Shown here piece by piece: positions 1-64,000 of a DNA stretch of 64,000 nucleotides; the stretch's first letter is position 1; each line of letters begins with the position of its first letter. The notes beneath the pieces are model-generated. The model saw only the letters and a list, made by a program, of their open reading frames with translations. It was not told where the DNA came from and did not search any database. The stretch spans positions 62,001 through 126,000 of the forward strand of contig JACPAN010000002.1 in the NCBI GenBank assembly GCA_016180815.1, written 5' to 3'. This DNA comes from Elusimicrobiota bacterium. Lineage in GTDB: Bacteria; Elusimicrobiota; Elusimicrobia; JACQPE01. Made by a program: the position numbers and the translations under genes.

Positions 1-1
1 G

Positions 2-2185
2 CATAAAACGTTAAGGGGCGAGTTTAGAGTCGGGGGGCAAAAACTCGGCAATGGGGCGAAAAAACCCCCCCTGCGCAGAGCTCCGGGGGACGCTGGCCCG
101 CCGAGAGGCGGGTCCCCAGCAGAATACAGAAATTTGTTGAAAGAAACTGTTTTTGAGGCCACGCGGCGCTTGAAAAGACCCTGGGTTTGGTCCGCGTTCA
201 AGGATAATGCCGGGATTATTGCCTTAGACGGAAAATGGGGCGTGGCCGTTAAAGTGGAAACGCATAATCATCCCTCCGCGCTTGATCCTTACGGCGGCGC
301 GTCAACGGGTATCGGCGGGGTGATCCGCGACGTGCTGGGCACGGGATTATCCGCGCACCCCATCGCTTCGCTCGATGTTTTCTGCGTTGAGCCGGGAAAG
401 CCGCGCGTGGTGGATGCTCTGGCCGCGGGCGTGCGCGATTACGGCAATCGCATGGGCATCCCGACCGTGGCCGGACTGATTTATTGGGATGAGGCGTATA
501 AGGGCCTGCCCTTGGTTTTTTGCGGCACCGTGGGCTTGATCCGCCGCGACCGCGTCGAGAAACGAGGGCCCAAGCCCGGGGACCTGGTTTATTTATTGGG
601 CGGGAAAACAGGCAGAGACGGAATTCACGGAGCCACGTTTTCTTCGCAGAAATTGACGGATGAATTGACCACCTCGGTGGTGCAGATCGGCAATCCGATT
701 TTGGAGAAAAAAGTTTGGGATTTTTTAGTCGAAGCATCCAAAGCGGACTGCTTCAATTCCATCACGGATTTGGGCGCGGGCGGGATCGCTTGCGCGATTT
801 GGGAATTGGCGGATTTAGGGGGCCTGGGCGTGCGCGCCAAGCTCGATGGCGTGGCGCTGAAAGAGCCGGGCATGGAAGGCTGGGAGGTGTTGGTTTCTGA
901 ATCCCAGGAGCGCATGATGATTTCCGTGCCGCCGGGCCGCAAAGCGGATGCGGAGCGTTTGCTGGCGGCTTTTGAATTTGATTTCGCGTGTTTGGGGGAA
1001 TTCACGCGCGAGCCGTCCGTTGAGATCGGCTATCACGGCGAATCGCTGGTCAATGTGCCGATTAAGTTTTTGCGCGATGTGCCCAAGAGAAGTTTTACGG
1101 TCGAGAGCGCGCCCAAGGTTGAGAAAGCCGGGAGGCCGCGTGTGTTAAGCGTCAAGCCTCGCGATGTGAAAAAATTGGGCCTCAAAATTTTGTCCTCGCC
1201 CAATATCGCGTCGAAAGAGCGCATCATCCGCCAATACGATCATGAAGTGGGCGGGCGCACCTTGATCAAGCCCTTGACCGGAAAGCGCGGGCATGCGCCC
1301 AGCGACGCGGTGGTGCTTCGCCCGCTTTATGATTCCTGGAAAGGCGCGGCCTTGGGCTTGGGCTGGTCCGGAGCCTTGGCCAAAATCGACAGCCGGGTCA
1401 TGGCGTTGGCGGCCTTCGACGAGGCGTTGCGAAACGTGGTTGCGGTGGGCGGCGGGTTGACCCATATCGCGGCGCTGGATAATTATTGCGCGGGCTCGAC
1501 CGCGGATAAAAAAGTTTTAAGCGAATTGGTGATTGTGTCCGAGGCTTTGAAGGATGCGGCGTTGGCTTACGGCGTTCCGTTCGTCTCCGGCAAAGATAGT
1601 TTAAACAATACGACCAGCGACAATCGCAATATCCCGACCGTCATGCTGGTCACGGCGTTGGGCGTTTTAAAGGACGCGCGCCGAACGTTGAGCGTTGTGT
1701 TGAAGAAGCCGGGGAATTTTCTTTACCTTGTCGGGCGGACGCAGGAGCGATGGGGAGGCTCGGCGATCGCCGGGCTTTTGAAATTCAACGGCCCCGCGCC
1801 TGAGGTGGATTTAACGACGGCGCCCGGCATTCACAAAAGCATGAGTTGGGCTTTGGGCAAGGAATTGGCGGTTTCCTGCCATGATGTTTCGGAAGGGGGA
1901 GTGTTCGTGGCTTTGTCCGAGATGATGATGGATTCCGGCTTGGGCCTTGAAGCGGATTGTCCGGAAAACCCCGCTCTGTTGTTCGATGAATCGCCGACCA
2001 GGTTTTTAGTTGAAGTGGAGCCGGACAAGGCCAAGGCGTTTGATTGGGCCATGAAAAGCGTCTCCTTCAAGCGTTTGGGGCGCGTGACGAAGAAACCGTT
2101 GATGAAATTGGTTCAGGGAAAGCGAACATTGGGCCAATGGACGGCCGTTGATTTGGAAAAGGCTTTCAGGGGGAAAGGCGAATGA
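2..2185 (+). CDS. purL: Phosphoribosylformylglycinamidine synthase, PurL (5' partial)
   Basis: PurL makes FGAM from FGAR, ATP and glutamine-derived ammonia in de novo purine synthesis. The reading frame is open from base 2 with no stop, so the true start lies upstream. It begins with HKTLRG, the tail of the family's SEHCxHKT motif, followed by NLLKET. Further marks are VETHNHPSA, GGVIRDVLGTG and TGRDGIHGATF. The DNAGII segment and overall pattern match the long-form clade. Bases about 44-121 encode a Gly/Pro/Arg-rich stretch absent from typical relatives (see findings). The stop overlaps the purQ start as ATGA, so the two are translationally coupled. It is the first visible gene of a pur-pyr operon. 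727 residues are in the window. Confidence 0.95.
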   Translation, partial: HKTLRGEFRVGGQKLGNGAKKPPLRRAPGDAGPPRGGSPAEYRNLLKETVFEATRRLKRPWVWSAFKDNAGIIALDGKWGVAVKVETHNHPSALDPYGGASTGIGGVIRDVLGTGLSAHPIASLDVFCVEPGKPRVVDALAAGVRDYGNRMGIPTVAGLIYWDEAYKGLPLVFCGTVGLIRRDRVEKRGPKPGDLVYLLGGKTGRDGIHGATFSSQKLTDELTTSVVQIGNPILEKKVWDFLVEASKADCFNSITDLGAGGIACAIWELADLGGLGVRAKLDGVALKEPGMEGWEVLVSESQERMMISVPPGRKADAERLLAAFEFDFACLGEFTREPSVEIGYHGESLVNVPIKFLRDVPKRSFTVESAPKVEKAGRPRVLSVKPRDVKKLGLKILSSPNIASKERIIRQYDHEVGGRTLIKPLTGKRGHAPSDAVVLRPLYDSWKGAALGLGWSGALAKIDSRVMALAAFDEALRNVVAVGGGLTHIAALDNYCAGSTADKKVLSELVIVSEALKDAALAYGVPFVSGKDSLNNTTSDNRNIPTVMLVTALGVLKDARRTLSVVLKKPGNFLYLVGRTQERWGGSAIAGLLKFNGPAPEVDLTTAPGIHKSMSWALGKELAVSCHDVSEGGVFVALSEMMMDSGLGLEADCPENPALLFDESPTRFLVEVEPDKAKAFDWAMKSVSFKRLGRVTKKPLMKLVQGKRTLGQWTAVDLEKAFRGKGE

Positions 2186-2934
2186 GCGTCAAGGCTCTCA
2201 TCGTTAAAGCGCCGGGGACTAATTGCGATCAAGAGGCGAAATGGGGTCTCGAGCTGGCCGGAGCCAAGCCGGAAATCCGTTATTTAAAAGAGTTGCAAGA
2301 ACGCCCGCAAATTCTTTTTGATTACGGTTTGTTGTTTGTGCCGGGCGGGTTTTCTTACGGCGATTATTTGGGCTCGGGCAAACTCTTCGCTTTATTCCTG
2401 GAGTCGGCCTTGGGTCAAAATCTGCGCCGCTTTGCTGAGAAAGGCCGCCCCGTGTTGGGCGTGTGCAACGGATTTCAAGTGCTGACGAAAATGGGCCTAC
2501 TGCCCTGGGGGGAGACGCCTTGCGTTTCCTTGACCTATAACGCCTCCAACCGTTTCGAGTGCCGCTGGGTCGGGCTTGAGTTGGAAAATAATTCCGTGTT
2601 CGCCAAAAAACTGCCCGCGGATAAGCGGCGGCTTTTGGCGCAATTTGAGCTGCCTATCGCGCACGGCGAGGGCCGCTTCGTGGCGGCCACGCCCGAGACG
2701 CTCGATCGCCTGGGCCGCGAAGGCCATGTGTTTTTGCGATACTCTAAAGAGAACCCGAATGGTTCGGAAAACGCCATTGCGGGCATTACCAACAGGGAGG
2801 GTAATGTCATCGGCCTGATGCCGCACCCCGAACGCTTCGTGATCAGCGATCAGCATTACGATTCCTCGGGCAGCCAAGCCGGCAAGCCCTGGGGGCTGGA
2901 GTTTTTGAAGGCTGCGGTGCGCCTATCTAATTAA
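2182..2934 (+). CDS. purQ: FGAM synthase glutaminase subunit PurQ
   Basis: PurQ is the class I glutamine amidotransferase subunit that feeds ammonia to PurL. The 250-residue protein starts with the PurQ signature KAPGTNCD. It has the nucleophile elbow GVCNGFQ with Cys95, an HGEGRF segment and the C-terminal PHPER with the catalytic His and Glu neighbours. The start is fixed by the 4-base ATGA overlap with purL. Its length is close to that of standalone PurQ (about 225-260). A purS gene was not seen, which fits a long-form PurL carrying its own PurS-like part, though that part lies outside the window. Confidence 0.95.
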   Translation: MSVKALIVKAPGTNCDQEAKWGLELAGAKPEIRYLKELQERPQILFDYGLLFVPGGFSYGDYLGSGKLFALFLESALGQNLRRFAEKGRPVLGVCNGFQVLTKMGLLPWGETPCVSLTYNASNRFECRWVGLELENNSVFAKKLPADKRRLLAQFELPIAHGEGRFVAATPETLDRLGREGHVFLRYSKENPNGSENAIAGITNREGNVIGLMPHPERFVISDQHYDSSGSQAGKPWGLEFLKAAVRLSN

Positions 2935-2943
2935 TCGATTCAA

Positions 2944-4380
2944 ATGTGTGGAATTTTCGGCGTTACTCACAATAAAGACGCGAGTTATTTGACTTACCTG
3001 GGTCTGCACGCTTTGCAGCACCGGGGGCAGGAGGCGGCGGGTATTGTCAGCACAGGCGGTGAGTCTTGCTTGCGCGCCGTGGCTTCCGGTTTGGTGGATG
3101 AGGGCATCAAACCCGAAATCTTGAAAGACTTGACCGGGGATTTTGCGGTCGGGCACACGCGCTATTCAACGTCCGGCGGCTCGCTGGAGAGAAACGCGCA
3201 GCCCTTGATGGCGTACAACACGCCGGTCGGGGAATTGGCCATCGCGCATAACGGGAATATCCCCGGGTACAAAGAGATGCGCGCTTCCCTGCAGCACAAA
3301 GGCGCTTTGTTTTACAGCGAGTCGGACACGGAGGTGCTGCTGGTGGCCATCGTCCAGGAGATTCAGCGCGTGCACGCGCGCCGGAAAAAAGTCACGCCCA
3401 GGCTTTTGGCTTATTGCATCAACCGCGCCTTGGCTTCCATCGAAGGCTCGTATAGTCTTCTGTTGTTGATGCCTGATTATTTGGTGGCGGTGCGCGATCC
3501 GGGCGGGGTGCGGCCCTTGACCATGGGCCGGTTCAACGACGGCTATGTTTTTGCGTCGGAAACCAATGCGTTCGATTTAATCGGCGCCCAGGTGGAGCGG
3601 GAAGTGAAGGCCGGGGAAATTTTGGTCGCGCCCAGAAAAGGCAAGGTTCAGAGTTTTGCGTTAAAGCCCAAGCATGCGTCGTCGAAAGCCGGGAGCCTGC
3701 CCTGCGTTTTTGAGCTGGTGTATTTTGCGCGGCCGGACAGCGTTGTGTTCAGTCAGGACGTTTACCGGGCCCGCCGGGAAATGGGCCGGCGCTTGGCCGA
3801 GGAAGCGCCGGTGCCAGGGGCGGATTGCGTGATGGCGGTCCCGGACTCCGCCAGCGTTCAGGCCTTGGGCTACGCGCAATGCCTGGGCCTGCCCTTGGAA
3901 GCCGGTCTGGTGCGCAGCCACTATATCGGCCGGACGTTCATCGCGCCGAAGCAAACCATCAGGGATTTTGCCGCGCGCTTGAAATTCAATCCGGTGCGCG
4001 GCCTGCTGCAGGGGAAAAAAGTGGTGGTCATCGATGATTCCATCGTGCGCGGCACTACGTCCAAAAAAATCATCCGCTTGATCAGGGAAATCGGCGGCGC
4101 CAAAGAAGTGCACATGCGCGTGGCCAGCCCGCCCATTGCCTGGCCGTGTTTTTACGGCATCGACATGCCCACGCGTAAAGAATTAATCGCTTCCGGCCAT
4201 TCGGTGGAGGAGATTCAGAAATTTTTGGGAGTGGACAGCTTGAAGTATCTTTCGTTGGAAGGTATGCTGGCTGCGGCCGGGGGAAATCAGGATTCGTTTT
4301 GCCATGCCTGCTTTAGCGGGCGCTACAGAATCGCTCAGGAAGCCGTGAAAAAGAGTTTGGCCGAGGAAGCGAGGGGATGA
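2944..4380 (+). CDS. purF: Amidophosphoribosyltransferase PurF
   Basis: PurF catalyses the first committed purine step, PRPP plus glutamine to phosphoribosylamine. The sequence opens MCGIFGV, so after Met removal Cys2 is the N-terminal Ntn nucleophile. An in-frame stop (the purQ stop) lies just upstream, so there is no propeptide, unlike the Bacillus enzyme. The PRPP loop VVVIDDSIVRGTT is present. Cys residues in CVFELVYFARPDS, in PCFYGIDM and in the C-terminal CHAC fit the four ligands of the [4Fe-4S] class. It is 478 residues long and lies 9 bases after purQ. Confidence 0.96.
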   Translation: MCGIFGVTHNKDASYLTYLGLHALQHRGQEAAGIVSTGGESCLRAVASGLVDEGIKPEILKDLTGDFAVGHTRYSTSGGSLERNAQPLMAYNTPVGELAIAHNGNIPGYKEMRASLQHKGALFYSESDTEVLLVAIVQEIQRVHARRKKVTPRLLAYCINRALASIEGSYSLLLLMPDYLVAVRDPGGVRPLTMGRFNDGYVFASETNAFDLIGAQVEREVKAGEILVAPRKGKVQSFALKPKHASSKAGSLPCVFELVYFARPDSVVFSQDVYRARREMGRRLAEEAPVPGADCVMAVPDSASVQALGYAQCLGLPLEAGLVRSHYIGRTFIAPKQTIRDFAARLKFNPVRGLLQGKKVVVIDDSIVRGTTSKKIIRLIREIGGAKEVHMRVASPPIAWPCFYGIDMPTRKELIASGHSVEEIQKFLGVDSLKYLSLEGMLAAAGGNQDSFCHACFSGRYRIAQEAVKKSLAEEARG

Positions 4381-4396
4381 CGAATACCCGGCAAGT

Positions 4397-5659
4397 ATGA
4401 AAGTTTTAATCGTGGGTTCCGGAGGGCGTGAGCATGCGCTCGGATGGAAAATCAAGCAGGAAAGCTCTTCGACTCAGCTGATATTCGCTCCGGGCAATGC
4501 CGGGACCGAATTATTGGGAACCAATGTCAAAAAAACCGACGATACCTCTTGGGCGTCTTTGGCCAATAAGCTGGGTGTTGAGATGGTAATTTTCGGCCCT
4601 GAGTCGCCGTTGGCCGAGGGCGCGGCGGATGATTTGACCCAGTATGGATTTAAAGTGTTCGGAGTCGGGCGCATGGCCGCGCAATTGGAGGCGTCCAAAA
4701 TTTTCGCCAAAAATTTTTGCCAGCGCTACCGAATCCCCACGGCCGCGTACAAGGTGTTCGACAAACTGGGCCCGGCGCTCGATTATTGCGAAAAAGCCCC
4801 GTATCCATTGGTGATCAAGGCGGACGGCTTGGCTGCGGGCAAGGGCAGCGTCATCGCCGAAGATTGGCCGTCGGCTGAGGCGACGCTGCGTTCGTTCATG
4901 GAAGAGCAGAGTTTGGGCGATGCCGGGCGGCGCATTGTGGTTGAGGAATTTTTGGAGGGGCCGGAACTGTCCCTGTTGGCTTTTTTCGACGGGTCGCAGT
5001 ATGTGCTGCTGCCCCCGTGCCGCGATTACAAGCGCTTGAAAGACGGGCATGAAGGCCCCAATACCGGGGGCATGGGCGTGATCGCGCCGGTTCCCGTTGA
5101 CCGCATGCTGTTGCCGCGCATCAATGAAGCAATTCTCGAACAATTCAGGATTGGGTTGGAAAAAGAGGGGATTCTTTTTAAAGGGGTTATTTATTTCGGC
5201 TTGATGCTGACGCCCAAGGGCCCCTATGTTTTGGAATTCAACGTGCGCTTCGGCGATCCGGAGGCCCAGGCGCTGGTTCCGTTGGTTGATTTGCCTTATT
5301 TGGAGTTGATGGAGGCCACGCATCAGGGCATGCTGGCTAAATTTTCCCACGATTTATTTTTGCGCGAACTCGAAAACCGTCCCCGGGCCTCGACTTGCGT
5401 GGTGATGGCGTCCGAGGGATACCCTCAGGAATCTGTCACCGGGCGGCCCATTACCCTTGATTCCGCGGCTGCGGGAGGCGCCCTTGTTTTTCATGCCGGA
5501 ACAATGAAAAAGGGCGATCAGGTGTTGACCAACGGAGGCCGGGTTTTGTCCGTGGTGGGTACGGGACGTTCGCCGGATGAGGCCCGGCGCATGGCTTACG
5601 GCGGAGTTGCTAAAATCAAGTTCGAAGGCATGCAATTTCGAATGGATATAGGAGCCTAG
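4397..5659 (+). CDS. purD: Phosphoribosylamine-glycine ligase PurD
   Basis: PurD joins phosphoribosylamine and glycine using ATP, the second purine step. The 420-residue protein begins with the GAR synthetase signature VLIVGSGGREHALGWK. Its ATP-grasp core includes VIKADGLAAGKG, the loop GPNTGGMGV and the metal-binding LEFNVRFGDPEAQ near residue 280. The length is normal for the family (about 420-430). It follows purF by 16 bases and precedes purE by 13, within the pur-pyr operon. PurF and PurD are often adjacent because the phosphoribosylamine intermediate is unstable. Confidence 0.96.
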   Translation: MKVLIVGSGGREHALGWKIKQESSSTQLIFAPGNAGTELLGTNVKKTDDTSWASLANKLGVEMVIFGPESPLAEGAADDLTQYGFKVFGVGRMAAQLEASKIFAKNFCQRYRIPTAAYKVFDKLGPALDYCEKAPYPLVIKADGLAAGKGSVIAEDWPSAEATLRSFMEEQSLGDAGRRIVVEEFLEGPELSLLAFFDGSQYVLLPPCRDYKRLKDGHEGPNTGGMGVIAPVPVDRMLLPRINEAILEQFRIGLEKEGILFKGVIYFGLMLTPKGPYVLEFNVRFGDPEAQALVPLVDLPYLELMEATHQGMLAKFSHDLFLRELENRPRASTCVVMASEGYPQESVTGRPITLDSAAAGGALVFHAGTMKKGDQVLTNGGRVLSVVGTGRSPDEARRMAYGGVAKIKFEGMQFRMDIGA

Positions 5660-5672
5660 GCAGGGAGCTGAT

Positions 5673-6158
5673 ATGGTTTACATTATCCTCGGTTCTAGAT
5701 CCGATCTCGAGTACGGCAAGGCGGCTTTAGGCGTGCTGGAAACATTCGGCGTCAAAGGCTCGTTGCGGGTTGCTTCGGCTCACCGGGCTCCGGCCTGGCT
5801 GCACGAAGTGATTAAAAAAGGCGAGAAAGCGGGCGTGAACGTTTTTATCTGCGCGGCGGGCGGCGCCGCGCATTTGCCCGGGGTCGCCGCGTCCTTGACC
5901 ACGCGCCCGGTCTTGGGCGTGGGCATTCCGGCCAAATATTTGGGCGGACTCGATTCCCTGATGTCCCTGATTCAAATGCCTGCGGGCGTGCCCGTGGCTT
6001 TTTGCGGGCTGGGAGATACGGGCATGAAAAACGCGGCTTATTGCGCGTTGCAAATTTTGGCGCTCAACGATAAAAAACTTTCCGCGAAGCTTGATGAATA
6101 CAAAAAGAAACTCGAAAGAGAAAATCGGGAGGCCAATGATGGCGCCAAGGTTGGCTAG
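5673..6158 (+). CDS. purE: 5-(carboxyamino)imidazole ribonucleotide mutase PurE
   Basis: PurE rearranges N5-CAIR to CAIR. The 161-residue protein has the N-terminal phosphate-binding GSRSDLEYGKAA, the catalytic SAHRAP motif (around residue 36) and the glycine-rich AAGGAAHLPGVAA. A GGGAG-like ribosome site (gggag) sits six bases before the ATG. No purK is visible, so class I (mutase) versus class II (AIR carboxylase) cannot be settled here. Its last 20 bases overlap the preferred pyrB start. Confidence 0.93.
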   Translation: MVYIILGSRSDLEYGKAALGVLETFGVKGSLRVASAHRAPAWLHEVIKKGEKAGVNVFICAAGGAAHLPGVAASLTTRPVLGVGIPAKYLGGLDSLMSLIQMPAGVPVAFCGLGDTGMKNAAYCALQILALNDKKLSAKLDEYKKKLERENREANDGAKVG

Positions 6159-7125
6159 CGAGAAACGCCCGGTTAAAAAAGCGGCGAAATCAACGGCGCC
6201 GTCGCGGCATTTGCTGACTTCAGCCGAATTGCCCAAAGTATGGGTTGAAGCGCTGTTTGACGAAGCCAGGCGCTTTAAAACGGCGGAGAAAGCCGGCCAT
6301 CCCTGGTCCGAGGATTTGAAAGGGCAGCATGTCGGCCTGTTATTTTTCGAACCCTCGACCCGAACGAGGGCGTCGTTTCATATCGCGGCCAAGCGTTTGG
6401 GCGCGGATCCCGTGACCGTTGAAATCGCGTTTTCCAGCGTGCAAAAGGGGGAATCGTTGGAAGACACGGTGATGACCATGGAGGCCATGGGCTGTCATTT
6501 TTTGATCATCCGCCACGGCGAAGCCTTGTCCGGGCAGCGTGCCGCGCGCGTGGCCAAAAAAGCCCATATCATCAACGCGGGCGACGGCTCCCACGAGCAT
6601 CCGACCCAGGCTTTATTGGACACATTCACGGTTTTAGAGCGGCGCGGCTCATTAGCCGGCGGCACGGTTTTATTCTTGGGGGACATTCTGTTTTCACGCG
6701 TGGCGAGATCGAATATCGAGCTGTTGAAAACCCTGGGCGTTAAAAACGTTATCGTTTCCGGCCCGCCGAGCTTGATGCCCTCCGAAGAGGAGCTGGAAAG
6801 CTGGGGTATTTCTTATGTGCCGGAGCTCAACAAGGCCCTGGCCCAGGCGGACGTGGTGCACGTGCTGCGCGTGCAATTGGAGCGACACGGGCAGAAAATG
6901 CCCATGACCCCGGGCTCCTATCGGGAGGCTTGGGGCTTGACCGAGGAGCGATTGGTCAAGTTCTGCAAAAAAGACGTTTTGATTTTTCATCCCGGCCCCA
7001 TGAACGTGGGCGTTGAAATCGATCGCGAGGTGGCGGACGGGCCGCATTCTTGCGTGCTCGATCAAGTGGCCAACGGGGTTTTTATCCGCATGGCCATTCT
7101 CAAGCGCCTCCATCAAGCCTGCTAG
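6139..7125 (+). CDS. pyrB: Aspartate carbamoyltransferase catalytic subunit PyrB
   Basis: PyrB condenses carbamoyl phosphate and aspartate in pyrimidine synthesis. The carbamoyl-phosphate loop FFEPSTRTRASF, the HPTQALLD segment and the C-terminal HPGPMN are all visible. The start at 6139 is preferred because GGAGG at 6128-6132 lies six bases upstream. ATG 6136 is an equal alternative, and a 6091 start would overlap purE more deeply. From 6139 it has 328 residues, with a short basic N-terminal tail of about 20 residues compared with the usual 305. The stop shares a base with the pyrC GTG. No pyrI was seen. Confidence 0.95.
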   Translation: MAPRLASEKRPVKKAAKSTAPSRHLLTSAELPKVWVEALFDEARRFKTAEKAGHPWSEDLKGQHVGLLFFEPSTRTRASFHIAAKRLGADPVTVEIAFSSVQKGESLEDTVMTMEAMGCHFLIIRHGEALSGQRAARVAKKAHIINAGDGSHEHPTQALLDTFTVLERRGSLAGGTVLFLGDILFSRVARSNIELLKTLGVKNVIVSGPPSLMPSEEELESWGISYVPELNKALAQADVVHVLRVQLERHGQKMPMTPGSYREAWGLTEERLVKFCKKDVLIFHPGPMNVGVEIDREVADGPHSCVLDQVANGVFIRMAILKRLHQAC

Positions 7126-8438
7126 TGGCGCAAGGCCCTCTTCTTCAAATCGTCGGCGGCAAGGTTATCGATCCCGCCGCTCAAACCGAATACGAAGCCG
7201 ATATCCTGATTCAGAACGGAAAAATCGCGCGCGTCGACAAACGCTGGCTGAAACCCTCCGTCACATTGCCGGGCACCGAGGTTTTTCATGTGCACGGCGC
7301 CGCGGTGGCGCCTGCGCTCTGGGACATTCATGTTCATTTAAGAGAACCTGGCCAAGAGCATAAAGAAACCATGGCCACCGGCGCGCAGGCCGCTGTGAGA
7401 GGCGGGGTGGGCCGGATGTTCGTGATGCCCAATACCGAGCCGGCTATCGATAATGAAGAGACGTATAAGCTGGTCGAAGCCCAGGGTAAGGCTCAGGAAA
7501 AGCTGGTTGATATCGAAATCATCGCGGCCGTGACCAAAGGGCGCGAGGGCGCGGAGCCCACGGATTTATACCGTTTGAGGAAATTGGGCGCGGCCGCGTT
7601 CAGCGACGACGGCGCGCCGGTCAAGGACGCGCAGATTTTGCGTGCGGCTTTGGATGAAACCAGCGCCATGGATTCCTTGGTTATCGACCATTGCGAAGAG
7701 GGAAGCATGATCAGAGGAGGCGCCATTCATGAGGGCCGGGTCAGCCGCAGCTTGGGCGTGCCCGGCATCCCCAGGGAATCCGAGGCGGTTTCCGTTTTTC
7801 GCGACATTCAAGTTTTAAAAAACAGCCGGGGCCGTTTACATTTGGCGCATTTGTCCACGAAAGAAGCCGTTGAATTGGTCAGGAAGGCCAAAAAAAACGG
7901 CTTGGCCAAGCGCCTCACCTGCGAGGTTTGCCCGCATCATTTCGCGTTGACCGAAGAAGCGGTGCGGGACATGGGCCCCCTGGCTAAGGTCAATCCGCCG
8001 TTGAGAACCGAAGACGATGTCAAAGCGCTCCATGAGGCCATCATCGACGGCACCGTCGACGCCATTGCCTCGGACCATGCGCCGCATTCGGATTGGGAGA
8101 AAAACCAGGGATTGCTGGCCGCGCCCTTCGGCATGATCGGCTTGGAAACCATGCTGCCGGTGACCATCACTTATTTGGTCAGGCCCGGTATTATTTCTTT
8201 GCTGACGGCCATCGAACTATTGACCACGGGACCGGCGCGGATCATGAACAGGCCGGCGCCTAAAATCGAGCCCGGCGAACCGGCTGACTTCGTGATTTTT
8301 TATCCCGATAGAGAAACGACGTTTCGCTCATTCGCGTCTAAATCCAGGAACAGCCCGTTCTTGGGCCGGTCTCTTTACGGAAGCGTGCTCGCCACCCTCC
8401 ATCGCGGCCAAATGGTTTATCGAAACGAGAGTCTTTAG
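7125..8438 (+). CDS. pyrC: Dihydroorotase PyrC (type I)
   Basis: PyrC cyclises carbamoyl-aspartate to dihydroorotate. The metal-binding DIHVHLREPGQEHKE motif and the later SDHAPH motif are present, as in Bacillus-type (class I) dihydroorotases of the amidohydrolase family. The start is GTG 7125, whose G is the last base of the pyrB stop. It gives 437 residues, the normal length. Longer starts would run into pyrB and add non-homologous sequence. It is the last gene of the pur-pyr operon and ends 14 bases from the convergent toxin gene. Confidence 0.95.
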   Translation: MAQGPLLQIVGGKVIDPAAQTEYEADILIQNGKIARVDKRWLKPSVTLPGTEVFHVHGAAVAPALWDIHVHLREPGQEHKETMATGAQAAVRGGVGRMFVMPNTEPAIDNEETYKLVEAQGKAQEKLVDIEIIAAVTKGREGAEPTDLYRLRKLGAAAFSDDGAPVKDAQILRAALDETSAMDSLVIDHCEEGSMIRGGAIHEGRVSRSLGVPGIPRESEAVSVFRDIQVLKNSRGRLHLAHLSTKEAVELVRKAKKNGLAKRLTCEVCPHHFALTEEAVRDMGPLAKVNPPLRTEDDVKALHEAIIDGTVDAIASDHAPHSDWEKNQGLLAAPFGMIGLETMLPVTITYLVRPGIISLLTAIELLTTGPARIMNRPAPKIEPGEPADFVIFYPDRETTFRSFASKSRNSPFLGRSLYGSVLATLHRGQMVYRNESL

Positions 8439-8452
8439 CGGCTTAGGGACCC

Positions 8453-8851
8453 TTAGGCGGGTTTATTCCTACGCACGGCGTGCGTTTGAATCCAAACCGA
8501 TATTTTCTGCTCATCCGGCTTTGAACCCGAAGCCACGCTTAAAATCCATTGAAATTTTTCTTCCTCCGTCGCTTTGATATCCCATCCGTTGATCCTTAAA
8601 AAAAGCCGCATCGCTTCAAACCCCGTGCGTTTATTGGCATCGACGAAGGGATGGTTTTTGACGATGGAATGCAGGAGGGCGGCGGCTTTGGAAAATAAAT
8701 CAGGGTATAAATCCTGCCCCCCGAAACTGGCCCGAGGCCTGTAAATAGCTGATTCTAAAAGTCCTTGATCCCGGACTCCGGGAGCCCCTTGGGAAGTCTC
8801 CAGAATCCGCTTATGAAGGAAAAGGACTTGGGTGGGGTAAAGGTATTTCAA
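8453..8851 (-). CDS. Fic/Doc-family toxin (death-on-curing type)
   Basis: This is a 132-residue Doc-like protein. The Fic-core motif reads HPFVDANKRTG (His67 to Gly77), with Ala where Fic AMP-transferases have Gly, as in Doc. Doc toxins are kinases that phosphorylate EF-Tu; whether this one does is inferred only from the family. The start is TTG, overlapping the antitoxin stop as TTGA, which indicates translational coupling. The upstream partner is a ribbon-helix-helix protein rather than the Phd fold usually paired with Doc. Confidence 0.88.
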   Translation of the reverse strand: MKYLYPTQVLFLHKRILETSQGAPGVRDQGLLESAIYRPRASFGGQDLYPDLFSKAAALLHSIVKNHPFVDANKRTGFEAMRLFLRINGWDIKATEEEKFQWILSVASGSKPDEQKISVWIQTHAVRRNKPA

Positions 8852-9072
8852 GCGTCGGAAAGACGCCGCAGTAAATTACGGTCTTCCTGCAATAAATCTT
8901 CGACTTCGGTCCGCAAATACGGCGTGATGACGTCTTCGGCATGGCGGCGCAGCACCAAAGCGATCCCTTCTCTAACCAATTCCGATTGCGGAATGCGTGT
9001 TTTCAGGGAAAGCGCTTTGAGCGCATCAATCGTTTTCTTATCAAGCTTAGTGGTAAAGGGTTTAAGTTCCAT
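8848..9072 (-). CDS. Ribbon-helix-helix antitoxin/repressor
   Basis: A 74-residue protein starting MELKPFTTKLDKKTIDALKA. The pattern (beta strand then two helices with IPQSELVREGI) fits a CopG/Arc-type ribbon-helix-helix DNA-binding domain. The rest is a charged helical tail suited to neutralising the downstream toxin. It is the first gene of the two-gene unit. Its promoter lies only eight bases upstream and overlaps inverted repeats, which suggests autoregulation. No ribosome site is visible before its ATG. Confidence 0.82.
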   Translation of the reverse strand: MELKPFTTKLDKKTIDALKALSLKTRIPQSELVREGIALVLRRHAEDVITPYLRTEVEDLLQEDRNLLRRLSDA

Positions 9073-9080
9073 ATATATTG

Positions 9081-9120
9081 ATATTACCAGCTAAGTATTG
9101 TCTTGTCAATACCATATCAA
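9081..9120 (-). promoter_or_regulatory. Toxin-antitoxin promoter with operator-like inverted repeats
   Basis: On the minus strand a perfect -35 TTGACA (complement of 9104-9109) and -10 TAATAT (9081-9086) are separated by 17 bases. GTATTG (9095-9100) and CAATAC (9107-9112) form an inverted repeat across the -35. An outer pair TTGATAT (9078-9084) and ATATCAA (9114-9120) flanks it. The -10 ends eight bases before the antitoxin ATG, which implies a leaderless or nearly leaderless transcript. Confidence 0.75.
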
Positions 9121-9134
9121 ATCACAACCGTGGC

Positions 9135-11726
9135 TTACTTGTTTTCCGATGACAACAGGGCCGGGCGTTTCAAATCCCAGCAGCGCAGCCAGGGGTTGTC
9201 GCCTAAATTGCGGACGGTTTCATACCCGGCGCCGCAAATAAACCCGCCGTTAAACGCGAGCGCGTAGCCCGCGTCATAATTATCGTCTTCGCCGTTGTAG
9301 CCGAAAGAGCTGATCAAATTGCCGTCCGGGTGATAGCCCTGGACCCAAACATCCAGAGACTGCCCGGGGACGCGGACCTGACCGATGACGAAAATGCGCC
9401 CTTGTTCGTCGACGGCCACGTCGTTCCAGGAATTCTCTCCGTGCGTGGGCCCTTTTTCTTTGACGGCCCAAAGTTTAGCGCCATCCTGATCCAAGACGCT
9501 GAGCATGGCTGAGGCGCCGCCGCCTTCATCGGGGTGAATGCCCGCCGCAAAAATACGGCCCCGTTGATCCACAGCCACGGCTTCGCCCATGCCCTCGTCG
9601 CTTTTGCTCCACTTCACCGTCAGGTTGCGGTCGAGTTTCGTGATCCAGTATCCGGCGTCGCGCAATGTTTGGGTCGACCGGTACACCGTGGCCAGGACAT
9701 AGGCTTCGCCGTTGTTGGCGGCGATATCGTTAATCTCGCTCATTTTGACCGGCCCTCCAAAACGCGCGTCCATGGGCCAAAAAAAATCTTTTTTGATTTT
9801 TCCCGTTTCGGAATCCACAATCCAGAGAAGCGCTTGATCGAGCGAGGTGTCGATGTTGTCATCGGAGGTTTCATGGCAAGACGTTTCTTTGCCGGCGGCC
9901 AACAGATGACGGCCGAGGAAAGCAAGGGAGGTAATTTCAGTCGCGTTGGCGCAGGAGCCGGGTTCGCGTTGCCATAAGAGCCGTCCGTCCGGGGAAAATT
10001 TGGCGATCCAGGCCCGCAGTCCATCCCTGAGCTGCTTGCCCTGCGCGCCGGCGGCGTAAATATTTCCTTCATCATCCAGGGTGACGGCGTGAAACAGGCT
10101 TTCTTGTCCCGCCCGGATATTCTCGGTCCAGGACCATCCGGGATTTCCCTTGCCGTCGATTTTTTGAATCCAGGCTTTGCGTTTTCCTGATTTGCCGTGA
10201 TGATGGCCCGCAACCAGGAAGCCGCCGCCTTGAGCGGGGGCCATGGTTTCAATGATGCCCCTGTTAGAGGACGCCCAAGCGGCGTCAAAAGCCACCGGCC
10301 CTCTTTGATAAGGCGGTTTCCCCGGCGCCACCACGGGGATGGCCAGGATATCGTCTTGGCCGCTCGTCAGGGATTTGCCGGGGAAATGGGAGCAATAGGC
10401 GTTTTCAATATAGTCCTGCAATTCGCTTTTGTCCCAGCTTTTCCAGAGGGAAAGGATTTGTTTATGAAACGGTGAGATGGCCGAGGGCGAAGCTTTTTTC
10501 AAGAAAGCGGCCTGGACGCTGAACGCGCGGAATTCCCGTTCCACGGTGGAGATGGGATTATCCGGCCAATCATCCCAAGCGTGCCGCAGCTCATGGGTCA
10601 GAAAGGCGGCGACCTCGTCGTCAGCGGCTTCTTGCGGAGCCAGGAATTCCGTGCTCAACTCGATGCGGCGTTGATTGTTTTGATGCACGTACATGCCCTT
10701 GACCCCTTCTCCGAACAGATAAGAGAATTCGATGTTCAGCTTGGAACGTTTTTGGAAATCGGTGAGTTTAGTCAGTTCCTTGCGGGAAGCGATCAGGTCC
10801 AAAGCCCGTCTGATTTTTTCCCGGCCCACACGCTTGAGCGTTCCCGCGCTTTTTTCTTTAAGGCTGAGGGTTTTAAAGACGGAAATATAATCCTTCATCA
10901 CGGCGGCATCCGCGCGAATGATGCCGCGCAAGGGCTCGGGTGCTGACGCGTATTTTTCAAGCATCAACTTTACGATGGCGTCCATGGTGTCTTTGGCTTG
11001 CATGGCGATTTCCACATGAATCAGCGATGTCTGGCGGACGGGCTTCAAACGCGCCGCTTCTTTAGCCCAATTCATCATGGCCTCATTGTTGACATAGGGC
11101 CAGCGAGCCAGCGTCTGCCAGTCGTGATCGTCGGGGCTGCGGGCGTAGAGGCGCCCCGGCGCTTTGAGGTTTTGGAATATGCGCCCGGCGTCTGCGACCG
11201 GCGCTATGAGATTTCGATCCGGCTTTTTCCCGTAGGCGATGACGAACGTCGTGTGGTATTGAATCGTTCTGGCGGCTTTGGCCAGGCTTTCGTAATAGAC
11301 GGCCAATCGTTCGAGGTCTTTGTCGCTGACGAGAACGTCCTCGGCCGACGGCTCCCAATTGTCTTGAGGAGGCTGCATTCGTTGTTGGCAATGGTTTTCA
11401 ATGCGCCGCGGCGTCAAGCCTAAATCAGGCGGCACAAGCCCCGGCTGTTCTCGATGCCGCTGTTCTTGCTCGCCGGTTTCAGGCACGGCCAGACCGAGGG
11501 AGGGATCATCGGCCCCGCCGGATGCGAGGGTCGGGGTGTTGACCTGGTCGATATAGGCTTTTTCTTCTTGGGTGGCTTTCGCCATGCGGCGGTATTCCCG
11601 GTCGAGATTAGGCGCCGTGATGCCGGGCGCGGGGATGTCCGGGTCCACGACGAGGCGGATCAGGGACATGGCAGCCGCGGTCACGACGATCGCGGCCCCA
11701 AGAATGAAGAGGAAGGATTTTTTCAC
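9135..11726 (-). CDS. Exported HExxH metallopeptidase-like protein with C-terminal beta-propeller
   Basis: An 863-residue protein not assignable to a named family. Residues 1-27 form a signal peptide or anchor (KKSFLFILGAAIVVTAAAMS). A helical region carries FLTHELRHAWDDW near residue 379, a plausible HExxH zinc site. From about residue 490 to the end run repeats of the type GNIYAAG..., GRIFAAG..., GRIFVIGQ with Trp-rich ends, like delta-60/SBBP propeller blades. The start is GTG. Unlike the 1203-residue protein at 56855-60466 it lacks a sorting-like C-terminal domain. A peptidase role is inferred from the motif alone. Confidence 0.7.
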   Translation of the reverse strand: MKKSFLFILGAAIVVTAAAMSLIRLVVDPDIPAPGITAPNLDREYRRMAKATQEEKAYIDQVNTPTLASGGADDPSLGLAVPETGEQEQRHREQPGLVPPDLGLTPRRIENHCQQRMQPPQDNWEPSAEDVLVSDKDLERLAVYYESLAKAARTIQYHTTFVIAYGKKPDRNLIAPVADAGRIFQNLKAPGRLYARSPDDHDWQTLARWPYVNNEAMMNWAKEAARLKPVRQTSLIHVEIAMQAKDTMDAIVKLMLEKYASAPEPLRGIIRADAAVMKDYISVFKTLSLKEKSAGTLKRVGREKIRRALDLIASRKELTKLTDFQKRSKLNIEFSYLFGEGVKGMYVHQNNQRRIELSTEFLAPQEAADDEVAAFLTHELRHAWDDWPDNPISTVEREFRAFSVQAAFLKKASPSAISPFHKQILSLWKSWDKSELQDYIENAYCSHFPGKSLTSGQDDILAIPVVAPGKPPYQRGPVAFDAAWASSNRGIIETMAPAQGGGFLVAGHHHGKSGKRKAWIQKIDGKGNPGWSWTENIRAGQESLFHAVTLDDEGNIYAAGAQGKQLRDGLRAWIAKFSPDGRLLWQREPGSCANATEITSLAFLGRHLLAAGKETSCHETSDDNIDTSLDQALLWIVDSETGKIKKDFFWPMDARFGGPVKMSEINDIAANNGEAYVLATVYRSTQTLRDAGYWITKLDRNLTVKWSKSDEGMGEAVAVDQRGRIFAAGIHPDEGGGASAMLSVLDQDGAKLWAVKEKGPTHGENSWNDVAVDEQGRIFVIGQVRVPGQSLDVWVQGYHPDGNLISSFGYNGEDDNYDAGYALAFNGGFICGAGYETVRNLGDNPWLRCWDLKRPALLSSENK

Positions 11727-11760
11727 GTATCAATAGCGTATCAGGAGTTCGGCCGCGAGT

Positions 11761-11796
11761 CATCCCGAGCCCCCGGAATTTTGAAGGCTCGGGATG
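11761..11796. repeat. REP-like perfect hairpin
   Basis: CATCCCGAGCC (11761-11771) and GGCTCGGGATG (11786-11796) form a perfect 11-base stem around a 14-base loop in the gap between two divergent genes. It is not placed to terminate either neighbour, so a dispersed palindromic repeat is the simplest reading. Confidence 0.6.
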
Positions 11797-11830
11797 GCAT
11801 TTTATTTCGATCCGTGGTAAATATGGAAGG

Positions 11831-12619
11831 ATGAACGCTAAGGTTTTCGTCGCGGCGTTTTTTTTGGCCTTGATCGTGAGCTTTTCGGTTTCAGCCGAGG
11901 ATAAAACAACCGATTGGGTTAAACCTTGCGATGGTTATGGCCGGGACAACCTTATGCACTATTGCTGTAAAAAATCCAAAACTATCCCGATCACCTTTTT
12001 TTCCGGGCTCATGAGCACAGGTTATGTCGGGCAATTTTTAAGTCAGGCCAATCAAATTCTTGAAGATCATGCCGTCAGGCTTGCCGATGCTATGGCTCCC
12101 GTTGACCCGATTCATTTCCCCGCTTATGAAGATGAGAGCGGCAACAGAATTGATAATTTCGCCAAGCTTTGCCGCGCGGTCAACAGTGTTTTACTGGAGG
12201 GTTCGTTGGGCGTCTTGGGCAGAGGGTTCAGGGGACGCTTGGCCGTCGTTTTTATGCCCTATGCCACGGATATTCGCCGCGGTCCGGATTCCAACGGCAT
12301 GTTTATCAATGATTTGCACGAAAGCTGCCGCGAAGCCGTGGAAGCGGAATTCGGTGAAGATGAGGCAGGGGAGATTTTGCCGGCGACCGTCGTCATCGTC
12401 AACGCTTATGAACTTGAAGAGCGCACATGCTTTGAAACCCTCGCTCATGAAGTGGGCCATGCGGTCGGTCTCGGCCACGAGGGAGGACGGCTCAGCCAAG
12501 CCAATATCATGAACGCCTGCCAAGGGGGTGTCGATCGAGATGAGCTTAATCAAACTCAAGTCAAAAAGTTCTGCCAGGCCCGCCGGTTCAATACGAATCC
12601 CAATCTTCCTCCCTACTGA
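11831..12619 (+). CDS. Secreted metzincin-like zinc metallopeptidase
   Basis: A 262-residue protein with a clear signal peptide (residues 1-22, ending VSA). The zinc motif HEVGHAVGLGH spans residues 206-216, in the HExxHxxGxxH form of matrixins and other metzincins. IMN at 226-228 is a candidate Met-turn. Eight or so Cys residues suggest disulfides after export. The ATG follows GGAAGG closely. It is divergent from the larger HExxH protein. The substrate is unknown; assignment beyond metzincin-like is not supported. Confidence 0.8.
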   Translation: MNAKVFVAAFFLALIVSFSVSAEDKTTDWVKPCDGYGRDNLMHYCCKKSKTIPITFFSGLMSTGYVGQFLSQANQILEDHAVRLADAMAPVDPIHFPAYEDESGNRIDNFAKLCRAVNSVLLEGSLGVLGRGFRGRLAVVFMPYATDIRRGPDSNGMFINDLHESCREAVEAEFGEDEAGEILPATVVIVNAYELEERTCFETLAHEVGHAVGLGHEGGRLSQANIMNACQGGVDRDELNQTQVKKFCQARRFNTNPNLPPY

Positions 12620-12636
12620 CAGCCGGCCGCGTCGCC

Positions 12637-12666
12637 TTGACTTTAGCGGTCAACCTCACGCATAAT
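12637..12666 (+). promoter_or_regulatory. Promoter for the thioredoxin gene
   Basis: TTGACT at 12637-12642 and CATAAT at 12661-12666 are 18 bases apart. The -10 ends nine bases before the ATG at 12676. No Shine-Dalgarno fits in between, so a leaderless transcript is likely. Confidence 0.6.
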
Positions 12667-12675
12667 AATTCCATC

Positions 12676-12972
12676 ATGCCGACAGACATTCAAGACAAAG
12701 ACTTTGATACGGAAGTTAAAAACTCGTCCGTTCCTGTGATCGTGGATTTTTGGGCGCCGTGGTGCGGCCCGTGCCGGGCTTTGGCGCCGACGCTTGAGGA
12801 ACTCTCTAAGGAATTCGATGGGAAAGTGAAATTCCTCAAGGTCAACACCGATGAAAATCCGGTCGAGGCGTCCAAGCTGCGCATTACGGCCATTCCGACG
12901 CTGGTTCTCTTCAAGGGCGGGAAACCCGTCGATCAATTGATCGGCGTTCACCCTAAGGGCGAGATTAAATAG
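12676..12972 (+). CDS. trxA: Thioredoxin, truncated by an amber codon near its end
   Basis: The cytosolic disulfide reductase thioredoxin, 98 residues as read. The active site WAPWCGPC, the cis-Pro segment ITAIPTL and the LFKGGK strand are all in place. The start at ATG 12676 gives MPTDIQDKDF; a start at 12637 would lie inside the promoter. Translation stops at TAG 12970-12972. The next bases in frame read KLDALL and then TAA at 12991, the usual thioredoxin ending with Gln expected at the TAG. The C-terminal helix is therefore about seven residues short. The fold may survive, or this may be a sequencing error. Confidence 0.9.
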   Translation: MPTDIQDKDFDTEVKNSSVPVIVDFWAPWCGPCRALAPTLEELSKEFDGKVKFLKVNTDENPVEASKLRITAIPTLVLFKGGKPVDQLIGVHPKGEIK

Positions 12973-13030
12973 AAGCTCGACGCTCTTCTTTAAGCGCCGT
13001 TTTCAAATTTTCGCGGTGGGGGGACGATTC

Positions 13031-13561
13031 ATGAACAAAACATTCCGTTTATTTATCATCCCGGCCGCCGCTTTGCTGACGGTCGCTTTGCCTGGCTGCA
13101 AAAAAGAGCGCGCCGGGGCCGATGCCCCGGCGCAAAAATTCGCCCAATCGCAGAATTTGGCGCCCAATTTTACTCTGCCGGCTGTCTCGACCAAAAGCAA
13201 TTGGGAGCTCTCGCCGCTGTTGGGCAAGAAAACCGTGCTGTTGGCGTTTTTTACGACCTGGTGCCCGTACTGCAATTCCTCGATGCCTTATCTGCAGAGC
13301 TTTTATGAGAAAAATACGGCCAAGGATTTCGTGGTGGTCGGCATCGACGTCGGCGAGCCCGAAAGCACGGTGGCGAATTTTCAGAAGAAGCACGGTTTGA
13401 CGTTCCCGGTGCTGATGAGAGGCCAAGACGATGCTTCCGACGCCTATTATCAGGTCCGCTATTTGCCGACGCTTTACTTGATCGATAAAAAGGGCCAAGT
13501 GGTCCGCCGCTTCGAGGGATTCCATCCTTCCATGCTCGACGAGATTGCCAAATACCTTTAA
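13031..13561 (+). CDS. TlpA/ResA-like thioredoxin-fold lipoprotein
   Basis: A membrane-anchored thiol-disulfide oxidoreductase of the TlpA/ResA/AhpC-TSA class, 176 residues. A signal sequence ends in the lipobox LPGC, so lipidation at Cys is expected. The periplasmic domain has TTWCPYC as the redox motif and a cis-Pro segment VRYLPTL. ATG 13031 is preferred over 13016 because it starts the signal peptide (MNKTFRLF). It overlaps polA by 17 bases. Candidate jobs are cytochrome c maturation or general periplasmic reduction; the neighbours do not decide this. Confidence 0.88.
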   Translation: MNKTFRLFIIPAAALLTVALPGCKKERAGADAPAQKFAQSQNLAPNFTLPAVSTKSNWELSPLLGKKTVLLAFFTTWCPYCNSSMPYLQSFYEKNTAKDFVVVGIDVGEPESTVANFQKKHGLTFPVLMRGQDDASDAYYQVRYLPTLYLIDKKGQVVRRFEGFHPSMLDEIAKYL

Positions 13562-15989
13562 TCCCGAAAACACGTTAGTCCTGTTCGACGCCTACCATTA
13601 TCTGCACCGGGCGTACCACGTTCTTCGCCTGTCGACCAAGCAGGGCGAGCCGGTGGGCGCGGTGTTCGGGTTTGCGCGCACCATCGTCAAGCTGTTGAAG
13701 CAATTTTCGCCCCTGTATTTTGCGGTTTGCTGGGACTCCAAGCCCACCGAGCGCATGAGCGTGGACCCCGAATACAAGGCCAACCGGGTGGAGGCGCCGG
13801 ATGACTTGAAATCCCAGATGATTTTGGTCCGGGAATTCGTGGCAGCCTGGGGATTGCCGTCGGTTGAGGCCTTGGGCCATGAGGCGGATGACTTGATGGC
13901 CACTTTAAGCGTTCGAGCTAAAGAAAAAGGCCTGGACGTTGTTTTGGTTACCTCGGACAAAGACATGCTGCAATTGATCGGCCCCGGAATCCGGAGTTAT
14001 CTTGAGCACAAGGACGAGTGGCTGGGCGATGCCGAGGTGGAGAAAAAATTCGGCCTGCCGCCCTGCAAGCTGGTGGACTATTTCACGTTAGTCGGCGATG
14101 CCACGGACAATATTCGCGGCGTTCCGGGCGTGGGCCCTAAAACTGCGGTCGGCCTTCTTAAGGAATACGGCGATCTTGATACGTTGATTCAAAAGGCCGC
14201 GGGCTCCGATTCTAAAATGTCGTCCAAGGTCCGCCAATCTTTGCTTGAGAGCCGGGAGCGTTTGGCGGCCAACAAAAAATTAGTCCGGCTCAACACGGAA
14301 TTGCCCCTTGAGTTCGATCCCAGGCGTTTTAGCGTGCGCAAGGAGCCTCAACCGCAATTCGAGCCATTGCTGCTTCGGCTTGGGTTCGCCAGTCTGATCA
14401 AGGATTTGAAGCTCATGGGATGGCCCTTGGGCCAAGTCGCGCAGGACTCCCCAAAAACCGTCGGCCAAGCCCCTCGATTTTTTGTTCCGGAGGAGGGTAC
14501 ACTTAATACGGGCGAGGACGACCGCGCCCTCGAGGACGCCGCGGTCGTTAAAATCGCGTTCGACTGGAAACGGCGCCTGCACGAACACCCTGTTTGGGCG
14601 GATCGAGTCGCCGGCGAACTCCTTGACGCGAAACTTCTCGCGTGGATTGCCGATACATCGGAAGAATCTTATGCGTTGGATTGGCTGATGGCTAAATACA
14701 AAGCCCGCGATCTGGCGGCGCTGGCGTTCGAACTCAAAGCCGAGCTCGAGCGCCAGGGCGTTTGGCGTTTGTACGAGGACGTGGAGTTGCCCTTAACGGG
14801 CGTCCTTTGGCGAATGGAGTCCGCCGGGGTGCGCGTGGACGCGGCTTATCTGGAGCGTTTGAATTTGCAATGGAGCCGGGAATTGGAGCGTTTGCGGGGG
14901 GAATTTTTGCGGCTTTCCGGCGCGGACGAAAGTTTGAATTTGAACTCGCCAAAGCAATTGGCCGTACTTTTTTTTGAGCAACTCAAATTGCCCGTGATTA
15001 AGAAAACGAAAACAGGTTATTCAACGGATGAGGAGGTCTTGAAGCGCCTGGAGCCCGCTCATCCTTCGGTCAGCCGCTTGCTGGCTTTCAGGGAGTTGAG
15101 CAAACTGCGATCGACTTATGTCGAGGGGCTTTTGCAGGCGGTCAATCCCGCCACCGGGCAAATTCACGCCACGTTCCATCAGGAGGGCACCCAGACCGGG
15201 CGCGTGTCGTGCACAAACCCCAATCTCCAGAATATCCCCATTCGGACGGATCACGGCTTGGCCGTGCGCCAGGCGTTCGTCGCTTCGCGGCCCGAATGGA
15301 ATCTCGTTTCCCTGGATTATTCTCAAATCGATTTGCGCGTATTCGCCCATCTTTCCGGAGACCCGGATTTGATTAAATTTTTTAGGGAGGGCCGCGATAT
15401 TCACGAAGAGACGGCCAGGGCTGTTTTGGCCGAGCCGGGCGCGCCCGTCACCCCGGAAATGCGCCGTCGCGCGAAGGCCGTTAATTTTGGCATCCTTTAT
15501 GGGATGAGTTCGTGGGGTTTGGGCCGCGAATTAAACATGAGCGAGGAGGAGGCGCAGAGCTTCATCGCGCTTTATAATCAACGCTTCCCGGGCGTGGCTT
15601 CCTGGCGGGAACAGGTCATTTTTCAGGCGCATGAGCGCGGGTACGTGGAAACGATTTTAGGCCGGCGCCGGCCCCTGCCCAATATCAACGCTCAGAGGCG
15701 CGACTTGAGGGAATTTTCCGAACGCGCCGCGGTCAATACGCCGGTTCAAGGCAGCGCCGCGGACGTCATCAAATTGGCGATGCTGGCGTTGGAGCGTTAC
15801 ATTAAGGAGCGCGGCCTTCAAAGCCGGATGTTGATCCAGGTCCATGATGAAATCCTGCTCGAAGGCCCGTCCGATGAGCTCCAAGCGCACGGCGATGCGT
15901 TTCGAAAAATCATGGAGCAGGCCATGGAATTGAAGGTGCCTCTGGCGGTCCATTCGAAAACAGGCCGCAATTGGCGGGAGATGAACTGA
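13545..15989 (+). CDS. polA: DNA polymerase I
   Basis: An 814-residue family A polymerase for repair and Okazaki maturation. Residues 1-290 are the 5'-3' nuclease (EADDLMATL, TSDKDMLQL, GVPGVGPKTA). The middle domain is short and shows no DxE exonuclease motif, so proofreading is probably lost, as in Taq. The polymerase core has motif A DYSQIDLR (Asp596 where Glu is near-universal), motif B RRAKAVNFGILYGM and motif C QVHDE. The TTG start at 13545 overlaps tlpA by 17 bases; no better start exists before the conserved LVLFDAYHYL. The stop overlaps the rhomboid start. Confidence 0.96.
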   Translation: MPNTFNPENTLVLFDAYHYLHRAYHVLRLSTKQGEPVGAVFGFARTIVKLLKQFSPLYFAVCWDSKPTERMSVDPEYKANRVEAPDDLKSQMILVREFVAAWGLPSVEALGHEADDLMATLSVRAKEKGLDVVLVTSDKDMLQLIGPGIRSYLEHKDEWLGDAEVEKKFGLPPCKLVDYFTLVGDATDNIRGVPGVGPKTAVGLLKEYGDLDTLIQKAAGSDSKMSSKVRQSLLESRERLAANKKLVRLNTELPLEFDPRRFSVRKEPQPQFEPLLLRLGFASLIKDLKLMGWPLGQVAQDSPKTVGQAPRFFVPEEGTLNTGEDDRALEDAAVVKIAFDWKRRLHEHPVWADRVAGELLDAKLLAWIADTSEESYALDWLMAKYKARDLAALAFELKAELERQGVWRLYEDVELPLTGVLWRMESAGVRVDAAYLERLNLQWSRELERLRGEFLRLSGADESLNLNSPKQLAVLFFEQLKLPVIKKTKTGYSTDEEVLKRLEPAHPSVSRLLAFRELSKLRSTYVEGLLQAVNPATGQIHATFHQEGTQTGRVSCTNPNLQNIPIRTDHGLAVRQAFVASRPEWNLVSLDYSQIDLRVFAHLSGDPDLIKFFREGRDIHEETARAVLAEPGAPVTPEMRRRAKAVNFGILYGMSSWGLGRELNMSEEEAQSFIALYNQRFPGVASWREQVIFQAHERGYVETILGRRRPLPNINAQRRDLREFSERAAVNTPVQGSAADVIKLAMLALERYIKERGLQSRMLIQVHDEILLEGPSDELQAHGDAFRKIMEQAMELKVPLAVHSKTGRNWREMN

Positions 15990-16750
15990 TGTACCCGCCC
16001 TACAGCCTGCCCCGCATTATCAAGTTCATGATCGTCGCTCTGATCGCGGCGTTCATCGCCCAGCAGATGTTCCCTTATCAAAGCATCCTGGCGTTGGGCC
16101 TGACCCCGGCCCTGGTGATCAAGCGCTTCTGGATTTGGCAATTGGCGACCTATATGGTGCTTCACGGCAGCTTGATTCATTTACTGTTCAACGCGTTGTC
16201 TCTTTATTGGTTCGGGTCTTCTCTCGCTCAGGAATGGGGAGAGCGGCGTTTCCTGACGTATTTTTTGATTTGCGGGGTGGGCGCGGGCGTGCTCACGGTC
16301 GCGGTTCAGTTCTCCAGCAATATCCCGACCATCGGGGCCTCCGGCGCCATTTACGGGCTTCTCTACGCGTGGGCCAGGCAAAATCCCAATGCCGTCATTT
16401 ACATGTACGGCCTGTTTCCGATGCGCGCCCGGCATTTGGTTGTGCTCTTGTTTTTGCTTGAGTTCATGCTCAGCCAAACGCCCAGCCCGGTCGCGCGTTT
16501 CGCGCATTTAGGCGGGCTGGCCGTGGGCTGGCTGTATTTCCGGCTGCCGGACATGGATTTTTGGTCGTCCTTTGCGCAATGGCTGCGGCGTCCTCCGGAA
16601 GACAAGCGTCGCGAAGAGAACGTGGCGGAGGATGATGAAGAAGAGGAAATCGACCGCATCCTTGAAAAAATCAACGCGCGCGGCATTCAATCCTTGACTC
16701 CATGGGAGCGCCGCAAACTCGATGACGCCAGCCGCCAAAAGAAAAGCTAG
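15989..16750 (+). CDS. Rhomboid-family intramembrane serine protease
   Basis: A 253-residue polytopic membrane protein. It has the rhomboid catalytic GASGAIYG (Ser119), the catalytic His in FAHLGG (His173) and the HLLFNALSLYWFG segment of helix 2. Six core helices are visible. An acidic linker (about residues 205-220) leads to a cytosolic tail with LTPWERRKLDDAS, a short helical motif common at the end of bacterial rhomboids. The start ATG 15989 overlaps the polA stop by one base. Rhomboids cleave transmembrane substrates inside the bilayer; the substrate here is unknown. Confidence 0.93.
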   Translation: MYPPYSLPRIIKFMIVALIAAFIAQQMFPYQSILALGLTPALVIKRFWIWQLATYMVLHGSLIHLLFNALSLYWFGSSLAQEWGERRFLTYFLICGVGAGVLTVAVQFSSNIPTIGASGAIYGLLYAWARQNPNAVIYMYGLFPMRARHLVVLLFLLEFMLSQTPSPVARFAHLGGLAVGWLYFRLPDMDFWSSFAQWLRRPPEDKRREENVAEDDEEEEIDRILEKINARGIQSLTPWERRKLDDASRQKKS

Positions 16751-16772
16751 CCGATCGTTTTTTAAATTTTTC

Positions 16773-17555
16773 ATGCCCGAATGTGTTGAAGTCGAAATCA
16801 CCAGGCGCAAGCTTGAGCCTTTGATCGTGGGGCGCAGGCTTTGCCGGGTGCGTTTGTTGGACGCGCTCTTGGAACGCCCGGCCGACTTCGGGCGTTATTC
16901 GGGAGTTTTGCGCGCCATCGACAGGCGCGGCAAGGCGCTGCGATTCGTTCTGGCCGAGGACCGGTCGTTTACGCTTTGGCTGGGCATGACCGGCTCGCTT
17001 CAGGTCAACGCGGACGCGGCCCGTCCGCCGCGCCTTGTGCTGGAATTCGACGGCGCGTCCTGCTCGCTGATCGATCCGAGGCGTTTCGGCCGCGTGTCTT
17101 GGCAGGGGCGTTTGCCCGCAGGATGGGATGTATTGAGCGCCATTTCCAGGCTGCAGCCTCCCCGCGAATTCGAAGAATCGTTTTGCGCGTCCAAAGCCAG
17201 GATTAAAGCTTTGCTCATGGATCAGGATAAAATCGCCGGCTTAGGGAATATTTACGCCAATGAGGTTTTGTTCGACGCCGGAATCCGGCCGTGGCGGCGG
17301 GCATGTTCCTTGTCGCGCGAGGAGACCGGCAGGCTGTGGGCATCGCTGCGGCGTATTTTAGGCCGGGCCTTGAGGGATGGGGGAATTTCCATGCGCGATT
17401 TTTACCATCCGGACGGGCGCAAAGGAGCTTTTCAAAACCGTTTCACGATTTACGGCCTCAAAAAAGGCTCGCCGTGCCCACGCTGCGGCGCGCCCGTCAA
17501 AGTGGTTTTGACCGCGCAGCGGTCCACATTTTTTTGTCGAAACTGTCAGAAATGA
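16773..17555 (+). CDS. mutM: Formamidopyrimidine-DNA glycosylase
   Basis: MutM/Fpg removes 8-oxoguanine and formamidopyrimidines. At 260 residues it starts MPECVEVE in place of the standard MPELPEVE, keeping the catalytic Pro2 and Glu3. Helix-two-turn-helix residues appear in GLGNIYANEVLFDAGIRP. The C-terminal zinc finger reads CPRC...CRNC. ATG 16773 is chosen because Pro2 must become the N-terminus. Its stop overlaps coaE as ATGA, and the two form one unit with polA and the rhomboid gene. Confidence 0.95.
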   Translation: MPECVEVEITRRKLEPLIVGRRLCRVRLLDALLERPADFGRYSGVLRAIDRRGKALRFVLAEDRSFTLWLGMTGSLQVNADAARPPRLVLEFDGASCSLIDPRRFGRVSWQGRLPAGWDVLSAISRLQPPREFEESFCASKARIKALLMDQDKIAGLGNIYANEVLFDAGIRPWRRACSLSREETGRLWASLRRILGRALRDGGISMRDFYHPDGRKGAFQNRFTIYGLKKGSPCPRCGAPVKVVLTAQRSTFFCRNCQK

Positions 17556-18277
17556 AAAAATCCAAGCCTGTCTTGACGTTGGCTTTGACCGGAGGGTTCG
17601 GATCAGGGAAATCCTCGGCGCTGAAGGCGTTCGCCCAAATGGGGGCCGCGACCTTCGATTGCGACGCCATCGCCAGAGATCTGACCGCCGGGCGCGGCCC
17701 GCTCGTCGCCCGAATCGGGCGTTTGTTCGGCGGCGGCGTTTTAGACGCAAGCGGGCGTCTGGATCGCGCCAAAACCGCGTCCCTTATTTTTAACAACCCG
17801 AGCAGACGCCGGCGTTTGGAAGCGTTGCTTCATCCGGCGATTTTGACGGAACTCAGCAAGCGCTTGGCGAATTCGAAAGCGGCGCTGCGCGTGGTGGAGG
17901 TTCCGTTGCTTTTTGAGAACGAGAAAAAATTATTGAAGCGGCGCCCGCTTTATGACGCGAGCCTGACGGTTTGGGCTTCGCCTGAAACGATCCGGCGCCG
18001 CTTATCGGCCAAGGGCTGGACCAAGGATGACATCGAGCGGCGCCGGAGCTCCCAGATGCCGCTCGACGAAAAGTGTTGCAAAGCTGATTTTATTTTGGAT
18101 AATAACGGCGCTCGCCAAAAACTGACCGGACAAGTCCGGGCAATCCAAAATGCATGTCAAGCAATCCTGCGGGATTATCGGGAGGCGAGGAAACAACGTG
18201 GAAAAGGAGAAGCAGCAAATGACAAACGCACCGGAAACCAGCGCGCCCGGCGCCGGAACAGGACGCCCTATGAATAA
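17552..18277 (+). CDS. coaE: Dephospho-CoA kinase
   Basis: CoaE phosphorylates dephospho-CoA, the last CoA step. The P-loop GGFGSGKSS, the [10 protein letters not shown] segment and the EVPLLFE motif are clear. The start overlaps the mutM stop (ATGA). At 241 residues it is about 35 longer than usual. The extra part is a basic tail ([15 protein letters not shown] onwards) encoded by the bases that also hold the rho start, an overlap of 59 bases. The tail may be a by-product of the overlap and not functional. Confidence 0.92.
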
Positions 18278-19550
18278 CAGGCACATGTTCGACACCCAGG
18301 CGCTTTCCAGCATGTCTTATCCTGAATTGGTCCGAGTGGCCAATGAATTAAAAATCGATTCGACTGCAGGCCTGAGAAAACAGGAGATGATCGCCAAGAT
18401 TTTGGAAGCCCAGGCCAAGGAGCACGGCATCGTGGAGGCTCAGGGCGTGCTTGAAATCCTTCCGGACGGCTTCGGTTTTCTGCGTTCGCCCAACAATAAT
18501 TATTTGCCCGGCCCGGACGATATTTACGTCAGCCCCAGCCAGATCAAGCGCTTCGGCCTGAGAAAAGGCGATATGGTCGCGGGCCTGATGCGGCCGCCAA
18601 AAGAGGGGGAGCGGTTTTTCGCTTTACTGCAATTAAAAGCGGTCAACACCGTTGCTGTCGAGCAATTGAGCGGACGGCCGCTCTTCGATAATTTGACGCC
18701 TTTTTATCCCAAGACGAAAATCGTTTTAGAGACGGTTAAAAACGAGTTGACCGCGCGTTGTTTGGATTTGATCGCGCCAATCGGCAAAGGGCAGCGAGGT
18801 TTGATTGTCTCGCCTCCCCGCGCCGGCAAAACCATGATTCTTCAGAGAATCGCCAATGCCGTGGCCACGAATCATCCGGAAGTCAGCATCATCGTGCTCT
18901 TGATCGATGAGCGTCCGGAGGAAGTCACGGATATGCAGCGCTCCGTCAAAGGCGAGGTCATTTCCTCGACCTTCGATGAGCCGGCGGACAGGCACGTTCA
19001 GGTGGCGGAGATGGTCATCGAGAAAGCCAAACGCATGGTGGAAAACGGCAAGGATGTTTTGATTTTGTTGGACTCCATCACCCGCATGGCCCGCGCCTAC
19101 AACACGATCACCCCGTCGTCCGGGCGCGTGCTCTCAGGCGGCATCGAGGCCACCAGCCTTCAGCGGCCCAAACGTTTCTTCGGCGCGGCCAGAAACATCG
19201 AAGAGGGCGGGAGTTTGACGATTTTAGCCACGGCCTTGATCGAGACCGGCAGCCGCATGGATGACGTGATCTTCGAGGAATTCAAAGGAACCGGGAATAT
19301 GGAAGTTTACCTCGACCGCAAGCTTTCGGATAAGAGAATTTTCCCGGCTATCGATATTAATCGAAGCGGCACCAGAAAGGAAGAGTTGCTCTTAAAAGAC
19401 GATGAGCTTAACAAGGTCTGGGTGCTGCGCAAGGTCCTTTCCGGCTTGAATCCGGTGGAGGCCATGGAGCTCTTGATCGACAAGCTGGCTTCCGTCAAGT
19501 CAAACAAGGACTTTTTGAAGTCCATGGAGATTTCCAGCCTGAAGGACTGA
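18219..19550 (+). CDS. rho: Transcription termination factor Rho
   Basis: Rho is the hexameric RNA helicase that ends transcription. The 443-residue protein has an N-terminal helical Rho_N domain ([13 protein letters not shown]), the cold-shock-like RNA-binding motif [14 protein letters not shown], Walker A SPPRAGKT, Walker [15 protein letters not shown] and the R-loop segment. No large N-terminal insertion is present. ATG 18219 is preferred because AAGGAG (18204-18209) lies nine bases upstream; GTG 18199 is possible. The scarcity of U-tracted hairpins in the window fits reliance on Rho. Confidence 0.97.
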
Positions 19551-19553
19551 TCG

Positions 19554-19620
19554 GGACCCAGGCGGCGGTCCCAGGGAGGGGGTACCTAAAGTCCTATCGA
19601 CGGGGTCCGAAGGGCCCAGG
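19554..19620. other. GC-rich hairpin region after rho
   Basis: The gap between rho and the M23 gene contains a perfect stem GGGACC (19554-19559) / GGTCCC (19568-19573) with an 8-base loop. A second palindromic block GGGGTCCGAAGGGCCC follows (19604-19619), which could pair alternatively with the first arm. No T-run follows, so an intrinsic terminator is not supported. A leader structure for the next gene is possible but unproven. Confidence 0.4.
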
Positions 19621-19629
19621 TCATTTGTC

Positions 19630-20610
19630 ATGCCTTGCCTTAACCTTAAATTAACGATGTTTACCGTAATCGGCGCTTTATGGCTGTTCGTTGTTTCCGT
19701 GACCCAGGTTTTGGGCGTCGGCGCTCCGTCGCCCTGGGTTCGTTTTTCCTTAAGGGATGCGAGCTGGGCGCATGTCGTGCGCAAAATAGAAGCTCCTGCG
19801 TTCGCGGTTAAACCCGAGGAATTGAAGAAAATACGGCGCTTGATCTGGGCCCGCCACCAGATCAAACCCACGGACAATATTTGGAAGCTGGCTATGAACT
19901 ACGGGACCAGCGTGGAGAGCATTCAGTCCAGCAATGCAGCGGAGCTCATTTGGATGAAACCGGGCAGCGATATCGTGGTGTTAAATAAGCGCGGCACGCT
20001 TCATCATGTTAAGCAGAAAAACGGGCAGGGAGAAACGCTCGCCGATGTGGCGCGTTTGTACGGACGCCGTGACAACGCCGCGGAGCAAAAACTTAAAGCG
20101 GAGATCGTCAAGGCCAATAGTTTTCCGGGCTACGCCCTATTGGCGGATTTTGAGCTCAATCCAGGGTCTTACCTTTTGATTCCGGATACCTATCTTGAAT
20201 TTGACACCTTTCGCATTCCGTTCAAATATTGGCATTACCCTAGGATTTCATCCGGGTTCGGTTTGAGGTACCACCCGATCCTCAAAAGAAAGAAATTTCA
20301 TGATGGCATGGATTTTCCTCAGGCCTATAACACGCCCGTTTACGCTTCGCGTTCCGGCCGGGTTATTTTCGCCAATTGGCGCGAGGGCTACGGCCTGATG
20401 GTCATTATTAAGCATTCCGACGGCACCACCACCCGCTATGGGCATTTGTCCCGCATCTACGTCAAAGACGGACAGTGGGTTGAGGGGGGCAAGAAAATGA
20501 TCGCCCGCGTCGGCTCAACGGGCCTGTCGACCGGCCCGCACCTTCATTTTGAAATCCGCGACCACTTCGGCCGTCCGCTCAATCCCAAAAAGAAATTCGG
20601 AAAGAAGTAG
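19630..20610 (+). CDS. Exported M23 (LytM-like) peptidoglycan endopeptidase with LysM-like region
   Basis: A 326-residue cell-wall enzyme or regulator. The N-terminus is a signal anchor (about residues 10-28). Around residues 75-175 two LysM-like modules (IKPTDNIWKLAMNYGTS and a degenerate second) suggest glycan binding. The C-terminal M23 domain has HDGMDF (first zinc ligands), GHLSRIYVKDGQ and HLHFEIR, so all zinc ligands look intact. It probably cleaves peptide cross-links, possibly coupled to cell division or envelope assembly. No clear ribosome site precedes ATG 19630. Confidence 0.92.
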   Translation: MPCLNLKLTMFTVIGALWLFVVSVTQVLGVGAPSPWVRFSLRDASWAHVVRKIEAPAFAVKPEELKKIRRLIWARHQIKPTDNIWKLAMNYGTSVESIQSSNAAELIWMKPGSDIVVLNKRGTLHHVKQKNGQGETLADVARLYGRRDNAAEQKLKAEIVKANSFPGYALLADFELNPGSYLLIPDTYLEFDTFRIPFKYWHYPRISSGFGLRYHPILKRKKFHDGMDFPQAYNTPVYASRSGRVIFANWREGYGLMVIIKHSDGTTTRYGHLSRIYVKDGQWVEGGKKMIARVGSTGLSTGPHLHFEIRDHFGRPLNPKKKFGKK

Positions 20611-20622
20611 GTCCGGCGCCTT

Positions 20623-21471
20623 TTATGGGCGCGGCCGGCTGTAAATGCGCGATCTTCGTTCGCGGCGCTCCCGCTCCCGGCGATCATCATCAAAAAGCTG
20701 TTCCATGCTGAGCTGATCCTCGTCAATAATGGCATAGGCTCTTTCGCTGGTCGGATCTTCAGCGTTCAGGATCCGGAAACCGGATTCGGGCTCAAGATAT
20801 CCTAAAAGCGTCGCATGGCGCGGCTCAAGAACGCCCCAAACTCTATAGCAGCGTCCGTCTGCGGCCGGAGGCTCGGTGGCAATGGCTTCAATCACCAACT
20901 GCAGGGGAGAATCGGGAAACGAGAGCATGCCATGGTCATTGCCTGATGGGGGCGTGATGACGTCGCAGGGTCTGGGGTGAGTATGAACAAAACCTACGGC
21001 ATCGGCGGGCCGTTCTTCGGGAACATCCACATAGTTGATTGTGCCGACGACGGTTTCTCCCAGGCGGCCGTCGGATAAAATGAACGCCCCATGTTCCAGG
21101 CGATTACGGCGTGTCCGCGCGGCCAGTTCATGCAAACCCCTGGCCAAATGGCCTTCGGGCGCCGTGAGCAGGTCGATCATTTGATTCCGGCGTTCGGTGT
21201 GGGTTTCATTCATGCGCCGGGGCCTATATTCCGCTTTTGAGCCTCTGGCATAAATCCGGAATGGCCCCGGTGGCAGCGCTTGATTGGCGAGGCCTTCAAC
21301 GATGTCGTCAAAGCGTGGGCCGCGCAGCTCATCAATGAGCATGTCGAATTCAAGATCGGCGTCAGGATCGTCCCCATCCGCGTCTCCTGCATGAACGGCA
21401 AAACCGACTGCGGCTGCCAGGAAGGCCCCTAATCCCGCGATTCTCAGGCGCATCCTCAGCGGTGGTTTCAT
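20623..21471 (-). CDS. Exported JAMM/MPN-like putative metallohydrolase
   Basis: A 282-residue protein with a basic N-terminus and signal peptide (to about residue 28, VHA), then an acidic linker. The core includes GAFILSDGRLGETVVGT and GFVHTHPRP, with PPSGNDHG nine residues on. This reproduces the JAMM pattern His-x-His-Pro...Ser-x-x-Asp with an upstream Glu candidate. Family identity is inferred from this motif alone. The C-terminus is Arg/Glu-rich. JAMM enzymes are normally cytosolic isopeptidases or phage-tail endopeptidases, so an exported one is unusual. Confidence 0.6.
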   Translation of the reverse strand: MKPPLRMRLRIAGLGAFLAAAVGFAVHAGDADGDDPDADLEFDMLIDELRGPRFDDIVEGLANQALPPGPFRIYARGSKAEYRPRRMNETHTERRNQMIDLLTAPEGHLARGLHELAARTRRNRLEHGAFILSDGRLGETVVGTINYVDVPEERPADAVGFVHTHPRPCDVITPPSGNDHGMLSFPDSPLQLVIEAIATEPPAADGRCYRVWGVLEPRHATLLGYLEPESGFRILNAEDPTSERAYAIIDEDQLSMEQLFDDDRRERERRERRSRIYSRPRP

Positions 21472-21523
21472 AAGAAAAGTTTAATCCGACAATGGTCCCG
21501 CAACCAGCGGATGATCCTGGAAT

Positions 21524-23182
21524 TTAGGGTAGGGGATTAGGATTTTTAGGGCTTTTTTCCCAGCGCCGCAGCGCCTCTTCGATGGCTTGGCGCAAAGGGG
21601 GAAGGTTATTGGCCAGGGCCGTGAAATCCGCGCGATGAATCGTCAGCAGATCGATCGCAGTGGCGGCCCGCGCCGTCAAAGCGTGGGGATTCTTGGCGAT
21701 GAGGGAGCGTTCGCCCAAATGAGACCCCGGTCCCAATTGCGCGATGGTTTGGCTTCGCCCTTGGGCATCCGCTTCCAGAAGCTCAACCGTTCCTTTTTCA
21801 ACGATGTAAAACGTTTGCGAGGGATCGCCCGTCTTGAAGATGGTCTCCCCGGCCTCGTAATGCGCCCGGCTGACGGCGCTGGTGGGGCTGACGTTTAATT
21901 TGACGATATCGCGAGAGAAGAGAAGGTCAAGCGTCCAATCAAACAAAACCCTTAGGCGCCGGTCGATGCCCGGCAGCTTGAAGAGATAGACCGTGCGCCA
22001 GAGCCACCAAGCCGCAATACCGCCGAAGCGTAGGCTAAAAACTTGAGCCACGGCTTGATGGTGGCCTAAAGAGGCTAATTGCCCCATGCTTTTGTAGGAA
22101 AATTTTTTCAGCGTCCGGTTTTTCATGGCCGCGATCAGGTTGTCGGCCAGGAGCCGGCCTTCACGGACCGCGAATTGGGCCATTTCCGGGGCCCAGCCGT
22201 CTTGGGGCGAAGGCACGGCTGCGCAATCGCCCGAGGCCCAGACGCCTTTGAAGTCCGCCATCTCGAGAGTGGGCAAAACTTCGATGCGGTTTCCCCGGCG
22301 CTTAAGCGGCAAATGAGCGAGGAGGGGATGGATGGTGTTGCCGACGGTGGCGATCATCGTCGCCGCCTTAATTTCTTCGCCGTCGTCCAGGCGAAGACCT
22401 CCGGTCTTGACGGCGGCTACGCCTTGGGAAAGCTTGATTTCGATGCCTCTTTGTTTGAGGCATTGCAACGCGAAGGACGAAAGATCGGGATCGAGCTGCT
22501 GTAGGATGCGATCGCTTTTTTGGATCACGATCACGCGGAAGGGACGCCGGTCATTCTTCGTCAGTCTGGGATAGCTGCGCAGGGCGTCGCTCGCCAAATC
22601 ATTGATTTGCCCGGCGACTTCGACGCCGCTGAATCCGGCGCCGACGACGACAAAGGTTAACAGACGCCGGCGTTCATCTTCGGATTCTTCGAGCGTCGCC
22701 TCCTCGAGGCGGCTGACCACATGGTTTCTGATACGAAGCGCATCACCCAAGTTTTTAAGCGCCAAAGCGTGTTCGGCCATGCCCGGGATGCGTGAAAAAT
22801 CCGTAGCTTGGCCCAAAGCAAGAACCAGATGATCGGCGTCGATCGGGGGGATGGCCCGTTGGTCGGCCGGATAAAAATTGACGCGCCGGTTTTTAAGATC
22901 GATGGATTCGATTTCGCATTGGCGGACGTCGGTCAAAGGCAGAAGGCGCCTTAAAGGGCTGACCACATGGCGCGGTTCGATGGAGCCGCCGACGACATCG
23001 GCCAACAGCGGTTGAAAATTGAAATAGTTGTCGCGGGCGATGAGGATCAATTGGACATCGCGTCCATTGATTTTTAGGCCGCCTGAAGAAGAATCGTGAA
23101 GGAGCCGTTCAAGGCGCTGGGCGCAGGCGAGCCCCGCAAACCCGCCCCCCAGGATGACGATCCGGAGGGGATGCTCGGGCAT
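21524..23182 (-). CDS. Type II NADH dehydrogenase fused to a cyclic-nucleotide-binding domain
   Basis: A 552-residue protein. Residues 1-400 are an NDH-2: FAD-binding VILGGGFAGLACAQRLE, NAD-binding VVVGAGFSGVEVAGQIND and the FAD segment GVWASGDCAAVP. NDH-2 enzymes are peripheral membrane NADH:quinone oxidoreductases without proton pumping. From about residue 429 a cNMP-binding-like domain follows (IFKTGDPSQTFYIVEKGTVELL, then GERSLI...TARAAT resembling the phosphate-binding cassette). The start follows the rhodanese stop directly (TAAATG), so the two genes are one unit. Confidence 0.88.
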   Translation of the reverse strand: MPEHPLRIVILGGGFAGLACAQRLERLLHDSSSGGLKINGRDVQLILIARDNYFNFQPLLADVVGGSIEPRHVVSPLRRLLPLTDVRQCEIESIDLKNRRVNFYPADQRAIPPIDADHLVLALGQATDFSRIPGMAEHALALKNLGDALRIRNHVVSRLEEATLEESEDERRRLLTFVVVGAGFSGVEVAGQINDLASDALRSYPRLTKNDRRPFRVIVIQKSDRILQQLDPDLSSFALQCLKQRGIEIKLSQGVAAVKTGGLRLDDGEEIKAATMIATVGNTIHPLLAHLPLKRRGNRIEVLPTLEMADFKGVWASGDCAAVPSPQDGWAPEMAQFAVREGRLLADNLIAAMKNRTLKKFSYKSMGQLASLGHHQAVAQVFSLRFGGIAAWWLWRTVYLFKLPGIDRRLRVLFDWTLDLLFSRDIVKLNVSPTSAVSRAHYEAGETIFKTGDPSQTFYIVEKGTVELLEADAQGRSQTIAQLGPGSHLGERSLIAKNPHALTARAATAIDLLTIHRADFTALANNLPPLRQAIEEALRRWEKSPKNPNPLP

Positions 23183-23563
23183 TTAATATTTCGGAACCGA
23201 CGGGTCGATATCCGACCAGGCTTCGATGCCGCCGGAAAGGTTTTTGGTGTTGGTAAATCCGCAGTTTTTAAGGTGCCGGACGGCTTTCAATCCGCGCACG
23301 CCTTTGTGGCAGTAGACGATCAATTCCGTGTTCGGGTCGAGTTCCGTTTTGCGCTGGTCAAGTTCGGCCAATGGGATGAGTTTCGCGCCTTCGATTTTCG
23401 CGGTTTCGTATTCCCACGGTTCGCGAACGTCCAGCAGGTTCACCCGTTCGCCGTTGTCCAGGCGGCTTTTGATTTCCCGGGCGGCGACGTTCTCCTCGCC
23501 GGGCGTCTGATCATAGCGGTTGAAGAGTGGAATCATCAATTTTCTTGAGGATACCAACATCAT
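23183..23563 (-). CDS. Single-domain rhodanese-like sulfurtransferase
   Basis: A 126-residue protein with the rhodanese core NLLDVREPWEYETAKIEGA and the catalytic loop YCHKGVRG (Cys in position for persulfide). No signal peptide is evident, so it is likely cytosolic. Starts at 23563 or 23536 are both possible; the longer one is given. It is the first gene of a two-gene unit with the NDH-2 fusion. Its start lies 21 bases from the inverted-repeat element at 23584-23856. Confidence 0.88.
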   Translation of the reverse strand: MMLVSSRKLMIPLFNRYDQTPGEENVAAREIKSRLDNGERVNLLDVREPWEYETAKIEGAKLIPLAELDQRKTELDPNTELIVYCHKGVRGLKAVRHLKNCGFTNTKNLSGGIEAWSDIDPSVPKY

Positions 23564-23583
23564 ATTGTTTTATGATTGGATTA

Positions 23584-23856
23584 AGGGTCCGTTAAGGAAT
23601 TAATGATCAATTTGGAGGCCCAGATTTGCACCGAATGCTAGGCGCGACGACGACAGCGTACCTAGAGGGTACGTTGAGGAGGAGCAACGACGCAGCCGGT
23701 GCGAAGATGGGCCTCCCCGAAGGGCCGGGGCGCTTTTGGGCTGCGGCTGCGTTGCCGCGAGGCTTACGTGCCCTGCGGGCACGCCGCGCCTCGCGGCGCC
23801 TTGCCTCGCTCCAAAATCGCCCCGGCAAATTGATCATTAATTCCTTAACGGACCCT
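23584..23856. repeat. 273-bp element with 31-bp perfect terminal inverted repeats
   Basis: The ends (23584-23614 and 23826-23856) are perfect reverse complements over 31 bases. Inside are further stems: GGAGGCCCA (23614-23622) with TGGGCCTCC (23708-23716), CGTACC/GGTACG around 23667, and CCGCGAGGC/GCCTCGCGG around 23756-23800. No transposase or other convincing gene fits inside. No clear target duplication is seen. It looks like a MITE or a heavily structured RNA element between divergent genes, ending directly at the next start codon. Confidence 0.75.
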
Positions 23857-24096
23857 ATGAATCGAGGGGGATTTTGCCCGGCCTGGCTGGTGGTGATCGC
23901 GTTTATTTGTTCGCCCTGGCCTCTTTACGCGTACCTGGATCCCGGCAGCGGCAGCATGATGGCCCAGTTGATCGTGGCCGGGGTCGCCGGCGTCGCGGTG
24001 ATGTTGAAGCTTTTTGCCAGGCGGCTTCTCGGCAGGTTGGGTCTGATGAAACCGGAGGAACAAAGAAAAAACAAGCCCGGCCGGGATTCCCAGTGA
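23857..24096 (+). CDS. Small membrane protein with YLDPGSGS motif
   Basis: A 79-residue protein: an N-terminal hydrophobic segment or signal (PAWLVVIAFICSPWPLYA), the motif YLDPGSGSMMAQ, a second hydrophobic helix (LIVAGVAGVAVMLKLF) and a basic tail. Small proteins with a YLDPGxGS motif are widespread and of unknown function, often beside methyltransferase or sulfatase genes (general knowledge, not checked). The ATG at 23857 abuts the inverted repeat, so an upstream ribosome site is missing. Its stop overlaps the next start as GTGA. Confidence 0.75.
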   Translation: MNRGGFCPAWLVVIAFICSPWPLYAYLDPGSGSMMAQLIVAGVAGVAVMLKLFARRLLGRLGLMKPEEQRKNKPGRDSQ

Positions 24097-25496
24097 AAGA
24101 AACCCGCGTCGATCCGGCTTCCTTCCGCGACGGCGCCAACAGAGTGATGGTCGGCAACGGCGAGGTTTGGCGCTGCCTCAGCGAGGAGGGTCTTCGCAAC
24201 TGGAGATGCCTTGCTTCCAAAGATTTTTATCGGCGTTTTTTGAGCTTGGGGAATCTCGTCGAAACCCGGGAAATCGACGCGGCGCCGGGCGTCTGCCGGC
24301 TGCCGCCCGGCCATTGGCCTGGGCTTCTGCGGCATCGTCCCGTTCGTTTCCTATCCTATCCCTATGAATGGACGTTCGGCATGCTTAAGGACGCCGCGCT
24401 CCTGCATCTGGAGCTCTTGCAAGCCGCTCTTGCGGAGGGGATGATTCTAAAGGATGCGTCCGCTTTTAATATTCAATGGGAAGGGAGCCGCCCGGTTTTC
24501 ATCGATATCGGATCTTTTCGTCCTTATGCCGATGGAGAGCCCTGGACGGGGTACCGTCAGTTTTGCCGGCTTTTTCTCTATCCCCTGATGCTGCAGGCGT
24601 ATAAAAATATCGCTTTTCAAACGTTGCTGAAAGGTTCTCCGGAAGGCATCAAGCCGCGCGATTGCCGCAATATGATGTCGTTGCGGGACACGCTGAGGCC
24701 GGGCGTCCTGACCCACGTGCGCCTTCATGCGGCGATGGAGGACCGCTATGAATCCCAGGACAGCGACGTCAAGGACGAGCTTCGTTCAAGCGGGTTCAAT
24801 AAAAGCCTGATTCTTAAGAATATCGACGGCCTGCGCGCCATCATCGGCGCGATGAAGTGGACGCCGGAACATTCCTCCTGGTCGGGTTACTATCAACACA
24901 ACAGCTATGTCGAGCAGGATGAGCGGATGAAAAAGGCATTCGTCGCCGAGGCCGTGGATTCGCGTTCCTGCAAGCTGGTCTGGGATTTGGGGTGCAATCG
25001 GGGTGTTTTTTCGCGATTAGCCGCGGTTAAAGCCGATTATGTCGTTGCCATGGACGGCGATGCGGCCGTGATCGAACATTGTTATGGGGAACTTAAAAAC
25101 AACGGCGATCGTTCCATTGTGCCCCTGGTGATGGATTTTGCGAATGTCTCTTCGGGAGGCGGCTGGCGGGGGCTTGAATTCAAGGCCCTTGAGGCGCGCG
25201 GTCGCCCGGATTTGGTTCTTTGCTTGGCGCTTATTCATCATTTGGCCATCAGCGCCAATATTCCGCTTGCTCAAATTGTGGATTGGCTTGCCGATGTTTC
25301 CGGAGCGCTGATCATTGAGTTCATCGATGAAGCCGATCCCATGGCCCGCAGGCTGTTGAGAAATAAAGACGGCGGTCTTGCCGATTATTCAAGGGGTTAT
25401 TTTGAAAAACTCTTGAATGAAGCCTTCGACGTTCAAAAGCGCCAGGAACTCACCTGCCGCACCCGGGTGCTTTATTTTGCGCAAGCTAAGTCTTAG
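24093..25496 (+). CDS. SAM-dependent methyltransferase with N-terminal unknown domain
   Basis: A 467-residue protein starting at GTG 24093, fixed by the GTGA overlap with the small membrane protein. The N-terminal half is not a recognised named domain. It contains ILKDASAFNIQW and FIDIGSFRPY, which recall kinase-like LKDxxxxN...IDIxS patterns. The C-terminal half has a class I methyltransferase motif I, VWDLGCNRGVFSRLAA (around residue 295), then MDGDAAVIE (motif II acid) and LCLALIHH. It probably acts on a cell-surface glycan or lipid, given its sulfatase-like partner, but that is inference. Confidence 0.78.
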   Translation: MKETRVDPASFRDGANRVMVGNGEVWRCLSEEGLRNWRCLASKDFYRRFLSLGNLVETREIDAAPGVCRLPPGHWPGLLRHRPVRFLSYPYEWTFGMLKDAALLHLELLQAALAEGMILKDASAFNIQWEGSRPVFIDIGSFRPYADGEPWTGYRQFCRLFLYPLMLQAYKNIAFQTLLKGSPEGIKPRDCRNMMSLRDTLRPGVLTHVRLHAAMEDRYESQDSDVKDELRSSGFNKSLILKNIDGLRAIIGAMKWTPEHSSWSGYYQHNSYVEQDERMKKAFVAEAVDSRSCKLVWDLGCNRGVFSRLAAVKADYVVAMDGDAAVIEHCYGELKNNGDRSIVPLVMDFANVSSGGGWRGLEFKALEARGRPDLVLCLALIHHLAISANIPLAQIVDWLADVSGALIIEFIDEADPMARRLLRNKDGGLADYSRGYFEKLLNEAFDVQKRQELTCRTRVLYFAQAKS

Positions 25497-27579
25497 ACGT
25501 CCGGACGCCGCTCTTGTCGATCGCGATTTTTTAATCGACAGCCTGCATCTTTTCGGGCTGGTCAATTTTGCTTTGGCCCAGCCTCTGTACGATCTGTTGG
25601 CCCGCCATGCGATTTTTTTCGTGATGCGCGAGTCCTCCGGAGCGGATATCGTTGCGTTGACGCTGACGTTGAGCCTGCTCGTCCCGGCGCTTCTTGTTTG
25701 CTCCGAATGGATCGCCGGCCGCCGGGGCGAAAAACCGCGCCGGCGGGTGCATGGTTTTTGGGTGGCCTTGCTGGCGGCAGCCGTTTTTTTGCCGCCGGTT
25801 AAAAAAGTAGCCGCCGGTTTTCTTCCCGGCGCGGGCCTGATCTCGGCGGCCTGCGTTCTGGGAGCGTGGACGCTGATCTTGCTGCGGCGTTTCCGGCCGG
25901 CGCGGACGTTTTTAACCGCGCTTTCGCTGGCGGCTGCGGCGTTTCCTTGTTTATTTTTGGCCGCTCAGCCGATCAGGAATATGCTTGTTTCCGGCGTTGA
26001 GTCGGTATTTTATACGCACGTCGCCAAGCCGGCTCCCGTGGTTTTCGTGGTGTTCGATGAGTTCGACCGGTCGAGCCTCTTAAATGAGCGCCGCCGGATT
26101 GACGCCGTTCGTTATCCGCACTTTGCCGCGTTGGCCAAGGATTCGACTTGGTTTCGCGAGGCCACGGGCGTCTCCGACGGGACCTCATTGGCGTTGCCGG
26201 CCATCCTGACGGGGTCTTATCCGGGACTCGACGGCCATCTTCCGCTGACCTACTCTTATTACCCAAGGAATCTGTTCACTCTTTTGGGTAGAACTTATGA
26301 AATGAATGTTTTCGGTTCTGCGCGAAAAATGTGCCCCAGCCCCTTGTGCAAGGAAGAGGCCTTCATCGAAGACGCCGCGCAGCGGATGCGCGGCTTGATC
26401 CTTGATTGTTTCCTTGTTTACCTGCATATCGTGCTTCCGGAGGATATCGTTTTCATCCTGCCGTCGATTACGCAAAAATGGAAAAATTTCCGAGGGGACC
26501 AGTCGCAAGAACTTCATGACGGGCCGTTGGCGGTTTACGGCAAGTTTATGGATTCGCTCGCTCCCGCCGGAGGGCGCCCTGCTTTGTATTTTGCGCACAT
26601 AACCCTGCCCCATGCGACCTGGCGTTTTTTTCCTTCCGGCAGAGCCTATGCGGCGCCGGATGAAATACCGGACGGTTTTGATTTACAGAACGGCCTATGC
26701 TCTCGGGATGATTGGCTGGTGACCCAGGCCCATCAGCGCTATTTGTTGCAGGTCGGCTTCGTGGATCATTTGTTGGGCGATCTGGTGGCCAAGCTTAAGG
26801 CTTTGGGCCTTTACGACCAATCGTTGATCATTGTCACCGCCGATCACGGCGTCAACATCCGGCCCGGGATGCACAATCGCAAGCTCTCGAAAGTCAATGC
26901 CGCGGAGCTTCTTTATGTGCCGTTGTTCGTCAAGGCTCCCAATCAGCGCGCCGCTTTAGTCAGCGACCGCAATGTCGAGACCATCGACATCATCGCGACC
27001 GTCGCAGAGCTTTTGGGGATCGCCATTCCTTGGCCCATGGACGGGCAGTCCGCGTTCGATACGAATCGGCCGGAGCGCCGGAAAAAAATTGCGGTCACGA
27101 GCGTCAAACCCAGGAAGATGATATTTCATGCGCCTTTACAGGACGCCGCCGAGGCGTTTAAGAGGCGGGCGGCTGTTTTTGGCTCCGGAACGCCATGGCG
27201 TGAAATTTTCAACATCGGTTCGCGCAAGGAGATCATCGAGCGCAGCGCCGAAGCGCTGGCTGACGGGGATAGTCCGGATTTAACCGTGGTTGTCGAGCGG
27301 GAAAACCGTTATGCGCGCGTCGATCCCGGGTCCGACGATGTCCCATGTTTGATCAGGGGACGATTGTCCGGCCCAAGAGCGCGACGGACGCCGCTTTATT
27401 TGGCCGTTGCCGTCAATGGGATTATCCGGGCGGTGACCAGGAGCGTTCCTTCGGCGTCGAAGGGAGCTGTTTTTTCCGTCCTGGTGCCGGAGGATGCGCT
27501 GCGCCGCGGCCGCAATGAGATCGAATGCTATTTGCTTTTGGATTCCGGCCGTTTGCTGCGGGTACCTAGGGCGCGCTGA
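25477..27579 (+). CDS. Membrane-anchored sulfatase/alkaline-phosphatase-superfamily hydrolase or transferase
   Basis: About 700 residues from TTG 25477, which overlaps the methyltransferase by 20 bases. No ATG lies near the conserved beginning. Roughly five transmembrane helices fill the first 180 residues. The catalytic domain begins at VVFVVFDEFDRSS (metal-binding Asp). It continues with SDGTSLALPAILTG (Thr/Ser nucleophile in the position used by LtaS and EptA-like transferases) and VTADHGVNIRPGMHNR (metal ligands). The fold suggests phospho- or sulfo-group transfer on envelope glycans at the outer face of the inner membrane. Substrate unknown. Confidence 0.82.
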   Translation: MRKLSLRRPDAALVDRDFLIDSLHLFGLVNFALAQPLYDLLARHAIFFVMRESSGADIVALTLTLSLLVPALLVCSEWIAGRRGEKPRRRVHGFWVALLAAAVFLPPVKKVAAGFLPGAGLISAACVLGAWTLILLRRFRPARTFLTALSLAAAAFPCLFLAAQPIRNMLVSGVESVFYTHVAKPAPVVFVVFDEFDRSSLLNERRRIDAVRYPHFAALAKDSTWFREATGVSDGTSLALPAILTGSYPGLDGHLPLTYSYYPRNLFTLLGRTYEMNVFGSARKMCPSPLCKEEAFIEDAAQRMRGLILDCFLVYLHIVLPEDIVFILPSITQKWKNFRGDQSQELHDGPLAVYGKFMDSLAPAGGRPALYFAHITLPHATWRFFPSGRAYAAPDEIPDGFDLQNGLCSRDDWLVTQAHQRYLLQVGFVDHLLGDLVAKLKALGLYDQSLIIVTADHGVNIRPGMHNRKLSKVNAAELLYVPLFVKAPNQRAALVSDRNVETIDIIATVAELLGIAIPWPMDGQSAFDTNRPERRKKIAVTSVKPRKMIFHAPLQDAAEAFKRRAAVFGSGTPWREIFNIGSRKEIIERSAEALADGDSPDLTVVVERENRYARVDPGSDDVPCLIRGRLSGPRARRTPLYLAVAVNGIIRAVTRSVPSASKGAVFSVLVPEDALRRGRNEIECYLLLDSGRLLRVPRAR

Positions 27580-28630
27580 AGGGTTCGATGGAAACCCCTT
27601 GGGCCAATTGAAGCTTGGTCATGGTTTGTTCGCTGACCTCGCCGGGGTGAGCCCAGGCCGGGCCGGCCGGTTCGATTAAGACATAGGTCGTTCCCCTGTA
27701 TTCGATATAAGCGTCGCCGCGGTCGGGCACTCCTTCAAAACCCATGACATAATGCCCGGGCAGGCCGACGCCGACGATTTTGGCGGCGTCCCAATTAAGA
27801 AGAATCGAGGCCAACAGCGCTGTTTTTGTGTCGCAATCACCCCACCCGGAGACCAGGGCCTTGATGGGAGTTAGGACGCCTCCGGTATGTAAGGACCCTT
27901 CCATGGCCGGAGGTATTTTGTATTCAAGCGCGGTCTGGATCATGGCCGTGACCGCGCCGATCAAATCTTCGGAGCCGTAATTGTTTTTTTCGCGGATGAG
28001 GTCGAATTGCGCGGCGACCGGCATCAGCCGCCGGACGTTGTTGCGCACGAGCGCCGGAATATCCACGGTCACGGTATTGCCGGGCAAGAGTTTGAAACCT
28101 TGGCGTTGAAAATAAGCGACGCGCCGTTCTTCGTATTCGGTTTGGAGGTCTTTTATTTTCCGTCGCTGCGCAGTCTCGAGATTTGTATTGTGCGCGCGAA
28201 CGGCGGCAACCTTACGGTCGAGTTCCGCTTGGTTTTTGGCGGAAACCGAGCCCGACACCCAATCGCGTTTTAAATCGCGATTCGTTTGCTGCTGGGTTTC
28301 CTCCAGCCATGTATCGACCGCTTCCAAGCCCGCGTCCGTATAGCCGAATTCTGTGATCGCCTGATTAACGATACGCTGATCCATTTGAAACCGGACCGAA
28401 TGCGGCTCGCGGTCGAAACTGACGAAGCCGAATTCAAGGTTGAACCCGGAATTATTCCGACGGATGCGCTGATAAGGCGGTTCCGCGGTTTCCTCCTGAT
28501 CCGCTTCACCCGAGTCCGCGAAGAGCGTTTCCCGGAGCCGGCCGGCGGGAGAATCCCAATGCCAGGCGAGCCCTGTTTCCAAGGCGAAAGAAAAGAAAAG
28601 GACAGCCGGAATTCGGCGCATCCCAGGCAT
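27566..28630 (-). CDS. Exported transglutaminase-like protein
   Basis: A 354-residue protein with an N-terminal signal sequence (RRIPAVLFFSFALETGLA). After a charged, partly coiled region (residues 95-180, rich in Glu, Arg and Gln) it has a transglutaminase-like core. That core has GWGDCDTKTALLASILL (catalytic Cys near residue 266), GLPGHYVMGFE (His) and a later YIEYRGTTYVLIEP strand with an acidic residue. Such domains may be proteases or cross-linkers. It lies one base after the DUF350 gene and converges with the sulfatase gene, overlapping its end by 14 bases. Confidence 0.8.
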   Translation of the reverse strand: MPGMRRIPAVLFFSFALETGLAWHWDSPAGRLRETLFADSGEADQEETAEPPYQRIRRNNSGFNLEFGFVSFDREPHSVRFQMDQRIVNQAITEFGYTDAGLEAVDTWLEETQQQTNRDLKRDWVSGSVSAKNQAELDRKVAAVRAHNTNLETAQRRKIKDLQTEYEERRVAYFQRQGFKLLPGNTVTVDIPALVRNNVRRLMPVAAQFDLIREKNNYGSEDLIGAVTAMIQTALEYKIPPAMEGSLHTGGVLTPIKALVSGWGDCDTKTALLASILLNWDAAKIVGVGLPGHYVMGFEGVPDRGDAYIEYRGTTYVLIEPAGPAWAHPGEVSEQTMTKLQLAQGVSIEPFSAP

Positions 28631-28631
28631 G

Positions 28632-29171
28632 TTACTTCAAGATTTGAATTTTGCCGATCGAGGGCTGGGGGATCAGGGTTTTAGTCAAATTGCCGATGCC
28701 TTCGCCCACGTATAAGGATACGATGAATACTACGCCGGCTAGGACGATTCCCACGGCCGCGTTGCCGCGCTCCAACTCTTTGCCTTCCTGGATTTTGACG
28801 GTCAGCCGGCCGTAAAGCCGCAGAGCGAAGGAGATGGTCAACACGGTCAGCGTGAAAACCATCACGAAATGCGCCAGGGCGAACAGCGGCAATTGCCATT
28901 GGGCCATGGTTTGGCGCCCGGGGGAAGTGAAATAAATTTTCAGCAGGCTCATGATCGGGTAAAGGCCCTTTTGAATGATCATTCCGGATGAAACCATAAT
29001 CGAGGCGAGCAGGACGGCAACCGCGATATTGCCTTTTTTAAGCTCTTCCTCCTGATTAAAATCCGTATTGGCCCGGTTGAAGATTGTGTAGCTGACATAA
29101 ACCGACAATACGGCCAAAATAACCTGCACCACGAATTCCACCAAGCTGATCGTCAATCGCGTCAAGAACAT
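28632..29171 (-). CDS. DUF350-family membrane protein
   Basis: A 179-residue protein with four to five transmembrane helices arranged as two similar halves. Each half carries the DUF350 signature of a charged EELKKGN or ELERGN followed by AVAVLLAS or AAVGIVLAG. A good ribosome site (AAGGAGG) precedes the ATG. DUF350 proteins are of unknown function and often sit beside transglutaminase, phage-shock-like or polyamine genes. Here the exported transglutaminase-like gene follows immediately, so a shared envelope function is likely. Confidence 0.82.
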   Translation of the reverse strand: MFLTRLTISLVEFVVQVILAVLSVYVSYTIFNRANTDFNQEEELKKGNIAVAVLLASIMVSSGMIIQKGLYPIMSLLKIYFTSPGRQTMAQWQLPLFALAHFVMVFTLTVLTISFALRLYGRLTVKIQEGKELERGNAAVGIVLAGVVFIVSLYVGEGIGNLTKTLIPQPSIGKIQILK

Positions 29172-29197
29172 GCGATTCGTTCCTCCTTAACGGTCCC

Positions 29198-30484
29198 TTA
29201 TTTATTGCTCAATTCTTTGGCTACGACCGCCAATGCGGCGCTTTCTTTGGGAAACGCCCGTTGATTTTTTTGGGCGGCGTTTTGAAGCAACCGCACGGCT
29301 TCCTCGCGCCGGCCCAGCGCAGCCATAGCCTTGGCTTTGACGCCGGCGACAGCCAGGCAATTGGCTCCGTAACAGAGCTTGGCCGCCCGTTCATTCCAGG
29401 AGAGCGCTTCTTGCGCTTGGCCGCTGCCGACCAGATACTTTGAAAAACGGTGGGGGTAAACGTAATCCTGGGGATAAGCTTCGATCAATTCAGCATAGAA
29501 GGAACGGATTTTTCCGTCATCTCCAGCGAGCTCCAGAAAAAATCGCAGATTGTCGTCGCGGTTCCTGTCCGCGCCGACACGAGGGGCGTCTTGTTGAATT
29601 TGGCGGACGGCGCGCTTTAATAGGGCGGCTTGTTTGTTTTTTGCGCCGCGTTGGGCGTAAACATCGGCCAGCGTTTCGATCCCGGTGCGAAAGTCGGCGC
29701 AGCGATTTTCGGCGGCGGCGAAAAAGCGGCGATTGACCAGGCGCTCGAGAGCTTGCTGCGCGTTCTTGAGAACGGTTCGTTTTGTTTGCGGGTCCTCGTT
29801 CTCTAAAAGTTTCCGGCCGAAATAAAAGTCATAGGCTAGATCGCACGATGTTTCCGTTTTAAGCAGGCGTTTGAGATGCTCCAGCCCGCCGGGACGCCCC
29901 AAGCGCGCGGCCGCCATCAGGCCGAGGCGATCCGTCAAAATTCGCCATTGGAGCCGCTGATCGAGCCGTTCGTTGAGGGTTTTTTCCAAACCGGCGATCT
30001 CGCGCTCGGCTGCTTCATATTCCGCGGCCGCCAAACGCGCTCGGAGCGTTTTGATCGCCTTCTCTTCGTCCGATTCGGATGATTTGATAATCTCGCTCAG
30101 TTGCGCGAGAAAATCTTTTTCCGTTTGTTCTCCGGTGATTCTTCCGGCAACCCGGCTGTCCGAAGTCAAAATCAGGTATGTGGGCAGGAAGCTGACGCGG
30201 TGTTTTTCTTTGAGAGCGGCGCCCTCTTTCTGATCGACATCCACCTTGAGCAGAACGAAATCCTTCGTCGCGGCGGCGAAGCCGTTGTTGGCCAGCACCT
30301 GCTTGTCCATGTAGTAGCAGGAGTAGCACCAAGGCGCGTAAAAGTCGACCAGCACATGTTTATTTTGAGCGCGGGCAATGTCCACGGCCTGGTTCCAATC
30401 GGTCAGCCAGAGCGATTCATTGGAGGCGTTCGTAGGCAGGCAGAGGAAAAGAAAAGCGCAAAAGGAAAAGATGCCGCGATTCAT
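29198..30484 (-). CDS. Exported thioredoxin-domain protein with C-terminal helical repeats
   Basis: A 428-residue protein with a signal peptide (residues 1-20, ending TNA). Residues 25-140 form a DsbD-gamma-like thioredoxin domain with YAPWCYSCYYMDK and the cis-Pro segment VSFLPTYLIL. The remaining 280 residues are alpha-helical and TPR-like, with Ala/Leu/Arg-rich repeats such as SWNERAAKLCYGANCLAVAGVKAKAMAALGR in shorter units. It is expected in the periplasm as a reductase or thiol chaperone with a protein-binding arm. It leads a unit with DUF350 and transglutaminase-like genes, 26 bases apart. Confidence 0.8.
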   Translation of the reverse strand: MNRGIFSFCAFLFLCLPTNASNESLWLTDWNQAVDIARAQNKHVLVDFYAPWCYSCYYMDKQVLANNGFAAATKDFVLLKVDVDQKEGAALKEKHRVSFLPTYLILTSDSRVAGRITGEQTEKDFLAQLSEIIKSSESDEEKAIKTLRARLAAAEYEAAEREIAGLEKTLNERLDQRLQWRILTDRLGLMAAARLGRPGGLEHLKRLLKTETSCDLAYDFYFGRKLLENEDPQTKRTVLKNAQQALERLVNRRFFAAAENRCADFRTGIETLADVYAQRGAKNKQAALLKRAVRQIQQDAPRVGADRNRDDNLRFFLELAGDDGKIRSFYAELIEAYPQDYVYPHRFSKYLVGSGQAQEALSWNERAAKLCYGANCLAVAGVKAKAMAALGRREEAVRLLQNAAQKNQRAFPKESAALAVVAKELSNK

Positions 30485-30546
30485 GCTCCCTTATTGAAGC
30501 AGTTTTTGAAGTTGTGGTCATGGTTTTGCCCTGATAAACTTATGCC

Positions 30547-31671
30547 ATGGGCCATCGTTCGATCCCGGCGCCGGTTTTTATCGTTTGCTGTTTGGTTTGT
30601 CCGCTTCTAGCGGATGAAACCGTGATCCATTACAGCGGGGATTCGTGGCGGTTCCCCGGACGTTCGGCTGCAACCGGCGATTACATGCCGTCGGGCTCCA
30701 ATTCCCTTTTTGACAGGGCTTCCACGCTCAGGCCCGACCGGGCGACGGGCGGCTTTAGCGATGATTTGAAGATTGAAACCAGTTACGCCGCGTTCCTCGG
30801 CCGCATTCCGTCCGCTCAAATCGATGACGTGTTCAGGCGTTATCGCCGGAAAATCGACGCGAATGAAAGGTTTCGCAACGCATTGCGCCGCTTAATGGAG
30901 GATCGCTCGTTTTTTTTGGCCGCCAAAGATTTTCTGCAGAATGGCGGGCGTTTCGAGGCCTGGGAGTTCGGGGGGCGTTATGATTGGCCGAGCAAAACCC
31001 TCGGCATCGGGCTCGGCTGCAATGAAGGGAGCTTCTGCGAACCCGTTTTGGAGCCGGATACAACCTTGGTTCATGAGCTTCTTCATTATATTTTCGACAA
31101 ACGGGACTCCGTTCTTTACGAAGCCGCGGACGTAGGAGGGGCGGATCATCAAGCCATCGCTCCTTTGGAAGAGCGTTTCAGAATCGCGATGCTGATCAGT
31201 CTGGGCCGTTCGCCGTTGAATGAAAACGCCATCAACGGACTTTATGGTTTCACCTCATCAGGGAGATTGGGCGAGCAGACGCAGGCATTAATCGATAGGG
31301 GAGATCCGGAGGCCTTGGGCCGGTTCGTCGAATCCGATGCTTTTTATACCAACTACGTTCATTCCGGCATGGTGTCCACGCTTTCCAGCAATGCGGTGGG
31401 CGCGGAAGGCGATTACATATTTACCGACGCCCAGGTCCGGGATTTGGCTTATTTGTGGGCCATTAACGCCACTATTTTGCGGGAATCTTTCCGCCTGGCG
31501 GCGGCCATGATGAGAAGTTCCACCACCACTTGGGAAGCGACGTTCGCCAACGGCGATTACGGCATGCGTTTCGGCAGTTTCATGGGGGCTTTCATCGGCC
31601 GTTTGCAGTTGAATCCGTCCTCCGGGCCTTCCCAGGCGGCGAGGGAAGCGATGACTCCCTGGTTGCCCTAA
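30547..31671 (+). CDS. Secreted HExxH putative metallopeptidase
   Basis: A 374-residue protein with a signal peptide (residues 1-22, ending LLA). The segment TLVHELLHYIFDKRD near residue 175 is a good HExxH zinc motif with hydrophobic flanks. A third ligand is not obvious, though YEAADVGGADHQA downstream is a candidate. The rest shows no recognised domain. A weak promoter (TTGTGG, 16 bases, TAAACT) ends six bases before the ATG. It is divergent from the thioredoxin/helical-repeat gene. Peptidase function is inferred from the motif only. Confidence 0.65.
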   Translation: MGHRSIPAPVFIVCCLVCPLLADETVIHYSGDSWRFPGRSAATGDYMPSGSNSLFDRASTLRPDRATGGFSDDLKIETSYAAFLGRIPSAQIDDVFRRYRRKIDANERFRNALRRLMEDRSFFLAAKDFLQNGGRFEAWEFGGRYDWPSKTLGIGLGCNEGSFCEPVLEPDTTLVHELLHYIFDKRDSVLYEAADVGGADHQAIAPLEERFRIAMLISLGRSPLNENAINGLYGFTSSGRLGEQTQALIDRGDPEALGRFVESDAFYTNYVHSGMVSTLSSNAVGAEGDYIFTDAQVRDLAYLWAINATILRESFRLAAAMMRSSTTTWEATFANGDYGMRFGSFMGAFIGRLQLNPSSGPSQAAREAMTPWLP

Positions 31672-31687
31672 CGAAATTCCCGCCGCA

Positions 31688-31716
31688 TCCACAGAGCCCG
31701 GAAAATAAGCTAAAAT
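31688..31716 (+). promoter_or_regulatory. Promoter for rpmE-prfA-prmC
   Basis: TCCACA (31688-31693), 17 bases, TAAAAT (31711-31716). The -10 ends nine bases before the rpmE ATG and no ribosome site lies between, so the mRNA is probably leaderless. Confidence 0.6.
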
Positions 31717-31725
31717 TCTTCCGAT

Positions 31726-32100
31726 ATGAAAGAAGGAGTTCATCCGAAGTATTTTCTGACCAAGGTGGATTGCGCCTGCGGCAATACCTTCACGACCCGT
31801 TCCACCAGGCAGGAATTGAAGCTCGAAATTTGCGGCGCCTGCCATCCTATTTTCACCGGCAAACAGAAATTTCTCGATTCAGCCGGACGCATCGACAAGT
31901 TTTTGAAGAAATTCGATCAGGCCAAACTTCATACCGAAGGCGTCAAGAAAAAGAAAGAAGCCGAGAAGCTGGCCGTCAAACGCGCGGCTGATCGCGCCGC
32001 CGCCGCCAAGAAGGCCGCGTTAGCCACGCAGCCGACCACCAGGGCGCCCAAAAAGCCCAAGGTTCTTTCAAGCCGGCCGGTCGCCAAAAAGTCCTCTTAG
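31726..32100 (+). CDS. rpmE: Ribosomal protein bL31 with long basic C-terminal extension
   Basis: A large-subunit ribosomal protein. Residues 1-70 are a zinc-binding (C+) L31: [16 protein letters not shown], then [15 protein letters not shown]. The Cys pairs are intact, so it is the zinc form. Residues 70-124 are an added Lys/Ala/Arg-rich tail ([21 protein letters not shown]), about 55 residues beyond the usual length of 66-75. The tail probably contacts rRNA. It precedes prfA by 23 bases, a common gene order. Confidence 0.92.
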
Positions 32101-32123
32101 CTCCTTTCCTCCAACCTCGTCTC

Positions 32124-33191
32124 TTGCCCATCGATGCCGCTCCTTTAAAGAAAGAACTAGATGAAATTCTTTCCGTTTTAAGCCGGCCTCAGGCTTTATC
32201 CGTGCCGAAGATGAAGGAGCTTTCCGTTCGCCGCCGGCAATTGGAGGAAGTGCTTTCGGGTTTGGCTGAGATCGAGCGGCTGGACCGGGAACTGACCCAT
32301 CTCAAAGACGCCAAAGGCGATGCCGATTTGGCGGCCTTGGCGGAAGAGGAGATGAAGGCCTTGGCCGCGCGCCGGATCGCCGTCGAGGCGCGCGTTTTGG
32401 AAGCCTTTGCGGGCTCCGATCCTATGGATGAACGCAACATTTTCCTTGAAGTTCGGGCCGGGGTCGGGGGCGAGGAAGCGGCGCTGTTTGCGTCCGATTT
32501 ATTGCGCGTTTATCAGCGCTATGCGGAGACACGCGGGTTTCGATGGGAGCTTCTCGACGTCAATGCCACAGGTTTAAAGGGTATCAAGGAAGCCACGGCT
32601 TATGTCTCCGGTTCTCGCGTTTACCGGCAGCTGAAATGGGAAAGCGGGGTCCATCGCGTCCAGCGCGTGCCTAAAACCGAGGCCAGCGGCCGCATCCATA
32701 CCTCGACCGTCACAGTCGCGGTTCTGCCGGAAATGCAGGCTCAGGAAGTGGCCATCGACGCCAAGGATTTGAAATTCGACACGTTCAGGGCGGGCGGCGC
32801 CGGGGGCCAGAACGTCAACAAGGTGGAAACCGCGGTCAGGATTACGCATTTACCCACGGGCACGGTTGTGGCCTGCCAGGAGGAGCGGTCCCAGTTTCAG
32901 AACCGGGAAAAGGCCATGAAAATGCTTTTGGCCAAGCTGGCTCAAGTCGAGAAAGAAAGGCACGCGAATATGGTCACGGAAACCCGCCGCGCCCAGATCA
33001 AGGGTGCGGAGCGCTCGGAGAAAATCAGGACGTACAATTTCATGCAATCCCGGGTGACCGATCATCGCGTCGGGCTTTCTCTGTTTAATATCGATGAAAT
33101 CATGGACGGGGGCATCGGCCCGTTTATCGAAGCCCTCCAAAAAGATTATGTCATCCAGCGCATTGCGCGTCCGAAATCAGAAAGCGCCTGA
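32124..33191 (+). CDS. prfA: Peptide chain release factor 1
   Basis: RF1 ends translation at UAA and UAG. The 355-residue protein has the catalytic GGQ loop ([13 protein letters not shown], around residue 235). It also has the RF1-type codon-recognition tripeptide Pro-x-Thr in [11 protein letters not shown], here PKT, as opposed to SPF of RF2. The start is TTG 32124; no in-frame ATG lies near. The presence of RF1 with UAG used as the stop of several genes here argues against UAG reassignment. The gene overlaps prmC by 44 bases. Confidence 0.95.
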
Positions 33192-34059
33192 AACGGCATC
33201 GTCGCTCCTATCCGCGGCCGAACGCCTGCTGCGATCCTGCCGCGCGCCTGAACCCAAAGCAACCGCGGAATATTTATTGGCCGGCGTTTTGGGCGTTGAA
33301 CGGACCGAACTGGTTTTATTGGGGAATGTCCCCGCCGCAGCCGGACGCAAGTACCGGCGTTTGGCCGCTGCCGTCGGGCGGCGGCGCCTGCCGTTGGCTT
33401 ATGCTTTGGGGAGCCAGGATTTCATGGGTCTCGATTTAAGGTTGCGCCCGGGAGCGGTATTGATCCCCAGACCGGAAACCGAGTCTTTGGTCGAGCTGGC
33501 GGTCAGGGAAATCAAATTATCCTGGTCTGCGGGCGCAAAATTGACAATCGCGGATATCGGCACGGGCTCAGGCAATATTGCTTTGGCCCTGCGACGTTTT
33601 TTAGGCGATGCCTACTCTCTTGAAATCTGGGCCACTGATTGTTCCTCTGCGGCTTTAAGTGTGGCCAGGAAGAACGGGCGGCGTTTGAACGATCTAGGCT
33701 CCATCCGTTGGGTTAAAGGCCCGTTGTTTGAGCGATTGCCCTCGAAGATTCGTTTTCACGCGATCGTATCGAATCCTCCCTATATTGCCGAGGGCGATTG
33801 GGCGCGGCTATCTCCTGAAATCAAACGCTGGGAGCCTAAAAGCGCGTTGGCAGCCGGGCCGGACGGCTTAGCGGTGATCCGGCCGTTGATTCATGAGGCC
33901 CCCCGGCGTCTTTGCCCCGGCGGGTTATTGGCCTTTGAATTCGGGCGCGGCCAGGCACGCACCATCGAGTCTCTTCTTAAACAAAATGGTTTCCATTCGT
34001 TGAAACTGATGAAAGATTATCAGGGTTTCTTTAGAGTTGTTTTAGCAAGAGCGAGTTAA
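33148..34059 (+). CDS. prmC: Release-factor glutamine methyltransferase PrmC
   Basis: PrmC methylates the Gln of the GGQ motif of release factors, matching its place behind prfA. The 303-residue protein (ATG 33148, overlapping prfA by 44 bases) has an N-terminal helical domain, [12 protein letters not shown], motif [16 protein letters not shown] and the diagnostic [12 protein letters not shown] 33163 is an alternative start, as is the upstream ATG 33094, which would overlap more. The conserved helical region begins around residue 20, so the exact start is uncertain. Confidence 0.93.
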
Positions 34060-34065
34060 CATAAT
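34037..34065 (+). promoter_or_regulatory. Promoter for murA-folC
   Basis: TTGTTT (34037-34042), 17 bases, CATAAT (34060-34065). The -10 ends eight bases before the murA ATG, so the predicted transcription start coincides with the start codon. The promoter overlaps the end of prmC. Confidence 0.6.
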
Positions 34066-34073
34066 CTTCCATC

Positions 34074-35378
34074 ATGGATGCTTATAAAATCGACGGCGGT
34101 TTTGCTCTGCGCGGCTCGGTTGAAATCAGCGGTTCGAAAAACGCGTCCCTTCCCTGTTTGTTCGCTTCTTTGTTGACACCCGAACCCGTGCGCATCCGGC
34201 GCCTTCCCGTTCTCCGGGACACGAATACCGCGCTTTCGTTGTTGAAAACGTTGGGCAAAGAGGCGTTCAAGGGAGGCGACGTGGTTTGCCTTGAAGAAAA
34301 AAATTTTTCAAGGGCGGTGTTCAGGGAAATTACCGCTCCTTATGATTTGGTCAAGCAAATGCGCGCCAGCATTCTTTCAGCGGGCCCCATGCTGGCTAGA
34401 TGGGGAAAGGCCAGAGTCTCGTTGCCCGGCGGCTGCGCTATCGGCCTGAGACCCATCGATATTCATCTCGACGGCTTCAAAGCCATGGGCGCCAAAATCA
34501 GCGTTCACGGCGGCGATCTGGAGCTGACCGCGCCCAAAACAGGCTTGAAGGCCGCGCGTTACCGTTTGCATTTTGAAAGCGTGGGCGCCACGGAAAATTT
34601 GATGATGGCCGCGGCGTTTTGCCCGGGGGTCAGCGTCCTCGAGCGCGCGGCCCGTGAGCCGGAAATCACGGACTTGGCCTCGATGCTTCAAAACATGGGC
34701 GCGATGATCGAAGGAGCGGGGACCTCGAGGATCGTTATCCGGGGGAATAAAAATTTGCGCGGAACCGATCATGCGGTGATCGCGGACCGCATTGAAACCG
34801 GGACGTTCGTTTTATTCGCCGCCTCGGCGCCCGGATCATCGTTAGAAATCACCGGCTGCGTGCCGGAGCATAACCGGGCGCTGCTGGACGCCTGCCGCAA
34901 GGCGGGCGTGAGCGTCGAAACTTCGGTCCAGGCGATCCGGGTATCGACGCCCAAAGGTTTCCGGCCACGGCCGTTGTCGATTAAAACCAAGGTTTATCCC
35001 GGCTTCCCGACGGATATTCAGCCGTTGTGGACGGCTTTCATGTCGCGCGCGCGCGGACGGACCACGGTTCAAGAGTCCATTTTTGAAAATCGTTTTCTTC
35101 ATGTCGCGGAGTTAAACCGCATGGGCGCGGATATCGCCGTCAGGGGAGACCGGGCGCTGATTCGCGGCGCGGGAACGTTGACCGGGGCCAAGGTCATGGC
35201 CGGTGATTTAAGGGCCGGGGCCGGCTTAATCGCCGCGGCCTTGGCCGCCGGAGGCCAAAGCGTGATTTCCAGAATTTATCACGTCGACCGCGGCTATGAA
35301 AATCTGGAGGGAAAATTATCGGCTTTGGGCGCGCGGATCAAGCGATTTGTGGAAGTCCGTTATCAAAGAGTGGCTTAA
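34074..35378 (+). CDS. murA: UDP-N-acetylglucosamine 1-carboxyvinyltransferase MurA
   Basis: MurA starts peptidoglycan precursor synthesis by adding enolpyruvate to UDP-GlcNAc. The 434-residue protein has SGSKNASLP (catalytic Lys-Asn) and LPGGCAIGLRPID with Cys121, the residue attacked by fosfomycin, so sensitivity at this level is expected. TDIQPLW and RFLHVAEL segments of the inside-out barrel follow. No ribosome site is visible before the ATG. The stop directly abuts the folC ATG. Confidence 0.96.
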   Translation: MDAYKIDGGFALRGSVEISGSKNASLPCLFASLLTPEPVRIRRLPVLRDTNTALSLLKTLGKEAFKGGDVVCLEEKNFSRAVFREITAPYDLVKQMRASILSAGPMLARWGKARVSLPGGCAIGLRPIDIHLDGFKAMGAKISVHGGDLELTAPKTGLKAARYRLHFESVGATENLMMAAAFCPGVSVLERAAREPEITDLASMLQNMGAMIEGAGTSRIVIRGNKNLRGTDHAVIADRIETGTFVLFAASAPGSSLEITGCVPEHNRALLDACRKAGVSVETSVQAIRVSTPKGFRPRPLSIKTKVYPGFPTDIQPLWTAFMSRARGRTTVQESIFENRFLHVAELNRMGADIAVRGDRALIRGAGTLTGAKVMAGDLRAGAGLIAAALAAGGQSVISRIYHVDRGYENLEGKLSALGARIKRFVEVRYQRVA

Positions 35379-36668
35379 ATGGATTTATTCGGCGAGGCCC
35401 TGCGTTACCTTGATCGGAAACAGGAATCAAAAATTCTTCTCGGCTTGGACCGGGTCAGGCGGTTTCTGGCGGCCATCGGCAATCCTCAGGATGGTTTGCG
35501 CGTCATTCACGTCGCGGGAACCAACGGCAAGGGTTCCGTTTGCAAAATGCTTTTCCAGGTTTTTGTTGAGGGGGGATTCAACGCCGGGCATTACAGCTCT
35601 CCACACTTAATCAACGTTACGGAACGTATTGAAACCCGAAACGGGCCGATTCCTGAATCGGATTTCGCGGCTATCATCAGCCGGTTAAGGGACATCCCCG
35701 GCCATGATGATTTGACGTATTTCGAATTGCTGACGGTTGCGGCCTTTGTTTATTTTCGGGAAACCGGCGCCGATCCGGTCATTTTGGAAACGGGTTTGGG
35801 AGGACGCCTGGACGCCACCAATGTGATCGTGCGGCCCTTGGCGAGCGTCATTACCGCGATCGGCATGGATCACGTGAATTTTTTGGGCTCGACGATTGAA
35901 GAGATCGCCCGCGAGAAAGCAGGCATTGTCAAAAACGATGTTCCTGTTTTCACCGGATCGCTGCCGCCCGAAGCCGAGCGCGTGATCAGGGAAATCGCCC
36001 AAGCCAAATCCGCTGCCCTGCATCAGCCTGATTTTTCCGGTTTGCGTTCGGTTTATTCATGGGAGGAGGCTCTTCAACGCGTCGAATACGGCGGGCAAAA
36101 ATATTCCTTGCGTTTATTGGGCGCCGAGCAGCCGGCGAATTCGGCTTTGGTGGCCGAGATTTTCAAGGTCTTGGCCGATCGAGGGTTCGAATTATCCCCG
36201 GTTGCGATTGGGCGGGGTTTAGGCAGGGCCGAACTACCGGGGCGATGGCAGTTGCGCCGCGTTGATAGCAAACCCTGGGTTTTGGACGTGGCGCATAATG
36301 AGCAGGCTGTTTCTTGCTTTCTAAAAACATGGCGGCGTTCGCCGTTTTTTGACGTCCGGCCCAGACGAGTTGTTTTGGGCTTCATGAAAGACAAGGATTA
36401 TCCGGCCATGCTCAGGCAATTGTCCCCGCATTTCGAGGAATTTTATCTAGGCGGTCTTGACTCGCCGCGATCCTGCTCGCCCGCGGCATTGGCCGGGGAG
36501 CCGGCCTTGGGGGGGACCCGTGTCCGGGTTTTTGAATCCATGGGCGCCGCCCTCGGCGAAGCGATCAAGCCGCCGTCGCCGGCTTTCACCGCGGTTCTCG
36601 GCTCCTTTCGAGCCGTCGCCCCTTTTGAACATGTTTTAAATTTGGCTACAATTTCGACCTATGCCTAA
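35379..36668 (+). CDS. folC: Folylpolyglutamate synthase/dihydrofolate synthase
   Basis: FolC adds glutamate to dihydropteroate and folates. The 429-residue Mur-ligase-family protein has the P-loop HVAGTNGKGSVCKML (residues 46-60), YSSPHLINVTERI, the metal-binding LETGLGGRLDATN and the ITAIGMDHVNFLG motif. It starts at the base after the murA stop and its end overlaps the next gene by eight bases. The C-terminal VLDVAHNEQAV segment is the family's substrate-binding Asp-x-Ala-His-Asn. Confidence 0.95.
   Translation: MDLFGEALRYLDRKQESKILLGLDRVRRFLAAIGNPQDGLRVIHVAGTNGKGSVCKMLFQVFVEGGFNAGHYSSPHLINVTERIETRNGPIPESDFAAIISRLRDIPGHDDLTYFELLTVAAFVYFRETGADPVILETGLGGRLDATNVIVRPLASVITAIGMDHVNFLGSTIEEIAREKAGIVKNDVPVFTGSLPPEAERVIREIAQAKSAALHQPDFSGLRSVYSWEEALQRVEYGGQKYSLRLLGAEQPANSALVAEIFKVLADRGFELSPVAIGRGLGRAELPGRWQLRRVDSKPWVLDVAHNEQAVSCFLKTWRRSPFFDVRPRRVVLGFMKDKDYPAMLRQLSPHFEEFYLGGLDSPRSCSPAALAGEPALGGTRVRVFESMGAALGEAIKPPSPAFTAVLGSFRAVAPFEHVLNLATISTYA
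36625..36652 (+). promoter_or_regulatory. Promoter for the nucleotide-sugar cluster
   Basis: TTGAAC (36625-36630), 16 bases, TACAAT (36647-36652). The -10 ends eight bases before the epimerase ATG, inside the folC coding end. This again implies a leaderless start. Confidence 0.6.
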
Positions 36669-37644
36669 GGAATTGGCGCTGGTCACGGGAGGCGCGGGAT
36701 TCATCGGTTCGCATATCGCGGAATCCTTGCTTGAGCGCGGCTATGAGGTGCGCATTCTGGATGATTTTTCCACCGGAAAAAAAGCGCACATCCATTTGTT
36801 CGAAAGCAAAGTCGATCTTCACCAAGGAAGCATTACCGACGAAAGCGCTTTAAAGAAGGCTTTATCCGGCGTGCGCTATGTGTTTCATCAGGCGGCCATC
36901 CGCTCCGTTCCCAAAAGCGTGGATCAACCCAATCTTTCCAATAACGTCAATGTCACGGGGACGCTTAATGTCTTGCGCTTGGCCAAGGAAGCCGGCGTCA
37001 AAATGGTGGTTTACGCTTCAAGCTCATCGCTCTATGGCGACGGGCTTGTATTCCCCCAGCACGAAGAATTGATGCCCAAACCCATTTCGCCTTATGCGGT
37101 CAGCAAATTAGCCGGAGAGCTTTACGCGCGGGTGTTCGCCAAATCCTTCGGCCTGCCGACGATTTCTTTGCGCTATTTCAATGTTTACGGACCGCGTCAG
37201 GATCCCGAATCCATTTATTCGGCCGTGATCCCCCGTTTTATGGAATTAGCCAAGGAAGGCCGGGCGCTTGAGATTCATTGGGACGGACGTCAGTCGCGGG
37301 ATTTCACTTACATCGGCGACGTGGTCCAGGCCAATTTGCTGGCGCTTAAGGCCCCGGTAAAGGCCTACGGCGAGGCCTTCAACGTGGCCAGCGGCAAAAG
37401 TTATTCATTGCTTGATTTGATCCGGATCATCGAAAAGATCATCGGACGCAAACTCGAAAAACAATTTCAGCCTCGCCGCCACGGCGACGTGCGCAAAACC
37501 TCGGCGAGCATCGCCAAAGCCCGCCGCTTGCTTAAATTCAAACCGCAGATGGCGTTTGAAGCCGGATTGCTCGCAACCTGGCGTTATTTCGAAACGGACG
37601 GCGAACAAGCGCCGGCGGGCGGCCAACTCAGCGCGATTCATTAA
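36661..37644 (+). CDS. NAD-dependent UDP-sugar epimerase (extended SDR)
   Basis: A 327-residue extended short-chain dehydrogenase. The Rossmann motif VTGGAGFIGSHIAE, the HQAAIRSVPKSV segment, the catalytic SSSLYGD and YAVSKLAGE (Tyr-x3-Lys) and RYFNVYGPRQDP are present. The pattern resembles UDP-GlcNAc/UDP-Glc 4-epimerases of the WbpP/GalE class; the exact substrate cannot be read from sequence. It begins a run of nucleotide-sugar genes, three bases before the UDP-glucose dehydrogenase. Confidence 0.9.
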   Translation: MPKELALVTGGAGFIGSHIAESLLERGYEVRILDDFSTGKKAHIHLFESKVDLHQGSITDESALKKALSGVRYVFHQAAIRSVPKSVDQPNLSNNVNVTGTLNVLRLAKEAGVKMVVYASSSSLYGDGLVFPQHEELMPKPISPYAVSKLAGELYARVFAKSFGLPTISLRYFNVYGPRQDPESIYSAVIPRFMELAKEGRALEIHWDGRQSRDFTYIGDVVQANLLALKAPVKAYGEAFNVASGKSYSLLDLIRIIEKIIGRKLEKQFQPRRHGDVRKTSASIAKARRLLKFKPQMAFEAGLLATWRYFETDGEQAPAGGQLSAIH

Positions 37645-37646
37645 AT

Positions 37647-38969
37647 ATGCCCGGCCGCTCCCCTTCAAAATCGAAAAAAGTCGGCGTCATCGGCTGCGGC
37701 TATGTCGGCTTGGTGACCGGCGCTTGTTTTTCAAAAATGGGCCATGATGTTTTTTGCGTTGACAACGATTCTTCGAAAATCGACGTTCTCAAGAAGGGCA
37801 AGCCGCCGTTTTTTGAGCCCGGACTCCCCGAATTATTGACCAAAGCCAAGCGGCAGGGGAAACTCCGCTTCGGATCAAGCATCGCGGAGATGATGCGCCA
37901 TGCGGAAGTGGTGTTTATCTGCGTCGGCACCCCGCCGCGATCCGACGGCAGCGCGGACCTTTCGGCCATCGAGGCCGTGGCCCGCGAAATTGCGAGAAAT
38001 TTGAGCCACTACACGCTGATCGTGGAAAAGTCCACGGTGCCGGTGGCTACCGGCGAGCAGGTGGCCCGCGTCATTGGCGGCGAAAATTCCAAAAATATTC
38101 CTTTCGACGTGGCGAGCAATCCCGAATTTTTAAGGGAAGGCACGGCCATCGAGGATTTTTTCGAGCCGGATCGAGTGGTGTTCGGCGTCAATTCGCCGCG
38201 CGCCGAGAAAATGTTGAGGGAACTGTTCTCTTCGGTGAAGGCGCCGGTGATCGTGACGGACATTAAATCCGCGGAGTTGATCAAACACGCCTCCAATTCT
38301 TTTTTGGCGACCAAAATCGCCTATGCCAACGCTTTGTCGCGCATCTGCGATTTGATCGGCGCGGACGTCACCCAAGTCATCAAGGGCGTGGGCATGGATA
38401 AAAGAATCGGGCGGGCTTTTTTAAACCCGGGTTTAGTCGGCGGTTTTTGCCTGCCCAAGGACCTTGAGGCTTTCTATCACATCTCCAAGCGCATGGGCTA
38501 TGATTTCAAACTGCTGCAAGCCGTCAAGGAAATTCATGAAACGCAGAAAGACCATGTCTTGAACAAGCTCGAGGAGGAGCTCTGGAATCTGGAGGGGAAA
38601 ACCGTCGCGATCCTGGGTTTGTCGTTTAAGCCGAACACCGATGATTTGCGTTTCGCTCCCAGCTTGGACATCGTTAAAAGGTTGTTGTCCCGGGGCGTGC
38701 TGATCAGGGCTTATGATCCGGCCAGCATGGATAAAGCCAAGCAGATTTTAGGCAACCATACCGTTTCTTTCGCCCAGGATCCGTACGCCTGCTTGAAGGG
38801 AGCGCATGCCGCGATTCTGGTCACGGAATGGGATGAATTCGGCGGGCTGGATTTTGCCCGAGTCAAAAAGGAAATGGCCTTGCCCGTTCTTATCGATGTC
38901 CGTAATTATTGGGACTCGGCCAAGCTCAAGAGTCTGGGCTTTCGCTACCGCGGCATCGGCCGCAATTAG
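37647..38969 (+). CDS. UDP-glucose 6-dehydrogenase
   Basis: It oxidises UDP-glucose to UDP-glucuronate with two NAD. The 440-residue protein has the N-terminal [44 protein letters not shown] and NPEFLREG. The catalytic Cys lies in [12 protein letters not shown] (about residue 267). The usual motif is GGxCFPKD, so Leu replaces Phe beside the Cys. The C-terminal lobe has [13 protein letters not shown]. It feeds the UDP-xylose synthase immediately downstream. Confidence 0.95.
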
Positions 38970-38977
38970 GGCCGTTG

Positions 38978-39943
38978 ATGCGTATCCTTTTAACCGGCTG
39001 CGCGGGCTTCATCGGGTCTCATTTGACGCGCCATCTGGTGGCCAAAAAGCATCATGTCATCGGCATCGATAATTTGCTGACCGGGCATTTGCGCAATCTC
39101 GAAAGCCTCTATGAAACCGGTCGGTTTCAGCTCATCAACGCCAATGTCAGCGATTACATCCATGTTTCAGGTTCGATCGACGCGGTCATGCATTTCGCGA
39201 GCCCGGCCAGCCCCATCGATTATTTGAAGCACCCGATCCCGACGTTGAAAGTCGGCGCTCTGGGAACGCATAACGCCTTGGGCGTGGCCAAAGCCAAAAA
39301 AGCGATATTCATGCTGGCTTCCACCAGCGAGGTTTACGGCGATCCCCAGGTTTCACCCCAGCCCGAAACTTACTGGGGCAATGTCAATCCCGTGGGCCCG
39401 CGCGGCGTTTATGACGAAGCCAAGCGCTTCGCTGAAGCCATGTCTATGGCTTATCACCGGGTTCACGGCATCCCGGTGCGTATTTTGCGGATTTTCAACA
39501 CCTACGGCCCGGGCATGCGCCCGGATGACGGGCGGGCCATCCCCAATTTCATCACCCAGGCGCTCCGGCACAAACCCATAACGGTCTACGGCCGGGGAAG
39601 CCAAACGCGAAGCTTTATGTACATTTCCGATTTGGTGGAGGGCATTTATAAATTTTTATTGTCCGGGTATAACGGCCCCATGAATTTGGGCAACCCGGCG
39701 GAGATGACGATTTTGGAATTGGCTCAGGCCATTAAGGAGATGACCGGCAGCCGCGGCAAAATCGTGATGCGCGATTTGCCGACGGACGATCCGAAGGAAC
39801 GCCGCCCCGATATCCGGCTGGCCAAGCAAGTGTTGAGTTGGCAGCCTAAAGTCGATTTAAGGGAAGGTCTGACTCAAACTATTAAGTATTTCCGAGAAAT
39901 GATCGGCGCGCCGAGCAGGCGTTCCGCAAGCGTTTCCGGATGA
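38978..39943 (+). CDS. UDP-glucuronate decarboxylase (UDP-xylose synthase)
   Basis: A 321-residue extended SDR that decarboxylates UDP-glucuronate to UDP-xylose. It has [51 protein letters not shown] with the catalytic Tyr-x3-Lys, and [10 protein letters not shown], all typical of UXS enzymes. The start ATG 38978 lies eight bases after the dehydrogenase stop, and the longer upstream frame is rejected because it overlaps that gene. With the previous gene it forms a two-step path from UDP-glucose to UDP-xylose, for surface polysaccharide. Confidence 0.93.
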
Positions 39944-39956
39944 AAGCGAGGGATTC

Positions 39957-41408
39957 ATGGAGGTCGTGGAACGCGTGAGCCAATCGCCGGAGCATCGGGC
40001 GCCCAAGAGCCCCATCCGTTTCGGCACGGACGGCTGGCGGGCGGTGATGGCGGAAGAATTTACATTCGCCAACGTGAGGAAAGTCGCCTGGGCCCTGGGC
40101 CATTGGATGCAGAAAAATGCCCCCGGCAAAGCGGTTTTCGTGGGTTATGACCGGCGTTTCGCTTCGCGAGAATTCGCGGAAGAGGCCGCGTCCGTGACCG
40201 CGGGCGCCGGCATCGAGACGCGCCTGGCCAACGATATTTTGCCGACACCCGCTTTTTCTTATTTGGCGAAGAAGAGCAAGGCTTATGCGTTGATCGTCAC
40301 GGCCAGCCATAACCCGCCGACGCATAACGGTTTGAAGATTAAAACGCCCGACGGCGCTTCGGCTCCGGTGCGTATGACCAAAGAAATCGAATTTTTGACG
40401 CTGCAGGCGCCGGAGGAGCTTCCCAAAACCCGTTGCTTGGCCGACGGCACTTTGCGCCGGGAATATGTTTCCTATTTGAGGCAAATGGCGGTTCGGGTGC
40501 GCTCGAAGCTGAGAGGTAAAAAAATCGCCGTTGATTATCTTCATGGCTCAGGAGCCGGATTTCTTGAGGAGGCGCTGGGCGAGCGCTCCATCGTGGCTAG
40601 GCGCAAAGAGAGGGATCCGGAATTCGGCGGCATCGCTCCCGAACCCATTGAGAAAAATATGGGGGAGTTGAAAACGCTGGTTAAAAAGTCGAAGGCGTTG
40701 TTGGGCGTGGCTTTAGACGGCGACGGTGATCGTGTCAGCCTGGTGGATGACAAAGGCAATTATCTGGCCCCGACCACGGTTTTCCCGATGTACGCGTATT
40801 ACCTGGCCCTGCATAAAAAGAATCGCGGCGAAATCGTCCAGGGCGTTTCTTTGGGGTATCTGGGGGAGCGCGTGGCCCGCAAAGCCGGCCTTCCTTTCGC
40901 CTGGGTTCCCGTGGGCTTTAAGAACATCGCGGAACGCATGGTTGCCGGCGACGTTCTTTTAGGCGGCGAGGAATCCGGCGGCTATGCTCTGGGCCGCTTG
41001 CTGCCGGATCGCGACGGCTCAGCCAATGCGTTGCTGATGGTGGAACTGCTGCTGGAATTGGGCTTGAAGCCAAGTCAATTGGTTGAGCGCATTTTTAAGG
41101 AATTCGGTCCTTCTTATTACGAGCGTTTTGATCTTCATTTAAGCGAGACCGTTCAGGCGGACGCCTTTCGCGAGGCCGCGGTCAGCGAGCTTTTGCCCGG
41201 GCTTGAGTCCAGCGGCTACCGGCTGAAGGAAAAAGTGATGATCGACGGGTTGAAGGCGTTTTTCGACAACGGCAGCTGGCTTTTGCTGCGGCCCTCCGGC
41301 ACCGAGCCCTTGGTGAGGATTTACGCGGAGTCCGCGACGAAGAAAATGACGCGCGAACTGCTGGGCTTGGCTTCAGGCTGGGCGAAAACGAAACTGAGTT
41401 CCAAATAG
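39957..41408 (+). CDS. Phosphoglucomutase/phosphomannomutase family protein
   Basis: A 483-residue alpha-D-phosphohexomutase. Domain 1 has RFGTDGWRAVM and the phosphoserine loop TASHNPPTHNGLKI. Domain 2 has the Mg loop LDGDGDRVSL. Domain 3 has the sugar-binding GGEESGGYALG. Domain 4 has the phosphate-binding RPSGTEPLVRIYAES. Glucose-1-P versus mannose-1-P versus glucosamine-1-P cannot be resolved. It lies four bases before a sugar-nucleotide pyrophosphorylase, so it likely supplies hexose-1-phosphate to it. Confidence 0.92.
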   Translation: MEVVERVSQSPEHRAPKSPIRFGTDGWRAVMAEEFTFANVRKVAWALGHWMQKNAPGKAVFVGYDRRFASREFAEEAASVTAGAGIETRLANDILPTPAFSYLAKKSKAYALIVTASHNPPTHNGLKIKTPDGASAPVRMTKEIEFLTLQAPEELPKTRCLADGTLRREYVSYLRQMAVRVRSKLRGKKIAVDYLHGSGAGFLEEALGERSIVARRKERDPEFGGIAPEPIEKNMGELKTLVKKSKALLGVALDGDGDRVSLVDDKGNYLAPTTVFPMYAYYLALHKKNRGEIVQGVSLGYLGERVARKAGLPFAWVPVGFKNIAERMVAGDVLLGGEESGGYALGRLLPDRDGSANALLMVELLLELGLKPSQLVERIFKEFGPSYYERFDLHLSETVQADAFREAAVSELLPGLESSGYRLKEKVMIDGLKAFFDNGSWLLLRPSGTEPLVRIYAESATKKMTRELLGLASGWAKTKLSSK

Positions 41409-41411
41409 CCC

Positions 41412-42449
41412 ATGAAAGCCATGGTTCTTGCCGCCGGCGAAGGGACGCGTCTGCGCCCGTTGACGCTGGATAGGCCCAAGCCCATGGTGCCCGTGGTCAA
41501 CAGGCCCAATATCGGCCATGTCTTGGACAAGTTGTCTAACGCAGGGATCAAAGATGCCGCGGTTAATCTTTGGTTTCATTCCGATCTGATTAAAAAATAC
41601 GTCGGCAAGGGAACAACGTGGAATATCGGGATTCGCTATTCCCAAGAGAAAAAATTGCGCGGAACAGCGGGCTCCATCGCGCCGCTGAAGGATTTTTTTA
41701 AAAAAGACAGCTTCGTGGTTTTATCCGGCGACGGCGTTTCCGAACTCAACATCAACGAGCTTGAAATGCATCACCGCAAAAGCGGCGCCATCGCCACGGT
41801 GGTCTTGGCTCAGGTGGACGCGCGTTTTGATTACGGGCTGGTGAAATTAAACGGCGCCCATCAAGTGACGACTTTAATCGAGAAGCCGAGCTGGCGCGAG
41901 GCCTTCGCCCCTTATGTCAACACCGGCATTTATATGTTCGAGCCGGAAATCCTCGACTGGATTCCCGGCGACGGGCCTTTTGATTTTGCGCGCGAACTTT
42001 TCCCCAGGCTTTTGGCCGAATCCCAGGTCGTCAACGGCTATGTGCTCGACGGCTATTGGTGCGATATCGGCAATTTGAAGGAATACCGGCGCTGCCACAA
42101 GGATATTTTAGACGGCAAAACCCGCGTCAAGATTCCGGGGGAAGAAATCGAGCCGGGCGTTTGGGTCGGGGAGAAGACCCGCATCGGGAGCGGCGTGTCC
42201 ATCGAAGGGCCGGTCGCCATCGGCCGTGGCGTAACCGTTGAAAAATCCGCTAAAATCCTGCCGTATAGCGTCATCGGCGACGGCTGCCATATCAGCCGCG
42301 GCGCGGTGATCGATGAATCGATTTTGTGGGAAAAAGTCAAAGTGTCCGCGGGCGTGCGCGTCTCCGGATGCGTGTTGGCTGACGGGGCCGTTTTAAAGGA
42401 AAACATGGCTTTTTTCGAAGGCGCTGTGTTAAGCGCCAATCCGCAATAG
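41412..42449 (+). CDS. Sugar-1-phosphate nucleotidyltransferase with left-handed beta-helix
   Basis: A 345-residue protein. The N-terminal nucleotidyltransferase starts AMVLAAGEGTRLRPLT and has RPKPMVPVVNRP, LSGDGVSEL and the NTGIYMFEP segment. The C-terminal hexapeptide repeats (EPGVWVGEKTRIGSGVSIEGPVAIGRG) form a left-handed beta-helix. This architecture is that of GDP-mannose or dTDP/UDP-glucose pyrophosphorylases of the GMPPB class. Paired with the phosphohexomutase, a GDP-mannose or UDP-glucose role is likely. Confidence 0.9.
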   Translation: MKAMVLAAGEGTRLRPLTLDRPKPMVPVVNRPNIGHVLDKLSNAGIKDAAVNLWFHSDLIKKYVGKGTTWNIGIRYSQEKKLRGTAGSIAPLKDFFKKDSFVVLSGDGVSELNINELEMHHRKSGAIATVVLAQVDARFDYGLVKLNGAHQVTTLIEKPSWREAFAPYVNTGIYMFEPEILDWIPGDGPFDFARELFPRLLAESQVVNGYVLDGYWCDIGNLKEYRRCHKDILDGKTRVKIPGEEIEPGVWVGEKTRIGSGVSIEGPVAIGRGVTVEKSAKILPYSVIGDGCHISRGAVIDESILWEKVKVSAGVRVSGCVLADGAVLKENMAFFEGAVLSANPQ

Positions 42450-42479
42450 GCGATCAAAATATAAGGAGAACAACGACAT

Positions 42480-43700
42480 ATGTCCAAAGGGTACTATGAG
42501 TTAACCAGCGAATCCGTAGGTCCGGGCCATCCGGATAAACTCTGCGATCAGATTTCAGACGCGGTCTTAGACGAGGTGTTGGGGCAGGACCCCACGGGCC
42601 GGGTGGCTTGCGAAACCTTCGCCACTTCTCAGTTGATCGTCGTCGGCGGGGAGATTACGACCAAGGCGGACGTCGATGTCAAAGGCATCGTCCATAAAGT
42701 TCTCAAAGACACCGGTTACACGGACACGCGTTTCGGCGTGACGCCGGAAACCTGCACGGTGCTCAACGTGGTCGGCAAACAATCGCCGGATATCGCCCAA
42801 GGCGTGGATACGGGCGGGGCCGGGGATCAGGGCATGATGGTGGGCTTCGCCTGCCAGGAAACGCCGGAATTGATGCCTTTGACCATCATGCTTTCTCATA
42901 AGCTGATCCGCCGCCAGAAAGAGGTACGCGAAAAAGGCGTTTTGAAATACCTGGGCCCGGACGCCAAATCCCAGGTGTCGGTCACGTATTTGGACGGCAA
43001 GCCGCTGAAAGTCACCACCGTGGTTTTATCCACGCAGCATACGGATGAGATTCTGGATAAGACGGGACGCCAAATTACCGAAAAAGCCAGAAAAGAAATC
43101 ATCGAGGCCGTTATTCTGCCTGTGTTAGGGCCGAGATTATTGGACCCTAAAACGCGCATTTTGGTCAATCCCACCGGAAAGTTCATTATCGGCGGCCCGG
43201 CGGGCGACACCGGGTTGACCGGGCGCAAAATTATCGTGGACACTTACGGCGGCATCGCGCCTCACGGCGGCGGGGCCTTCTCGGGAAAAGACCCGACAAA
43301 AGTGGACCGTTCCGCGGCTTATATGGCCCGTTACATCGCCAAAAATATCGCGGCCGCCAAGCTGGCGGAGAAAGTTTATGTGACCTTGGCCTATGCCATC
43401 GGCGTGGCCGAGCCGGTGAGCGTGCATATCGACTTTCAGGGAACAGGGCTTCCCGGACTTTCCGAAGAGCGCGTGTCTCAAGTGGTGCGCAAGGTTTTCT
43501 CATTGACGCCCAATGGGATCATCAATCAGCTCAAACTGCGCCGGCCGATCTTCAGGCCGACTGCAGCGTTCGGGCATTTCGGCCGTCCGGAGTTTCCGTG
43601 GGAAGCGACGGACAAAGTCGAGGCTTTGCGGGAAACGTTGGGCGTCAAAAACGGCCATTCGAATCATCGTTCGGCCAAAGCAGCCGCAGTCGCGGCTTGA
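42480..43700 (+). CDS. metK: S-adenosylmethionine synthetase
   Basis: MetK makes SAM from methionine and ATP. The 406-residue protein has the [18 protein letters not shown] start, GAGDQGMM (ATP/P-loop hexapeptide), [19 protein letters not shown] and the C-terminal [11 protein letters not shown] strong AAGGAGA ribosome site precedes the ATG in the 30-base gap after the nucleotidyltransferase, which is too short for a SAM riboswitch. It forms a SAM-cycle pair with the next gene. Confidence 0.97.
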
Positions 43701-43721
43701 TTTAAGGATTATCAGGAGGAA

Positions 43722-44981
43722 ATGATGTCATCAGAAGTTAAAAGTTTAAAGCTGGCCAAAGCCGGTTTCAACAAAATCGAGTGGGCGGACCGGGGCATGC
43801 CGGTCGTCGCCAGCATCCGCGAGGAGTTGAGGAAATCCAAGCCGTTGAAGGGCATGAACATTTCCGCCTGCCTCCACGTCACCGCGGAAACCGCGAATTT
43901 GATGCGGACGCTTTCAGAAGGCGGCGCCAAAGTGGCGCTGTGCGCCTCCAATCCTCTCTCGACGCAGGATGAAGTGGCGGCCTCGCTCGTCAAGGATTTC
44001 GGCATTGACGTGTACGCTGTGCGCGGCGTGGGCCGCGACGCTTATTACCGTCACATCAAGAAGGCGCTTGCGATCGAGCCTGAAATCACCATGGACGACG
44101 GCGCTGATTTGGTGACGTTGATTCATCAAAACGGCGTGCACGGGGAGCGTCCGCCCATGGGCGGCACAGAGGAAACAACCACGGGCGTGATCCGTTTGAA
44201 GTCCTTGGCCGCGAGCGGGAAACTGCGCTATCCCATCATCGCCATCAATGACGCGGACACCAAGCACTTTTTCGACAATCGCTACGGCACCGGGCAATCC
44301 ACGGTTGACGGCATCATCCGCGCCACCAACCTTTTACTGGCCGGCAAGAATTTCGTCGTGTGCGGCTACGGCTGGTGCGGCCGCGGCGTGGCGAGCCGCG
44401 CTCGCGGCATGGGCGCCCAGGTCATTGTGATCGAAGTCGACGCGGTGCGCGCTCTGGAAGCGGTGATGGACGGATTCCGCGTGTTGCCGTTGAAAGAAGC
44501 CGCCAAGATCGGCGACATTTTCGTCACGGTCACGGGAAATACCACGGTATTGGGCAAAGAACACTTCGCTTTGATGAAAGACGGCGCCGTTCTAGCCAAC
44601 TCCGGGCATTTTGACGTTGAAATCGACTTGAAGACGCTGAAAACCATGACCAAATCCGTCCGGGAAACGCGGCCCCTGGTTGAGGAATATCTCCTGAAAA
44701 CCGGACGCCGCGTTTTTGTCCTAGGCCAAGGCCGCTTGGTCAATTTGGCCTGCGCCGAGGGGCACCCGTCCTCGGTTATGGACATGTCGTTCGCCAATCA
44801 GGCGCTCTCGGTCGTTTACCTAAAACAGAAAGCCGGAGCCTTGGGCCGCGAGGTCATCGATGTTCCCAAAGAGATCGACAAGAAGGTCGCCGCGCTCAAA
44901 CTCAAGACGTTGGGCATTTCCATCGATACCTTGAGCGACGAGCAGGAAAAATACCTCAACAGCTGGGAGTTGGGAACTTAA
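43722..44981 (+). CDS. ahcY: Adenosylhomocysteinase
   Basis: AhcY splits S-adenosylhomocysteine to adenosine and homocysteine, removing the inhibitor left by methyltransferases. The 419-residue protein has LHVTAETANLMRTL, CASNPLSTQDEV, DADTKHFFDNRYGTGQS and the NAD-binding VVCGYGWCGRGVASRARGMGA. It lacks the about 40-residue insertion of some bacterial forms. AGGAGG precedes ATG 43722 (43725 is equally possible). Together with metK it completes half of the activated-methyl cycle. Confidence 0.97.
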   Translation: MMSSEVKSLKLAKAGFNKIEWADRGMPVVASIREELRKSKPLKGMNISACLHVTAETANLMRTLSEGGAKVALCASNPLSTQDEVAASLVKDFGIDVYAVRGVGRDAYYRHIKKALAIEPEITMDDGADLVTLIHQNGVHGERPPMGGTEETTTGVIRLKSLAASGKLRYPIIAINDADTKHFFDNRYGTGQSTVDGIIRATNLLLAGKNFVVCGYGWCGRGVASRARGMGAQVIVIEVDAVRALEAVMDGFRVLPLKEAAKIGDIFVTVTGNTTVLGKEHFALMKDGAVLANSGHFDVEIDLKTLKTMTKSVRETRPLVEEYLLKTGRRVFVLGQGRLVNLACAEGHPSSVMDMSFANQALSVVYLKQKAGALGREVIDVPKEIDKKVAALKLKTLGISIDTLSDEQEKYLNSWELGT

Positions 44982-44996
44982 GCGCGCAGGTTCAAC

Positions 44997-45707
44997 GTGG
45001 GCAAGACCGTCTCATCCGCCCAAGAAGCCGTCAAGGATATCGCCGACGGCGCCGTGATCATGGCGGGGGGCTTCGGCCTTTGCGGCATTGCGGAAAATTT
45101 GCTGCACGCCCTCAGGGACAAGGGCGTTAAAAACCTCACCATGATCGGCAATAATGCCGGGACCGATCAATACGGCGTGGGGATTCTCATCGCTAACGGC
45201 CAGGTCAAAAAAATGATCATGTCCTACGGCGGGGAAAACAAGCATTTCGAGCGTTTGGTTTTGGATAAGAAACTGGACGTGGAATGGACGCCGCAGGGGA
45301 CTTTGGCTGAGCGCATCCGCGCCGGGGGCGCGGGCATCGGCGGTTTTTTTACGCCTACGGGCTACGGCACCATCGTGGCCGAAGGCAAAGAAACCCGGCA
45401 AATCGACGGGCGCTGGTTCGTATTGGAGAAGCCGCTAAAGGCCGATTTCGCCTTTATCCGCGCCTGGAAGGGGGATAAGGCCGGAAATTTGGTTTACCGA
45501 AAAACAGCCAGGAATTTCAATCCCATGATGGCGACCGCGGCTAAAGTCACCATCGCGGAGGTCGAGGAGCTCGTCGAGATCGGGCAAATCCCGCCCGATC
45601 AAATCCATACGCCCGGCATTTTCGTCAAGCGTATTTTCCAAGGCGAGCGTTATGAGAAACCCATCGAACGCCGGACGGTCAGAAAGAGGGAAACAGCGAC
45701 AGTCTGA
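44997..45707 (+). CDS. scoA: 3-oxoacid CoA-transferase subunit A
   Basis: The alpha subunit of a succinyl-CoA:3-oxoacid-type CoA transferase, 236 residues. It has [20 protein letters not shown], the CoA-binding GGxG-type segment [16 protein letters not shown] and [21 protein letters not shown]. The start is GTG 44997, 15 bases after ahcY. The stop overlaps the subunit B ATG. The enzyme activates acetoacetate or related acids with CoA from succinyl-CoA. Exact substrate use is not determined by the sequence. Confidence 0.92.
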
Positions 45708-46357
45708 TGGATATTCGGGAAAAAATCGCGCGCCGGGCCGCCAGAGAGTTAAAAGACGGCGATTACGTTAATTTGGGCATCGGTTTGCCCACCTTGGTGG
45801 CGAATTACATTCCCGATGGCGTGCGCGTCACTTTTCACACGGAAAACGGCATGTTGGGCTACGGGCCTTACCCTTGGGAGGGGCAAGAAGACCCTGATTT
45901 AATCAACGCGGGCAAGGAAACCATCACCGAGCTCCCAGGCTGCTCCTATTTTAGTTCCGTAGACTCGTTCGGCATTGTGCGCGGCGGGCATTTGGATGTC
46001 ACGGTGTTAGGCGCGCTGCAAGTCGCCCAAAACGGGGATTTGGCCAATTGGATTGTCCCGGGGAAAATGGTCAAAGGCATGGGCGGAGCCATGGACATCG
46101 TCTGCGGCACTAAAAAAGTCATCATCGCCATGGAACACGCCACCAAAGACGGCCAGCCTAAAATCGTCAATCAATGTAATTTGCCCTTGACCGGCAAAAA
46201 CGTGGTGAATTTAATCATCACCGAATTAGCGGTCATGGAAGTGACGCCCCAAGGCCTTGCAGTCAAAGAACTCGCCGAAGGCGTCACTTTGGATCAGGTC
46301 CAGAAATTAACCCAACCCAAGCTTTTGTTTTCATCCGGTCTCAAACAGGCTTTTTAA
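45707..46357 (+). CDS. scoB: 3-oxoacid CoA-transferase subunit B
   Basis: The beta subunit, 216 residues. [15 protein letters not shown] is followed by [12 protein letters not shown], where Glu46 is the catalytic residue that forms the acyl-glutamyl intermediate. Also present are [14 protein letters not shown] and [13 protein letters not shown]. The start overlaps the subunit A stop (TGATG). Length and motifs are typical. It closes the metK-ahcY-scoAB run. The 143 bases after it hold no gene but contain an imperfect hairpin. Confidence 0.94.
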
Positions 46358-46419
46358 ATCCTGCCTCCCGTAACCGGGGTCATCCAATCGTCAAAAGCCG
46401 CGCACAAAGGGTCTCCTTA

Positions 46420-46463
46420 CTACCTATTGATTTTTTAGGGAACCCCTGTTAAATCATAGGTAG
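46420..46463. repeat. Imperfect intergenic hairpin
   Basis: CTACCTAT (46420-46427) pairs with ATAGGTAG (46456-46463), and inside TGATTT pairs with AAATCA. It lies between scoB and an unknown secreted-protein gene. A T-run is on the 5' arm only, so it is not a standard terminator on the plus strand. Confidence 0.45.
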
Positions 46464-46500
46464 GGGAGAAATTGAATTACGGTTGGGGAGGAGGACTAGC

Positions 46501-47142
46501 ATGAGAAACAGAGATGCCATCAGGGGGGTCACTTTAAGCGTGCTGATGAGTTTTGTCGGATTAGGCAATGTGTTTGCCGTACAGACCGTTGATGTGGAAG
46601 GCGATACTATAGAAGCTGCCCAGAGTGATGTGAGCCATGGTTGTACCGCTCTGCTGGTTGTCCTAAGAGATCGTCTTGGAGATAACGCGCCCGAGAACGC
46701 CGAAGGTCTTAATAACAAGTGTCAAAACCTCGAAAGCAGGTTGAGTGAAAGGCATGTCGGCGGTTTTTGGTATGTTCCAAGGACTATTTGGAGAAATTTC
46801 CGGAGTTCTCTCGATGAATTTAAGGTCCAGACGGAGGAATTGGATAGGGAAACGATGGGTCCAAGACTTGAGGGTGAAGAGATTAATATGGCTGACGTGG
46901 AAGCGAAGCTGCAAATTATTTCCATGGCCATTGAAGATATGGAGAAAATTTTTGATAAAGCCGAGGCTAAAAAAGCCAGACGGAGTTCTTTTCGCTGCGA
47001 CAGCGATAGTCAATGGGACGGCTTCCGGGCGGAGCTGCGTATGAGAGATTGCGGCGTCAACTTAGAATTGCGTGAGCGAGCATGCCGTCTTGACCGTGAT
47101 GTGGTCAGATTGGCTGCGGGGAATGCCTGTACGACGCGATAG
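46501..47142 (+). CDS. Secreted Cys-containing protein of unknown function
   Basis: A 213-residue protein not recognised as any family. It has a signal peptide (about residues 1-26, ending VFA) and a mostly helical charged body with amphipathic stretches. Six Cys residues are spread as SHGC, NNKC, FRCD, RDCG, RACR and NACT, suggesting three disulfides. The ATG has a strong GGGGAGGAGG ribosome site. Base composition is noticeably more A+T rich than its neighbours. It is convergent with lptG. Confidence 0.6.
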   Translation: MRNRDAIRGVTLSVLMSFVGLGNVFAVQTVDVEGDTIEAAQSDVSHGCTALLVVLRDRLGDNAPENAEGLNNKCQNLESRLSERHVGGFWYVPRTIWRNFRSSLDEFKVQTEELDRETMGPRLEGEEINMADVEAKLQIISMAIEDMEKIFDKAEAKKARRSSFRCDSDSQWDGFRAELRMRDCGVNLELRERACRLDRDVVRLAAGNACTTR

Positions 47143-47164
47143 GCCCTAGAAGCCGCCTATCAGG

Positions 47165-48295
47165 TTATTTACCAAGAAGTTTTGGAGAGCGTGTCGCTTG
47201 AGCCGCTGCAATAAAAACGAGATGCGGCCCCCAGGCCGCCAGAAGGGGATGAATCAGGCCGTGCCCGGCTAGGGTCTTGGACAGGTTTAAGACGAACCAA
47301 TAGGCCAATCCTAAAACGATCGTTATCCCGAATAAAACCAGTTTTCCCTTAAAAATTTTCCTAGGCAGGACGTTTAATACCGTAATCGCCAGAATGACCA
47401 TGATCAGAAACGAGCTGGGCCAGGCCCAGCGGGCATGATATTCGGTCAGAAGATTTCTGTGCGCCAAGCCGCGTTGCTGCATGATTTTCAGGTTTTCGGT
47501 CAGCTCCGGCACAGTCATCATATCCGGACTCCAGGCCCAGGGCAGCAGGTCGCCGGGCGTTTCATCGAGCTGCAAAATGCGCCTGGACGTGATGTTGGTG
47601 GTAACGGCGCCGGGCTGCGTGTCATCTATTTGTCCGGGGGCATAAGCGTGTTCCGCGACCTCTTCAAGCATCCACAGCAGGCGTTTACCGTCGAAGCGTC
47701 CCCGTTTGGCGAATACCTCGCGCACATGGCGCTGTCCATCCCATTCGTCCAGCCAGAAATCCCGGAAGCTTTCGTCCTTCGGGTCGAACGATGCGAAAGC
47801 GAAATAGCGCCCTTCCCGGCCTTTCGCGACAAAATTTTCGAGAGGCCCTGAGGGTTTGTTCTTTTTTTGAATCACCGTTTTTAAATAGTCCTTGGCTTGC
47901 CGGTAGAAAACCGGCGCCCTGGATTCAACGCCGCATAATCCGGCCAAGTTCAGCAGCAGAGCCGCGGCGATCAACGGCAGATAAATCCGGGCCGGCCTGA
48001 TCCCCAGGCCTTCCAAGGCGGTCAATTCTCCGGTGCGGTGCGCGTCGTCTAAAACCGTCAAGGAACTCCCCAAAAAGGCCAGCGGAGCGGCTTTCCAAAT
48101 CCAGAAGGGAAGCTGCCATCCGAAGTAAGCGCCGATGGCGCCGATCGTCGCCTTGTGATTCATAAAAACGTCGAGTTTTTCCAGGAATACGGAAAGAACG
48201 AAAAGAATCGTGAAAAAGCCGCACCATAGGGTGAATTGAAAGACCAACTCTTTCATCAGATGCCGGTCGTAAAGGAAACGATGCCGGTTGATCAT
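47165..48295 (-). CDS. lptG: LptF/LptG-family permease (LptG position)
   Basis: A 376-residue inner-membrane protein. Three N-terminal helices (from residue 13, 50 and 95) precede a periplasmic beta-jellyroll region (about residues 140-270), followed by three C-terminal helices, the LptF/LptG layout. These proteins form the transmembrane part of the LptB2FG ABC exporter that extracts lipopolysaccharide. The TGELTALEGLGI segment is the conserved coupling helix. Its start overlaps the upstream paralogue stop (ATGA). F versus G is assigned by order only. Confidence 0.88.
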   Translation of the reverse strand: MINRHRFLYDRHLMKELVFQFTLWCGFFTILFVLSVFLEKLDVFMNHKATIGAIGAYFGWQLPFWIWKAAPLAFLGSSLTVLDDAHRTGELTALEGLGIRPARIYLPLIAAALLLNLAGLCGVESRAPVFYRQAKDYLKTVIQKKNKPSGPLENFVAKGREGRYFAFASFDPKDESFRDFWLDEWDGQRHVREVFAKRGRFDGKRLLWMLEEVAEHAYAPGQIDDTQPGAVTTNITSRRILQLDETPGDLLPWAWSPDMMTVPELTENLKIMQQRGLAHRNLLTEYHARWAWPSSFLIMVILAITVLNVLPRKIFKGKLVLFGITIVLGLAYWFVLNLSKTLAGHGLIHPLLAAWGPHLVFIAAAQATRSPKLLGK

Positions 48296-49410
48296 GGCGC
48301 CAACAGCAGGGACAAGAGCCAGCTTAACGAGAGAAAAGCCGGGTTGGCCATCCAGGGCTCTTTAACGCTGGTGGCCAGAACAAGGAGAAGCCAATAAGCC
48401 CCCAGCATGGCCAAGGCCAGGCCGAAACCGAAGCCTTTGGAGCGCCGGCGTAATTTAACCGTAACCAAGCCGCAGGCCAAGGCCAGGGCCAGGGGAGAAA
48501 TAGCCAGCGCGTGCCTTGATTCAAGCTCCAAGCGATGCTGCAGGGAATCGCCGGCCGCCTTTTTAAGTTCGCGGCTGACCATCTCTCTGGGGGATAATTC
48601 GTGTTGTGCGGGAGGCAGCAAGGGGAGCGTGTTTTCATAAGTGGCAAAGGAGCAGGTGGTCAGGTTGCCGGGCTCAGTCAGGTCGGGATAATCCAATTTG
48701 CCTGAGAACACCCGCAGGAAAAGCCCCGGCTTTCCTTCGGCGTCTTCTTGAATCCGGTAAACCGCGCTTGAGCCGGTGACTTTATAGGGAAATTTTTGTT
48801 CCGCATTGGATGCGTTTTGATCCCGGCTCGAATAAATGACCACTTTGTTTAAACGGTTGCCGGTTACCTCTTCGGCGAAGATTTGAGTCCGGCCCAAATC
48901 AATCCAGGTTTGCGGCTCCACCCTGAAATTTTTGGCGATATCCCGGCCTTCATAGGCGAATCGTTTCAAATGCAGGCGGGCCAATGGTCCTGCGTGGTGG
49001 ATCAGGGGGAAAAGACAAGCGGATAGAACAGCGCCTAGAACAGCCAAGAGCGCCAGCAGGTGTTTGTGGACGGCCGCTCCCAGGCTCTCCAAGGCGATCA
49101 GCTCATTGTCTTCGTGAAGCCTGGCCATGGTCAGCGCAATGCCCAGGAGCAAGGCCATGGGGCAGATGAATCCGGCCACGGTCATCCAGTATTGGGCGTA
49201 GAGGTAGCCAAGCGAGCCCAGAAAAACCGAGAGGCTGCTGCCTGCGACCAACAGGGCTAATTCAAAAATTTTTGATGATTCGGCAAAAAAGAAAAAAAGG
49301 CTGAAAATACCGATTCCCAGGCAAAAGTTGCCCAGCCACTCTTTTAGGAACGCGTAGAAAAAGATTTTCAATTTCCAAATGATTTTATTGCATTTCCGGG
49401 TTGTTTCCAT
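48292..49410 (-). CDS. lptF: LptF/LptG-family permease (LptF position)
   Basis: A 372-residue paralogue of the next gene with the same layout: hydrophobic N-terminal helices, a coupling segment DNELIALESLGA, a periplasmic region (about residues 150-290, VEPQTWIDLGRTQIFAEEV) and C-terminal helices. It is the first gene of the pair and is divergent from sprA. The presence of both subunits indicates that the cell makes lipopolysaccharide or a similar outer-membrane glycolipid. lptB was not seen here. Confidence 0.87.
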   Translation of the reverse strand: METTRKCNKIIWKLKIFFYAFLKEWLGNFCLGIGIFSLFFFFAESSKIFELALLVAGSSLSVFLGSLGYLYAQYWMTVAGFICPMALLLGIALTMARLHEDNELIALESLGAAVHKHLLALLAVLGAVLSACLFPLIHHAGPLARLHLKRFAYEGRDIAKNFRVEPQTWIDLGRTQIFAEEVTGNRLNKVVIYSSRDQNASNAEQKFPYKVTGSSAVYRIQEDAEGKPGLFLRVFSGKLDYPDLTEPGNLTTCSFATYENTLPLLPPAQHELSPREMVSRELKKAAGDSLQHRLELESRHALAISPLALALACGLVTVKLRRRSKGFGFGLALAMLGAYWLLLVLATSVKEPWMANPAFLSLSWLLSLLLAP

Positions 49411-49427
49411 AAAACTATAGGTAGCGC

Positions 49428-49446
49428 GCCTCCCCTAGGGGGAGGC
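49428..49446. repeat. GC-rich hairpin between lptF and sprA
   Basis: GCCTCCCC and GGGGAGGC form a perfect eight-base stem with a 3-base loop in the divergent gap. It sits upstream of both genes, so a regulatory or repeat role is more likely than termination. Confidence 0.5.
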
Positions 49447-49528
49447 CTTATTATGTTTCAGCCAATGATAGTGGCCACCTGGCTGAAGAAGGTATTATTG
49501 CGCCTGCGTATGACAGGAGGGAGAGGGC

Positions 49529-52500
49529 TTGTCTCGTAAGGTCCTTAAGGTATTTTTTAGGACCGCGCTGTTGGCGGTTTTGGGAATTTTTTCCGTCAAG
49601 GCGCTCGCTTCCCATCTGGAAGACCCCTGGCTGATGGAAGAGGTCGAGCGCATGTATTCCCCAGGCGCGAGTTTCGTCATCTTCCCCAGAAAATCCGGCG
49701 AACCCATTTTGCCCAGCTTGAAATACCCCATCGAGGAGGAAGTGATCGAAGAGGAAGCCGTGCCCTGGGAAGACTTCATTGCGCGCTTTAGGCCTTTGCG
49801 TCTCAGGCACCGTCTTTATCATGAGGCCAGGAAAGAAGTGGAATTTCAAGAGCGCGCGCTGACGGCCTTTGAAAACGAAGAGGTGGAAATCGCCAAGCGT
49901 TTGGCGATTTCCGTCCCGCTCGCCCTGCCTGCCGCAACCCCCAGGCCCAGGCCTCCCGAGCTTGAAATTCCGGCCTGGGAAGGGAAGGTTTCCATTGCCG
50001 GCCGCAAGCTGATCGCGCTCAATATCCAGAATAAGAAATTCACCAATGCGCCCCATCCCTTGAGGCCGCGCTCTCAACCCAAACCCACGTTCGATCTCAG
50101 GCAGGAACTGCAGTTAAGAATCAGCGGCAATGTGTCGGACCGGGTCATGGTCAACGTAGATTACGACGACACCAAGGAAAACAAAAGAGATATCTCCATC
50201 GTGTACAAGGGCGCGCCCGGGGAAACGGTCAAAGAGATTTCCTTCGGCGACATCACGCTGAATCTTCCCCAGACGCAGTTCACGTCCTATTCCAAGCAGC
50301 TCTTCGGCATCAAGGGCGAGTTTGATTTCAGGCGCGCGCGCCTGATGGTCGTGGGCAGCCAAACCAAGGGCCAATTCGCCATCAAGCGATTCTCCGGGCA
50401 ATATCAATTCGAGTCGGGGGACATCAAGGACACGGATTATATTCGCCGGACCTATTACAACCTGGCGTTTTCTCAAACCCATTTGCCGTTAAAAGCAGGC
50501 AGCGTCGTGGTTTTCCGCGACGACAGGAACCCGACGAACGACTCCAACGCGCAAGAGACGGGCGTCGAAGATTTTGCGGTGCCCTCATCGACATATTCGG
50601 GGAAAATGGATGTTTTGATCGCGGGGGTGGATTATGTCGTGGACCATCAAAACGGCATCTTGCGTTTTACCGGTTCCCAGGCTCCCAATGCGATCATCGC
50701 GGTCAATTACATCACGGCATCGGGTCAGCAGCTTTCATCGTTATCCGGCACCGGCAAGCCTAAGATTATCAAGACGGACAACGATCTTCCCATCGCGGAC
50801 GCGACCAATGAAACGGGTTACCGGCGCGAGGCGAAAACGTTTTATTCCTTCCGCCGCAATAAGATTTTAAGAGACGACGGCAAAGGCAGTTTTATCTTGA
50901 AGCTGCTGGAAAACGGCAGCAGAAAAGACGTTTCCGGCACTTTGGGGATCAAATATCCCGATCAAATCGCGGTGGACTTCGAGCAGGGCACGTTCCAACT
51001 GGCGGCCCCGATTCCGGACGCGGAGGTTTATTTGCCCACGCCGATTTCGAAATACCTCTTCGCTTTTGAAATCCGTTTCGTTTTGAAGACCTATATCCTG
51101 CAGCCCAACATGGTTTTGCAGTCGGAGAAAGTGTACCGGGACGGGCAATTGATGACCCGCGATCTGGACTATTTCATTGATTATGATTCGGGCTTTTTGA
51201 CGTTTCTGAGGCCAGAACTCATCAGGCCCGATAGCCAGATCGAAGTGACTTACGAAGTCGCTCCGTTTGGTTCGCGTTTGACCGAAACCTTGATCGGCGC
51301 CCGGGGCGAGCTGGACTTACTCAAGAACGTGCAGCTGGGCTCTTTCTCCATGAGCAAGCTCTCCATGGGCTCCTCGATCTTGCTCCAGCAGGCCGCCAAG
51401 CCGGCTACGATCCCGGACATCCGGTCGCTGCCGACGAGCTACTCCATTTACGAGGGCGATCTTCATATGGATTCCTTGAAGCTGCCCATGGTGCCGTTTA
51501 CCAGCAGTCTCCACGGTGAAATCGCGCAGAGCTTGCGCTCGCCGAACACCTTCAAGAAAGCGCTGATCGAATCCATGGAAGGGATCAAAATCGAAGACAA
51601 TGTGGTTTTGCAGCCTTTATTTTGGTTCCCCGCGGCCAATCCTCCGGGCAATACGCCGGCCAAGCTGGGGACTGTTTCTCTTTCGGCTGAAAGCGAGCGC
51701 ATCAAAGCCATCAACCCGGGCGCGGACGTCGGCGACAACGATACCCAGGAAGTGCTCCGTTTAAATTACGATTTTAGCGCCTCCAGCGCGGCCAGCGTGC
51801 AATTTTTGTTTTCTCCGATCGGCCTTGATTTTTCAAATAAAGAGTTTTTGGAGCTGGCCTTGATCGGGGATACGACTTCCAACGACGGCCCGGAAATTTC
51901 CTTTCATCTCGGCCGCGTTGACGAGGACGCGGACGGCGACGGCCGGCTCGACACCGAAGACGTCAACAGCGACGGAGGCTTGAACTTCGGCGAAGATATC
52001 GGTTGGACCTACGACAACCCGGATGCGACGACCGAAAAAATCGGCCCCCAAAACGGCCGCTTGGACAGCGAAGATTTGGATCGAAACGGCCGCTTGGACA
52101 GCGAAGACCCGTTGATCGGCGGGCGCTTCGGGCTGGTGGCCGGCTCCACTTCGAGCGTCGTTGATTTCGACACATGGCGAAGCACGGCCGTATCCTTGGG
52201 CGTCACGTCCTCTAATCAAAGCCAGTGGGTCAGCATCAAGGCCTTGAGGGTTACGCTCAAGCGCCGCCCCGGAGGCAAGACCATGGGCTCGGTGCGCATC
52301 GGCAGGATCGGGGTTGCGGGCAGCCGCTGGGAGCGCCCGGCGCTGGTTTCCTCGTCGGGAACGGTGCGGGTCGGCCCTATCAACAATGTGGATGATATCG
52401 GGTATCAACCCCTTTACTCAGCGGGCGGGGAGACCCAAACGGTTTTTGACGAGCTTTACGGCGGCAATCAGTCTGGGCCCGGCGGCTTGGCTGCGCAAAC

Positions 52501-54904
52501 GCAGCGGCGGCGACGCGAGCAGGCGTTGAGGATTTCGCTGCAAAATTTCTCACCCACCGGCGGATCGCCGGGATCGGTCAATACGCGGCTGTCCTTCGTG
52601 CGCCCCGTCAATCTTCAGAGCCATAAGGTTCTGGCGTTCTTTTTCAACGGTCCGGCAACCACGCTGCCGGCGGGCACCAGCTTCTTTTTCCAGTTCGGCT
52701 CAGCCGGCGACTACTATGAATACCGCGTTCCCCTTGGCCAGGGCAATGTGAACCGGCAATGGTATTTGTTCAAGATCCGGCTGGAGGATCGAAACAAGGA
52801 CGGCAATGTCGACGACGTTTTTCCTGAGAATCGTTCGGAGTTGGGCGTGGGCGTGAGCGTCACGGGAAACCCCAATTTGTCGAACGTCACGCAAATGGTG
52901 GCCGGCGTTATTTTGCCCGCCGGCGCTCCGGCGATCAACGACGAGGTCTGGCTCAACGATATTTTCATGCTCGAACCGCGGGATAAAAAAGGCGTCGCCA
53001 AGTATTTGTCCATGGATTTTAACCTGCCCCGCTGGATGACTTGGGGGTTCTCCTATAAATCTTACAACCAGGATTTTGAGAGTCCGGGTCAGGCCATTCT
53101 CAACCAAGGGTTGAGCCAGCGGACGGCCAATCTAAACTTCACGCGGCTCTCGTTCATGCCGTTGAGCGTTTCCGGCAGCCGCGAGGTGGTTTTAACGCCC
53201 AGCGTCATTCAAACGGGATCAAACTTGGTTTCCCAGCTTTCCGAGGGCCGGGTCGAAAAAGAGTCGGTCAGCGGCAGCGGCAGCCTTGATTTGCCGTTGT
53301 TGCCGCCCGTTTCCTGGGCCGCCTCCAAGAATCGGACCGACAACAAGAATATCCGAAGAATCGACGAGAACGAAACCCAGTCCGGGTCGCTGTCGTGGCC
53401 GGCTCCTCTGGGGCTTAAATTCATCCAATCGTGGTCCAACAGCGCTTCGCGGACATTGTCCAAGGTTTTCTTTCATAAGGACGACCGCCTGAAGGGTTCC
53501 GATGATTTGAGGGAGATCACGGACACGGTAGCGACGTCCATGTCCTTTGGTTTTTTCAACAATCGAGTGGGTTTGTCGCCCAATTATCGCTTGTCGACGT
53601 CGAACGAGCGGCGGGACGTTCTTAACGCGGACGACACGATCACCAAGCAGAATTACCCAAAATCGCGTTCGCAAAACGCGAGTGTGACCGCGACCTTGCG
53701 CCTATTCCCCTGGTTTGAGCCTACGGCCAGCTTCACGAGCACGATTCAAGAGAGCCATAGGGTCGAAAGCGCCTCCTTCACCCTGGCCGGAGTCCCGGGG
53801 CAGTTTGTTCGCGGGGATTTAAAAAGCATCAACCGCCAGTCCAGCCTTTCCATTTCGCAGAATTTCGATTTCGCGCGCATTGTTCCGACGTGGCGCTTGT
53901 TCAGGGCTTTCAATCATTACGTGAATTTTCAGACCACGGACGGCGACGCGTACGAAAACGTGATCCGCGGATTCAAGGCCGGGGACAAGCTTTGGGTCCG
54001 CAAGCCGTTGGAAGTTGAGAATCCGGGCGCGCGGCGCACGACGCTCACCTTGCGGGATTCGATCAGCGTCAATTCGCGCTGGACGCCGTTTATCGCGATT
54101 TGGCCGCAAAATCCCCTGGCGACCCTATCCATCGGCAATAATTACGCCCGATCCCTGGACCGCTCGGAAACTACCGGCACCGAACGCAAGAGTTTGAGTT
54201 TGAGCTTTCCGGATTTGACCGTCTCCCTGTCTCAAATCGAGCGCATCATCAGGACGCACGGCTGGATGTCTTCAACGTCTTTGACTACGCGTTTCAGCAA
54301 GCGCCTGCAGTCAAACGTGGGTATCGACAAAAGAGTCGACATCAACACCGGCGGGGATTTTCATTTCGTGGCTTGGCAGCGTTACGATTTTACGACCAGC
54401 TATTCTGAGACTCAGAGCCGGGCCTTTAACCTTTTGACGCAAATCAAGACCAGCGACGCCCTGGCGCGAACTTTGTCCCTGCAAGTGGGTTTTAACTGGA
54501 GCGTTTGGCGATTGACGAATAAATTCGGCTATGCCGACGCCAAGGCCGTGGATTCCACGGACCGCCTGACCCAGGATCAGAAAACCATCAATCCTTCCGT
54601 CGGGGTTCGCGGCGATTTCAGCCTGCCCGCGGGTTTGGGCCTTCCGTTTACTTCCAAGCGGTTGACGTTCACCAATCGCGTTATTTTAACCTCGGATTTA
54701 AGCCTGGACCGGAAATCTTCGCTCCTGAACGTGGAGCAGACGAATACGGAAACCTGGAACTGGAACTTAAACGGCGATTTTGAAATCGGAAAAAATTTAC
54801 GCGCCGGACTGGGGTCCGGGGTCAGCATGTTCAAAAATAAAGTGCTCAAAGACCAAGATTTCTATACTTACTCGCTCAATGGGCAAGTGGTCTTCCAGTT
54901 TTAG
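49529..54904 (+). CDS. sprA: SprA-like giant outer-membrane protein of a type IX-like secretion system
   Basis: A 1791-residue protein with a signal peptide (to ALAS) and then nearly continuous beta-strand sequence to a terminal Phe. SprA-type segments are visible: SKQLFGIKGEFDF with a following GQFAIKRFSGQ, VYRDGQLMTRDLDYFIDYDSG, DYYEYRVPLG, DEVWLNDIFMLEP, and AKYLSMDFNLPRWMTWG. SprA (Sov) is the T9SS translocon, a 36-strand barrel. This one is shorter than the roughly 2400-residue Bacteroidota proteins. Residues about 797-865 hold Asp-rich DxDxDG calcium-loop-like repeats. The start is TTG with AGGAGG eight bases upstream. A PorV-like partner and a candidate cargo lie downstream. Confidence 0.85.
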   Translation: MSRKVLKVFFRTALLAVLGIFSVKALASHLEDPWLMEEVERMYSPGASFVIFPRKSGEPILPSLKYPIEEEVIEEEAVPWEDFIARFRPLRLRHRLYHEARKEVEFQERALTAFENEEVEIAKRLAISVPLALPAATPRPRPPELEIPAWEGKVSIAGRKLIALNIQNKKFTNAPHPLRPRSQPKPTFDLRQELQLRISGNVSDRVMVNVDYDDTKENKRDISIVYKGAPGETVKEISFGDITLNLPQTQFTSYSKQLFGIKGEFDFRRARLMVVGSQTKGQFAIKRFSGQYQFESGDIKDTDYIRRTYYNLAFSQTHLPLKAGSVVVFRDDRNPTNDSNAQETGVEDFAVPSSTYSGKMDVLIAGVDYVVDHQNGILRFTGSQAPNAIIAVNYITASGQQLSSLSGTGKPKIIKTDNDLPIADATNETGYRREAKTFYSFRRNKILRDDGKGSFILKLLENGSRKDVSGTLGIKYPDQIAVDFEQGTFQLAAPIPDAEVYLPTPISKYLFAFEIRFVLKTYILQPNMVLQSEKVYRDGQLMTRDLDYFIDYDSGFLTFLRPELIRPDSQIEVTYEVAPFGSRLTETLIGARGELDLLKNVQLGSFSMSKLSMGSSILLQQAAKPATIPDIRSLPTSYSIYEGDLHMDSLKLPMVPFTSSLHGEIAQSLRSPNTFKKALIESMEGIKIEDNVVLQPLFWFPAANPPGNTPAKLGTVSLSAESERIKAINPGADVGDNDTQEVLRLNYDFSASSAASVQFLFSPIGLDFSNKEFLELALIGDTTSNDGPEISFHLGRVDEDADGDGRLDTEDVNSDGGLNFGEDIGWTYDNPDATTEKIGPQNGRLDSEDLDRNGRLDSEDPLIGGRFGLVAGSTSSVVDFDTWRSTAVSLGVTSSNQSQWVSIKALRVTLKRRPGGKTMGSVRIGRIGVAGSRWERPALVSSSGTVRVGPINNVDDIGYQPLYSAGGETQTVFDELYGGNQSGPGGLAAQTQRRRREQALRISLQNFSPTGGSPGSVNTRLSFVRPVNLQSHKVLAFFFNGPATTLPAGTSFFFQFGSAGDYYEYRVPLGQGNVNRQWYLFKIRLEDRNKDGNVDDVFPENRSELGVGVSVTGNPNLSNVTQMVAGVILPAGAPAINDEVWLNDIFMLEPRDKKGVAKYLSMDFNLPRWMTWGFSYKSYNQDFESPGQAILNQGLSQRTANLNFTRLSFMPLSVSGSREVVLTPSVIQTGSNLVSQLSEGRVEKESVSGSGSLDLPLLPPVSWAASKNRTDNKNIRRIDENETQSGSLSWPAPLGLKFIQSWSNSASRTLSKVFFHKDDRLKGSDDLREITDTVATSMSFGFFNNRVGLSPNYRLSTSNERRDVLNADDTITKQNYPKSRSQNASVTATLRLFPWFEPTASFTSTIQESHRVESASFTLAGVPGQFVRGDLKSINRQSSLSISQNFDFARIVPTWRLFRAFNHYVNFQTTDGDAYENVIRGFKAGDKLWVRKPLEVENPGARRTTLTLRDSISVNSRWTPFIAIWPQNPLATLSIGNNYARSLDRSETTGTERKSLSLSFPDLTVSLSQIERIIRTHGWMSSTSLTTRFSKRLQSNVGIDKRVDINTGGDFHFVAWQRYDFTTSYSETQSRAFNLLTQIKTSDALARTLSLQVGFNWSVWRLTNKFGYADAKAVDSTDRLTQDQKTINPSVGVRGDFSLPAGLGLPFTSKRLTFTNRVILTSDLSLDRKSSLLNVEQTNTETWNWNLNGDFEIGKNLRAGLGSGVSMFKNKVLKDQDFYTYSLNGQVVFQF

Positions 54905-55559
54905 GGTCGCGCTTGATTTCTTTTTTCCTTCTTTTTGCGCCGGCTGCGAGGTTTATTTAGGGTTTCGCGCCGATCCCCGCCGCCTGTGTCCAAGTTGCGA
55001 GGTCAAGCTGGAGGCGGCGCGTCAAGAGCATGTCAGCCGGCGCTCGGGCGGGGGGTCGCTCGACGCGTTCTTTAGCTTCGGACCTTATGGCAGCGAACCG
55101 CTGACGACCCTCATTCACAAAATCAAATACCAGCAGAAGGATTGGATTTTTGAGGCGCTGGAGCCGGCTTTGCGCCGTCATTTATGCGGGTTTAATCTTG
55201 AGTCCATGGTTGATGCCGTGGCGCCCGTGCCGCTTCATTCTTGGCGCTTAAGGGAAAGGGGATTCAATCAAGCCGAGATTATCGGTCAAGCGGTCGCCGA
55301 ACATATCGGCAAGCCGCTGGAGAAGGGCTTGATGCGCCGCAGCCGAAGGACAAAACCCCAGATGAGCTTGACGGATAAAAGCCTGCGGCGGGCGAATGTG
55401 CGCGGCGCTTTCGAGGCTTTGCAGCCGGGTTCGGCGCAGGGAAAAAGTTTTCTTCTTGTGGATGATGTGTCGACGACAGGCGCCACGCTTCATGAAGCGG
55501 CCGCGGCTCTGCGCCAAGCCGGGGCGCGCAAAGTGATCGGCTTCGCGTTAGCCGCTTAG
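54879..55559 (+). CDS. comF: ComF-family phosphoribosyltransferase-like protein
   Basis: A 226-residue ComF-type protein. The N-terminal zinc-ribbon-like part has FCAGC...CPSC. The PRTase half has VPLHSWRLRERGFNQAEII, RRTKPQMSLTDKSLRRANVRG in conserved form, and the PRPP-like loop LLVDDVSTTGATL. ComF proteins are linked to DNA uptake or processing in competent bacteria, with unclear biochemistry. ATG 54879 overlaps the end of sprA by 26 bases, so the gene is probably cotranscribed with it. Confidence 0.92.
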   Translation: MGKWSSSFRVALDFFFPSFCAGCEVYLGFRADPRRLCPSCEVKLEAARQEHVSRRSGGGSLDAFFSFGPYGSEPLTTLIHKIKYQQKDWIFEALEPALRRHLCGFNLESMVDAVAPVPLHSWRLRERGFNQAEIIGQAVAEHIGKPLEKGLMRRSRRTKPQMSLTDKSLRRANVRGAFEALQPGSAQGKSFLLVDDVSTTGATLHEAAAALRQAGARKVIGFALAA

Positions 55560-55711
55560 CTCTACTGTGAGACATAACTCATTTACTACCGTCACACCGG
55601 CGAAAGCCGGTGTCCAGGCCCGAAATTCTCGATTTAATTGCAGATTCAAGCACCTGGATTCCAGCTTTCGCCGGAATGACTGCCCTTTTTAAGCCATGTC
55701 TTACAGTAGAG
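55560..55711. repeat. Palindromic repeat element (MITE/REP-like)
   Basis: The outer arms 55560-55576 and 55695-55711 pair with two mismatches (CTCTACTGTGAGACAT against its near reverse complement). Inner arms 55591-55618 and 55653-55680 carry the GTCA...CCGGCGAAAGCCGG...CCAGG pattern, typical of dispersed palindromic repeats in many genomes. It has no coding capacity. It lies between comF and the convergent PorV-like gene. Confidence 0.75.
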
Positions 55712-55736
55712 TTAGGTTGATGGCCGTTTAATCGGT

Positions 55737-56858
55737 TTAATACCGATTTTCCGGGTCTTCCGGCAGGACGTCTTTGGGAGCCGCTTGGGGTTTGGGTTCG
55801 GCTTGGCGTTTAATATCCGGGTGTTCGCTGTGCTTGTGCTCGTGCTCCTTGTGTGTTTCGCTGGGGTTGTCTTCATCGACGTGCGGGTCGCGCCGGCGCT
55901 TGTGGTGATGGAATTTATAGGAAAGGGAAACGCGATGAGTGTTGCCCAAATCGCCCAAAGGATTGTAGGCGTAATCCACGCCTAAATTGAAGAACTCGAA
56001 GCCCAAACCCACGCTGTAATTGGCATTGGAGCCCAATTCCGCGCTCAATCCCCTTGTGTTGTAGCCGGCGCGGGGGGAAATAATGGTTTCATGCCCGGCG
56101 TTGAGATGAAGCTCGATGCCGCCGAAGAAGTCGGGGTCGCCTTTATTGGGAATAGTGGCCGCGAGGCTGATCCATGTTCCGTCGTAGTTGGGCACCTCTT
56201 TGGCGCCGGCGATGCGCAATTGAGTGGGCAGGGGGCTGCTTTCTTTGACGAATTTCAGCCCGTTGCCGAAATTTTGATAGGCAATCCCGAGCGAGCCGTC
56301 GTGGGAAATGTAGAGCAAACCTATGTCCCCGGCCACCGTTGATTTGGTGGCGCTTAATTTCGAGGATAAAAATTGCGCGGCGACGCCGATTCTTAAATGG
56401 CTCTGATGGATGACGGTGCCGTAAGCGATGCGGCCGAGCGTTTCTTTGGGCGCGAAGCTGCTGCCTGTCTTCGTCCCGGTGTTGTCGATTTCTTCGAGGG
56501 TTCCGTAGGAGAGGTATTGCACGCCGAATCCGAGGCCGCCCGAACCCGCGGGGATGACGCCGGCCACGGAATCATAAAAAATAGGGTCAATGAGCGGGCC
56601 GTGCAAAAGGTCGATGGACGTATGGCGGCCGGCGGAAACAGCGGCCGGGTTATAGTAGAAAGTGCTGGCGCGGTAATCGGGAAGCGCCCCGTAAGCTTCG
56701 CCCAAGCCGTAGGCCCGGGCATTGCCTCCCATCAGCAGGAGATTGCCGGTGGAGCGTCCCCTGTCGGCTGCGGACAGGGGGAAACAGAGATAGGCCAGCA
56801 TGGCCAGGGCCAGGGTGATCGGCATCCACCCGCCGTGCGGGTACCCGGACTTGGTCAT
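55737..56858 (-). CDS. porV: PorV/PorQ-family outer-membrane protein with His-rich tail
   Basis: A 373-residue protein with a signal peptide (to SAA). The start NLLLMGGNARAYGLGEAYGALPDYRASTFYYNPA (spread over residues 39-72) is the PorV/PorQ hallmark of a FadL-like barrel with Gly-rich opening and YNPA. Repeated beta strands end in HRVSLSYKF near residue 318. A 55-residue tail rich in His, Glu and Pro follows (HHHKRRRDPHVDED onwards). In T9SS, PorV binds SprA and cargo C-terminal domains. Its start overlaps the cargo gene's stop by 4 bases (ATGA), so the two are coupled. Confidence 0.85.
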   Translation of the reverse strand: MTKSGYPHGGWMPITLALAMLAYLCFPLSAADRGRSTGNLLLMGGNARAYGLGEAYGALPDYRASTFYYNPAAVSAGRHTSIDLLHGPLIDPIFYDSVAGVIPAGSGGLGFGVQYLSYGTLEEIDNTGTKTGSSFAPKETLGRIAYGTVIHQSHLRIGVAAQFLSSKLSATKSTVAGDIGLLYISHDGSLGIAYQNFGNGLKFVKESSPLPTQLRIAGAKEVPNYDGTWISLAATIPNKGDPDFFGGIELHLNAGHETIISPRAGYNTRGLSAELGSNANYSVGLGFEFFNLGVDYAYNPLGDLGNTHRVSLSYKFHHHKRRRDPHVDEDNPSETHKEHEHKHSEHPDIKRQAEPKPQAAPKDVLPEDPENRY

Positions 56859-59800
56859 CGCTCCAGAACCAGCCTTCCCTGCTTGGCCTCGCCTTCAGGG
56901 TTCGTGATGCGCCAGAGATAGACGCCGGAAGCGACGGGATGCCCGGCCGTGTTGATGCCGTTCCACAAGAGCTTGCCGCCCGTGCCTTCGATGGTTTTAT
57001 CCTCCACCAGTTCGCCGAAAATCGTGTAAATGCGCAGCGTAGCATTCGTGGTCACGCCTTCGAAGGTGAGTTTGGTGGCGTCGAATTTGTCGCCTGAGCC
57101 GATTCTCCAGGGGGTGGGGTAAACCTTGATCGTGTTTAAGGCCGATGCTGCGGGCGAACCGCCGGCCGCATAAACGCTGAAGTGCTCGACGCCGATGGAA
57201 ATCGTATTGCTCGTGGTGTCGATGGTGCCTGCGCCCAGCGATTCCCAGCGTTGCGTGGTCTCATTGAGCCTGTAAACGACCAGGCTTTGTTCTTCAAGCT
57301 CGGGGCTGGAGCCGTCGACGATCCCGTCTTGATTGACGTCTTTGTACGGGATGATGATGGTCACGTTCGACGAGAAATTTTCCGTTCTGGGGCCTCCCGA
57401 CGGTCCGTAGAAGACGAATTCACGCATGCTGTTGGTGAATAAATTTTGTCCTGCGCCCAAATTGCTGTTGGCGTTGGTGATGGCCGTGGTGCTGGCGATC
57501 AAATTAAAGAGGAGGGGGGTGGTCGAAACCGCGATCGAGCCGCTGGTCAATCCTCCGGGGTAGGTGACGCCCGATGGAATCAACGCGCGCGTGTAATTGT
57601 CCGAGGAAGCCAGCACATAGCTTTGCGTATTGGTGATGGCTACGGTGGCCACGGAAATCAAATAAGCGGCGGGAGGATTGCCGGTGTTAGCCAAGGTCGA
57701 AGGTCCGCCCAAGGTGGGGCAAGGCAGGCTGTCGCCGTTGAAGGACAAGATTTTAAAGGAATAGGGGTTATTGGGCAGAAGACCGGAAAGGGCTTTCGTG
57801 GTATCCGTCAAATTGGCGGAGAGGGCCACGATGGTTGAAACGCTGCCCATGAAATCAGTGGAGGTTGCGGCCTGAATCACGTAGCGGGTTCCCGAAGGAT
57901 TGCCGTTGGCGCCCCAGCTTAAGGTGAGGGAATTGTAAGAAACATTGCTGGCCGCCAAAGCAACCGGGCCGGTGGAAATCGTATAAACCGTGACCACCGA
58001 GGAGGTCGAGCCGCCGGAAGAGTTAAACGCGGCTACTTGACGCGAATAAGCCGTATTGATGGAAAGACCCAACTCAACCCAAAATGTGGTATTGGCGTCA
58101 AGGTTGATGATGCCTCCGGAGGATTGCACGATGCGGAAGCCTTCCTCATCGCTTAAATCGCTCCAACTCCAGGTGATCGAAGAAATCCCGTTGGCGGCGC
58201 CGGCCAATGAGCTCGGCGTGCTTGGCGCGGACGCCGGGGTGGTGACTGAAAATCGGGCGTAGCGTTGTTGGTTAGGCTTAGCCGTCATCTTCGTGAAATC
58301 GCCGCCGGCATCGAGCTTGGAGCTGCCCATGACCAAGCTTCTGACCGTAGTGCCGTTGGGATTGGGATTCCAGGCCGTGGCTTGTCCGTTGGAAGTGTAG
58401 AGTTCGGCTAAGCGGCCTCTGACTTGCCCGCCGACACTGGTGAAGCTCCCGCCGGCAAAAATTGTGGAACTGCTGATTGCTAAAGCGTTCACTGTGTCGC
58501 TGGCGCTAGGATTCCAAGTTGTGACCACAGAACCTGTGGATCCTTCGATAGCAGCGGCCAAGCGGTTTCTAGATACGGTTCCGCCTTCGGCTGTGGTAAA
58601 TGCGCCGCCGGCATAAATAATGCCGTTGGCATAAGCCAAAGCGTTGACCGCGCCGTTCATATTGGGATTCCATTGATTGACGTATCCCGTTGATCCTGTT
58701 TGTATGGCGGCCAAGCGGACAATGGCCATGGATCCTGCGCCGGAACCGTTGACGGTTGTGAAATCGCCGCCTGCGTAAACAAGCGGTTCTCTCACGACCA
58801 GGGCATTGACATCACTCCACATATTTGGATTCCAGGATGTCACAAAACCCGTGCTTCCCTCTTGAAGCGCGGCCAGACGGTTCCTAATATGATTCGCTCC
58901 GCCGATGCTGCCTGCGCCGTTGAATAAGCCGCCGACATAAACGAGGTTATTGCTGACCGCGATGGTATTGACCGTGCTCGTGGGGCTGGAATTGAAAATC
59001 GTGGCATAACCCGTGCTGTTTTCCTGGATGGCGGCCAAACGAGCCTGGCCCATGCCCGCGATATGCAGGAACGTGCCGCCGGCGTAAATGACCCCGTTGC
59101 CTACGGCCAAAGCGTTGACTTGGGCGCCGGGAGTGCTGGCGTTGGGATCCCAGGTCGTGAGATCGCCCGTCGTGGCGTCAATAGCCGCTAGCAGGTTTCT
59201 GATTTTTCCGCCCACGCTGCTGAGTTGGCCTCCTATATAGATTTTAGAGCCGCCGACAGCCAGGACATCGGCTTCGCCGCCGCCGGCGACATTCCAGACA
59301 GTGTCAACGTATCCGGTGGTGTTTTCCCTAATCGCGGCCAACCTCGATACGGGCAGACTCCCGTTGTTGGCGTTTTCAAAAATTCCTCCGGCGTAAATCA
59401 TGGAATTTGAATAGGCCAGGCTGTGGACGCGGTCGCTCATATCCGGATCCCACAGGGTGACATAGCCGGTTGATCCGTCCACAATGGCGGCTAAGCGATC
59501 GCGCAAGGGCCAGGCGCCGTTGAGCGTCGTAAAATCACCGCCGGCATAAACGATGTTGTTGGCGATTACCAGGGCGCGCACCACGTCATTGGCATTTGGG
59601 TCCCATGCGTGGACGTATCCCGTCGTGTTTTCCAGGATCAAGGCCAAGGAATTTCGCGGCAAGTTATCCATGGTGCCGAAGTAACCGCCGGCATAAACGC
59701 CGTTGGTTGAAATCGCCAGCGCGTTGACGGTGTTATCCGCATTGGGATTCCAGGATGTTGCGTTGCTTGAATTTAAATTGGGGAATAAAGCCGCCAAACG

Positions 59801-60466
59801 ATTGCGCGTTGCGCCGCCGATGGTGGTGAAATCGCCGCCTGCGTAAACAAGGCCGTTTGAGCCGATGGCCAAGGCGAAGACAGTGCCATTGGGATTGGGA
59901 TTCCAAGCCGTGACATAACCCGTGCTGTTTTCTTGAACGGCGGCCAGGGCGTTTCTGAGCAAGCCTCCGGCCGTAGTGAATAGTCCTCCGATATAAACGA
60001 TTCCCGTTGTGCTGACGACAATAGCGTTGACGTCGCTGTCGAGCTCCGGTTTCCATGTCGTGTCCAGAGTCCCGTCGGATTCAATATGAGCCAGGTATTT
60101 ATAACTTGAGTTGTTGTCGATGGCGGTGAAGTCGCCGCCGACATACCATCCGCCCGAACCGTCGGCGGTTGCGGCTAAGACATTCCCGTTGATTTTGGGG
60201 AATGTCGAATCCGAGGAGCCTGAGGCCGCGCTGACGGGAACGCCGCCGCCGGTATAAGGACCCACATAATCGAAACTCCCGCCGATATAAATCGTATTGC
60301 CCGAACGAACAATGGCGAGAACCGAGCCGTTAGTGATCAAATTCGTGTCCGCTGTGATGACGTCGGATAAGGCATGATGCGCCGATAAAGCGATGAAGGC
60401 GTTTAATAAGAAAAAAGTGGCCGCCTTGCGGCCTGCCGTTCTCTCTCTCCAGTATCCCTTAGACAT
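56855..60466 (-). CDS. Exported delta-60-repeat protein with FN3 domains and C-terminal sorting-like domain
   Basis: A 1203-residue protein. A signal peptide (to LSD) is followed by 14 repeats of about 50 residues (to about residue 740) of the form VYAGGDFTTIGG...RLAAI...STGYVTAWNPN...VNAL, giving delta-60-type propeller blades. Two fibronectin III-like domains follow (about 745-905), then a linker region. A C-terminal domain (about 1108-1203) has YPTPWRIG, LRIYTIFGELV, LLWNGINTAGHPVASGVYLWRI, the FlgD-like T9SS sorting-domain type. It is the likely cargo of the SprA-PorV machine. It precedes porV with ATGA overlap. Confidence 0.85.
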   Translation of the reverse strand: MSKGYWRERTAGRKAATFFLLNAFIALSAHHALSDVITADTNLITNGSVLAIVRSGNTIYIGGSFDYVGPYTGGGVPVSAASGSSDSTFPKINGNVLAATADGSGGWYVGGDFTAIDNNSSYKYLAHIESDGTLDTTWKPELDSDVNAIVVSTTGIVYIGGLFTTAGGLLRNALAAVQENSTGYVTAWNPNPNGTVFALAIGSNGLVYAGGDFTTIGGATRNRLAALFPNLNSSNATSWNPNADNTVNALAISTNGVYAGGYFGTMDNLPRNSLALILENTTGYVHAWDPNANDVVRALVIANNIVYAGGDFTTLNGAWPLRDRLAAIVDGSTGYVTLWDPDMSDRVHSLAYSNSMIYAGGIFENANNGSLPVSRLAAIRENTTGYVDTVWNVAGGGEADVLAVGGSKIYIGGQLSSVGGKIRNLLAAIDATTGDLTTWDPNASTPGAQVNALAVGNGVIYAGGTFLHIAGMGQARLAAIQENSTGYATIFNSSPTSTVNTIAVSNNLVYVGGLFNGAGSIGGANHIRNRLAALQEGSTGFVTSWNPNMWSDVNALVVREPLVYAGGDFTTVNGSGAGSMAIVRLAAIQTGSTGYVNQWNPNMNGAVNALAYANGIIYAGGAFTTAEGGTVSRNRLAAAIEGSTGSVVTTWNPSASDTVNALAISSSTIFAGGSFTSVGGQVRGRLAELYTSNGQATAWNPNPNGTTVRSLVMGSSKLDAGGDFTKMTAKPNQQRYARFSVTTPASAPSTPSSLAGAANGISSITWSWSDLSDEEGFRIVQSSGGIINLDANTTFWVELGLSINTAYSRQVAAFNSSGGSTSSVVTVYTISTGPVALAASNVSYNSLTLSWGANGNPSGTRYVIQAATSTDFMGSVSTIVALSANLTDTTKALSGLLPNNPYSFKILSFNGDSLPCPTLGGPSTLANTGNPPAAYLISVATVAITNTQSYVLASSDNYTRALIPSGVTYPGGLTSGSIAVSTTPLLFNLIASTTAITNANSNLGAGQNLFTNSMREFVFYGPSGGPRTENFSSNVTIIIPYKDVNQDGIVDGSSPELEEQSLVVYRLNETTQRWESLGAGTIDTTSNTISIGVEHFSVYAAGGSPAASALNTIKVYPTPWRIGSGDKFDATKLTFEGVTTNATLRIYTIFGELVEDKTIEGTGGKLLWNGINTAGHPVASGVYLWRITNPEGEAKQGRLVLER

Positions 60467-60477
60467 GGCTAATTAGT

Positions 60478-60506
60478 CATTAACAGGCAAATCGCGGTTT
60501 TGTCAA
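60478..60506 (-). promoter_or_regulatory. Promoter for the delta-60 protein and porV
   Basis: On the minus strand TTGACA (complement of 60501-60506), 17 bases, TTAATG (complement of 60478-60483). It ends 11 bases before the ATG at 60466, with no ribosome site. An inverted repeat TGTCAA/TTGACA (60501-60520) overlaps the -35. Confidence 0.5.
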
Positions 60507-60567
60507 TAGGCATTTTGACAACCGGCTGCTGCGCCTTTGAAGGCTGTTTTTTCCGACGAAGATTTAT

Positions 60568-60596
60568 TTGAAGTTTCAGATGTCCTAAAATAAATA
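60568..60596 (+). promoter_or_regulatory. Promoter for gap
   Basis: TTGAAG (60568-60573), 17 bases, TAAATA (60591-60596). Start of transcription is expected near 60603, leaving a leader of about 24 bases that includes AAGGAGG before the ATG at 60627. This one is a normal leadered promoter, unlike several others in the window. Confidence 0.6.
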
Positions 60597-60626
60597 CATG
60601 GTTTTAGATCAAGGAGGACATCAAAA

Positions 60627-61685
60627 ATGCCTATTAAGGTAGCGATTAACGGTTTTGGACGAATCGGACGCCTGGTTTTGCGCGCGGCCCTTTCCCGCAA
60701 AGGAACGGATGCCCTGCAATGGGTTGCGGTCAATGATTTGACGGACGCGGCCACCTTGGCCCACCTTTTTGAATACGATTCCACGTTTGGCCGCTTCCCC
60801 GGCAAAGTCAAAGCCGAGGGCAATCTTATTAAAGTCAATGATTCCCAGGTTGAGATCGTTTCCGTGAAGGAACCCAAGGAACTTCCCTGGAAAAAACTGG
60901 GCGTTGATTATGCGGTGGAATCCACGGGACGTTTTACCGAGGCCGAAAAAGCCAAAGGGCATTTGGAAGCCGGAGCCAGAAAGGTCGTGATTTCGGCGCC
61001 GGCCAAAGGCGAAGATATTACGGTTTGTATGGGCATCAACGAAGATCAATATGATCCCCAAAAACACCAAGTCGTCTCAAACGCCTCCTGCACCACGAAT
61101 TGCGTGGCTCCGTTGGCCAAAGTGCTGCATGAAATTTTTACCATCAATCGAGGTTACATGGTGACGATTCATGCCTACACCAACGACCAGCCGACCCTTG
61201 ATTTTCCGCATAAGGATCTTCGCCGGGCCCGTGCCGCGGCCCTGTCCATGATTCCGTCGACCACCGGCGCGGCCAAGGCCATCGGGCTTGTTTTGCCGGA
61301 GCTTTCCGGCAAATTAAACGGCATGGCGGTCCGGGTTCCGACCCCCGACGTTTCCATGGTCAGCCTTTCCGCTCACGTGGCCAAAGCCACGGGCAAGGTC
61401 GAGGTCAATGAAATGTTCCGTCAAGCGGCCGAATCCTCGCGCCTGAAAGGTTATTTATCGTACAGCGAATTGCCCCTGGTCTCCAAAGATTTCCAGGGCA
61501 ATCCCTCAAGCTGTATTTTCGATTCGACGCTCACCGATGTCATTGACGGCACGTTAGTCAATGTGTTCGGCTGGTATGACAATGAGTGGGGTTACGCGAA
61601 CAGGGTCGTGGATTTGTTGACCTACATGGCCTCAAAGGAACCCAAGTCTGCGGCTGTAAAAAAAACCGTTAAAGCCGGCCGGTAG
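60627..61685 (+). CDS. gap: Glyceraldehyde-3-phosphate dehydrogenase
   Basis: A phosphorylating GAPDH of glycolysis and gluconeogenesis, 352 residues. It begins VAINGFGRIGRLVLRA (NAD site). The catalytic SNASCTTNC carries Cys155, and the substrate region has HAYTNDQPTLD and RVPTPDVSMV. WYDNEWGYANRV is near the end. An acidic residue after the second strand (the V-N-D of VAVNDLTD) favours NAD over NADP. It has its own promoter and a strong AAGGAGG ribosome site and stands alone, with the convergent arginase starting three bases after its end. Confidence 0.97.
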   Translation: MPIKVAINGFGRIGRLVLRAALSRKGTDALQWVAVNDLTDAATLAHLFEYDSTFGRFPGKVKAEGNLIKVNDSQVEIVSVKEPKELPWKKLGVDYAVESTGRFTEAEKAKGHLEAGARKVVISAPAKGEDITVCMGINEDQYDPQKHQVVSNASCTTNCVAPLAKVLHEIFTINRGYMVTIHAYTNDQPTLDFPHKDLRRARAAALSMIPSTTGAAKAIGLVLPELSGKLNGMAVRVPTPDVSMVSLSAHVAKATGKVEVNEMFRQAAESSRLKGYLSYSELPLVSKDFQGNPSSCIFDSTLTDVIDGTLVNVFGWYDNEWGYANRVVDLLTYMASKEPKSAAVKKTVKAGR

Positions 61686-61688
61686 TTC

Positions 61689-62606
61689 TCAAAAAATTCG
61701 TTTCCCTAATAAGGAGAGGATCAGCTCGCTCGCTAATTCGGCGGTCGAGTTTTTGACGTCCAGGATCGGATTGACTTCCACCATGTCCATCGAGCAAATC
61801 ATGGCTGAATCAGCCAGCAGCTCCATGGCCAAATGCGCTTCCCGGTAGCTCAGCCCCCCTCGTTTGGGCGTGCCCACGCCCGGAGCCAGGGCCGGGTCCA
61901 TGACATCGATGTCGTAGCTGAGGTGAACGCCCCCCGTGCCGTTGGCGGCCAAAGACAGGGCCTCTTCCATGACTTTGGAGATGCCGAAACGGTCGATTTC
62001 CTTCATGGTAAAAACTTTGATTTGCGATTGCGCGATCATCGCTTTTTCGCGATCGTCGATGTCCCTGGCGCCGATTAAGCAGGCGTTCTGAGGCAGGACT
62101 TTCCCTTTGATGCCGCCTAAGGCGGCCAGTTTGGGATCGCCCATGCCCATGATATGCGCGAAGGGCATGCCGTGCACGTTCCCCGATTGCGTGGACTGCG
62201 GCGTATTCATGTCCCCGTGGGCGTCGAACCAGATCAGCCCCAATTTTTTGTTTTGTTGATCGAAATATTTGGCCGCTCCGGAGACCGAACCCATGGCCAG
62301 GCTGTGATCGCCGCCTAAAACTACGGGCATGAATTCTTCATTGAGCGCGCGGTGAACGCGTTTGTCCAGGCGCTCGCAGACTTTGTAAATTTCGGCGGCG
62401 TATTTTTTTTTGGCGTCGCCTGGTTTGCGTTCCTCCGGGATGGGCACGTCGATATCGCCCCAGTCCTGGACCTGCCGGCCCATTTCTTGAATTTGCTCGG
62501 AGAGTTTCGTCATGCGGATCGCGCTGGGCCCCATATCCACGCCGCGGCGATTGCCGCCTAAATCCATGGGGACGCCCAGCAGCGCCACTTTTTTCTTTTT
62601 CGACAT
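61689..62606 (-). CDS. rocF: Arginase (ureohydrolase family)
   Basis: A 305-residue manganese ureohydrolase. The motifs GGDHSLAMG, WFDAHGDMNT and SYDIDVMDP supply the metal ligands. The N-terminus GVPMDLGGNRRGVDMGPSAIR and the C-terminal MVEVNPILDVKN match Bacillus-type arginase more than agmatinase. Arginase would yield ornithine and urea; agmatinase activity, which would fit the neighbouring decarboxylase, cannot be excluded. ATG 62606 (MSKKKKVALLG) is preferred over the upstream start at 62729, which adds unconserved sequence. Divergent from the decarboxylase gene. Confidence 0.88.
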   Translation of the reverse strand: MSKKKKVALLGVPMDLGGNRRGVDMGPSAIRMTKLSEQIQEMGRQVQDWGDIDVPIPEERKPGDAKKKYAAEIYKVCERLDKRVHRALNEEFMPVVLGGDHSLAMGSVSGAAKYFDQQNKKLGLIWFDAHGDMNTPQSTQSGNVHGMPFAHIMGMGDPKLAALGGIKGKVLPQNACLIGARDIDDREKAMIAQSQIKVFTMKEIDRFGISKVMEEALSLAANGTGGVHLSYDIDVMDPALAPGVGTPKRGGLSYREAHLAMELLADSAMICSMDMVEVNPILDVKNSTAELASELILSLLGKRIF

Positions 62607-62720
62607 CGGTTGATTATCCCAAATTGATAGAAAAAGATTGTCTCCGTCGAAAACAGTTGCTAGAATTTCCGCACGATGCAAAAAAAATTTTGTGTTGCGG
62701 TAAGTAAAGCGCAATATTTG

Positions 62721-62747
62721 GAATTTCAAATTTTAAATTTGAAATTC
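62721..62747. promoter_or_regulatory. Perfect 27-bp palindrome upstream of arginine decarboxylase
   Basis: GAATTTCAAATTT (62721-62733) and AAATTTGAAATTC (62735-62747) are exact reverse complements around one central base. The palindrome lies between the divergent arginase and decarboxylase genes and ends eight bases before the GGGGAGG-type ribosome site of the latter. It fits an operator for a dimeric regulator or a short AT-rich repeat. No T-run follows. Confidence 0.5.
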
Positions 62748-62769
62748 AACGGGTGGGGAGGTATTTCAA

Positions 62770-63318
62770 GTGCCGCGTGATGTCGCTCGCTACATTTGTC
62801 TGACCAAAGGCGTTGGCCGCCACAGGGAACGGTTGTCGTCGTTCGAGGAGGCGTTGCGCGACGCCAAAATCGCCCAGTTCAATCTGGTGCACGTGTCGAG
62901 TATCTTTCCGCCGCACTGTAAAATTTTACCGACCAGCAAAGGCTTGGCCAGGCTCAAGCCCGGCCAAATCGTTCACGTTGTTTTAGCCAGAAGCGAGACC
63001 AACGAAAATCACCGCCTGGTCGCCGCATCCGTGGGCTTGGCGTTGCCCAGGGACCAAGCCCAGTACGGGTATCTTTCCGAGCATCACAGCTACGGGGAAA
63101 CCGAAGAACAAGCCAGCGAGTATTGCGAGGATTTGGCCGCGCAAATGCTGGCGACGACCTTGGGCATTGATTTCAATAAAGACGCTTCGTGGGATGAACA
63201 GAGGGAGATCTGGAAAATCTCAGGCAAAATTTTCAAAACGACGAATGTCACTCAGTCCGCCGTCGGTCTTGGGGGTAAGTGGACCAGCGTGGTGGCGGCT
63301 GCGGTATTGATCCCTTAG
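62770..63318 (+). CDS. Pyruvoyl-dependent arginine decarboxylase
   Basis: PvlArgDC converts arginine to agmatine. The 182-residue proenzyme has the self-cleavage site [10 protein letters not shown]. Cleavage between Ser43 and Ser44 gives a beta chain and an alpha chain with an N-terminal pyruvoyl group. The later segment [17 protein letters not shown] is typical. GTG 62770 is the start, with a GGGGAGG site about eight bases upstream. It lies between arginase and a deoxyhypusine-synthase-like gene, forming a polyamine locus. Confidence 0.9.
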
Positions 63319-63343
63319 TTGAGCGGCAACGATTGGAGGAAGG

Positions 63344-64000
63344 ATGACGTCAAGCACGATGACTAAAGAGAAAGTGGCGTTGGGAAGCGTCGGCCAATTC
63401 ATGGAGGCCAACTTCAAACATTTCAACGCCAGGGAAACGCTCGAAGCCGCCCGCGCGTTTAAAAGACACACGGAGGACGGGGGCAAAATGTTTTTGGCCC
63501 TGGCCGGGGCCATGAGCACCGGCGAGTTGGGCATTTCATTGGCCCGGATGATCCGGGAAGGAAAAATTCACGCCATTTCTTCCACCGCCGCCAACATGGA
63601 GGAGGATATTTTTAACCTGATGGCCCACGATGACTATAAAATCCTATCCAATTACCGCGATTTGACGCCGGAAGCCGAACTGGCCTTGCGGGATGAGGGC
63701 TTTAACCGGGTGACGGATACCTGCATCCCCGAGGAAGCAATGCGAATTTTTGAACGCAAATTGATTTTGGGCCTGTGCGCGGACGCCGCGGCCAAGGGAG
63801 AGCGTTATTTCCCCTGGGAATATTTTTACCAACTTTTCGATCGCGGGGAGATCCAGAAGCATTTTCATGCCCCGGTTGAGAACTCTTGGGTTTACGCCGC
63901 GTATGAAAAAGGCATCCCTATCTATACGCCGGGTTGGGAAGATTGCACATTGGGCAATTTTTTCACGGCTCGCGTCATGGAGGGGAAAATCAAATCGCAT
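63344..64000 (+). CDS. Deoxyhypusine-synthase-like protein (3' partial)
   Basis: The frame is open from ATG 63344 to the window edge (219 residues), with no stop. AGGAAGG-like sites precede the start. The sequence resembles deoxyhypusine synthase: FLALAGAMSTGELGISL, AISSTAANMEEDIFNLM, and NSWVYAAYEKGIPIYTPGWED...LGNFF. Bacteria lack the eIF5A substrate, and bacterial members are thought to act in polyamine synthesis, for instance as homospermidine synthase-like enzymes. That function is inference from family and context. The catalytic Lys region lies beyond the window, so it cannot be checked. Confidence 0.88.
   Translation, partial: MTSSTMTKEKVALGSVGQFMEANFKHFNARETLEAARAFKRHTEDGGKMFLALAGAMSTGELGISLARMIREGKIHAISSTAANMEEDIFNLMAHDDYKILSNYRDLTPEAELALRDEGFNRVTDTCIPEEAMRIFERKLILGLCADAAAKGERYFPWEYFYQLFDRGEIQKHFHAPVENSWVYAAYEKGIPIYTPGWEDCTLGNFFTARVMEGKIKSH

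Follow-up and report, generated by a model that had tools for sequence, protein, structure and literature searches.

The window, a 64,000-nucleotide stretch of a contig from an Elusimicrobiota bacterium, contains three overlapping genes on the + strand. Gene 1 (23857..24096, ATG start) encodes P0001, a YLDPG-type small membrane protein; gene 2 (24093..25496, GTG start) encodes P0002, a 467-residue NoeA-family kinase-methyltransferase fusion; and gene 3 (25477..27579, TTG start) encodes P0003, a 700-residue NoeB-like membrane enzyme of the alkaline phosphatase (AP) superfamily. Genes 1 and 2 share 4 bases (GTGA) and genes 2 and 3 share 20, which bears out the overlaps described in an initial, sequence-only reading of this DNA and supports a co-translation geometry. 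Gene 3 has an alternative start, an in-frame ATG at 25417. Because the flanking genes on both sides lie on the opposite strand, the unit is limited to these three genes. It lacks nodL, and we saw no transporter genes beside it and no glycosyltransferase adjoining it in the window. A palindromic repeat element (23584..23856, unstranded, with 51-nt arms that are 82% complementary) abuts the gene 1 start codon, with further copies elsewhere in the genome, and a promoter scan returned two sites against 1.7 expected.

Translation of gene 1 yielded the 79-residue membrane protein with a YLDPGSGS motif that had been claimed for it. From its N-terminus, P0001 has a signal-peptide-like lead, the motif (residues 26-33; 23932..23955, +), one transmembrane segment, and a basic tail, with the motif following ...LYA, where a signal peptidase would be expected to cut. 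The protein fits our definition of the family: the motif Y-[LI]-D-[PA]-G-[ST]-G-S, then a single hydrophobic helix, and Gln at position 12 of the motif. It also matched a model built from its relatives (E=4.8e-23), although this model contains P0001 itself and was built from many of the same loci later searched with it. Across 86 small proteins, P0001 included, the motif retains Tyr in 85, Asp in 84, G7 in 79, and Q12 in 72, with Ser/Thr at position 8 in 77 and at position 6 in 76. Two proteins, L027 and L086, have a readable motif with Ser/Thr absent at both positions; a third listed row of this kind, L015, was mis-anchored by the pattern. The lead spans at least 17 residues in 61/85 small proteins, 54 of which have a signal-peptidase-like -3/-1 pair, and is 8 residues or shorter in 21/85, placing the motif at the very N-terminus. 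Net charge after the helix is positive in 63/85 and not so in the other 22. Conservation in the small protein is highest in the motif, predicted to face outward, and lower in the proposed cytoplasmic contact surface. A Pfam search gave no match for gene 1, and weak matches of PF20134 (1/48) and a beta-lactamase model (2/48) to the small proteins were taken as chance. Searching viral contigs by pattern produced two matches, neither a relative, and a literature text search for the motif string found nothing. The YLDPGxGS domain, which is without a Pfam or NCBIfam model, is new here.

For gene 2, Pfam gave weak methyltransferase matches alone, under the cut-off. A whole-protein fold search was informative on the methyltransferase half only, so we folded the N-terminal half (residues 1-258; 24093..24866, +) separately. 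Modelled alone, it reached a pLDDT of 92, and the best 50 rows were all protein-kinase-fold chains both by Foldseek (best E 9.7e-5) and by VIA (Z up to 11.0, with ~195 residues superposed at 3.8-4.2 A); rows from RNase L and pre-40S structures are counted here, as these are kinase-fold chains too. The kinase-like character guessed for this half from its letters therefore survives a structural check, and the ILKDASAFNIQW and FIDIGSF segments noted in gene 2 are both present. The alignment suggests an Asp/Asn/Asp active site with Arg replacing Lys, the candidate catalytic residues R27, D121, N126, and D138 being invariant in 63/63 aligned rows. The C-terminal half (residues 259-467; 24867..25493, +) has a predicted class I SAM-dependent methyltransferase fold, with NodS as the best match (Z 18.1).

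P0003 matches PF00884 (E=5e-20). In place of the five helices first described, a hydropathy scan found four clear N-terminal segments (58-76, about 94-116, 118-136, and 145-163) and a further one at 311-329 within the catalytic part. T236 (codon 26182..26184, +), the predicted nucleophile of an alkaline-phosphatase-type site, sits in GTSLALPAILTG, in a column that is Thr in 70/79 aligned relatives and Cys in 3/79; the other site residues, D194, D456, and H457, recur in 73, 75, and 60 of these rows, respectively. The N-terminal helices together with the Asp, Thr, and Asp-His residues fit Thr-type membrane enzymes of the alkaline phosphatase superfamily. Among such enzymes, LtaS, YejM, and the phosphoethanolamine/phosphoglycerol transferases use a Thr nucleophile, and formylglycine sulfatases instead have the nucleophile motif Cys/Ser-x-Pro-x-Arg. 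The latter motif was not found in P0003. By NCBIfam, LtaS, YejM, and these transferases resemble P0003 in having membrane helices at the N-terminus together with an alkaline-phosphatase-type domain, though all scores for P0003 are far under the cut-offs. Given the Thr nucleophile in most aligned relatives, P0003 is unlikely to be a sulfatase. Thus, "sulfatase" is best taken as naming the superfamily only, and from its sequence P0003 looks more like a phospho-type hydrolase or transferase.

The closest known counterpart of this cassette is rhizobial. P0002 is 32% identical to Ensifer/Sinorhizobium NoeA over 97% of its length (E 8e-59), P0003 resembles NoeB, itself sulfatase-like, and the NoeA/NoeB genes of Sinorhizobium/Ensifer and Rhizobium have the same order, small protein - noeA - noeB: in the nodL-noeA-noeB operons, noeA is preceded by the gene for a 71-aa YLDPGTGS protein, annotated but unnamed. 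NoeA and NoeB are named as host-specific nodulation proteins (PMC10945364) and affect which Medicago species a rhizobium nodulates, with their function only hypothesised in the passages concerned (PMC9048898, PMC9758233). In contrast to that host-range operon, the cassette is without nodL or a nodulation context, its host is unrelated, and its substrate may be something other than a Nod factor. The kinase-methyltransferase fusion of the Lani_1194 family, along with its conserved neighbours, was already predicted in 2022, and the relevant passages give this family the same N-terminal kinase-like half, C-terminal methyltransferase, and conserved Asp/Asn/Asp as P0002 (PMC9758233). They name NoeA as a homologue, describe a NoeB-like AP-fold neighbour, and report Lani_1193 and Lani_1195 as neighbours in 65% and 38% of 816, respectively (PMC9758233). 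Hence the affinity of the cassette can be named: it is a NoeA/NoeB-type unit with a published kinase-methyltransferase architecture. The Legionella proteins were called putative effectors in the same source (PMC9758233), but the broad spread seen here fits an envelope role better than an effector role.

A second comparison is WbdD, the O-antigen chain terminator of E. coli O9a, described as a kinase and SAM methyltransferase in a single protein, like P0002, that recruits a partner to the membrane (PMC3482155). It ranked 8 by Foldseek against the methyltransferase half of P0002, with a phmmer E of 0.037-0.068. However, the WbdD order of methyltransferase, kinase, and coiled coil (PMC3482155) is reversed in P0002, which leaves no room for a coiled-coil tail, and transporter genes were not seen beside the cassette.

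We examined conservation in 90 loci chosen by similarity to P0002 (the best 80 of 570 plus 10). In 86/90, a small-protein match lies no more than 600 bp from the gene 2 relative and shares its strand, although three of these (L074, L087, and L090) are at contig ends and without the motif; for some scripted loci, gene 2 overlap lengths come from first-start ORFs rather than true starts. In 43/90, the gene immediately 3' of the gene 2 relative is AP-type. The sequence-only reading had staked itself on the three-gene order being found outside this genome, and the order small protein - NoeA - NoeB is indeed found again on plasmids of Ensifer, Rhizobium, and Novosphingobium. Five NoeA loci (L029, L040, L077, L084, and L085) sit amid housekeeping-looking genes, with glycan genes not in view.

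A survey of the YLDP domain that was not selected for NoeA covered 1,293 genomes from six phyla and gave 101 places outside the centre genomes, after removal of seven centre-genome places from 108 and of L233-L235, whose genomes had been chosen for NoeA. NoeA was found within 6 kb at 73/101 places (within 300 bp and on the same strand at 69), and an AP-type gene near 79/101. At 98/101 there was at least one of NoeA, an AP-type enzyme, a CDP-glycerol-type transferase, or PEP mutase; two of the three places without a partner (L240, L252, and L318) have a divergent Y-x-GPG motif. Sixteen places had NoeA alone with the AP-type gene undetected, 5 of them near contig ends. Pfam alone assigned PF00884 to 37/56 and 12/23 of the AP-type genes, whereas 30/79 calls are without PF00884 and depend on similarity to linked AP proteins, in a query set that includes proteins from 15 survey loci; some of these 30 match PF01663 and a few are weak (29-45 bits). 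A simple regular expression for the catalytic His/Asp pattern missed 28/79 of the calls. Across 28 genomes totalling about 105 Mb there were 276 PF00884 matches, a density at which ~0.03 are expected per 12-kb stretch, versus the 79/101 observed. We conclude that the small protein and the kinase-methyltransferase form a tight pair, that the third gene is common but not constant, and that the small protein also occurs outside the NoeA/NoeB-type unit.

The YLDP domain also occurs in other arrangements. Fusions to CDP-glycerol-type transferases turned up at 11 places, spread over ten genomes: 8 are whole, 1 is truncated by a contig end, and 2 have broken frames. PF04464 was found in both fusions tested. 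The broken copies are L120 and L121; the L120 genome has an intact copy, L126. The domain is fused to an AP-type enzyme once, and partners can be swapped: at L119 a YidC-like + AP-type protein lies beside a YLDP + transferase protein, and at L248 a YidC-like + transferase protein lies beside YLDP + AP-type. YLDP genes are further found within three PEP-mutase operons (L128, L241, and L251). These resemble phosphonate-glycan clusters (pepM, aepY, phpC), described as bringing together PEP mutase, TPP decarboxylase, Fe-ADH, a CDP-type transferase, and an AP/arylsulfatase (PMC9381506), with the addition of a YLDP protein, of which the passages on these clusters make no mention (PMC9381506). The window's cassette differs from them in having no PEP mutase. 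An apparent PEP mutase beside the NoeA locus L256 may be another superfamily member and was not relied on. NoeA and NoeB are thus part of a widespread unit that includes a small membrane protein, and this, with the occurrence of the same protein in phosphonate and CDP-glycerol-type systems, points to chemistry of a phospho type. Its linkage at 98/101 places in six phyla, and its fusions, are new here.

We propose, with confidence that stands about midway, that the cassette, as a unit of NoeA/NoeB type, serves to add phospho-decorations to a glycan or glycolipid that is either secreted or part of the envelope. The computed support comprises the kinase-type and methyltransferase folds, the candidate catalytic residues, the Thr-type site, the cross-phylum linkage, and the YLDP fusions. 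The cytoplasmic kinase-methyltransferase would phosphorylate and methylate the substrate, possibly on the new phosphate, by analogy with WbdD, which puts methyl phosphate on the end of its glycan, and the membrane enzyme, judging from its family, would cut or transfer the phospho-group or a related phosphodiester on the outer face of the membrane. The YLDPGxGS protein may act as a membrane adaptor that holds the cytoplasmic and outer enzymes at one site; its motif would be exposed on the outer face, at the mature N-terminus or close to it, with a single membrane-crossing helix and a mostly basic tail on the inner face. Surface modification as first suggested is thus supported.

Several other explanations must be weighed. 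The kinase half could be a pseudokinase or substrate-binding fold. In that case only the methyltransferase would act, on a glycan that is lipid-linked or resembles a Nod factor, and the third enzyme would remove an ester from that glycan. The motifs KDxxxxN and FID are atypical, the candidate ATP-site residue is Arg rather than Lys, and the best methyltransferase match, NodS, is a Nod-factor N-methyltransferase. The ion-pair Glu was likewise not found in the Lani_1194-type kinase half, as far as that half is described in PMC9758233. Against this, the invariance of the four candidate kinase residues in 63 rows is above expectation for a dead fold, and we regard the explanation as unlikely. It seems somewhat less probable still that the YLDPGxGS protein is itself the substrate, a precursor peptide phosphorylated and methylated by its neighbour and processed outside to give a peptide product. 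In its favour, the small protein is single, adjacent, and co-translated in most loci, and its motif has conserved Ser/Thr residues; but L027 and L086 are without them at both positions, and the predicted location of the motif outside the membrane separates it from ATP and SAM. The domain is also found fused to CDP-glycerol-type transferases and to an AP-type enzyme, as well as in PEP-mutase operons that have no NoeA.

We give little credence to a signalling or regulatory device, in which a protein kinase with a methyltransferase domain modifies envelope proteins and the small protein is a sensor. The fold matches are indeed protein kinases, but fold class is not diagnostic of substrate, because the eukaryote-like kinase fold of WbdD acts on a sugar (PMC3482155), and no recurring regulator or receptor genes were seen in the loci listed. 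Equally improbable is a third protein that is a genuine sulfatase or plain phosphatase functionally unlinked to genes 1 and 2, since its PF00884 "Sulfatase" match and sequence matches to sulfatases are outweighed by Thr, not Cys/Ser, at the nucleophile site and by an AP-type linkage far above the background expectation.

Returning to phospho-decoration, we read the YLDPGxGS domain as a predicted membrane adaptor that serves the phospho(no)-decoration of molecules in the envelope. A broader claim, which we advance tentatively and consider possible rather than probable, is that it is an undescribed membrane module marking a general phosphate/phosphonate decoration of envelope polymers, with NoeA/NoeB as one specialised branch. 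Its inner partner would be exchangeable (a kinase-methyltransferase, a CDP-glycerol-type transferase, or a phosphonate pathway), its outer partner would usually be AP-type, and a YidC-like domain could join. If so, the Nod factors or the surface glycans made by Medicago symbionts may bear a decoration of methyl-phosphate type that has been overlooked and would depend on the unnamed small gene before noeA. YLDPGxGS also provides a sequence tag with which phospho-decoration clusters could be sought in many phyla.

Finally, a tree of gene 2 relatives did not settle the position of P0002. Its split from the same-phylum rows L005-L008 was supported (100/98), with L008 on a very long branch.

The three genes lie on the forward strand at 23857-24096, 24093-25496 and 25477-27579, so that genes 1 and 2 overlap by 4 bases (GTGA) and genes 2 and 3 by 20, as the sequence-only reading had claimed; the YLDPGSGS motif that it reported in the first gene (residues 26-33) and the kinase-like strings of the second are likewise present in the translations. 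Because the likely flanking genes, at 23183-23563 and 27566-28630, are on the opposite strand, the cassette is a unit of its own. From their translations, we take these flanking genes to be rhodanese-like and transglutaminase-like, respectively. In a Pfam scan, gene 3 matched PF00884 (E 5e-20), gene 2 gave methyltransferase matches that were all sub-threshold, and gene 1 had no match.

A palindromic repeat element (23584-23856; 51-nt arms, 82% complementary) ends against the start codon of gene 1, leaves that gene without space for its own leader, and may influence its expression. The repeat has 25 matches in its own genome, counting itself and its reverse complement; two others among these, at 95% identity, span 273 bases and, at a contig end, 219 bases.

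The gene 2 protein was modelled with a mean pLDDT of 92.4 from an alignment of 63 rows. Residues 259-467 match class I methyltransferases, including NodS (Z 18.1 over 180 residues, 2.8 A). Residues 1-258, modelled separately (pLDDT 92.0), retrieved exclusively kinase-fold chains among the 50 best rows of both Foldseek (best E 9.7e-5, TM about 0.43) and VIA-align (Z up to 11.0), and R27, D121, N126 and D138 do not vary in the 63 aligned rows. The earlier suspicion that the first half is kinase-like is thus correct on the predicted structure, but not new, as our fold results agree with a kinase-methyltransferase prediction for Lani_1194 and NoeA found in portions of PMC9758233, which also give conserved neighbours of that family.

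To ask which genes accompany gene 2, we took 90 loci: the best 80 of 570 relatives from a genome-contig scan and 10 earlier loci (L009-L018). In 86 of the 90, a small-protein match in the same orientation lay no more than 600 bp away; the small protein was divergent in L014 and about 2 kb away in L083, and no match was found nearby in L024 or L070. The L070 genome has a YLDP-type gene elsewhere, adjoining an alkaline-phosphatase-type (AP-type) gene. An AP-type gene was present in fewer loci. In 43 it is the immediate 3' neighbour in the same orientation; a distance of up to 3 kb raises this to 52 loci, and to 69 when both strands are counted (this last number read from the table by eye). The constant pair is therefore the small protein and the kinase-methyltransferase.

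We also aligned 79 AP-type proteins, comprising the gene 3 product and those located in the 90 loci. The nucleophile site holds Thr in 70 and Cys in three, the latter being distant, true-sulfatase-like genes; D194 is kept in 73, D456 in 75 and H457 in 60. The proposed superfamily stands, but a true sulfatase is unlikely: with Thr in 70/79 at the nucleophile site, the sequence speaks for describing gene 3 as a Thr-type enzyme of the alkaline phosphatase superfamily. PF00884 is matched only twice in the entire genome.

A plasmid tblastn search with gene 2 returned 65 records, 57 of them Sinorhizobium, and an Ensifer match is annotated noeA. In both Ensifer canadensis pT173b and Rhizobium T1470, nodL is followed by the small protein, noeA and a sulfatase-like gene, which is annotated noeB in pT173b; the unnamed small proteins read ...AHAYLDPGTGS.... 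This order recurs in Novosphingobium PP1Y, where the motif reads YLDAASAS, Singulisphaera has an unannotated YLDPGSGS frame upstream of its gene 2 relative, and strain Smac51 has the order AP-type, methyltransferase, small protein. The gene 2 protein looks as if it had been gained by transfer, since it is nearer to relatives in other phyla (identity up to 50%) than to those of its own (just 30-37%), and four of five same-phylum relatives fall beyond a supported split in the tree.

The small-protein family is described by no Pfam or NCBIfam model (48 members scanned). We searched its alignment against 1,293 genomes sampled, not exhaustively, from six phyla, with Bacillota left out entirely and phylum names assigned from centre loci. 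Matches occurred in 16/198 genomes of the window's own phylum, 4/198 Bacteroidota, 10/299 Pseudomonadota, 15/199 Planctomycetota, 26/201 Chloroflexota and 23/198 Actinomycetota. Removing 7 of 108 places as lying in centre genomes left 101, examined with flanks of up to about 6 kb each side and ORF-based gene calls. NoeA lay within 6 kb at 73 and an AP-type gene at 79; at least one of NoeA, an AP-type gene, a CDP-glycerol-type transferase or PEP mutase was found at 98. The 28 places without NoeA included 23 with an AP-type gene and 16 with a CDP-glycerol-type transferase. Pfam alone assigned PF00884 to 37/56 and 12/23 survey AP-type genes, the remainder being called from their resemblance to linked AP proteins or from PF01663. 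PF00884 genes number about 2.6 per Mb in 28 survey genomes, which corresponds to about 0.03 in a 12-kb stretch. PF00884 is a narrower yardstick than the AP-type search, but the excess is still large.

Ten genomes of the window's own phylum have, at 11 places in all, a larger protein that starts with the YLDP domain; eight of these are whole, L117 is truncated at a contig end, and the frames of L120 and L121 are broken. The remainder of the protein resembles CDP-glycerol glycerophosphotransferases, with PF04464 in both proteins tested (L119, L125). Beside the L119 fusion, a YidC/Oxa1-like domain (PF02096) is joined to PF00884 (8629-11277), and PF02096 was also matched by 8 of the 23 AP-type genes from places that lack NoeA. 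L248 shows the converse pairing: a YidC-like protein with PF04464 (4325-6490) precedes a YLDP protein with PF00884. L122 has a further PF02096 fusion beside a YLDP domain (169-2694), its remainder assigned by similarity only. In L128, L241 and L251, the small protein lies in or beside PEP mutase operons that also hold a decarboxylase-like gene, an Fe-type alcohol dehydrogenase, a CDP-glycerol-type transferase and AP-type genes; the PEP mutase was confirmed in L241 (PF13714) and the alcohol dehydrogenase in L128. These operons are consistent with the phosphonate genes neighboured by arylsulfatase and other surface-polymer genes in excerpts of PMC9381506.

Among 85 small proteins, 61 have at least 17 residues ahead of the motif, and in 54 of those 61 this lead ends in a signal-peptidase-like way; the motif starts within 8 residues of the N-terminus in 21, and 63 have a basic tail. 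Lead lengths and tail charge would place YLDPGxGS at or near the N-terminus on the outer side and the mostly basic tail inside. Given this shape, the different cytoplasmic phospho-transfer partners and the usual outer AP-type enzyme, the small protein is best read as an adaptor between such exchangeable partners and, usually, that enzyme. We infer every step of how the cassette might work. By analogy, the kinase-methyltransferase may act as WbdD does, phosphorylating a sugar and then methylating the phosphate (as described in parts of PMC3482155). We do not class it as a WbdD, because the domain order differs.

Two weaker relatives or look-alikes (L159, L160; AYVGPGLG and AYIGPGLG) lack all the usual partners in their surroundings; their proteins begin with a signal-like lead, contain one helix and end in WYPIK or WYPVK. 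In two Chloroflexota genomes with no NoeA nearby, a PF01663 type I phosphodiesterase (L244, 6507-8498; L245, 6750-8768) directly follows a short MYIDPNTGG protein.

What the first reader, a model, noticed from the sequence alone, without database searches (positions are those of the whole stretch)
49529..60466. Type IX secretion-like island: SprA translocon, PorV partner and a sorting-domain cargo
SprA-type segments (SKQLFGIKGEFDF, DYYEYRVPL, VWLNDIFML, AKYLSMDFNLP) mark a 1791-residue translocon candidate. A PorV-family barrel is translationally coupled to a secreted 14-repeat delta-60 protein whose last about 95 residues form a FlgD-like sorting domain. T9SS is best known in Bacteroidota. 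A shorter SprA paired with a propeller cargo and a comF gene, with no gldKLMN visible, would be an unusual variant. Nearby LptFG shows an outer membrane is present.
Basis: partly seen in the sequence, partly recalled or inferred. Interest (0 to 1): 0.85.

Follow-up and report, generated by a model that had tools for sequence, protein, structure and literature searches.

The report
Type 9 secretion translocon in Elusimicrobiota
[quoted passage not shown] nearly all of the phylum has it, and many of its predicted secreted proteins are encoded right next to a private carrier barrel, while the usual motor was not detected.

Summary
The 1791-aa ORF is a genuine SprA homologue: a profile of its relatives matches only solved SprA in the PDB (E 2e-38), and AlphaFold models of both overlapping halves match SprA first, far ahead of anything else. 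The partner is PorV-family (120 bits, cut-off 90). The cargo is a 14-repeat propeller with a C-terminal FlgD/type-A-like sorting domain (CTD), sub-threshold singly but shared by over 20 own-genome proteins. It is not an odd island: a SprA homologue is in 129 of 150 sampled Elusimicrobiota, usually between lptFG and comF. The unexpected part is genome-wide: about 23 PorV-family genes, with 18 of 25 CTD matches followed on the same strand, median gap 139 nt, by one (0.1 expected by chance); six relatives show the same (73 of 150 listed). In a paralogous set, CTD and PorV travel as a matched cassette while passengers are swapped. In Bacteroidota, type-A cargo shares one PorV; dedicated carriers are known for type-B cargo (PorP/SprF). 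GldL/M/N and the C25 sortase PorU were not detected here, without positive control. Best reading: a T9SS-like SprA pathway with dedicated PorV carriers, outside the FCB group, energised by something unidentified. New variant of a known kind; function untested.

The parts
49529..54904 (+). SprA-family outer-membrane translocon, 1791 aa, no cysteine, invariant C-terminal Phe
   Evidence: TIGR04189 148.8 bits; profile A1 vs PDB only 6h3i/6h3j SprA E 2e-38, collinear; AlphaFold halves pLDDT 85-87 with SprA as the top four Foldseek hits, E down to 1e-43 and 4e-38; F1791 invariant in 72 aligned sequences
55737..56858 (-). PorV/PorQ-family barrel, presumed dedicated carrier of the adjacent cargo; about 56-aa charged C-terminal tail
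   Evidence: NF033709 120.2 bits over the 90 cut-off; PorQ 89.3, PorV 39.9; profile A7 of 15 own-genome partners vs PDB: PorV chain of the SprA complex 6h3i_F E 7.7e-23; tail
56855..60466 (-). Secreted cargo, 1203 aa: signal-like N-terminus, 14 delta-60-like propeller repeats, fn3, C-terminal sorting domain
   Evidence: Rax2, DUF5122, fn3, FlgD_ig, CHU_C; PorZ and TIGR04183 tail; 14 motifs
56858..57151 (-). C-terminal FlgD/type-A-like sorting domain of the cargo (last ~98 residues)
   Evidence: 83.7 bits to the own-genome CTD profile A3, of which it is one of 14 rows (C2:118858-119151 = window 56858-57151); independent FlgD_ig match ends 15 aa before the stop
54780..55559 (+). comF-like phosphoribosyltransferase downstream of sprA (mechanical ORF; the true start is probably after 54904); conserved neighbour, no evident role in secretion
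   Evidence: TIGR00201 102.8 bits; immediately downstream of sprA in 25 of 32 relatives
48292..49410 (-). LptF-like LPS-export permease, divergent from sprA
   Evidence: PF03739 116 bits; lptF/G within three genes upstream of sprA in 26 of 32 relatives
47165..48295 (-). LptG-like LPS-export permease
   Evidence: PF03739 188 bits, TIGR04408 132 bits

Best explanation
The locus encodes the core of a type-9-like protein export pathway of Elusimicrobiota. Cargo crosses the inner membrane by Sec, then threads through the large SprA barrel. Its C-terminal Ig-like domain is caught on the outer face by a PorV-family barrel docked at SprA, and the cargo-PorV complex leaves together and stays in the outer membrane. 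Unlike the single general PorV that serves all type-A cargo in Bacteroidota, many cargo genes here carry their own PorV-family gene immediately downstream, so carrier and cargo would be made in step and the carrier would double as surface anchor, as SprF does for SprB. Shown here: homology and fold of SprA, homology of PorV and CTD, number of CTD proteins, gene pairing, cassette inheritance of CTD and PorV, phylum-wide occurrence. Inferred: that secretion happens, docking, one-to-one specificity, surface anchoring. Unknown: what energises it.
For: SprA identity by profile and fold. PorV family tied to the PorV chain of the SprA complex. The CTD profile finds 28 places in the own genome; 14 of the 20 FlgD_ig hits end 12-19 aa before a stop, and its best PDB match is the CTD of P. 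gingivalis PorZ, with PorU's CTD also among the hits. Pairing: own 18 of 25 CTD matches, G045 21/26, G083 10/14, G037 15/29, G012 25/75, G005 1/5, G003 1/1 listed; summed chance expectation about 1.1 for 91 of 175. Natural swap: C7_3736 and C15_211694 passengers are 88% identical up to the CTD edge, then CTD 49% and PorV 47%; C7_3736 against C35_12156 and C23_31137 passengers about 31-33% but CTD 82%, PorV 89-90%. SprA gene in 129/150 phylum genomes, and PorV-family genes near sprA in 18 of 32 loci.
Against: No secretion data. The SprA and the window's CTD scores are under the curated cut-offs. Among 11 divergent own-genome pairs CTD and PorV distances do not correlate (Mantel r = -0.02); the overall r = 0.88 comes from one recent paralogous set, so specificity between divergent pairs is not shown. 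Neighbouring sequences can be inherited together without interacting. Some CTD proteins have no adjacent PorV (C11, C17, C7:21580, C8:212211), and in G012 only a third do. No GldL/M/N found, although the Bacteroidota system needs them.
Confidence: 0.8

Rival explanations
1. An ordinary T9SS whose GldKLMN motor and ring are present but too divergent for the Bacteroidota profiles; only the carrier arrangement differs. (Compatible with most of the best explanation; it differs on what energises export.)
For: SprA and CTDs here also score below curated cut-offs, so the other components may be just as divergent; the Gld searches had no positive control. One weak GldL match in G033, 24.7 bits. GldK was not searched.
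Against: SprA is found in 129/150 genomes with a Bacteroidota profile, whereas GldM and GldN give 0/150 and GldL one weak hit under the same procedure. No recurrent extra gene family that could be a motor is evident beside sprA in the compared neighbourhoods. The own-genome PorV partners show no paired cysteines like the SprF tail that binds GldK (motif from PMC12635249).
Confidence: 0.4
2. The window's own pair is an attachment-complex pair like PorZ-PorQ rather than a cargo with its carrier: a propeller protein with a retained CTD sitting on a PorQ-like barrel near sprA and helping cargo attach to LPS.
For: Cargo tail scores best with PorZ (42.9 bits) and the partner scores PorQ 89.3 over PorV 39.9; PorZ delivers A-LPS to the PorU sortase (PMC8545088 abstract; that PorZ has propellers is general knowledge); lptFG is adjacent.
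Against: In 10 relatives the CTD protein near PorV and sprA is an M6 metalloprotease with intact HExxH, not a propeller. 14 of 15 PorV-family partners in this genome match the PorQ model, so that score does not single this pair out. PorU, which PorZ serves, was not detected.
Confidence: 0.15
3. The SprA-like barrel does another job, for instance LPS or lipid placement with LptFG, and the CTD-PorV pairs are unrelated to it.
For: lptF/G lies next to sprA in 26 of 32 relatives; recognisable LptD in only 9 of 150 genomes.
Against: LptD-profile matches lie in ORFs of about 530-800 aa in those genomes, so LptD is probably present but divergent. The fold match is specific to SprA; LptD and TonB-dependent receptors come far behind. 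PorV-family and CTD genes are found near sprA.
Confidence: 0.07
4. The C-terminal domains are generic Ig-like domains and the gene pairs a chance or annotation effect.
For: The CTD profile also matches flagellar FlgD at similar strength.
Against: C-terminal placement within 12-19 aa of the stop, 18 pairs against 0.11 expected, repeated in relatives, and the passenger/CTD breakpoint.
Confidence: 0.03

Closest known systems
Type 9 secretion system of Bacteroidota (SprA/Sov, PorV, type-A CTD)
   Same: SprA barrel by profile and fold; PorV-family partner; Sec-exported cargo ending in an Ig-like CTD
   Different: SprA of about 1800 residues instead of 2400; no GldL/M/N profile hit, no C25 sortase in this genome; many PorV-family genes instead of one general PorV; outside the FCB group. 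PMC11285876 (2024) states that T9SS genes are absent from phyla outside FCB
Type-B CTD cargo with dedicated PorP/SprF carriers (SprB-SprF; PMC12618676, PMC9143113, PMC12635249)
   Same: Cargo gene immediately followed by the gene of its own FadL-like carrier barrel; presumed stoichiometric carrier that anchors the cargo
   Different: Here the carrier is PorV/PorQ family and the CTD FlgD/type-A-like, not PorP/SprF and type B; the own-genome carriers show no paired cysteines like the SprF tail that binds GldK
PorU-PorV-PorQ-PorZ attachment complex of P. gingivalis
   Same: Propeller plus CTD protein beside a PorQ-like barrel; the CTD profile matches the PorZ and PorU CTDs best among T9SS structures
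   Different: No PorU; in other Elusimicrobiota an M6 metalloprotease takes the CTD slot near sprA

Membership tests
SprA/Sov translocon family | Sequence homology over the protein and NCBIfam equivalog cut-off | tested here: inconclusive
   Homology clear, cut-off not reached: TIGR04189 148.8 bits against 200; phylum profile against PDB hits only SprA, E 2e-38, collinear
SprA/Sov translocon family | Large outer-membrane barrel fold of SprA | tested here: met
   Two overlapping halves modelled at pLDDT 85-87; top four PDB matches are all SprA, E 1e-43 and 4e-38, next best 1e-5. Closure of the full 36-strand barrel was not modelled (length limit)
PorV/PorQ family | NF033709 over its cut-off | tested here: met
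   120.2 against 90; family profile to 6h3i_F PorV E 7.7e-23
T9SS type-A CTD | TIGR04183 or Pfam cut-off met | tested here: not met
   20.6 against 23, FlgD_ig 18.4 and CHU_C 17 against 27 for the window cargo; 14 own-genome places reach the FlgD_ig cut-off
T9SS type-A CTD | Ig-like domain at the extreme C-terminus of many Sec-exported proteins | tested here: met
   14 proteins with the domain ending 12-19 aa before the stop, 28 profile places; signal-like N-termini in many complete ORFs
Canonical T9SS | GldL/GldM proton-driven motor | tested here: inconclusive
   TIGR03517 0/150, TIGR03513 one weak hit in another genome and none in this one; no positive control genome available
Canonical T9SS | GldK/GldN ring | tested here: inconclusive
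   TIGR03523 GldN 0/150, no positive control; GldK not searched
Canonical T9SS | PorU C25 sortase | tested here: not met
   PF01364 in 1/150 genomes (G006, E 1e-31, which shows that the search works), none in this genome
Canonical T9SS | One general PorV for all type-A cargo | tested here: not met
   About 23 PorV-family genes, 18 of them directly behind a CTD gene
Canonical T9SS | CTD-dependent export through SprA | not testable with these tools
   Needs genetics and proteomics
Canonical T9SS | PorX/PorY/SigP regulation, SprE/PorW, PorD, SprT | not tested

The most novel reading that the evidence does not exclude
Elusimicrobiota run a motor-less form of type 9 export: because each carrier is consumed with its cargo and stays as its anchor, no GldLM-driven ejection and recycling of a general PorV is needed. 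This would be an old, simpler form of the pathway outside the FCB group, onto which Bacteroidota later added the motor, the general PorV and the sortase.
Probability: 0.2. Interest if true: 0.9.

Novelty: new variant of a known kind. Interest (0 to 1): 0.78.

Why it matters
The T9SS is described as restricted to the Bacteroidota/FCB group and as dependent on the GldLM motor. A near-universal SprA in another phylum, with dozens of CTD proteins many of which sit beside their own PorV-family gene, gives a large natural set of presumed cognate carrier-CTD pairs for working out recognition rules, makes the question of what the motor is for directly testable, and predicts the surface proteome, including giant proteins, of a little-studied phylum.

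Tried and rejected
(1) A CTD-PorV fusion in one 7398-aa ORF (C28) looked like proof of contact; the junction holds a signal peptide and an A/G-rich tract where a paralogue has stops, so a frameshift or assembly error is likelier, and I do not use it as evidence; in the pair count it is one of the 18. (2) Tree mirroring of pairs: significant overall (r 0.88) but gone after removing close paralogues (r -0.02), so not claimed as co-evolution. (3) SprA as LPS translocon replacing LptD: weak LptD-like ORFs exist in the phylum. (4) Pfam SprA_N alone is too weak to detect the gene. (5) Twin cysteines as in the SprF tail: not seen in the own-genome PorV partners. (6) The scan of named genomes returned only Elusimicrobia relatives because it reaches close relatives only, so distribution beyond the phylum was not examined. 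(7) phmmer of the window PorV alone against the PDB found nothing; the 15-sequence profile did.

Full report
SOURCE. The window is G000:C2:62001-126000 of a 2.85 Mb, 99.5% complete genome. Its SprA has 63-69% identical relatives in contigs titled 'Elusimicrobia bacterium', from groundwater MAGs, so the organism is a member of Elusimicrobiota, a phylum not counted in the FCB group.

IDENTITY OF THE THREE PROTEINS. TIGR04189 (SprA) matches the 1791-aa ORF at E 1.1e-43 in three stretches but under its curated cut-off. A profile of 32 Elusimicrobiota homologues searched against all PDB sequences returned two distinct sequences, both F. johnsoniae SprA, E about 2e-38; the matching stretches are collinear from about position 150 to 1170 of the profile. 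AlphaFold models of residues 145-1200 and 602-1791, each with 72 aligned sequences, reached mean pLDDT 85.2 and 86.9. In both cases the top four PDB folds are SprA (best 1.2e-43 and 4.1e-38), the next hits about 1e-5. The protein ends in a Phe that is invariant in all 72 sequences, usual for barrels assembled by BAM (general knowledge). The partner is PorV/PorQ family above cut-off. The cargo ends in a domain that is weak by single-model scores but belongs to a clear family: FlgD_ig hits 20 places in the genome, 14 of them ending 12-19 residues before a stop codon; a profile of those 14 finds 28 places, and its best PDB matches are the CTD of PorZ, FlgD, and the CTD of PorU.

NOT AN ISLAND. 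TIGR04189 finds a match in 129 of 150 Elusimicrobiota genomes, in intact cases in ORFs of about 1680-2120 aa; the genomes without a match are in family f10, many of them small genomes of one genus (g24). In 32 relatives lptF/G lies within three genes upstream in 26, comF directly downstream in 25, and a PorV-family gene within the fetched stretch in 18. In 10 relatives the CTD protein near PorV and sprA is an M6 metalloprotease with an intact HExxH.

THE PAIRS. NF033709 finds about 23 PorV-family genes in this genome. Laid against the CTD matches, 18 of 25 CTDs are followed on the same strand by a PorV-family match, median gap 139 nt, 0.11 expected by chance. Six genomes from six other families show 73 of 150 listed CTDs paired, about 1.0 expected; the tool cut the list for those genomes at the weaker matches, so these totals are of listed matches only. 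The window pair is one of the 18. Two further own-genome CTD genes (C8:28797, C8:212211) have a PorV-family gene upstream instead.

CASSETTE INHERITANCE. Six own-genome pairs form a recent set. Two of them (C7_3736, C15_211694) have passengers 88% identical in the 100 residues before the CTD edge, after which the CTD falls to 49% and PorV to 47%. C7_3736 against C35_12156 and C23_31137 shows the reverse: passengers 31-33%, CTD 82%, PorV 89-90%. So CTD and PorV are exchanged as a unit against the passenger. This is what cognate recognition predicts, though linkage alone could also give it. Across divergent pairs no correlation was measurable.

WHAT IS MISSING. GldM and GldN profiles: 0 of 150; GldL: one weak match elsewhere. 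The C25 sortase: 1 of 150 and not here. The tool had no positive-control genome for the Gld families, so these are non-detections, not proven absences; the SprA profile worked well under the same procedure. The own-genome PorV partners show no paired cysteines like the SprF tail that ties it to GldK (PMC12635249).

COMPARISON. In Bacteroidota type-A CTDs all use one PorV, and type-B CTDs often have a dedicated PorP/SprF carrier encoded directly downstream (PMC12618676, PMC9143113, PMC12635249). Here type-A-like CTDs and PorV-family barrels follow the type-B gene plan. Papers hold T9SS to be limited to Bacteroidota or the FCB group (PMC4793230, PMC11285876, PMC12421860, PMC11205867). No paper in the held library joins Elusimicrobi- with SprA and type IX secretion. 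'Elusimicrobi' with 'T9SS' gave three papers: the two opened do not report such a system in the passages found, and the third, a hot-spring CAZyme survey, was not opened. bioRxiv and most subscription papers were not searchable, so a prior report cannot be ruled out.

VERDICT. A real SprA-based, T9SS-like export pathway, widespread in Elusimicrobiota, with dedicated PorV-family carriers and no recognised motor or sortase. It works like a T9SS with good probability; it is not filed as a canonical T9SS because defining parts were not met or not settled.

Noticed in passing
G000 C20:23828-24124 (8046-aa ORF) and C28:53220-53483 (7398-aa ORF); G037:C6:90203, G012:C3:141245, G045:C10:32111: Giant ORFs with T9SS-like CTD matches: 7,400-8,000 aa in this genome and 10,805, 17,343 and 18,319 aa in relatives.
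   Followed up: no
L170 (G000:C28) near 53484-53640: A giant CTD ORF reads through into its PorV gene without a stop; an internal signal peptide and an A/G-rich junction suggest a frameshift or assembly error rather than a true fusion.
   Followed up: partly
L039, L042-L045, L047, L051, L052, L055-L057: M6-type metalloproteases with HExxH and a C-terminal sorting domain sit near porV and sprA in relatives; a possible stand-in for the missing PorU sortase.
   Followed up: partly
L039, L044, L045, L057: A TPR-containing, lipoprotein-like gene (family F16) lies directly upstream of porV near sprA, reminiscent of SprE/PorW or PorE.
   Followed up: partly
G000 C9, C34, C24, C15 PorV partners: Several PorV-family partners carry long C-terminal tails, some TPR-like or coiled-coil-like, others charged; the window PorV has a 56-aa charged tail.
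   Followed up: partly
window 9135-11726 (-): An 863-aa SBBP/delta-60-type propeller protein without a recognised sorting domain.
   Followed up: no
Elusimicrobiota genomes at large: The Pfam LptD profile detects only 9 of 150 genomes although LptFG is common; the LptD of this phylum seems very divergent.
   Followed up: no
G033:C31:149120-149470 (L027, L050): Single weak GldL-profile match (24.7 bits) in a 407-aa ORF; not examined further.
   Followed up: no
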